The notes under the pieces: model-generated | Database searches by the model: none | What the model was told of the DNA's origin: nothing | What the model saw: only the letters and a program-made list of their open reading frames with translations | Translations under genes and position numbers: made by a program | Virus record (IMG/VR): IMGVR_UViG_3300025769_000825 | Coordinates: 1 to 24,222 of that record | Strand: one strand, 5' to 3' | DNA: 24,222 bases | From: a virus | Part shown: positions 1 through 24,222 of the stretch, piece by piece | Layout of the letters: each line of letters begins with the position of its first letter | How positions within the stretch are numbered: position 1 is the first letter of the stretch

Positions 1-663
1 GCTAATTACAATACCTTTTATGGGTCAAGAGCAGGTTATGCAGCCACATCAAGTGAAAATGTCTGTATTGGTGCTTATGGCGGAAGTTCATTCACTAGTA
101 GTTACCATAATACAATTATTGGCTATAATGCACAAACAAACCATGCAAGTAATGGGAATACTGAAAATGTTATAGGACATGGAGTTACAGGTATAGGAAG
201 TGGTTATAATACTCTTGGGGGTAACGCTAACAGAACTTATAACCAACAGGGTAGTTCATCTTGGTCAGGAACTTCAGACGAAAGACTTAAAACAGATGTC
301 GTAAATGAGCCTTTAGGTTTATCTTTTATTAATGATTTAAGACCAGTCAAATTTAAGTGGAAAAAAAAGAAGGATGTTGATTCTTCTACATTTCCTACTA
401 TTTATGAAGAAGGCTCAGAAGAAAGAGTACAACCTACAGAACATGGTGTAGACAAACATGGATTTTTGGCACAAGAGTTAGAATCAACCATTGCAAACTA
501 TGCTGATGCTGGTGATGCAGGACACGAAATATTTAAACAAACAACGGATGGAGTATATACAGCTTCACCATCAGCACTTATACCAATGCTAGTCAAAGCA
601 TTACAAGAAGCAGATGATAAGATAGATGCTTTAACAGCAAGAATTGAAACTCTAGAGGGATAA
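1..663 (+). CDS. Tail fibre or spike C-terminus with S74 intramolecular chaperone domain (5'-partial)
   Basis: The frame is open from the window edge, so the N-terminus is missing; 220 residues are visible. Residues 1-80 are Gly/Asn/Ser-rich with recurring N-T-x-x-G and I-G-x-x-A motifs, like a trimeric beta-roll. From about residue 92 the protein has the S-D-E-R-L-K signature, then a segment with D-L-R-P-V-x-F-K-W, H-G-F-x-A-Q-E-L and a C-terminal heptad stretch. This is the pattern of the peptidase S74 / endosialidase chaperone domain. In that family the domain helps the fibre trimerise and then cuts itself off just before the Ser of S-D-x-R-x-K (Ser92 here). I infer a receptor-binding fibre or spike. 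It is the first gene of the rightward block, and a small gene starts 2 bases after its stop. Confidence 0.88.
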   Translation, partial: ANYNTFYGSRAGYAATSSENVCIGAYGGSSFTSSYHNTIIGYNAQTNHASNGNTENVIGHGVTGIGSGYNTLGGNANRTYNQQGSSSWSGTSDERLKTDVVNEPLGLSFINDLRPVKFKWKKKKDVDSSTFPTIYEEGSEERVQPTEHGVDKHGFLAQELESTIANYADAGDAGHEIFKQTTDGVYTASPSALIPMLVKALQEADDKIDALTARIETLEG

Positions 664-664
664 T

Positions 665-934
665 ATGCAAACAGTAACAGAAGTACTAACAGCAGCAACT
701 TATAGCGTTAACATTATTAATGAGATTAATAATGGTACATATTCTATTATTGGACTCACCCAAGAAGAAAAAAATCAAATAGTTCAAAACAATGTAGACC
801 ATCTTGAACTTATCTTGGCTTATGAGCCATCAGATGAAAATGATGACACACCTGACGTAGTAGGAGACTCATCAGATAAGTCTAGCTATACAGATGCGAT
901 TGCTACAGGTAAAGCATATATTGCAGCTAACTAA
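665..934 (+). CDS. Small acidic hypothetical protein downstream of tail fibre
   Basis: 89 residues, family not recognised. The N-terminal half is hydrophobic/mixed (contains Y-S-I-I-G-L-T-Q-E-E-K). The C-terminal half is acidic, with a D-E-N-D-D run around residues 57-61, and it ends in a small-residue-rich tail. There is no signal peptide or clear membrane segment. The ATG lies 2 bases after the tail-fibre stop, so it is probably translated by coupling. Position suggests a fibre-associated or virion accessory protein, but nothing in the sequence proves it. Confidence 0.7.
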   Translation: MQTVTEVLTAATYSVNIINEINNGTYSIIGLTQEEKNQIVQNNVDHLELILAYEPSDENDDTPDVVGDSSDKSSYTDAIATGKAYIAAN

Positions 935-976
935 ACTAGGTTAATATGAAAATAACAAAATTTAACAACTGGACAC

Positions 977-2020
977 ATGAAAAAATTAACATATTTAATA
1001 CCACTTCTTTTTATTAACTTCTCCCAAGCGGATCCGGTGGGTGACTGTACTGCAGGAACACAATATTGTGAGGACAATGGGTTAACAACAATTAACACTA
1101 CGGTGACGACAAACACTAATACCAACACCAATAACAACACCAATACAAATAATAACACTAACGTCAATACAAATAATAACACCAATGTATCGACGAACAC
1201 TAACAACAACACCAACGTATCGACGAATACAAACAACAACAATAATGTTAGTAACTCGACGTCGAACAATACTAATACGAACAATAATATCAATACTTCA
1301 ACTTCTAATTCAACGGTTAATTCTACGGTAAATCAAAATGTCAATAATACGAGCACTTCTAACAACACTAACGTCAACACTTCGACTAACACGAATATCA
1401 ATTCATCTACGTCAGACTCAAATGTTACTACTAATAACAAAAATATTAACGAAAATAACACAAAAACTGACAACACGAATAGAAACATCAACGAATCGAA
1501 TAGCACGCAAACTATCAACCAAAATGTAAAAAGCAAAGCACCCCCTGCTTCTGCTATAGCGCCTAGTATTATGTCTTACTCACAAGACCTCTGTACTGTA
1601 GGTCGTTCTGGTGCATTTCAAGGGCAAGTATTTGGGTTCTCTACAGGAGCAACTGTAACTGACGAGAACTGTGAACGCTTAAAACTTTCCAAGTATCTAT
1701 ATGATACCGGCATGAAAGTGGCTTCCGTATCTATACTTTGTCAAGACCCGAGAGTATTTAAGGCTATGGAAATGGCTGGTACTCCTTGCCCTTACCAAGG
1801 TCAGATAGGTAAGGAAGCGACAAAAGCTTGGGCAGAAAACAAATCTAAAAGGCCTGATGCTAAAGAACAAGAAAAGTTATTTATACAAAAATGCACGCAT
1901 GAATTTAATCCTAGTAGAAACAAAATAAATAAAGACGTTGTGGGGCTAGTCAAAAAAACTTACACAAGAAAAACTAAAACCAACAGACAATGCAAAAAAG
2001 AATTTTATGCTACGCAGTAG
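977..2020 (+). CDS. Exported Asn/Thr-rich low-complexity protein
   Basis: 347 residues. Residues 1-18 form a Sec signal peptide: M-K-K, a hydrophobic core, and a probable signal peptidase I site after S-Q-A. Residues about 37-185 are almost only Asn, Thr and Ser with occasional Val/Ile, in T-N-T-N-N-N and T-N-V-S-T-N-T-N-N-N units. Residues about 190-347 are a normal-complexity domain with several Cys (D-L-C-T-V-G, E-N-C-E-R-L-K-L, C-Q-D-P-R-V-F, T-P-C-P) and a basic tail. I know similar C-terminal domains only as uncharacterised proteins of marine phages. The gene overlaps the next by 31 bases, which also encodes an exported protein, so the pair is probably co-translated. An exported or virion-displayed protein is likely; function unknown. 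Confidence 0.82.
   Translation: MKKLTYLIPLLFINFSQADPVGDCTAGTQYCEDNGLTTINTTVTTNTNTNTNNNTNTNNNTNVNTNNNTNVSTNTNNNTNVSTNTNNNNNVSNSTSNNTNTNNNINTSTSNSTVNSTVNQNVNNTSTSNNTNVNTSTNTNINSSTSDSNVTTNNKNINENNTKTDNTNRNINESNSTQTINQNVKSKAPPASAIAPSIMSYSQDLCTVGRSGAFQGQVFGFSTGATVTDENCERLKLSKYLYDTGMKVASVSILCQDPRVFKAMEMAGTPCPYQGQIGKEATKAWAENKSKRPDAKEQEKLFIQKCTHEFNPSRNKINKDVVGLVKKTYTRKTKTNRQCKKEFYATQ
1096..1530 (+). repeat. Degenerate Asn/Thr-coding microrepeats within the exported protein gene
   Basis: A tract of short AAC/AAT/ACT/ACG-rich units. The clearest pair is two adjacent 30-base copies at 1181-1210 and 1211-1240 differing at 3 positions by eye, each encoding T-N-V-S-T-N-T-N-N-N. Synonymous AAC/AAT and ACA/ACT/ACG variation among units suggests the amino-acid pattern is kept while the DNA drifts. 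Copy number could change by slippage. Confidence 0.75.
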
Positions 2021-4005
2021 CTAGTCTGCTATCATTTAGTGTATATGGACAATACACTTACGAATCAGGACAAGACTTATATCACCTGCAAACAAACGCT
2101 AACAATTTTGAGGGCGAGCTAGCATACGAAGTTTCTGATGATGGTATTAGCCCTGCAATTGACCTTTCTTTTGATTTTACTTTCTATGGCTCTACATTTA
2201 GCCAAGCAAGGATGGCAACGAATGGATGTTTGCATTTTGGGAATAGTGGTAGCTATTGCAATGACTATACTCCTGACCCTATTAACGGGCAACACACCTA
2301 TACCATATATGCTTTCTGGACTGACTTAATTAGAGACTCTGATTCTCGTATGAAGTCTTGGGGAGACTCAAGCAAAATGATATTTGGTTGGTACGACATG
2401 AGAGAGTACAACCGAGCATCAGACAACAGCTTTGAGATAATACTTTGGAACAATAACTCTTTTGATTTGCGTTACGGTCATTTAGATATTATTAATCATG
2501 ATGTATTAATAGGTGAAGTAGGATCTAAAAAAGAAGATTCATACACTTATTATTATCATGATGAATGTAATACTGGATCAACCAACTCGTCTACTTGTGT
2601 AAACACTGATTGGAATAATTCAGACAAAAACCAAAATTTAGAAAATGGGGGGTCTTTGTATGGGGCAGGTAGTGGCAATAATATTGATTGCAGCAATCCT
2701 TTAAATGATTCTAGTTGTAGTGGTTATGCAGATGCTTATCAAACTCAACAATGCAATATTGATCAATTATATTCAGAATCGTGTCCTTACTACTGGGAGG
2801 CTTATGATGACTGGCAGTGTGGTTTAGACCCGCAGTATGGGCCTTTTTGTCCGGGGTATAGACAAGATGCAGACATAGGGTATTTTCAAGAAGAAGAATA
2901 TTTTGACTATGGGTATGAAGAGGAATATTTTGGCTACGAAGAAGAACCTATATTTGAAGAATATGTATTTGAGGTTGAAGAACAGTTTTTTGAAGAGCCA
3001 GAGTTTATTTTTGAAGAAGAGGTAGCCTTTGAGGTTTATGAAGAATACCTAGAGCCTTTTGAAATAGGACTAGAGTTTGAAGACCCACTAGAACTGCCCC
3101 TAGAAGATTTACTGGTAGAGGAATTTATATTTCAGGAAACATTTTTAGTAGAAGACTTTACTGAACCAGAAACTTTTATTGAGATAGAAACAATTGAAGA
3201 GCTAGAAGAATGGTTTGAAGAAGCAGTCATGGAAGAGGAACTCGTTTTTAACGAACCCGAAGAACTTGTAGAAGAAGTAATTGAGGAAAAACCCATAGAA
3301 GAAACTCCAGAAGAATTTATTACAGACGAAAAAAGTTCTATAAGCAAAGAAACTGCTTTAAAAGTTGTTGCATCAACTATAACAACAGCAAAACAAAGTG
3401 TAAGTGGTACTGACTCGGGTAGTTCTGTAGGGGCCCAAGGGGGAACATCTACAACAGCTTCTAACATGAGTAGCTCTTCTGGGGGCATAAGCACTAGTAG
3501 TTCCCCAAGTATTTCAGATCAGTTTGCATCTTCTACTGCACAAAACAACCAGGTATTAAACATGAGCGCAACTGTTTCGTCTTCAACAGGAACGCAGACA
3601 GATACTGTAGAGACAACCAGTGTCGCAGTTGATACCACTAGTACACAAACCATACAAAGTCAGATAGATATATCTATGCCTACAAATTCTACAGACACCG
3701 AAACAGAACAGTTAGTGGAGGATGTTATTGCACAAAACATGCAGGCTGCACAAGAAGATGTAATAGCTAAACAAGAAGAAACTGGGGAGTATGGGTCTGA
3801 AGACCTTGTAATTTCTTATATAGGTTTTGTACCTGGATTTAACACCTATAGAGCAGTATCAATACCAGAAAAAGAATTTTGGTATGAGCCAAAAAACATT
3901 TATACTAATAACAGACTATTAGATAACACTGCAGCTTTTTATGAGCTTGCAGGTCAAAGCATTACAACTTTGACTAATTTAAAAGAAATGCAACCAAATT
4001 TATAG
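1990..4005 (+). CDS. Exported multidomain protein: nidogen-like domain, Cys repeats, Glu/aromatic tract
   Basis: 671 residues. Residues 1-20 are a signal peptide with likely cleavage after V-Y-G. Residues about 40-180 resemble a nidogen-like (NIDO) extracellular beta domain (F-T-F-Y-G, M-A-T-N-G-C-L-H-F-G, Y-A-F-W-T-D-L, then F-E-I-I-L-W). Residues about 232-290 hold three ~22-residue Cys repeats built on C-x-[GP]-Y-x-x-[AD]-Y and Q-C. Residues about 295-455 are a long Glu/Phe/Tyr tract (repeated E-E-E-Y-F, F-E-E). Residues about 456-600 are Ser/Thr-rich, followed by a conserved-looking C-terminal domain (G-F-N-T-Y and Y-E-P-K-N-I-Y). The start overlaps the upstream gene by 31 bases; starting here gives an intact signal peptide. 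An extracellular or envelope-facing role is inferred. No catalytic motif is evident. Confidence 0.82.
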   Translation: MQKRILCYAVASLLSFSVYGQYTYESGQDLYHLQTNANNFEGELAYEVSDDGISPAIDLSFDFTFYGSTFSQARMATNGCLHFGNSGSYCNDYTPDPINGQHTYTIYAFWTDLIRDSDSRMKSWGDSSKMIFGWYDMREYNRASDNSFEIILWNNNSFDLRYGHLDIINHDVLIGEVGSKKEDSYTYYYHDECNTGSTNSSTCVNTDWNNSDKNQNLENGGSLYGAGSGNNIDCSNPLNDSSCSGYADAYQTQQCNIDQLYSESCPYYWEAYDDWQCGLDPQYGPFCPGYRQDADIGYFQEEEYFDYGYEEEYFGYEEEPIFEEYVFEVEEQFFEEPEFIFEEEVAFEVYEEYLEPFEIGLEFEDPLELPLEDLLVEEFIFQETFLVEDFTEPETFIEIETIEELEEWFEEAVMEEELVFNEPEELVEEVIEEKPIEETPEEFITDEKSSISKETALKVVASTITTAKQSVSGTDSGSSVGAQGGTSTTASNMSSSSGGISTSSSPSISDQFASSTAQNNQVLNMSATVSSSTGTQTDTVETTSVAVDTTSTQTIQSQIDISMPTNSTDTETEQLVEDVIAQNMQAAQEDVIAKQEETGEYGSEDLVISYIGFVPGFNTYRAVSIPEKEFWYEPKNIYTNNRLLDNTAAFYELAGQSITTLTNLKEMQPNL

Positions 4006-4013
4006 GAGGTTTT

Positions 4014-4367
4014 ATGGATTGGTTTCAAAATAAAACAACACAGGTAATTGCCTTAGTAGGAATTGTTTCTACTCTTGCCGGATTTGGTTATACAGGAGCT
4101 ACTTATGTAAACCGTATAGCAAATTTAGAAGCTAAAATTGGTGGCATAGGTGATACCAAAGTGGCACAAAAAGCTATTGAAGAAAGGTTTAGTGGCATAG
4201 AAAAATCTGTTCAGTATTTAGAAAAACAAATAGATGGTATAACGGTTCCAGATGTTACTGAAATAAAAACAGATATAGCTACAATTAAAGCTGACATACA
4301 ATCTCTTAATAAAGAAGTAGATAAGTTAGAAAGTAAATTAGAAAATAAAAATCCATTAGCGGGGTAA
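4014..4367 (+). CDS. Membrane-anchored coiled-coil protein, i-spanin-like topology
   Basis: 117 residues. A short N-terminus is followed by one membrane segment at about residues 10-30 (V-I-A-L-V-G-I-V-S-T-L-A), then a heptad-rich coiled coil to about residue 112, which ends in N-P-L-A-G. A strong Shine-Dalgarno (AGGAGG) precedes the ATG by 5 bases. The gene sits directly before the holin and endolysin. N-terminal TM plus periplasmic coiled coil is the topology of inner-membrane spanins, which fuse the membranes at lysis, but I see no partner outer-membrane lipoprotein. It could equally be a holin accessory protein. Confidence 0.75.
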   Translation: MDWFQNKTTQVIALVGIVSTLAGFGYTGATYVNRIANLEAKIGGIGDTKVAQKAIEERFSGIEKSVQYLEKQIDGITVPDVTEIKTDIATIKADIQSLNKEVDKLESKLENKNPLAG

Positions 4368-4369
4368 TT

Positions 4370-4855
4370 ATGAAATTTGGTGCAATAAAAAATTTAGTTG
4401 GGGCCTTGGCTCCTACATTAGGGTCTGCTTTAGGTGGTCCTTTGGGTGGTCAAGCAGCTTCTATTGTTGCTGATGTTTTGGGGTGTGCTCCAGAACCAAA
4501 AGCAATTAACCAAGCTATACAACAAGCAACCCCGGAGCAAATGCTTCAACTTAAAAAAGCAGAACAAAACTTTGAAGTTCAAATGAAAGAACTTGAGGTA
4601 GATATCTTCGCTCTCGAAGTACAGGATAAACAACAAGCAAGAAGTAGTTTTTCAAGAGATTGGACAGCGAGAATTATGGGAACTGCTGTAGTTGGTGGTT
4701 TTCTTGGGTATATTTTCTTAGTTACCTTACAACCACCAGAACAAAACTCTGAAGCTTTAATTAACTTAGTTCTTGGATACCTTGGCGGACTAGCTAGTGC
4801 TGTGATATCATTTTATTTTGGGGCATCAAACACGCCTGACAAAAAAGAAGATTAA
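4370..4855 (+). CDS. Holin, three-TM GTA-type family
   Basis: 161 residues. There is a Gly/Ala-rich N-terminal amphipathic or hydrophobic stretch (about 8-40), a central charged helical region (about 48-88) and two strong membrane segments (about 100-121 and 128-152), followed by a charged tail. The pattern, with R-S-x-F-S-R-D-W-T-A-R before the first strong TM, matches the family called 'holin of 3 TMs, for gene-transfer release'. Such proteins permeabilise the inner membrane so that the endolysin can reach the wall. It starts 2 bases after the preceding coiled-coil gene, and the M15 endolysin lies just downstream. Confidence 0.82.
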   Translation: MKFGAIKNLVGALAPTLGSALGGPLGGQAASIVADVLGCAPEPKAINQAIQQATPEQMLQLKKAEQNFEVQMKELEVDIFALEVQDKQQARSSFSRDWTARIMGTAVVGGFLGYIFLVTLQPPEQNSEALINLVLGYLGGLASAVISFYFGASNTPDKKED

Positions 4856-4870
4856 ATTAAGGAGTAATTT

Positions 4871-5104
4871 ATGGCTGACAATGATCTAAAAACGGTTAAT
4901 TTCGATGGTTTTGAATATAAAATTGAAGATTTAACCCCGAGAGCAATAGAAGGTTTTAACATGCTTGTTAAATTACAGCAAGAAATTGCTAATATTTCTT
5001 ATGATTTGCGTATTAATCAAGCAGCACAAAAACTAATATCTGAGGAACTTAAAACAACCCTTAAGGAAGATAAGATTAAGTATGTGGAGAAAGAAGAAGA
5101 ATAA
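4871..5104 (+). CDS. Small helical protein in the lysis cassette (DUF6447-like?)
   Basis: 77 residues. It begins with a beta-like segment containing V-N-F-D-G-F-E-Y-K-I-E-D-L, followed by a helical, coiled-coil-like remainder with a charged end. The layout resembles short phage proteins of the DUF6447 type, but I assign that only tentatively from memory. A strong Shine-Dalgarno (AAGGAG) precedes the start. Its 3' end overlaps the endolysin start by 23 bases, implying coupled translation. Role unknown. Confidence 0.7.
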   Translation: MADNDLKTVNFDGFEYKIEDLTPRAIEGFNMLVKLQQEIANISYDLRINQAAQKLISEELKTTLKEDKIKYVEKEEE

Positions 5105-5474
5105 CTGGAAGTACTTTACTGAGGATGAAGTAAAGTGTAAACATACAGGTTTATGTGAAATGGATGATGACTTCATGCATAAACTTGATACAATACGAGA
5201 AGAGGTAGGGGTACCTTTTGTTATTACTAGCGGGTATAGAGATAAGACCCATCCTATAGAAGCTAAAAAATCCAAGCCAGGAGCCCACGCATCGGGCAAG
5301 GCGATAGACATACTTATACGAGGAAAGGATGCCTTAAAACTTATTGAGGTAGCCCTTAAACACGGTATAACGGGTCTAGGTGTAAAACAACATGGTGATA
5401 GCAGGTTTATCCATCTCGACACCCTTGAAGCAGAGGCAACGCGCCCGCGCCCCCACATATGGAGTTACAAATGA
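5082..5474 (+). CDS. Endolysin, M15-family zinc peptidase
   Basis: 130 residues. The protein matches the small single-domain M15 peptidases (D-Ala-D-Ala or L-Ala-D-Glu carboxypeptidase-like). It has an N-terminal Y-F-T-E-D-E-V-K-C-K-H-T-G segment, T-S-G-Y-R at about 49-53, the zinc motif H69-x6-D76 (H-A-S-G-K-A-I-D) and a second H-x-D at H111/D113. These enzymes cut peptidoglycan stem peptides. The start at 5082 keeps the family's N-terminal segment; the next in-frame ATG would remove it. Its stop overlaps the next gene as ATGA. Lack of a signal peptide fits holin-dependent release. Confidence 0.9.
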   Translation: MWRKKKNNWKYFTEDEVKCKHTGLCEMDDDFMHKLDTIREEVGVPFVITSGYRDKTHPIEAKKSKPGAHASGKAIDILIRGKDALKLIEVALKHGITGLGVKQHGDSRFIHLDTLEAEATRPRPHIWSYK

Positions 5475-5746
5475 TCGACGATGTATCAAATAGATTAGAT
5501 AAATTAGATACTAAAATTGATAAATTAGCTGATGCAATAGTAGCTATTGCACGCATTGAAGAAAGGGTAACAACTGTATTGAAACAAAATGACAGATTTA
5601 TTATGCGAATGGACCGCTTAGAAGATAGGGTAGAAATTGTTGAACAAAAAGCCATAGTAAATACAAAGGGGGTTAGCATGTTTGAAAGAGCGTTTTGGAT
5701 TATCTTCGCAGGAATAGTTAGCATAATCGTGTATACTTTCAAATGA
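5471..5746 (+). CDS. Coiled-coil protein with C-terminal membrane anchor (XhlA-like)
   Basis: 91 residues from the ATG at 5471, which I prefer to the one at 5459. It has GGAG six bases upstream and overlaps the endolysin stop as ATGA. The first ~65 residues are heptad-rich coiled coil (L-D-K-L-D-T-K-I-D-K-L, then R-M-D-R-L-E-D-R-V). A single hydrophobic segment lies near residues 72-90, ending at the C-terminus. This is the layout of XhlA-type holin-associated proteins and mirrors the N-terminally anchored protein at 4014. It probably assists membrane disruption during lysis; the exact role is inferred. Confidence 0.75.
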   Translation: MIDDVSNRLDKLDTKIDKLADAIVAIARIEERVTTVLKQNDRFIMRMDRLEDRVEIVEQKAIVNTKGVSMFERAFWIIFAGIVSIIVYTFK

Positions 5747-5747
5747 T

Positions 5748-7742
5748 ATGGCGTATTTTAAACTCATCACGTTTGGCGGACTTGCTCCTCAAGTCTCACC
5801 TAGATTACTAAAAGATAACCTAGCTCAAACAGCAATTGATGTAAACCTAGACAGCGGCAGGCTTGTCCCTATTACTCAAGATTCACAAACACTTGTATTA
5901 AGTAATTCAAGTAGAACCAGTATATTTAAATACACAGACTCACCCGAAAGATGGTTACAGTTTGACGAGGACGTGGATGTAGTTCCAGGTCCCATAGCTG
6001 GTGATACAAACGATACAGTTTATTGGTCAGGACAGTCTTACCCACGTATGGGTAGAAGTGATGTTATTGTTGGATCTGCCCCTTTCCCAAGTAATTTTTA
6101 CAGGTTAGGTATACCAGCACCAACAGCAGCACCGACCGTGGCCCTTGTAGCGCCAACCTCTATTGATGCTACGATAACTACAACAATTAATTCTTCCACG
6201 ATTACAGTTACTACAGCGAGTAATCACGGTGCGTCTGTAGGCGATTATGTAACATTATCTAGTTTTGGTGGTGGTAGTGGGCTTGCAACAAATGGTATAC
6301 CAGCTACAGATATAAACTTAGATCATAAAATTGTATCTGTACCCAGTGCAACAACTCTAACCGTTGAAGTAAATAGTGCAGCTACCTCATCAGGTACATC
6401 TAGTTCTGTTACAAATGGTGCAACATTTAACGATGATTCTAGTGCTCTGACAGATTTTAGTACTTCTTATGTGTATACATTTGTTAGTGCTTATGGGGAA
6501 GAAGGACCACCATCAGCAGCTTCTACAGTTATAACTACGGATGATAATAGAAGCGTAACGATATCAGGCCTTGAAACAAGTACCTCGGGCACCGGTCGAA
6601 CGAACACTAATCTAAGTAAAAAGCGTATATATAGATCCAATACTGGCTCAAATACAACAGCTTTTCAGTTTGTTGGTGAAGTTACTTTAGCTACCACAAC
6701 GTTTACAGATACTTCTAAAAACTCGGCTTTACAAGAAATTATCCCTTCTACTTATTGGATTGGCCCACCGAATGAAGATACAAGTTTGTATCCCGATGGC
6801 CCTATGAAAGGTTTAACTGCTTTACCGAATGGGGTATTTGCTGGTTTTACAGGAAAACGTATTTGTTTCTCAGAGCCTTTCTTACCACATGCTTGGCCTG
6901 TCACGTACAGAATTACTTTAGAAGATAATATTGTTGCTATTGGTGCCGCAGGCAATGGTTTGATTGTAACTACAGAGGGTAGACCTTATTTAATCTCAGG
7001 TACTGACCCACAATCCATGACTGCTTATCGTATGGAAGCAGCACAGTCTTGTTCAAGTAAAAAATCTCTAGTAGATATGGGCGCATTTGTTTTGTACGCA
7101 GGTCCTGAAGGGTTGGTTGCTGCGGCAGGTACAGAAGTTAGAGTTGTTACCGAAGGTATTATTAGTCCAGATCAATGGCAATCAAGCTATTACCCCTCAA
7201 CAATAAAGGGTTTTTTGTGGGAAGGTAGATATGTTGGTTTTTATCATACAGGCTCTGCTTATGGTGGCTTTATATTTGACACTAGGGGCGGAGAGCCTCT
7301 CTTTACCGAGTTAAGTGAATCAAATGCTGTGCCTGGTGGTTTTACTGATCCCGATGATAATGAACTTTACATTATCATTGATGATGATATTAAAAAGTTT
7401 CAAGGTAGTGCAACCAATGAAACTTTTACTTGGAAATCAAAAGAGTTTGTAACTCCTAAACCAACTAGCATGGGATTTGCTAAAGTAGATGCAGAAGCTT
7501 TTCCTGTAACACTTAAAGTTTATGGAGATGGGTCTGTTATTTACAACGCTACTATTAGTACAGCTGGCAGTGTTTACTCAGTTACAGGCACAACACCTAG
7601 CTTTAGTGCAACAACTATAAATGAACCTGTTGTACGTTTACCGGCGGGTGTACACCGCACTTTTGCAATAGAGGTTTCTTCAGCAAAAATAGTGAACGAG
7701 GTTTGTGTTGGTGAGTCTATTGATGAACTAAGGAGCATTTAA
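5748..7742 (+). CDS. Large virion/tail structural protein
   Basis: 664 residues. The N-terminus (F-G-G-L-A-P-Q-V-S-P-R-L-L, then A-Q-T-A-x-D-V-N-L-D-S-G-R-L) is typical of a widespread, uncharacterised phage structural protein. In these proteins a line-up of 'outlined' N-terminal residues is followed by beta-rich repeats. The middle (about 130-260) is Thr/Ser-rich with an Ig/FN3-like look (Y-V-Y-T-F-V-S-A-Y-G-E-E-G-P-P-S). The rest alternates short beta segments, consistent with a propeller or tail-hub fold, which is inference. It begins 1 base after the previous stop, and its last base overlaps the start of the fibre gene, so the two are probably made together. Confidence 0.8.
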   Translation: MAYFKLITFGGLAPQVSPRLLKDNLAQTAIDVNLDSGRLVPITQDSQTLVLSNSSRTSIFKYTDSPERWLQFDEDVDVVPGPIAGDTNDTVYWSGQSYPRMGRSDVIVGSAPFPSNFYRLGIPAPTAAPTVALVAPTSIDATITTTINSSTITVTTASNHGASVGDYVTLSSFGGGSGLATNGIPATDINLDHKIVSVPSATTLTVEVNSAATSSGTSSSVTNGATFNDDSSALTDFSTSYVYTFVSAYGEEGPPSAASTVITTDDNRSVTISGLETSTSGTGRTNTNLSKKRIYRSNTGSNTTAFQFVGEVTLATTTFTDTSKNSALQEIIPSTYWIGPPNEDTSLYPDGPMKGLTALPNGVFAGFTGKRICFSEPFLPHAWPVTYRITLEDNIVAIGAAGNGLIVTTEGRPYLISGTDPQSMTAYRMEAAQSCSSKKSLVDMGAFVLYAGPEGLVAAAGTEVRVVTEGIISPDQWQSSYYPSTIKGFLWEGRYVGFYHTGSAYGGFIFDTRGGEPLFTELSESNAVPGGFTDPDDNELYIIIDDDIKKFQGSATNETFTWKSKEFVTPKPTSMGFAKVDAEAFPVTLKVYGDGSVIYNATISTAGSVYSVTGTTPSFSATTINEPVVRLPAGVHRTFAIEVSSAKIVNEVCVGESIDELRSI

Positions 7743-9721
7743 TGGCTACTACTGGTACTAAACTACCGGGGCTAAAACCAATCCCCGCTAAAGTAGATAA
7801 AGAACTTGCCGGTTCTTTAAAAGCTATGCAAGAAGCTCTTGCTGTCAGATTAGGTCAATTAGGCGACCCCCTTGATAGAGCAATAACCTTACGGGAATTA
7901 ATTGATAGTGGTCTTGCTAAAAAACTTGCTGATAACCCTTTTGATCCAAACGCGGGATTAGGGCCAATAGATTTTGGTCCTCCTGATGATGGACCGGGGG
8001 ATTTATCTATACCCCCAGCCCCAGTATCGTTGACGGCAACGGGGGTTTTTACTCAAGTTATATTAGATTGGAATGGTACAAGTGCTAGTGCTCCTTATGG
8101 TAATCATGCTTATACAGAAATATGGCGTTCAAGAGATAATAATTTAGCTGGCGCTACATTACGAGCCACAACAACTGCTTTTATCTATACAGATGAAGTA
8201 GGGTATAACGAAACTTATTATTATTGGGTGCGCTATGTAAGCACATCTGATGTACAAGGTCCTTTTAACAATACCAACGGGGCAGAGGCTACAACGCTGC
8301 AAGATATAGCAGCAGTTATGACTGAGTTAAGTGAAACCCTAGCAGACTTACCTGGATACAACCTATTAGCTACAAGTACAACAGCAGCAACTATTATTAA
8401 AAGTTCTAGTGAACCTAGCACTAGAACAAACGGTGATGCTTTACAACCCAATGATATTTGGTTTGATACAGATGATGGTCAAATTTATACAAGAAACACA
8501 TCAAACAATGCTTGGGTAGCAGGACGTGATTCAACTCTAGTTAACTTATTTGGCGCTACTAGTTTTACTGGTAGTACTTTAACTGCGGCTATGGCTACCG
8601 CTCAATCAGATATTGTTACTGTTACAAATGCACAAAGTTCTACTGCTAGTTCTTTATCAAGTCTTAGTAGCACCGTTACCAGCAACAACAACACTTTAAC
8701 TGCTAGTGTTAATACCTTAAACACAACCACTGCAAGCCACACAGGTGATTTAAATGCGATGTTTGTACTGCAAGTTGCAACAGAATCGAATGGTAGTAAG
8801 TCAGCTGCTGGTATGGTTATCGGGTCAAGCGCGAGCAATGGTTCAGGGGCCCAGTCCTACGTACAGTTCCAAGCTGACAAATTTGCAATATGGAGTGGGT
8901 CTAGCAATGTAGCGCCTTTTATTGTAAGTAGCGGTACTGTATTTATAGATAGTGCACGTATTCAAGACGGAGCTATAACAAATGCACGTATTGCTAACTT
9001 AGCTGTAGAAGAAGGTAAAATATCAAACCTTGCTGTAACAAATGGAAAGATTGGTAATTTAGCTGTCACAGAGGGAAAAATTCAAAATTTAGCGGTAACT
9101 AACGCAAAAATAGCCGATGCAACTATTCAAGACGCAAAGATAGCTAACTTAAATGCCAATAAGATAACCGCAGGTTTTATTAGTGCAGATAGAATTAATT
9201 CAAACACTATTACTGCTGACAAAATTAATGTAACCGATTTAACTTTAGAGTTTACAGCGGCAACTGTTTCAGGAGCAACTCTTGGTGGATTTGCTAGTAA
9301 TACCCCAAGACTAAAACAAGTTGCGGCGATTGGTACAGAACCTGGAGTTTACCATATTATGTGTAGAGTATTTGGAAGCACGGGGCAAGTTAAAACATTG
9401 TCTATAGTTGCAGGAGATGGAACATTTGGTGCTGGGTCAAGCTTTGAATTAAGAAATGACTTTTCTTACTCAGATGGAACTAATCCAACTATTCCAACAG
9501 CAGACCAAGGTTATGCTCAATATCACTCAGGTCAATCGCAATATTGGTCAGCCATAAATAGATTTGATGGTACTAATGAAATGGCACAAAAAGATTTTCT
9601 TGTAAGAAAAGTAAGTTCTACTAGTAGAACTTTACGGTTGTACATATTAGCTCAGGGGGATGGGGGTACAAGATATCTTTCAAGTGTTCAATATGGCGTT
9701 TATAGGTTCTCAGAAATATAA
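7742..9721 (+). CDS. Tail fibre/tip protein: FN3 domain, DUF1983-like region, decapeptide repeats
   Basis: 659 residues. The N-terminal segment is helical (about 1-60) with a Pro/Gly/Asp linker. A fibronectin type III-like domain follows at about 88-185 (V-I-L-D-W-N, Y-x-Y-W-V-R-Y-V-S). Then comes a Ser/Thr-rich helical stretch with the character of the C-terminal half of lambda gpJ-type host-specificity proteins (DUF1983-like; F-A-I-W-S-G-S, F-I-V-S-S-G-T-V-F-I-D). A run of A-K-I-x-N-L-A-V repeats lies at about 408-478, and a beta-rich C-terminal domain (about 500-659) probably contacts the receptor. Function as an adsorption protein is inferred from this layout. Confidence 0.82.
   Translation: MATTGTKLPGLKPIPAKVDKELAGSLKAMQEALAVRLGQLGDPLDRAITLRELIDSGLAKKLADNPFDPNAGLGPIDFGPPDDGPGDLSIPPAPVSLTATGVFTQVILDWNGTSASAPYGNHAYTEIWRSRDNNLAGATLRATTTAFIYTDEVGYNETYYYWVRYVSTSDVQGPFNNTNGAEATTLQDIAAVMTELSETLADLPGYNLLATSTTAATIIKSSSEPSTRTNGDALQPNDIWFDTDDGQIYTRNTSNNAWVAGRDSTLVNLFGATSFTGSTLTAAMATAQSDIVTVTNAQSSTASSLSSLSSTVTSNNNTLTASVNTLNTTTASHTGDLNAMFVLQVATESNGSKSAAGMVIGSSASNGSGAQSYVQFQADKFAIWSGSSNVAPFIVSSGTVFIDSARIQDGAITNARIANLAVEEGKISNLAVTNGKIGNLAVTEGKIQNLAVTNAKIADATIQDAKIANLNANKITAGFISADRINSNTITADKINVTDLTLEFTAATVSGATLGGFASNTPRLKQVAAIGTEPGVYHIMCRVFGSTGQVKTLSIVAGDGTFGAGSSFELRNDFSYSDGTNPTIPTADQGYAQYHSGQSQYWSAINRFDGTNEMAQKDFLVRKVSSTSRTLRLYILAQGDGGTRYLSSVQYGVYRFSEI
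8966..9172 (+). repeat. Ten-residue tandem repeats in tail protein
   Basis: Successive 30-base units encode L-A-V-x-x-G-K-I-x-N-type decapeptides (five to six copies, the last ones degenerate to A-T-I-Q-D-A-K-I-A-N and similar). The pattern A-x-I-x-D/N-x-K-I is a common shaft/linker element in phage tail-tip proteins and probably forms an elongated trimeric stalk. Confidence 0.7.
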
Positions 9722-10062
9722 TGTCAACACATAATTTTAATTACACATACGAATATGTTGGTGTTAAAACAATGCCGCGCAGCCGTGAAGATAACACACA
9801 AATTGTTAGAGAAGTTTGTGTAGCAGTTACCGCTGTAGATCAAGCAGACTCAACAAAAACTTTAACAGAAAATATGTATTCTCCCTTAGAAGGTGTTTAT
9901 TCTTATAGACACGATGGATTACCTGATAATTTTATACCAATAGATACTTTAACTAATGCTAAAGTGATTGAGTGGTACCAAAACACCGTGGAAACAGCAG
10001 ATTTAGATGGTTATTTTACTTGGCAAATATATGGAGTTGCCGAGAATGATGACATAGAGTAA
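9721..10062 (+). CDS. Conserved-looking hypothetical protein after tail genes
   Basis: 113 residues, family not named with confidence. It looks like a compact mixed alpha/beta domain rich in aromatic residues (N-Y-T-Y-E-Y-V-G-V, then F-T-W-Q-I-Y-G-V-A) with an acidic C-terminus (E-N-D-D-I-E). The ATG overlaps the stop of the tail gene (TAATG arrangement), so it is co-translated with it. This suggests a tail-associated or chaperone function, unproven. Confidence 0.72.
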   Translation: MSTHNFNYTYEYVGVKTMPRSREDNTQIVREVCVAVTAVDQADSTKTLTENMYSPLEGVYSYRHDGLPDNFIPIDTLTNAKVIEWYQNTVETADLDGYFTWQIYGVAENDDIE

Positions 10063-10092
10063 GATAAAACTATGAAATGTGGAGGCATAAAC

Positions 10093-10191
10093 ATGGCATA
10101 TACCTACGGTAAAAAGAAGTCTATGACTAAAAAACCTAAATCTATGAAGATGAAAGGCTATGGTAAAAAGACTAAAAAGAAAAAGAAGTAA
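10093..10191 (+). CDS. Tiny Lys-rich protein (32 aa)
   Basis: 32 residues, of which nearly half are Lys, with Tyr/Gly/Met between them. It begins M-A-Y-T-Y-G and ends with K-K-T-K-K-K-K-K. A canonical Shine-Dalgarno (GGAGG at 10081-10085) sits 7 bases upstream of the ATG, which makes this short frame believable. It is the first of a run of tiny basic genes. Nucleic-acid binding by charge is a guess. Confidence 0.65.
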   Translation: MAYTYGKKKSMTKKPKSMKMKGYGKKTKKKKK

Positions 10192-10197
10192 GTAAAT

Positions 10198-10422
10198 ATG
10201 GACAAGCTAGGAGTGCTTCGTGCACAAAAAGAAGTGTTGCACGGCCAACGTGCTAAGATAAGTTTAGATTTAGAAGTGCTGTTGAACAACCCAACTAGCA
10301 TCCCTGAGCACACAGAATATAGTGTTGAGTTAGATAAGTTAGTGGGTCAATTAGCAGAAGTAAATGATAAAATAAAAATTATTGATTTTTTAATATCAAC
10401 ATCGGAGAAACCAGATGGCTAA
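10198..10422 (+). CDS. Small helical coiled-coil protein
   Basis: 74 residues, not recognised. Two helical segments separated by a Pro-containing loop (N-N-P-T-S-I-P-E-H), with leucine spacing suggesting a helical hairpin or coiled coil (L-R-A-Q-K-E-V-L and L-V-G-Q-L-A-E-V-N-D-K-I). It is close to neutral charge, unlike its neighbours. Its 3' end overlaps the next gene by 8 bases. Confidence 0.65.
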   Translation: MDKLGVLRAQKEVLHGQRAKISLDLEVLLNNPTSIPEHTEYSVELDKLVGQLAEVNDKIKIIDFLISTSEKPDG

Positions 10423-10558
10423 CGAAAAATACATGCAAGCTGCAAAAGCCCGTAAAAAGAAAAGAAAAAAAGGTACACTTGCTTCTTTGTATGGAGACCC
10501 TAATAAAGTAACTCGCGGTGATATTATTACTGCAGCCATAAAAAATAATAAAAAATGA
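10415..10558 (+). CDS. Small basic protein (47 aa)
   Basis: 47 residues from an ATG that overlaps the previous gene by 8 bases and has GGAG about 7 bases upstream (ATCGGAGAAACCAGATG). The N-terminal third contains A-R-K-K-K-R-K-K-G. The rest holds S-L-Y-G-D-P-N-K-V-T-R-G-D-I-I, a pattern I have seen only in uncharacterised marine phage proteins. Its stop overlaps the next start as ATGA. Function unknown. Confidence 0.65.
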   Translation: MANEKYMQAAKARKKKRKKGTLASLYGDPNKVTRGDIITAAIKNNKK

Positions 10559-10746
10559 GACAGCCAAAAGAAGGTGAGACAGAGACTAACGAAAGTTTAG
10601 GTAAAGTAAAAAATATTAAGATTGAGCATAAACCGCCTCAATATGCATCTTCAACTGATGAATATACTCTTATGAGTCCAGAAGAAGTTTCAGAGTATTT
10701 TGATAATATACCTATGACTGAGGAGAAGAAAAATGGCAAGAACTAG
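10555..10746 (+). CDS. Small acidic/mixed hypothetical protein
   Basis: 63 residues. Polar and acidic (G-E-T-E-T-N-E-S and S-P-E-E-V-S-E-Y-F-D), followed by a short charged tail. There are no recognisable motifs. It starts in an ATGA overlap with the preceding gene and ends 14 bases into the next one. It is one of the few non-basic members of this gene run, so it might partner the basic proteins, which is speculation. Confidence 0.6.
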   Translation: MRQPKEGETETNESLGKVKNIKIEHKPPQYASSTDEYTLMSPEEVSEYFDNIPMTEEKKNGKN

Positions 10747-10924
10747 AAAAAAACCCTCTCAAAAAGTTGTAAAGAAAAGCATTTCTAAACGACAAGAAGC
10801 TTCTTTAAAAAGGCATAGCAAACATCACTCTACAAAACATATGGCTTATATGAAAAGACGTATGCTTATGGGCGATACATTTAGAACTGCACACAAAAAG
10901 GCCCAGAACAAAGTTGGTAAGTAG
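10733..10924 (+). CDS. Small strongly basic protein
   Basis: 63 residues, about 40% Lys/Arg/His: T-R-K-K-P-S-Q-K-V-V-K-K, then R-H-S-K-H-H-S-T-K-H-M-A-Y-M-K-R-R-M-L-M. It has a good Shine-Dalgarno (GAGGAG, 10721-10726) inside the upstream gene. The stop overlaps the next gene's GTG by one base. Nucleic-acid binding or virion-internal packaging protein is inferred from charge only. Confidence 0.65.
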   Translation: MARTRKKPSQKVVKKSISKRQEASLKRHSKHHSTKHMAYMKRRMLMGDTFRTAHKKAQNKVGK

Positions 10925-11181
10925 TGGCTGCTAAGCGAAACTATCGTAAAGAGTACGATAACTACCATTCAAAACCCACACAAAAGAAACGCAGAGCTGG
11001 ACGCAACAAGTCTAGGCGTATCATGGTGCGCTTAGGTAAAGCTAAAAAAGGCGATGGTAAAGACGTAGCACATAAAGATAACAACCCTTTAAATGCTAAA
11101 GTAAAGAATATTAGGATGGAATCTAAAAAATCTAATAGATCTTTCAGACGCACAAAAACATCCCGCAGAAAGAGAAAATGA
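10924..11181 (+). CDS. Small basic protein with HNH-like motif, GTG start
   Basis: 85 residues starting at GTG, one base overlapping the preceding TAG. Very basic at both ends. In the middle, at about residues 47-72, it has D-V-A-H50-K-D-N-N-P-L-N57-x4-N62-I-R, with spacing like the H-x-D-x-N-x2-N core of HNH/AP2-type endonuclease domains in phages. It is much shorter than a typical HNH enzyme and its first catalytic His pair is incomplete (A-H rather than H-H). It may be a degenerate or DNA-binding-only derivative. Confidence 0.6.
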   Translation: MAAKRNYRKEYDNYHSKPTQKKRRAGRNKSRRIMVRLGKAKKGDGKDVAHKDNNPLNAKVKNIRMESKKSNRSFRRTKTSRRKRK

Positions 11182-11363
11182 ACATAATTTGGTGTACTAT
11201 AATACTAGCTTTAATAATTATGGCTGGAGTTTTTTATATGGAATATATTCAAAAGTTTTTTAAAAAAATGAAAAAAAGCTATGCGAAATTGTTTAAATGG
11301 GGTTTAACCCCCGATAAACCAGAACCCCCAAAAAAAAGAGGGCGCCCAAGGAAGAAGAAATAA
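11178..11363 (+). CDS. Small membrane protein with basic AT-hook-like tail
   Basis: 61 residues. A strong hydrophobic segment at residues 1-22 (I-I-W-C-T-I-I-L-A-L-I-I-M-A-G-V-F) is followed by a basic amphipathic stretch (F-F-K-K-M-K-K). The tail ends in K-K-R-G-R-P-R-K-K-K, which contains the R-G-R-P core of the AT-hook that grips the minor groove of AT-rich DNA. The start overlaps the previous stop as ATGA, the stop overlaps the next start as TAATG. A membrane-tethered DNA-binding peptide is the literal reading, but the tail may just be a basic run. Confidence 0.6.
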   Translation: MNIIWCTIILALIIMAGVFYMEYIQKFFKKMKKSYAKLFKWGLTPDKPEPPKKRGRPRKKK

Positions 11364-11542
11364 TGCCAAAAAAACCAGTTAAAAGAAAAACTAGTAAAAG
11401 AAAAGGTGCTACACCTACAAACCCAAGCTTGTATGCAAGGGTAAAAGCAGAAGCTAAACGTAAGTTTAAAGTATATCCAAGTGCATATGCCAACGGTTGG
11501 TTAGTGCGTACTTATAAAAAACGTGGTGGTGGGTATAGATAA
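11363..11542 (+). CDS. Small basic DUF5872-like protein
   Basis: 59 residues. The basic N-terminus (K-K-P-V-K-R-K-T-S-K-R-K) is followed by the motif L-Y-A-R-V-K-A-E-A-K-R-K-F, then Y-P-S-A-Y-A-N-G-W-L-V and Y-K-K-R-G-G-G-Y. I recognise this from small proteins shared by marine phages and large eukaryotic viruses, probably the family catalogued as DUF5872; the number is from memory. Both ends are in TAATG overlaps with neighbours. Function unknown. Confidence 0.68.
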   Translation: MPKKPVKRKTSKRKGATPTNPSLYARVKAEAKRKFKVYPSAYANGWLVRTYKKRGGGYR

Positions 11543-11844
11543 TGGCTAAACCTACGGGTGGATTAACTGCATGGTTTGGTAAAGGGCCAAAAGGTGACTG
11601 GGTTGATATTGGTGCACCAAAGAAAAAAGGTAAATATCAAGCATGTGGTAGAAAATCTGCTAAAGGTAAAAGCAAGCGTAAGTACCCAAAATGTGTACCA
11701 AGATCAAAAGCTAATAGCATGACTGCAGCACAAAAGCGCAGCGCTGTTAAACGTAAACGTGCAGCTGGCAACCCAGGTGGTAAGCCACGAAATGTAAAAA
11801 CTATTGTAAAAAGAAGGAGAACCCGTGCCAAGAAAAAGAGATAA
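11542..11844 (+). CDS. Small basic conserved viral protein (G-L-x-A-W-F type)
   Basis: 100 residues. It has G-G-L-T-A-W-F near the N-terminus, then G-D-W-V-D-I-G-A-P, A-C-G-R-K-S-A-K and K-Y-P-K-C-V-P, then A-Q-K-R-S-A-V-K-R-K-R and G-G-K-P-x-N-V-K-T. I know this signature from uncharacterised proteins in marine phages and giant viruses, usually beside a Y-P-S-A-Y-A-N protein, exactly as here. Two Cys (about residues 34 and 52) could bind metal, which is inference. The start overlaps the previous gene as TAATG. Confidence 0.7.
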   Translation: MAKPTGGLTAWFGKGPKGDWVDIGAPKKKGKYQACGRKSAKGKSKRKYPKCVPRSKANSMTAAQKRSAVKRKRAAGNPGGKPRNVKTIVKRRRTRAKKKR

Positions 11845-11845
11845 T

Positions 11846-12109
11846 ATGCCTAAGCGGAATAAAAAGAATTTCCGTCCAACTAAAAAAGGCGCTGGTATGA
11901 CCAAAGCTGGAGTAGCAGCGTACAGAAGAAAAAATCCTGGGTCTAAATTAAAAACTGCAGTTACTGGTAAAGTAAAAAAAGGTAGTAAAGCTGCTAAAAG
12001 ACGTAAGTCTTATTGCGCTAGATCTGCTGGTCAAATGAAAAAATTCCCAAAAGCAGCAAAAAACCCTAATTCAAGGTTGAGGCAAGCAAGAAAACGTTGG
12101 AAGTGTTAA
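11846..12109 (+). CDS. Small basic conserved viral protein (DUF6321-like)
   Basis: 87 residues from ATG 11846, one base after the preceding stop; this is preferred to the in-frame GTG at 11825 because the spacing matches the neighbours. Motifs: G-A-G-M-T-K-A-G-V-A-A-Y-R-R, N-P-G-S-K-L-K-T-A-V-T-G, S-Y-C-A-R-S-A-G-Q and a C-terminal R-K-R-W-K-C. I recognise it as a family shared by marine phages and large viruses, possibly DUF6321 (number from memory). It is the last gene of the rightward run. Confidence 0.7.
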   Translation: MPKRNKKNFRPTKKGAGMTKAGVAAYRRKNPGSKLKTAVTGKVKKGSKAAKRRKSYCARSAGQMKKFPKAAKNPNSRLRQARKRWKC

Positions 12110-12124
12110 TTTTTGGCACTTTTT
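12101..12124 (+). terminator. Weak rho-independent terminator candidate
   Basis: AAGTG (12101-12105) pairs with CACTT (12117-12121), extendable by two G·T pairs, followed by a short T-run then A's. The stem begins inside the last codons of the small basic protein and lies between convergent operons, where a terminator is expected. The stem is short, so confidence is low. Confidence 0.35.
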
Positions 12125-12196
12125 AAAAAAATGGATTCACTACGTGCCCGTGCTGAAGAGATCTCACAGTGGTTAATGCGTTAGGTATCGTAAGAG

Positions 12197-12481
12197 CTAA
12201 AATGCAGTGACGGGCTTCTCAGAGCGTGTGACACGGTTTAGCTGTTTTACCTGTCTTATATCGTAGTTTTCAGCCGCATTTCGTAAATTTATGAGTTTTT
12301 TCTCTATATTTGAGTATTTCCCCCAATCTTTTAACTCAGTTGCTGTTCTTCCACAACCCCTACAACGTTCATCACCCCATTGCGTCACAGAACAAACCCC
12401 AATGCAAGGACAATCTGCAAGGCTTGCACAACAGCCAAGTGCTTTTGTTAGTCTAGTGAATCGTGTTTCTTCACTCATCAT
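12197..12481 (-). CDS. DUF1289 domain protein (Cys-rich, putative Fe-S)
   Basis: 94 residues. The DUF1289 signature is clear: C24-P-C26-I-G-V-C30, about 10 residues, then C40-R-G-C43-G-R-T-x-x-E-L-x-x-W. In bacteria this short Cys motif is usually a small stand-alone protein thought to bind metal or Fe-S. Two more Cys lie at 17-18. The C-terminal half is helical and charged. It is the last gene of the leftward replication operon and overlaps the DUF3310 gene by 11 bases. The first two codons are both ATG, so the start may be one codon later. Role in infection unknown. Confidence 0.82.
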   Translation of the reverse strand: MMSEETRFTRLTKALGCCASLADCPCIGVCSVTQWGDERCRGCGRTATELKDWGKYSNIEKKLINLRNAAENYDIRQVKQLNRVTRSEKPVTAF

Positions 12482-12698
12482 TTTTTTCTACAACCTTTAT
12501 TAGACGTTGTAGATACCATTCTGCTTTTCGTAAATCTTGTCCTTTGTTTTTTTGTTCATATCTCCAAAGATATTTCATTACGTTGCCTTTACAATATGCA
12601 GCGAACTGGTCGTCTGTCATACTTGCTTCTATTGCACTTATACACTCTATACCACCCTGGTTATAGTGTATTGGTTTGTTTACTGGGTCAAAATCCAT
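12471..12698 (-). CDS. DUF3310 family protein
   Basis: 75 residues. It begins with the typical D-P-V-N-K-P-x-H-Y segment, followed by G-I-E-C-I-S-A-I-E, A-A-Y-C-K-G-N-V-M-K-Y-L-W-R-Y and D-L-R-K-A-E-W-Y-L-Q-R-L, all hallmarks of DUF3310 (often labelled 'putative nucleotide kinase' in phages, a label without strong proof). A strong Shine-Dalgarno (AAGGAGG) precedes the ATG. Location among replication genes fits a nucleotide-metabolism or regulatory role, inferred only. Confidence 0.88.
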   Translation of the reverse strand: MDFDPVNKPIHYNQGGIECISAIEASMTDDQFAAYCKGNVMKYLWRYEQKNKGQDLRKAEWYLQRLIKVVEKNDE

Positions 12699-13100
12699 TT
12701 AGTCCTCCTTATTATGTAAACATATGTTACTTATTTTGTCTATAAATTCTTTAATTGGCATGGCATGCTTGAGAAACTCATCTAAAGTAAAAAATTCTTT
12801 TTGAAAATCTTGGCTTACAACACAAAGATCCGGGGCCCCTATAATGTAATACACAGGCATGCTGTATTCATATTGTCTTTGTAACCAGATTCTTTGTTGT
12901 GGTGAAAGATCAATTTTTATTTTTGACGTACCACGTTTAGGCAGCTGTTGTATGTATTTGTATTCAAAAAAAGCAAACCCTGCTGGGCCTGAATAAAAAG
13001 TGTCGGGTACTCCGCCATGATATGGATCATTGATTTTCCACTTATAAATTTCTTTAGGAAGTTTTTTGTGGATTTTGTTGATGAAGTCCTTTTCTTTCAA
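12699..13100 (-). CDS. VRR-NUC-like PD-(D/E)XK nuclease, TTG start
   Basis: 133 residues. The nuclease core is readable: K-I-N-D-P-Y-H-G-G-V-P-D33, then F-F-E46-Y-K48-Y-I, and later L-S-P-Q-Q-R-I-W-L; this matches VRR-NUC/Holliday-junction-resolvase-like PD-(D/E)XK proteins with D33, E46 and K48 as catalytic residues. It probably cleaves branched or structured DNA in replication or recombination. No ATG is available: an in-frame stop lies two codons before TTG 13100 and the first internal Met is after the active site, so TTG is the likely start. It overlaps the upstream 49-codon ORF by 47 bases. Confidence 0.78.
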   Translation of the reverse strand: MKEKDFINKIHKKLPKEIYKWKINDPYHGGVPDTFYSGPAGFAFFEYKYIQQLPKRGTSKIKIDLSPQQRIWLQRQYEYSMPVYYIIGAPDLCVVSQDFQKEFFTLDEFLKHAMPIKEFIDKISNICLHNKED

Positions 13101-13203
13101 GTTTTAGTGCTCGCTCTTTCATGAGGAGTTGTAGGTCATGCCAACGATACATACGTTTGTTTACATCGTCCCAGAACCATCCTTTTTGTTGTATATCAGG
13201 CAT
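13054..13203 (-). CDS. Small charged/aromatic ORF (49 aa)
   Basis: 49 residues. The N-terminal half is Trp/Asp-rich (G-W-F-W-D-D-V-N-K-R-M-Y-R-W-H-D), the second half Lys/Arg/Leu helical. It fills most of an otherwise non-coding gap and overlaps the nuclease gene by 47 bases. It has no clear Shine-Dalgarno, and a candidate -10 element lies so close that it might be read from a nearly leaderless message. It may also serve to couple translation into the TTG-started nuclease. It is below the length at which coding can be asserted from sequence alone. Confidence 0.45.
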   Translation of the reverse strand: MPDIQQKGWFWDDVNKRMYRWHDLQLLMKERALKLERKGLHQQNPQKTS

Positions 13204-13213
13204 CTTGAAAGTT

Positions 13214-13242
13214 AGTATACACGGCGCGACAGTATATGTCGC
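13214..13242 (-). promoter_or_regulatory. Candidate promoter with hairpin/palindrome
   Basis: Reading leftward: GCGACA (4/6 of the -35 consensus, 13242-13237), a 17-base spacer, then TATACT (5/6 of the -10 consensus, 13219-13214). GCGACA is also one arm of a perfect 6-5-6 inverted repeat (GCGACA / TGTCGC, 13226-13242), so an operator could overlap the -35. The predicted start would be only about 4 bases before the 49-aa ORF's ATG. As an RNA the repeat is a hairpin after the 220-aa gene, with no U-run behind it. Confidence 0.35.
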
Positions 13243-13260
13243 ACCATGTAAGCAAAATAA

Positions 13261-13923
13261 TTACTTAGATACGCTATCAAATACTTTTTTAGCGTTTTCG
13301 TAATCATCATCAGTAACCCAACCGACGTTTTCTACAGCAATGTTAAAAAACTTTTGCCCCGCACGGTTTTGGGTTTGTGAAGAAGACATCTTCCACAAAG
13401 AAGAAAATCTATCTCCCCCTAAACGAGCCACTTGTGTGTTCCATTCTCTTGACACTCTTAGCTTCGAAGAAGCACAGTCAAAGATAAATGGTGTATCAAG
13501 TGCACCTGTTTTTTCATCTTTCTTAATTAAAAGATGAGATTGAGTCTGAGTAATATCATAATCCTCAGGGTTCTCTTTTTGGGCCTCGAGAGCTTGTAAA
13601 GCATCTTTTTCAGTAGCATAAATACCTGCTAAGCCGCCTCCTTTCTCTCGTTTTTTCCAAGCGACAAACTCTTCAGTAAACTTTACGTTAATTACGTAAA
13701 TGTCTTTTCCGTAGTTTTCTCTTGTTATGGTGTTGATAAAATCACCTGGTTTGCTTCCCTCAATGTATTCACTGTGGTTTTCGTCAACTTCATTAGATAA
13801 CTGTTGAAGTTGTTTAACCCTAGGGGTTTGCAAGTGATCTGCAGTAACGTTTTCGTTACCAAGACCACCACCAGCCTGCACGTGTGCAGGTACTTTATCA
13901 CTTACTAGTGCAATATCACTCAT
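13261..13923 (-). CDS. Conserved phage protein, possibly ssDNA-binding
   Basis: 220 residues. The pattern D-H-L-Q-T-P-R-V-K-Q-L-Q-Q-L-S-N-E-V, Y-I-E-G-S-K-P-G-D-F-I-N-T, then I-Y-V-I-N-V-K-F-x-E-E-F-V-A-W, matches a common phage protein found next to replication and recombination genes. Some relatives are annotated as ssDNA-binding, but I cannot verify this. Beta-rich with a mid segment 'G-G-G-L-A-G-I-Y' and an acidic C-terminus (T-D-D-D-Y). An AAGGAG Shine-Dalgarno with 8-base spacing sits in an ACAAGGAGU context, and the perfect palindrome AGTACGTACT (13924-13933) lies against the start codon. Abundant expression is plausible. Confidence 0.75.
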   Translation of the reverse strand: MSDIALVSDKVPAHVQAGGGLGNENVTADHLQTPRVKQLQQLSNEVDENHSEYIEGSKPGDFINTITRENYGKDIYVINVKFTEEFVAWKKREKGGGLAGIYATEKDALQALEAQKENPEDYDITQTQSHLLIKKDEKTGALDTPFIFDCASSKLRVSREWNTQVARLGGDRFSSLWKMSSSQTQNRAGQKFFNIAVENVGWVTDDDYENAKKVFDSVSK

Positions 13924-13930
13924 AGTACGT

Positions 13931-13939
13931 ACTCCTTGT
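13931..13939 (-). promoter_or_regulatory. CsrA-site-like sequence over a Shine-Dalgarno
   Basis: On the message the Shine-Dalgarno of the 220-aa gene reads ACAAGGAGU. The known CsrA/RsmE target consensus is about RUACARGGAUGU, so the ACARGGA core matches fully. Because the phage encodes a CsrA homologue about 5 kb upstream in the same operon, this is a reasonable candidate repression site. Any AAGGAG Shine-Dalgarno after ACA gives this match, so chance is a real alternative. Confidence 0.35.
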
Positions 13940-13958
13940 TTCGTTGATATTGTTAATA

Positions 13959-14339
13959 TTATTTTGACCTGAAATTAACTCGGGTCAACTCCGTTGATGT
14001 TACGCCTGGCAAATCCATGCCGAGTTGTAACAATTCCCTATAAGCAGTTGCTGACATACGTTTTTGCAGCAGCTCGAATTGTTTTGTATCGAGTATGTGC
14101 TGGTAAACAAAATCCCAGTTTTCTACCGTTGGGACCGTTTCTGTTTTAATGGAAACGGTACACGCATCATTCCCCACTCGATCAATCCCTTGATTCTTTA
14201 GTGTGGTTGCGATTTGTGTTTCTAATTCTAATTTTCTAGATTTAAAGATTTTTTCTTGTTCTAGCAAATTAGCTAATTTGGTTCGCGTATCCGCGAGATC
14301 ATTTAACATGTCATCCATGTTTCGTGTTTCGTCGTTCAA
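13959..14339 (-). CDS. Conserved phage coiled-coil protein, unknown function
   Basis: 126 residues. The N-terminal half (about 8-50) is coiled coil. The C-terminal half is a small domain with V-P-T-V-E-N-W-D-F-V-Y-Q-H-I, F-E-L-L-Q-K-R-M-S-A-T-A-Y-R-E-L and D-L-P-G-V-T. That C-terminal layout recurs in hypothetical phage proteins near recombination genes. Remote similarity to Gam/Gp157-type exonuclease-modulating proteins is possible but not established. It starts in a 4-base overlap with the upstream gene. Confidence 0.7.
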   Translation of the reverse strand: MNDETRNMDDMLNDLADTRTKLANLLEQEKIFKSRKLELETQIATTLKNQGIDRVGNDACTVSIKTETVPTVENWDFVYQHILDTKQFELLQKRMSATAYRELLQLGMDLPGVTSTELTRVNFRSK

Positions 14340-14581
14340 TGTATAGTCTCCGTACTGTGTGGGGGTGTCGCAAGAAACACTCCGTCTGTTAATGTAATGG
14401 CTTCCTTGCCAGCCTGTAAAACTAATTCTTCTAATTTATCTGGGTCTGTATCTCCACGTAATACCATAAGTTCTGATATAACAAATACTAATGCTGTTGC
14501 AATAGCATCAGGTGGACGCTTTCTTAGTTCTTCTACAGTTTCCATAATCTCAATGCTGAGCTGTATTTCCTTTATTCCCAT
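14336..14581 (-). CDS. Small helical hypothetical protein
   Basis: 81 residues, not recognised. Three or so helices: I-E-I-M-E-T-V-E-E-L-R-K-R, then A-I-A-T-A-L-V-F-V-I-S-E-L-M-V-L, a hydrophobic helix that may be a core helix rather than a membrane segment, and L-E-E-L-V-L-Q-A-G-K-E. The start lies 32 bases inside the 3' end of the helicase gene and the stop overlaps the next gene by 4 bases, so it is firmly part of the operon. Function unknown. Confidence 0.68.
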   Translation of the reverse strand: MGIKEIQLSIEIMETVEELRKRPPDAIATALVFVISELMVLRGDTDPDKLEELVLQAGKEAITLTDGVFLATPPHSTETIH

Positions 14582-15917
14582 TTTGTAATCCTGTTAATAT
14601 GTGGAGCAAATTCTCCATTTTACCTAGCTTACCATTTAGTTTTGCATACACATCTTCTTCCCAGGTTTTATGGGCTGCAATAAGTATTGTTTCAGTTTTT
14701 TGCGTTTGACTAGCTCTATGTATACGTCTATTAAATTGTTGAAAATGTTCTGCGTTATATGTAGGAGAACACCAGATTGCTGTGGTAGCTTTTGTAAGAG
14801 TAAGACCATGACCAGCAGATTGAGGATGACAAAAAAGTACACGTATTTGACCCGCTTGAAATCTTTGTACAATACCTATACGTTTTTCAGCAGGAACACT
14901 ACCATCAATAATTTCATAGGAAAGTTTTTCTTTTTCTGCTTGTTCTATAAGTGCATCTCTTTCATGCTTCCAATTAAACGCTACAATACAATGTTTGCGT
15001 TCTTTAATAAGATCTATAACTAGGTTGTAGCGTTCTTGATGAATATATTGAACTTGACCTTCTTCATCATACACACCACCTGAGATGAGTTGTAGTAACT
15101 TTTTAACTCGGGCCCCTGCGTGTACAGCATTAATAGTACCGGCTTGTGTATACAAAACACTCTCTTCCGCGAATGTTTTGTACATTTGTTGAACTTGAGG
15201 AGATAAATGTGTGCGTACAGTTCGTACAATGTTTGGTGGGAGATCTACACAATCTTCTAGTTTATAACGAATGGTAATATCGCCAAGTTGTTTTGCTATA
15301 GTTTCTTCAATACCTGGTTTGTCAATCCATTCGTTTGCAAAGCCATTAAATTTAGGAGTACATACTTGATTACGATAAGCAAAAAAACGTTCGCCTAAAT
15401 GCTTACCGTCATCAATAAGTAATACAGGGTGCCAGAGATCTAGAATAGAATTACTATTAGGAGTACCAGACATGGCAATCCTATAATCAAACTGGTTGAT
15501 AATTTGTTTGAGATTTTTTGAGCGTTTTGCTTCTCTATTTTTAAAAGCGGTAAATTCATCAATAACGATTTTATTAAATCCGCTAAGAAGATTTTTATTT
15601 TTGTGTAAAAAATTGACAGCTTCAAAGTTAGTAATGACCATTTCGTGGGAAGGGTCTGAAAATATTTTTTTACGGTTTTTAGCATATGCTACTCCATATT
15701 TAATAGTTGGTTGAAACTTTATTATATCTTCAACCCAAGCAGCTTCAAGTATTGATAAAGGTGCAAGTACAAGAGTGCGGCCTGGTATTTTTGTAATAGC
15801 ATCAAGCACGGCTCGTGTTTTACCGGTACCTGGATCTGATGTAATAAGACAGCGTGGGTGAGATAGAATAAAGTTAGTGGTTTCTGTTTGATGCTCGTAA
15901 GCAGGAATATCTTCCAT
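14550..15917 (-). CDS. SNF2-like superfamily 2 helicase/translocase
   Basis: 455 residues. Helicase motifs are in order: a Q-like Y-E-H-Q at 7-10, Walker A D28-P-G-T-G-K33-T34, Ia (T-L-V-L-A-P), Walker B/II D120-E-F-T, motif III S150-G-T-P-N-S-N, motif V (S-A-G-H-G-L-T-L-T) and motif VI (Q-F-N-R-R-I-H-R-A-S-Q) near residue 400. These are diagnostic of SF2, closest to the compact SNF2-like phage helicases. It moves on DNA using ATP. The neighbouring Fe-S exonuclease suggests a joint role in recombination or replication restart. A Shine-Dalgarno (GAGGA) lies 7 bases before the ATG. Confidence 0.92.
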   Translation of the reverse strand: MEDIPAYEHQTETTNFILSHPRCLITSDPGTGKTRAVLDAITKIPGRTLVLAPLSILEAAWVEDIIKFQPTIKYGVAYAKNRKKIFSDPSHEMVITNFEAVNFLHKNKNLLSGFNKIVIDEFTAFKNREAKRSKNLKQIINQFDYRIAMSGTPNSNSILDLWHPVLLIDDGKHLGERFFAYRNQVCTPKFNGFANEWIDKPGIEETIAKQLGDITIRYKLEDCVDLPPNIVRTVRTHLSPQVQQMYKTFAEESVLYTQAGTINAVHAGARVKKLLQLISGGVYDEEGQVQYIHQERYNLVIDLIKERKHCIVAFNWKHERDALIEQAEKEKLSYEIIDGSVPAEKRIGIVQRFQAGQIRVLFCHPQSAGHGLTLTKATTAIWCSPTYNAEHFQQFNRRIHRASQTQKTETILIAAHKTWEEDVYAKLNGKLGKMENLLHILTGLQNGNKGNTAQH

Positions 15918-15928
15918 GATTCGTTCCT

Positions 15929-15966
15929 CGTTGTTATTTGTTCGTTGTTAAGTATTTATTATACTT
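15929..15966. repeat. Direct repeat and small dyad in the helicase leader
   Basis: CGTTGTTA occurs at 15929-15936 and 15943-15950. Overlapping its end is a perfect 6-5-6 inverted repeat AAGTAT/ATACTT (15950-15966), which touches the stop of the exonuclease gene. This 47-base spacer is the largest in the middle of the operon. It could hold an internal control site, but there is no U-run for a terminator. Confidence 0.4.
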
Positions 15967-16720
15967 ATTTTATTCCCCATTCGCAAATAGGGTATTCACC
16001 CTTACCATACGAACACCACTTGCAATTGTAATTGCTAGGGTTTGGTGGAAATTTTGTAGCAGTAGTCATAGTTATTGCGCGTTCATGTAATGTTGGCATA
16101 AACATCATAGCTTCATCTCTTGTATATGTTTGTTCCATAGTTGTTCCATGATCTAAATACCATATTTCTGTATTAGCGCTTTGTAATTCTGGGTAACGCA
16201 TAAAACTTCCTATAGCATAAGTTAAAGCTTGCTGTGAATGACTTATCTCATTACCAAATTGTTTACCTGTTTTATAATCAATGACTCGCGCTGATGTTTC
16301 TGTTTCATGTACAATAGCGTCTAATTTAACTCTACCCCATACTTCAGGAGCCATCCAACCACAGGGTTCCCAATCAATTGTAAAACCCCATTCACCTTCA
16401 AGTTCAACTCTTGCATCTGCAAAAAGAGTTTTGAGCTTTTCGAATTGAGGTTCAAATTTTTTAAGGGTATCAGGAAATTCAGTAAGTTCTCCTTTAACAT
16501 AATCTTCTGCTTGTAAATGTATATTAGTACCACGCGCAGCTGCTGGTCCAAAGTCTTCTTGTACTTTTTTTACTTTAGCAATGTAAGATCTATAGGAACA
16601 GGCTTCGTATGTTTTTAAAGCCGAATGGGACCATGCAGGTATTAGGCCCAGTTCCGTGGGTTTGTCCAGTTCTTTGACATCTATTTGATCTGGACGCTTG
16701 TTTTGTACAAGCTCACTCAT
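15965..16720 (-). CDS. Cas4/RecB-type PD-(D/E)XK exonuclease with Fe-S cluster
   Basis: 251 residues. It begins with the S-H-S-A-L-K-T-Y-E-A-C41 entry motif seen in Cas4/AddB-type nucleases, then G-T-N-I-H68-x-x-A-E, K-L-D134-A-I, V-I-D148-Y-K150-T-G-K and the S-H-S-Q-Q-A-L-T-Y-A helix (motif with Q163/Q164). At the end C233-x2-C236 and C246 complete a four-Cys cluster with C41, as in 4Fe-4S nucleases. It likely resects DNA ends, producing ssDNA for recombination, with the SNF2-like helicase next to it. No strong Shine-Dalgarno; it starts 10 bases after the primase-helicase stop. Confidence 0.9.
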   Translation of the reverse strand: MSELVQNKRPDQIDVKELDKPTELGLIPAWSHSALKTYEACSYRSYIAKVKKVQEDFGPAAARGTNIHLQAEDYVKGELTEFPDTLKKFEPQFEKLKTLFADARVELEGEWGFTIDWEPCGWMAPEVWGRVKLDAIVHETETSARVIDYKTGKQFGNEISHSQQALTYAIGSFMRYPELQSANTEIWYLDHGTTMEQTYTRDEAMMFMPTLHERAITMTTATKFPPNPSNYNCKWCSYGKGEYPICEWGIK

Positions 16721-16729
16721 TGAATAATA

Positions 16730-19180
16730 TTAACTCTCTTTAATTAATTTTAAATCGTTTTCTTCAAAATGATTTTCTATTATGTCTTCTCGTATAGTAT
16801 TAGTTAATTTCCAAGTTAATACAACCCCCCTGACTGTTTTACTTTGTATGCGCTTGACAGCTGTAGTTATATTTAGTCTAGACATTGCTTTAGTAAAGTC
16901 TCTTTGTGAAAGTTTATTACGACTATCGGTAAGAATATCGTAAACTAATTTAAAGTGAGACATAGGTATACACATGTCTTGACCTACACGTGCAACCCAA
17001 TCCTTAACATAGCGTTGTGCTGTACTTATACCACCGGCGTCAAAAGTGTTTGTAAGTGGTATTTCTAATACATCAATAAAATATTCGAGATTACGTTGTC
17101 GAATTGCAAAAGCAAACTCTTCAAGTACTGACATAGAAATTTCTTTCATTTGTGTTTTAGCTTCATTTTCTAACGCAGTATGTGCCATGCGTTGATCTAC
17201 TTTAAACTTATTTAATATCCCTGCTATAGTGTACAACTCAGTCTCTAGCTGCGTCATGTTTGTAAGTAACTCAGGATGAGCTTTTTCTAATTTTACTTCT
17301 TGTCTGGGGCCTACATTGTAACGACGATCCCCATCTTCTATTTTTACCGCATCGCCTCTATTAGTAAGAAATAAGAAATTACAAAAACTTGGCAGCTCAA
17401 TTTGGTTTGTACGCATTGCGCGAATAGTAAGATTAGGTTCTGTTATTTGATGTTTTAATTTATCTGCCATTTTACCAACTGAACCTGAATCTGCCATCCT
17501 AAATTCGTCAACTACAAGAAAGAGCGCTGTTCTCATGTATAAATTAAATTGTTCTTCTATGTTTTCTAGCGCTCGCATTGGTACTTGTTGTTCACCAAAT
17601 AAAGGTTTAAGTACTTTATGGATTAACAACCCTTTACCGGTGCCTGGTACACCAGTAAAAATCCATGCTGTCATTGTTTTGCGTTTATTCTGGTAAATGT
17701 ATGCAAGCCAATTAATAAAGTGTTCAAACTCTGTTTTACCTGAGCCAAGAACATGGGACAACAACTTCGCAGTTAAGGGAGCTGCGCTGTGAAGTTTGTG
17801 TGCTGTCCCATATTCTAATTCAGGTGCATCTTCTGATGCTTGTAACATGTAAGGAGTTTTTCTATATAAGTTTACATAGTAAGGTGCTTCTTCTAACTGG
17901 ATACCTTTATTAACAGACGGGTCAAATACAACCCGAGCGTCAGGAACGTAATCCAAGGGAGGGCGACTATGAGAACGCATAAAATCTTCAATCGATTGTT
18001 TATTTGTTGGAGTAAGTGGGTATTCGTCTGTAAATTGTTCAATTGTTTCATCATAAATTCCGTTGTAATAAGTGTCAGTGTAAAAATCTCTTAAAGCAAT
18101 TGGTCTTAACTTTTTATCCTGATCTATTTTGTCTGCAAATATTTCAAAGATATTTTTATAGAAGTCTGGATCTGCTTTTTGTATTTCCCAAATAGGTTCA
18201 CCTTTAAAGTTATACATGTAATGTGGGCTCGTTAATAAAAAATAATATCCAGCACTGTCACCGCCATTAACATTACAATTAACATAAGGTTCTGCAACCC
18301 TGCTTACTTCGATTGTCATCTTATCAGGGTTTTGTAATACCTCTTGTGGTTCTCCAGCAATAGTAATTGTGCTGGTTTTAGTTGTTTTCTTTGGTAAGTT
18401 TAATTGTTTTCTTAAGTTATCTTTTATTTGTACGCCTAAGTTGTGCACTCGTTCTGGGTTAACAGAAAACAATAATGTAGAAAGATCTAAGGTTGATGAT
18501 CCACGGTTGATTAACACAAAACGTGAACCTTGTATTGGATCTTTTACACCATCAATAAAAGTAGGGGGTGCAATATAAATAATTTTAGAGTTGTCAGCTA
18601 CGCCTGGATCAAGTTTGTAAGATAAACTTTGACCATTTGCAGACAGAGTTAATCGTTCTGCTAAAAATTGTGTTTCATAATTTAATAATTTAAGTGCTTC
18701 TTTTAATACTTTGGGGTGTATAGAATTTTCTAATATAAAAAAGATGTGTAAAGAAACAGATTCTTTTTTATATCCTAATGAAGCGCTGGCTTGTGCAATG
18801 TATGTTACATCGTGAAACTCAGGAGGTAATTGCTGTACAAGTTGTTCAGCTAAATTTTCTAGGTCTTGTGTGTTTAATTCAGTTTTCTTTGGTAAAGGTA
18901 ATTGAATATTATCAAAATCAAGAACAAGTAAATGAGTTGATGCTACACGGTCCGTCATCAACGCTCGAGGTTCGTTGTTTAACTCACGTTTAAGGGGTCC
19001 TTTGTGTAAACACATACCAGCTGAGGCCGCTTTTGTAAGTTCTGTTAATAACTTACTTGGATCTTTTTTGATTGATTTGTGTACTGATGTAAAATTTTTA
19101 ATCAGTGGATAAGGTGTCACTCCTTGTTTAGATATTTTTTTTGCAAGCTTTTGCTTGGCTTTGAGGAAAACTAGCTCCAT
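16730..19180 (-). CDS. Primase-helicase: AEP-like primase domain plus SF3 helicase
   Basis: 816 residues. The N-terminal part shows archaeo-eukaryotic primase-like motifs: L-V-L-D88-F-D90-N, then S143-L-H145-I-F and L-D191-P-G-V. The C-terminal part is an SF3/D5-like helicase with Walker A G-V-P-G-T-G-K-G at about 510-517, Walker B V-V-D-E-F at 556-560, motif C F-L-F-L-T-N-R at about 602-608 and an arginine-finger D-G-D-R-R. The C-terminus (about 640-800) is helical with a winged-helix-like region. It would prime and unwind the phage chromosome with the adjacent polymerase. TAGGAG lies 6 bases before the ATG. The csrA gene is 9 bases upstream. Confidence 0.9.
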   Translation of the reverse strand: MELVFLKAKQKLAKKISKQGVTPYPLIKNFTSVHKSIKKDPSKLLTELTKAASAGMCLHKGPLKRELNNEPRALMTDRVASTHLLVLDFDNIQLPLPKKTELNTQDLENLAEQLVQQLPPEFHDVTYIAQASASLGYKKESVSLHIFFILENSIHPKVLKEALKLLNYETQFLAERLTLSANGQSLSYKLDPGVADNSKIIYIAPPTFIDGVKDPIQGSRFVLINRGSSTLDLSTLLFSVNPERVHNLGVQIKDNLRKQLNLPKKTTKTSTITIAGEPQEVLQNPDKMTIEVSRVAEPYVNCNVNGGDSAGYYFLLTSPHYMYNFKGEPIWEIQKADPDFYKNIFEIFADKIDQDKKLRPIALRDFYTDTYYNGIYDETIEQFTDEYPLTPTNKQSIEDFMRSHSRPPLDYVPDARVVFDPSVNKGIQLEEAPYYVNLYRKTPYMLQASEDAPELEYGTAHKLHSAAPLTAKLLSHVLGSGKTEFEHFINWLAYIYQNKRKTMTAWIFTGVPGTGKGLLIHKVLKPLFGEQQVPMRALENIEEQFNLYMRTALFLVVDEFRMADSGSVGKMADKLKHQITEPNLTIRAMRTNQIELPSFCNFLFLTNRGDAVKIEDGDRRYNVGPRQEVKLEKAHPELLTNMTQLETELYTIAGILNKFKVDQRMAHTALENEAKTQMKEISMSVLEEFAFAIRQRNLEYFIDVLEIPLTNTFDAGGISTAQRYVKDWVARVGQDMCIPMSHFKLVYDILTDSRNKLSQRDFTKAMSRLNITTAVKRIQSKTVRGVVLTWKLTNTIREDIIENHFEENDLKLIKES

Positions 19181-19189
19181 GTTTAACTC

Positions 19190-19372
19190 CTATGTTTTAT
19201 TTTTTAAATTGTATACTTCTTCCCTGTCAATGATAACTGATGAATCTGCTTCAAAAGCAAGTTTAACTTGTTTAAGGCCTACATGAGTAACAGTTACTTT
19301 ACATAGTTCCTGATCATCTTGTTGTAGAATAATTGAATCCCCCTTTTTTCTTGTTAAAACTAAATTTTTCAT
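19190..19372 (-). CDS. csrA: CsrA-family RNA-binding translational regulator
   Basis: 60 residues, the usual CsrA length. It has the family N-terminus L4-V-L6-T7-R8-K9-K-G11-D-S-I-I, the middle G32-L-K-Q-V-K-L and the C-terminal D-R50-E51-E52-V53-Y54. R8 and R50 correspond to the RNA-binding Arg6 and Arg44 of E. coli CsrA; Arg7 is replaced by Lys. The dimer binds GGA in leader hairpins to block or alter translation. The start overlaps the polymerase stop as ATGA-like 4-base overlap with no Shine-Dalgarno close by, so it is translated by coupling; the primase gene follows 9 bases later. Targets could be host mRNAs, phage mRNAs or its own. Confidence 0.92.
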   Translation of the reverse strand: MKNLVLTRKKGDSIILQQDDQELCKVTVTHVGLKQVKLAFEADSSVIIDREEVYNLKNKT

Positions 19373-21168
19373 TTGTCATATTGTTGACTATGTCCTCCTT
19401 CTGCGTCAAGTGGTAAATCTGAACACCAAAGAGGAGGTGTTTTCATTATATCTATAATTTTGTTAAGTGTCTCGTCTGGATTAATATTTGACCCAATAGA
19501 TATAATCTCATCATGGACTTGTAATACAACTGATACTTCAGGCATTCGGTGCACAGCTAACATTTGTTCAACAATTACGGCCCGGGCTAACGCTTGTACT
19601 ACATTTTCTACAAGGCGTGCCCCATATGTTTTAATCATTGTTTTACCTGAGTTATACATATGATTGCCATTTTCATAAATAAGTCCTGGATAATTTAAAT
19701 GCATACCATTTGGCAGCTCAATAGCTTTTGATTTAATAAACAAAGGTCCATAAGGAACTTTATTATCTTTGTTAGTTACAGCCATAGTAAATAAATGATA
19801 TTTAAATGCATTCCACAGCTGTGGTATGTTGGGGTACATAGCTCGATATTGACTAACAATTGACATAGCAGTAGTTTCTGTAATATCAACGGAAGGAGTA
19901 CCAACTTTAAGAGTATATTTAAATTTTTCATGGCCCATACCATAACCCAGCCCTAAAATAGCTGTTTTACCAACATAACGTTCTAGTTTGTCAGCTTTTG
20001 TTACAGGTTTTCCATAAATTTGAGAAGCAAATTCACTGTACACATCACGGCCAGCAGCGAATGCGTTAAGTAAATCTTGTTGATTAGACAACCATGCAAG
20101 CATACGCGCTTCGATGTTTGATAAATCAGCAACAAATAAACGTTGACCTTCAGGAGCTGTAAGTGCTTTACGTAAGACAGATCCTCTGGGTAAGTTTTGT
20201 AAATTAAGACTGTCTGTACCACCAAAACGCCCAGTGTGCGCTGCATAATATCTAAGCGGTACTGGAAATGTACCATCAGGGTTAATGTTTTCTAAAAATC
20301 TTTGTGCACGGGTTTCTTCTAGTCGTGATTTTACAGCTTCCCTGGCGTCCCATAAGTGTTTGTATTCTGGATACATGTTTTGCATTTGTATATATGCAGA
20401 ATCTGTTTTACTAAAAGCAGGGATTTGTTGTCCTGTATTAGGGCTTTTCTTTGTTGGTACAGTAATATCTAAACTTTCTAAATGTTCAGCAAACTTTTTT
20501 TGAGATGCAAGTACATCTCTTGTTACGCCAGATTTTTCAATAAGATTTAAAGTTCTTTGTTTTGTTTCTTCTTTGTGGGTTATTAATAGTTCACTGTTTA
20601 ATGTAAGTTTTGGTTCAACAAACATACGACAGGTGAGATCTATTACATCTAATTCTTCTTGAGGGTATGTTTGTATAAATTGTTGAAAGATTGCATAAGT
20701 TAAATCTACGTCTTGTATACAATACCCTCCAATTTGTTCGTCTAGTTCGGGGTTTAAATCACGTATACCTTTTGCATTAATTAACTCTTCTCCTTTACGC
20801 ATAGTTTCATCGTTAGGAAATACACGTTCAGCGGTCGCTTTTAAAGACGCAGATTGATTTGGATACAAACCACGGGCCATGGCAGCTGTGTCGTAATAGT
20901 ATGCTGGATATAAACCAAGGTGTTGTGTAAGTATGTAAGCATCGAATAGAGTATTGTGACAAATTACAGCACAGTCTTCCCAGGGGATCTCTTGTAATGC
21001 ATCTAAATATTCATCTTCACCGAACCATTCTGTGGGTTCATTATTAAATTTAATACCTACGCCCCAGATTTTAAATTCTGGGTGGTGTACATATTGCAAT
21101 GTAGTCTGCTTTGATAATGAAAGTTCAGTATCATAATAAGTTTCAAAGTCTAAATAAACTTTATTCAT
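19369..21168 (-). CDS. Family A DNA polymerase with 3'-5' exonuclease domain
   Basis: 599 residues. The exonuclease domain has D7-F-E9-T (Exo I), H71-N-T-L-F-D76 (Exo II) and Y149-C-I-Q-D153 (Exo III). The polymerase domain has H-T-G-R314, motif A D348-L-S-N-I-E353-A-R-M-L-A-W, motif B R397-x3-K401-T-A-I-L405-G-L-G-Y409-G and motif C Q-V-H-D-E-I near the C-terminus. No 5'-3' exonuclease domain. L405 is the equivalent of Phe762 of E. coli Pol I. This is the replicative polymerase, made before CsrA, primase-helicase and nucleases in one transcript. There is a weak Shine-Dalgarno at its start, which overlaps the upstream small gene by 8 bases. Confidence 0.95.
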   Translation of the reverse strand: MNKVYLDFETYYDTELSLSKQTTLQYVHHPEFKIWGVGIKFNNEPTEWFGEDEYLDALQEIPWEDCAVICHNTLFDAYILTQHLGLYPAYYYDTAAMARGLYPNQSASLKATAERVFPNDETMRKGEELINAKGIRDLNPELDEQIGGYCIQDVDLTYAIFQQFIQTYPQEELDVIDLTCRMFVEPKLTLNSELLITHKEETKQRTLNLIEKSGVTRDVLASQKKFAEHLESLDITVPTKKSPNTGQQIPAFSKTDSAYIQMQNMYPEYKHLWDAREAVKSRLEETRAQRFLENINPDGTFPVPLRYYAAHTGRFGGTDSLNLQNLPRGSVLRKALTAPEGQRLFVADLSNIEARMLAWLSNQQDLLNAFAAGRDVYSEFASQIYGKPVTKADKLERYVGKTAILGLGYGMGHEKFKYTLKVGTPSVDITETTAMSIVSQYRAMYPNIPQLWNAFKYHLFTMAVTNKDNKVPYGPLFIKSKAIELPNGMHLNYPGLIYENGNHMYNSGKTMIKTYGARLVENVVQALARAVIVEQMLAVHRMPEVSVVLQVHDEIISIGSNINPDETLNKIIDIMKTPPLWCSDLPLDAEGGHSQQYDK

Positions 21169-21361
21169 AAGGATCTCGTTTTTTTGTAGGGCGGGTTAAA
21201 TATCTATGAAAGTTATAACTAATAGTATCTTTCTCAGGGTTAAAATAATCTTCTTGAAATATAATTTCGGCTTTTGTTTTAGCTTCTTTTTCAGACTTTG
21301 CGTCTGTTATCCATATATCTCGTGATCTAGTTTCACTAGCTTTTATACAATAGTCAGTCAT
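21161..21361 (-). CDS. Small hypothetical protein before the polymerase
   Basis: 66 residues, not recognised. It reads as beta-alpha-beta (Y-C-I-K-A, then I-W-I-T-D-A-K-S-E-K-E-A-K-T-K-A, then I-S-Y-N-F), a small soluble fold. A good Shine-Dalgarno (AAGGAG) precedes the ATG. The start overlaps the previous stop by 4 bases and the end overlaps the polymerase start by 8 bases. Function unknown. Confidence 0.68.
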   Translation of the reverse strand: MTDYCIKASETRSRDIWITDAKSEKEAKTKAEIIFQEDYFNPEKDTISYNFHRYLTRPTKKRDPYE

Positions 21362-21564
21362 AGTTTCTCCTTAAACTTTTGCATTTGCATGCACCATTGT
21401 TCATATTCGTTTTTCTTTGCTCGTTCCCAACCAATTTGTTTACTATGGACCATATTAAAAGCTATGCCTTTACTAACTAATTTCCATTGTATAAATGGTA
21501 GATCGTTTGGATCTGAATATCGGTAGGGGTGTACTGGATTACGTTTTACGTAAACTTTTGACAT
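21358..21564 (-). CDS. First gene of the leftward replication operon, hypothetical
   Basis: 68 residues, not recognised. N-terminal K-R-N-P-V-H-P-Y-R-Y-S-D-P, then L-V-S-K-G-I-A-F-N-M and a charged C-terminal helix (E-R-A-K-K-N-E-Y-E-Q-W). A GGATGA Shine-Dalgarno-like sequence lies 7 bases before the ATG and a divergent regulatory region starts immediately upstream. As first gene it would be expressed early and is a candidate host-takeover or regulatory protein, which is inference from position. Confidence 0.68.
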   Translation of the reverse strand: MSKVYVKRNPVHPYRYSDPNDLPFIQWKLVSKGIAFNMVHSKQIGWERAKKNEYEQWCMQMQKFKEKL

Positions 21565-21587
21565 TGAAAATCATCCATAATTTTTAG

Positions 21588-21615
21588 TTGACATTCATCC
21601 TGAATGCTTTATGTT
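21588..21615 (+). promoter_or_regulatory. Sigma70-like promoter for the isolated rightward gene
   Basis: A perfect -35 TTGACA (21588-21593), a 16-base spacer and a -10-like TATGTT (21610-21615, 4/6). The predicted start near 21622 gives a ~40-base leader with AAAGGTG as Shine-Dalgarno before ATG 21664. The spacer is filled by a perfect dyad, suggesting control by a repressor. Confidence 0.5.
21592..21606. promoter_or_regulatory. Candidate operator CATTCA-tcc-TGAATG
   Basis: A perfect 6-3-6 inverted repeat that starts inside the -35 hexamer and runs through the spacer of the rightward promoter. A protein bound here would block RNA polymerase. I see no obvious repressor gene in the window. Confidence 0.5.
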
Positions 21616-21620
21616 TTTTA

Positions 21621-21650
21621 AGTATGACACAATTAAGTGTTATATAACAA
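21621..21650 (-). promoter_or_regulatory. Candidate promoter of the leftward replication operon
   Basis: Reading leftward: TTGTTA (-35, 21650-21645, 4/6), an 18-base spacer and CATACT (-10, 21626-21621, 4/6) preceded by TG at the extended -10 spacing. The start would fall near 21614 with a ~50-base leader. It lies face to face with the rightward promoter, so their core elements interleave. Moderate-to-weak match. Confidence 0.38.
21638..21649. promoter_or_regulatory. Palindrome TGTTATATAACA
   Basis: A perfect 12-base palindrome overlapping the proposed -35 of the leftward promoter and lying in the 5' leader of the rightward gene. It may be a second operator. AT-rich palindromes also occur by chance, so its function is unproven. 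Confidence 0.4.
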
Positions 21651-21663
21651 TAAAGGTGAAATT

Positions 21664-22074
21664 ATGGCTACTTTTTCAAGTGACATGGTTAGTGGCAATC
21701 AATCATTCAAACCGTTTCCAAGTGGAGCGATTGGTGTTAGATATGCTAAATTTAATGTAACTGCTGCACCTAATGCTGCTGATGTTTACCAAATGGTAGA
21801 TATCTTTGCTGGTGAAACTTTACATGACATCAAAATCAAATCTTCTGATTTAGATGGGGCTACTTCATTAGTATTAGACGTCGGTGACGGGTCTGATTCT
21901 GATAAGTATATTGATGGTTCAACAATCGGCCAAGCTGGTGGTGAAGATCATCAAGATGCAAACATGGCACCTGTAGAGTACTCTTCAGATGATACTATTG
22001 ATATCACCTGTCAAGTAGCTCCAGGTAGTGATGTTGCGACTGGCACATTAGAAATGTGGATTTACGTATCGTAA
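21664..22074 (+). CDS. Isolated small protein, possibly virion-associated
   Basis: 136 residues from ATG 21664, which has AAAGGTG 5 bases upstream; the in-frame GTG at 21637 lies in the promoter leader and is rejected. The sequence is soluble and beta-rich (Y-A-K-F-N-V-T, V-Y-Q-M-V-D-I-F-A-G-E-T, L-V-L-D-V-G-D-G-S-D), ends in E-M-W-I-Y-V-S, and is low in Lys/Arg and rich in Asp/Ala/Gly. Such small acidic beta proteins are often minor or decoration proteins in marine phages; I cannot name the family. It is a one-gene transcription unit with its own promoter and a strong terminator, which suggests high or separately timed expression. Confidence 0.8.
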   Translation: MATFSSDMVSGNQSFKPFPSGAIGVRYAKFNVTAAPNAADVYQMVDIFAGETLHDIKIKSSDLDGATSLVLDVGDGSDSDKYIDGSTIGQAGGEDHQDANMAPVEYSSDDTIDITCQVAPGSDVATGTLEMWIYVS

Positions 22075-22085
22075 ATTAATCTTTT

Positions 22086-22125
22086 AAAAGGTTCCTTAAT
22101 GAGTAAGGAAGTTAGGGAACCTTTT
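22086..22125. terminator. Strong bidirectional rho-independent terminator
   Basis: AAAAGGTTCC (22086-22095) pairs perfectly with GGAACCTTTT (22116-22125), a 10-bp stem. On the + strand the stem is followed by TTTT at its end and an ATTTA; on the - strand the TTTTAAAAG side serves. It separates the rightward gene from the convergent leftward membrane-protein gene, whose stop codon overlaps its edge. The loop contains an alternative stem TTCCTT/AAGGAA (22092-22097 with 22105-22110) that shares bases with the main one. Confidence 0.75.
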
Positions 22126-22444
22126 ATTTACGCCAGTCTGGTTGATATTCTTTCCAACGTATTGTTGGTTTACTAAGGTCAAGTTTGTAAAACTTCATTG
22201 GTTTTTTCTCAACTACAAGTTTTTCATGGACCATAGTTTTCTTCATAATAAATAAAGTAATTGACGCACATAAACCACCAACCATGGCAGCAGCCATGCC
22301 GCTGAATGTGCCGTAAAAACACACCATAAGTGTGACGGTAATTAGTACGTCAACAAAAATATCATTACCAATAGTCTTACGACCGCCAGCTTTAAGCGCC
22401 AGCAGCAACAGACCTAGCGCGCTGAAAATGCCTATCCATAACAT
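22124..22444 (-). CDS. Small membrane protein, unknown
   Basis: 106 residues from the ATG at 22444, chosen because GGAGGG lies 9 bases upstream; an upstream in-frame start at 22483 lacks this and overlaps more of the neighbour. Hydrophobic segments at about 1-18 and 30-70 (V-L-I-T-V-T-L-M-V-C-F-Y-G, then M-A-A-A-M-V-G-G-L-C-A-S-I-T-L-F) give two to three TM helices. A cytoplasmic-looking basic/aromatic tail follows (K-F-Y-K-L-D-L, R-W-K-E-Y-Q-P-D-W). Not recognised; holin-like or inhibitory membrane protein possible. Last gene of the leftward cluster. Confidence 0.72.
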   Translation of the reverse strand: MLWIGIFSALGLLLLALKAGGRKTIGNDIFVDVLITVTLMVCFYGTFSGMAAAMVGGLCASITLFIMKKTMVHEKLVVEKKPMKFYKLDLSKPTIRWKEYQPDWRK

Positions 22445-22544
22445 TGTTTTTGTCCCTCCACATAAGGTATGCCATATAGGCAAATTGAATTAGCTCAATG
22501 AGAATCCATAGAGCGGTTGTTGCAGATGCGATAATATTACCCAT
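22392..22544 (-). CDS. Tiny nested membrane-protein ORF (50 aa)
   Basis: 50 residues. One hydrophobic segment near residues 3-30 (A-L-W-I-L-I-E-L-I-Q-F-A-Y-M-A-Y-L-M-W) is followed by a basic tail. The ATG overlaps the stop of the upstream gene by 8 bases (ATGGGTAA) and its 3' end overlaps the next gene by 53 bases in another frame. The ATG is preceded by GGAG (in GGAGACTAACTG) 9 bases upstream, which supports translation. Single-pass phage micro-membrane protein; short, so not certain. Confidence 0.5.
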   Translation of the reverse strand: MGNIIASATTALWILIELIQFAYMAYLMWRDKNNVMDRHFQRARSVAAGA

Positions 22545-22722
22545 CAGTTAGTCTCCACAATAAATAAGCAGTACATCCCATAGCAACTAGGATGCCCACT
22601 AGCATAATAAAATGATGCAATGATGTTGCAATGGCTAATAAGCCAAGAACTACTGCACCTCCAGTTAGAACAGATACACCAAATTCTTTAGCGTGCTGTT
22701 CAAATTTCGATGATTTCACCAT
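22537..22722 (-). CDS. Small two-TM membrane protein
   Basis: 61 residues. Charged N-terminus (K-S-S-K-F-E-Q-H-A-K-E-F) followed by two hydrophobic segments: V-S-V-L-T-G-G-A-V-V-L-G-L-L-A-I-A-T at about 17-34 and I-M-L-V-G-I-L-V-A-M-G-C-T-A-Y-L-L at about 39-55. It has a short loop with H-H between them. It overlaps the metallopeptidase gene by 23 bases and is translated with it. Not recognised; a holin-like shape by length and topology, but the holin of this phage is elsewhere. Confidence 0.7.
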   Translation of the reverse strand: MVKSSKFEQHAKEFGVSVLTGGAVVLGLLAIATSLHHFIMLVGILVAMGCTAYLLWRLTDG

Positions 22723-23797
22723 AAGGCGCTTCTCCTTTTTCTGTAGTTACCCAGAGAACTGGATAAGGGGGTTGATCTCCAAAGTCGTCTGAACCTAAAT
22801 CAGTGAGATACACTAACGCAGCTACACGTGGGTGCTTTTCGTTAATGTAATCAATAACAGGACTAAACATAGTTCCGCCTCGACCTTGGTACTCAACTTT
22901 GAGTGGTAATGATTCACGTGTGTATTCATCATCTTTGTGAACTTCAGTATCGCATTGAATAAAATGGATACGTTCTGGACTTAGATCACGCAAAATATGA
23001 GATGTTTCACTGGTAAAAGTTTGTAATTCTTCATCACTTACTGAACCAGATGTATCAACTGCAATAGCAATTTCTTCAAGACAAGGGTTGTACATAGAAG
23101 GAAGATACATACCTTGCCAGATAAAACGTCGGTTAGGCCGTATCCAACTAAAATCAGAATTGGTATTAGCCCGCAAAAATCTTGCAAGTACTGCACGCCA
23201 ATCAACTTTAGGTTTTACAATATCTTCAATAAGAGTATTCATGTTAGCAGGTAGTTTGCCTTGTGCTCTTGCTTGTTCAGCTGCTTGTTGTATTGCAACA
23301 GTTAGTTGAGATTCAACAGCACCAACAGATTCACTGGATCCTGCATCAGGGTGGTCTAGAACATCGCCAGCACCTTTAGCACTCAACAGGGCGCCAAAGC
23401 CCTCTGGAGGTTCGGGCAATATACTGTATACATGCTCGGTAGTCATGTCGGCGTATTGTTCATCGAGAAGACCACCCGATGGAAGAATAAAAGCATTACT
23501 TTTAAGAATAAGATTAATAACGTAATCTGCAGCCACATTCCATTTTTCTGCATGGCGTTCTTGTCTACGTGTGTGATGCATAAATACAACATGCATAACT
23601 TCGTGAGCAAGAAAACCTATACGTTCTTCGGGTCTAAGTTTTTCAAACCAGATAGGATTGTAAAACAAATGTTTACCATCAGTGGCACCTGTATCTATAT
23701 CGTCACGCTCTACAGGTTTGAGTCTAAGACATAAGGTACCAAAAAATGGACTGTCAAGAATAAGACGTGATCGTGCACGTACAAAAGAATCATTCAT
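22700..23797 (-). CDS. Metallopeptidase/VWA-domain protein (DUF2201-type)
   Basis: 365 residues. The N-terminal domain has a zinc site H65-E66-V-M-H69 within A-H-E-V-M-H-V-V-F-M-H-H and a likely third ligand D91 in W-N-V-A-A-D-Y-V-I-N, as in putative metallopeptidases with a VWA partner (DUF2201). The C-terminal domain is VWA-like with a MIDAS motif D248-T-S250-G-S252 and later acidic-rich strands. Members usually occur beside an AAA+ MoxR-type ATPase; none is visible in the window, though the gene upstream is cut by the edge. A TAGGAG Shine-Dalgarno lies 5-6 bases before the ATG. Role in phage is unknown; a virion-maturation or anti-host activity could be imagined. Confidence 0.88.
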   Translation of the reverse strand: MNDSFVRARSRLILDSPFFGTLCLRLKPVERDDIDTGATDGKHLFYNPIWFEKLRPEERIGFLAHEVMHVVFMHHTRRQERHAEKWNVAADYVINLILKSNAFILPSGGLLDEQYADMTTEHVYSILPEPPEGFGALLSAKGAGDVLDHPDAGSSESVGAVESQLTVAIQQAAEQARAQGKLPANMNTLIEDIVKPKVDWRAVLARFLRANTNSDFSWIRPNRRFIWQGMYLPSMYNPCLEEIAIAVDTSGSVSDEELQTFTSETSHILRDLSPERIHFIQCDTEVHKDDEYTRESLPLKVEYQGRGGTMFSPVIDYINEKHPRVAALVYLTDLGSDDFGDQPPYPVLWVTTEKGEAPYGEIIEI

Positions 23798-23805
23798 AAA
23801 ATCTC

Positions 23806-24222
23806 CTAAGATTGTAATTTACGTAATAAAACTTGCGCTTTACGTTTTTCAAAGTTATCCATTTGTTTTTTTGCAAATTGAATAAGTTCTGGGTTATTAG
23901 ATTGTTGAACATCCATATCTTTAAACAACTTATTTTTATCGTAATATTTAAATCGATGGTTTTTTTGTTGAGTTTTAAATACTCTTTTCCATTGATTATT
24001 AATATGTTGAAAAGTAGAACCATAATGTTCATAACTGTCTTTATCTAAATCAATAACTCCTTGAATATCTAACTGATACACAGGTAAAAAATATTTAGAT
24101 ACATATTTATACATGGGTTGTTTACCTTCAGGCCAATCTTTTGGTCTGTATTCAGGGTGTCTTGAATAATAATGGTTTGGATCTTGATCTTCCCAACCAT
24201 CTCGTACATGACCTGAACCAAC
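23806..24222 (-). CDS. Hypothetical protein (5'-partial)
   Basis: 139 codons are visible and the frame stays open to the window edge, so the N-terminus lies beyond. Met codons at 24114 and elsewhere are internal. The visible part is rich in Tyr/Trp/His/Asp in its first third (W-E-D-Q-D-P-N-H-Y-Y-S-R-H-P-E-Y) and charged-helical in the last (M-D-N-F-E-K-R-K-A-Q-V-L-L-R-K-L). Not recognised. It lies 8 bases upstream of the metallopeptidase gene and is in the same operon. Confidence 0.65.
   Translation of the reverse strand, partial: VGSGHVRDGWEDQDPNHYYSRHPEYRPKDWPEGKQPMYKYVSKYFLPVYQLDIQGVIDLDKDSYEHYGSTFQHINNQWKRVFKTQQKNHRFKYYDKNKLFKDMDVQQSNNPELIQFAKKQMDNFEKRKAQVLLRKLQS

Follow-up and report, generated by a model that had tools for sequence, protein, structure and literature searches.

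Phage T4 loads its head with internal proteins, IPI-IPIII and Alt, that accompany the DNA and leave with it on ejection; T4-type internal head proteins bear an N-terminal capsid-targeting sequence that the prohead protease cleaves. If the three core proteins described below (g8, g9 and g10) are small basic head proteins that accompany DNA, they would, by analogy, work alike, although no sequence relation between the two sets was found. Packaged basic DNA-associated proteins are also known from chlorovirus PBCV-1, and protamine-like proteins from adeno-, asfar- and baculoviruses (PMC3281028). These are likewise basic and tied to packaged viral DNA, but their hosts are eukaryotic, g8-g10 are not simple Arg-rich polycations, and the likeness comes without shown homology. 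For tailed phages the view is that they rely on cations and polyamines, and a 2012 study states that evidence is lacking for any large share of basic proteins in neutralising the phage genome (PMC3281028). The closest described relative of the locus studied here is T4-GC119, a long protein of T4-like cyanophages whose gene lies between those for gp15 and the terminase large subunit and which contains homologous modules.

The window analysed in this work is a 24,222-base stretch of virus DNA from a tailed phage. Ten small ORFs (g1 to g10) of 32-100 codons each lie at 10093-12109, all on the plus strand, exactly where the initial annotation had placed them. The genes up to 10062 run rightward and encode tail fibre and tail-tip proteins, an M15 peptidase (5082-5474, with the cluster about 4.6 kb downstream) and a 664-aa protein matching phrog_511, an 'internal virion protein' family. 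From 12197 on, the genes run leftward and serve replication (a family A DNA polymerase, a DUF5906 protein and an SNF2-type helicase). The ten-ORF cluster closes the rightward late operon, ahead of these replication genes; capsid and protease genes were absent from the 24,222-base window. Elsewhere in the window, a plus-strand gene at 977-2020 encodes a protein of 347 aa that likely has a signal peptide, contains a long low-complexity stretch rich in Asn and Thr and has no Pfam match, and the end of this gene is overlapped by a second plus-strand gene (1990-4005) for a 671-aa secreted-looking protein with long acidic repeats rich in Glu, Phe and Tyr. The minus-strand gene at 22700-23797 encodes a putative DUF2201 metallopeptidase with a VWA-like domain, and the PHROG label 'HNH endonuclease' for its family looks wrong.

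From g1 to g10, the spacings between neighbours are +6, -8, -4, -14, -1, -4, -1, -1 and -20 bases, the last changing to +1 if g10 begins at the ATG at 11846 and not at the GTG at 11825. The overlapping succession described earlier was thereby borne out, except that the final overlap can reach 20 bases where a maximum of 14 had been given. Eight of the ten products are strongly basic, with net charges of +15 (g1), +11 (g3), +19 (g5), +27 (g6), +13 (g7), +18 (g8), +33 (g9) and +32 to +34 (g10). The other two, g2 and g4 (-4 each), are mildly acidic, in agreement with the two acidic or neutral members reported before. Comparison of the window with three relatives (L091, L080 and L100) gave dN/dS values of 0.03-0.59 over all ten genes, lowest for g6, g8, g9 and g10, and homologues of all ten ORFs were found in other contigs. 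The ten ORFs are therefore real genes under purifying selection. Among the matches listed, the full ten-gene string occurred only in the window, L090 and L091, and three further loci carried it without g4. Within the cluster, internal promoter sites were no more numerous than in shuffled sequences and no informative repeats were found. An NCBIfam search returned no matches, and an anti-phage defence function was rejected because none of the PADLOC models matched g2-g10.

The seven genes upstream of the core appear to be variable passengers, that is, interchangeable accessory members of a basic-protein cluster. The first, g1 (10093-10191; alternative start at 10072), encodes a Lys-rich peptide of 32 aa with homologues in at least 7 loci, and g2 (10198-10422; 74 aa) matches phrog_1811 (E 6.5e-8), occurs in at least 19 loci and has a dN/dS of 0.06-0.13. 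The 47-aa basic product of g3 (10415-10558) has relatives with an EF-hand or dockerin-type loop, which is degenerate in the window (YGDPNKVTRGD). Very small Lys-rich proteins with such a loop, namely that at L175:4165-4290 and relatives of g3, are encoded beside capsid genes in phages. Only the nearest relatives carry g4 (10555-10746; 63 aa, dN/dS 0.59), which was present in 3 loci among the matches listed, while the basic 63-aa g5 product (10733-10924; phrog_31838, motif KHSKHHTxKHM) is a recurrent accessory member with homologues in at least 23 loci and also in cyanophage P-SCSP2.

Family matches relate g6 (10924-11181, GTG start; basic, 85 aa) to the small phage HNH endonucleases (PF13392 HNH_3, phrog_4590), with which it shares the general-base His, the central Asn and the last Asn. 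Unlike in those enzymes, Ala stands in the window clade where the motif has its first His, a metal ligand (VAH versus VHH, the remainder being conserved), and the HNH_3 score of 19.4 bits lies under the cut-off of 24.8, which makes an active HNH nuclease doubtful; in one g6 relative (L109) the score exceeds the cut-off. Despite the loss of this His in the window clade, g6 has a dN/dS of 0.03-0.04, and judging from these residues it is plausibly an inactivated nuclease retained for DNA binding. The 61-aa g7 product (11178-11363; at least 6 loci) combines a hydrophobic N-terminal segment with a basic tail (GRPRKKK). Because of this segment a membrane anchor is more probable for g7 than a life as a soluble basic protein, which corrects the earlier picture of the cluster.

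The core consists of the last three genes. The basic 59-aa g8 product (11363-11542; at least 136 loci), with the motif YPSAYANG, scored 39.9 bits against Pfam PF19197 (DUF5872; cut-off 27.5), a match that covers model positions 1-38 of 116 only. The basic 100-aa g9 product (11542-11844; phrog_23735, at least 143 loci) belongs to a family with the pattern GLxAWF...WVDIG...C...YPKC, in which L8, W11, W20, G30, C35 and C51 are invariant. For g10 (11825-12109; 94 aa, or 87 aa from the ATG at 11846; at least 148 loci), the score against Pfam PF19846 (DUF6321) was 46.9 bits (cut-off 28.5), with G17, Y26, L35, R52, C57 and R59 invariant and a W and the last C present in more than 90% of members. Median dN/dS across the three families was 0.05-0.09. 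The motifs singled out in the initial annotation as those of marine phage and large virus proteins do mark three real families, and DUF5872 has been reported in algal virus CpV-BQ1, but large-virus relatives were not confirmed for g9 and g10. Our literature search returned this one algal virus paper on DUF5872 and none on DUF6321.

An AlphaFold2 model of g10 built from 71 sequences predicted a domain made up largely of helices (mean pLDDT 82) that had no match in the PDB by sequence or by fold. Its confident matches in a viral library were mostly DUF6321 proteins, including a virion protein of cyanophage S-SCSM1. The g9 model was of low confidence (pLDDT 67.7), and we took its weak structural matches only as agreeing with the fusion described below. 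No DNA-binding fold was recognised in the sequence and structure searches. Together, the fold predicted for g10 and the conservation of Trp, Cys and Tyr residues point to a specific structure and not to a plain polycation. Protamines are Arg-rich, of low complexity and without a fixed fold, whereas g10 is predicted to be folded and Lys outnumbers Arg; plain protamines were accordingly rejected for both g9 and g10 on their invariant Trp and Cys, and for g10 also on its predicted fold.

To follow the core across phages, viral contigs were scanned independently with g10 and with g9. The loci kept were the best matches to the window proteins, so that the near side of each family was sampled, and all locus counts refer to the matches listed. 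Where at least 2.5 kb of flank was available on both sides, g9 was present in 60 of 65 g10 loci and g10 in 59 of 64 g9 loci. The complete g8, g9 and g10 set lay within 2 kb in 113 of 115 cases among the matches listed, and complete sets used only two of the six possible gene orders (77 times g8-g9-g10 and 38 times g10-g8-g9) amid 42 distinct pairs of flanking families. Besides hundreds of IMG/VR contigs, records of pelagiphages, cyanophages, roseophage and vibriophage contain these families. The possibility that these families never co-occur elsewhere is answered by this repeated clustering, and g8-g9-g10 is one conserved functional unit, a real module.

A second line of evidence comes from T4-GC119, which as a query matched 492 phage records. 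Its proteins (PSSM2_123, SSCSM1_29 and SCREM2_137; PHROGs including phrog_727 and phrog_10346) are single long polypeptides with extra domains, whereas the window encodes three separate basic ORFs. In S-BM3_185, S-SCSM1_29 and S-B43 the modules follow one another as g9, g8, g10, which differs from both orders of the separate genes. For S-BM3_185 the E values were 2e-7 (g9), 3e-23 (g8) and 9e-14 (g10), and the modules of the triple fusion scored well above 1000 locally shuffled copies; in the P-SSM2 protein the g9 module scored no better than shuffles. The g10 domain lies at the extreme C-terminus, with at most 1 residue after it in 232 of 236 proteins and at most 3 in 67 of the 69 longer than 150 aa. 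Such a natural fusion of three otherwise adjacent genes is strong evidence that the three proteins act together.

The fused proteins also connect the core with the virion. Mass spectrometry of CsCl-purified S-CREM2 virions identified ORF137 from 4 unique peptides (4.1% coverage; PMC10665884 Table 3). This relative carries the g10 module only, and its overall net charge is acidic (-20). The triple fusion S-SCSM1_29 bears the database label 'virion protein', and the paper on its genome gives 45 virion proteins by mass spectrometry (PMC9602691). Relatives in S-B43 and RN05-S are annotated as 'structural protein', and a virion proteome of 41 proteins is given for S-SM1 by Sullivan et al. (PMC3037559). 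No virion proteomics of the separate small proteins turned up in the literature search. Computed tryptic peptides of 7-30 residues number one for g10 (8% coverage), one for g5 and four for g9, and with so few peptides virion proteomics could have missed them. The earlier suggestion that the cluster's products are packaged in virions thus gains indirect support from homologues, through the mass-spectrometry detection in S-CREM2, the annotation in S-SCSM1 and the fusion.

On this basis, the reading that we favour, with a probability of roughly 0.45, is that the core is a virion-associated module made late, which acts in the head and touches the DNA packaged there. Homologues support the virion association; DNA binding is our inference, and Lys/Arg richness alone does not prove it. 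Very different phages encode the same core either as adjacent small genes among late head, packaging and tail genes or as one fused protein. In the window phage, g8, g9 and g10 would be late products that join one another via conserved sites with Trp, Cys and Tyr and become part of the particle within the head. There their basic surfaces would touch the packaged DNA, or the route by which it enters and leaves. The proteins might help to organise or protect the DNA while it is being packaged, or accompany it into the next cell. One copy of every basic member of the cluster sums to +168. For an illustrative genome of 40 kb (80,000 phosphates), some 10% of the charge would be offset by about 50 copies of every basic member, which allows for an effect on the packaged DNA but does not imply one.

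The neighbourhood of the core in relatives bears on this reading and on its alternatives. Counting small plus-strand genes within 2 kb of the core, core excluded, and calling strongly basic those with a net charge above 0.15 per residue, we found 53% strongly basic near the core versus 7% farther off on the same contigs, among the matches listed. Recurrent near-core families were GLWANIHAKRKR (at least 32 loci), GSGRRLYTDENP (at least 30 loci), g3 (at least 27 loci), g5 (at least 20 loci) and several Lys/Gly-rich peptides. The large proteins encoded at the flanks included a major head protein, the terminase large subunit and two portal families, and further flanking families comprised a virion structural protein, an endolysin-like family (several relatives) and tail genes. 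In the T7-like cyanophage P-SCSP2, g8 and g3-, g5- and g9-like genes lie between the scaffold and capsid genes, and pelagiphage HTVC033P has a run of 7 tiny basic genes of which the last is g10-like. The same clusters contain a basic protein rich in RNGGKVKxKGM repeats (L011:2111-2407), which matches the SAP domain marginally (E 0.008).

These surroundings would also suit assembly or packaging cofactors acting on the prohead, portal or terminase, such as adaptors, maturation factors or minor head and neck parts, whose charge would serve protein-protein or transient DNA contacts while the packaged genome is not organised. The genes adjoin those for terminase, portal, scaffold and capsid, T4-GC119 sits in the gp15-gp17 neighbourhood, and the conserved Trp, Cys and Tyr residues and the predicted g10 fold would fit such proteins. 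This is one of the two main rivals, though we consider it less likely than the favoured reading: in the window and in HTVC033P the cluster comes after tail or lysis genes, and adaptors would have no need for a whole neighbourhood enriched in basic proteins.

The other main rival, likewise improbable, is that only g8-g9-g10 form a unit and that the rest is an insertion-tolerant hot spot of the late region, gathering unrelated small genes with no ten-gene system. The accessory content does vary, with g1, g4 and g7 in just 3-7 loci among the matches listed, an HNH-derived gene (g6) is present, and Sullivan et al. place T4-GC119 together with an endonuclease in a possible mobile cassette (PMC3037559). 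Against a chance collection stand the local excess of strongly basic neighbours, the return of the same families in many loci, and the joint presence of g5, g3, g8 and g9 relatives in the unrelated P-SCSP2.

Somewhat less probable again are unpackaged late factors that would bind the host nucleoid, replicating phage DNA or RNA inside the cell and condense, protect or regulate it. Charge, small size and the descent of g6 from a DNA-binding nuclease family are in keeping with this, but the virion data on T4-GC119 relatives and the clustering with head and packaging genes argue against it. Cationic lysis-aiding or antimicrobial peptides would find some favour in the upstream M15 peptidase gene, the endolysin-like family beside several relatives and the hydrophobic segment of g7, but they are very unlikely given the fusion to large virion proteins, the conserved and predicted folded g10 with its two Cys, and the many contexts without lysis genes. 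Finally, spurious or untranslated ORFs, as might be suspected from their very small size and biased composition, are ruled out for practical purposes by purifying selection in 10 of 10 genes, conserved overlaps, families in more than 100 contigs and a fused homologue detected by mass spectrometry.

Altogether, our analysis is consistent with the view that g8-g9-g10 is a virion-associated module of the head. Its parts were partly known, as two DUFs and one hypothetical cyanophage cluster, and in the literature searched we found the three nowhere described as one module. A broader and speculative extension, which we think rather unlikely as it stands, is that many ocean phages, among them members of the most abundant pelagiphage group, package a shared set of dedicated basic proteins (g8-g9-g10 and members that can be exchanged) to organise head DNA, as a chromatin-like strategy so far unrecognised in tailed phages and kept as a mobile cassette across unrelated lineages. 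If packaged DNA is indeed organised by the core, that would be new and would run counter to the idea of tailed phages depending on cations and polyamines (PMC3281028). Each core family has so far been a DUF or 'hypothetical', and the tie to one fused cyanophage virion protein turns this set of unknowns into a single testable question.
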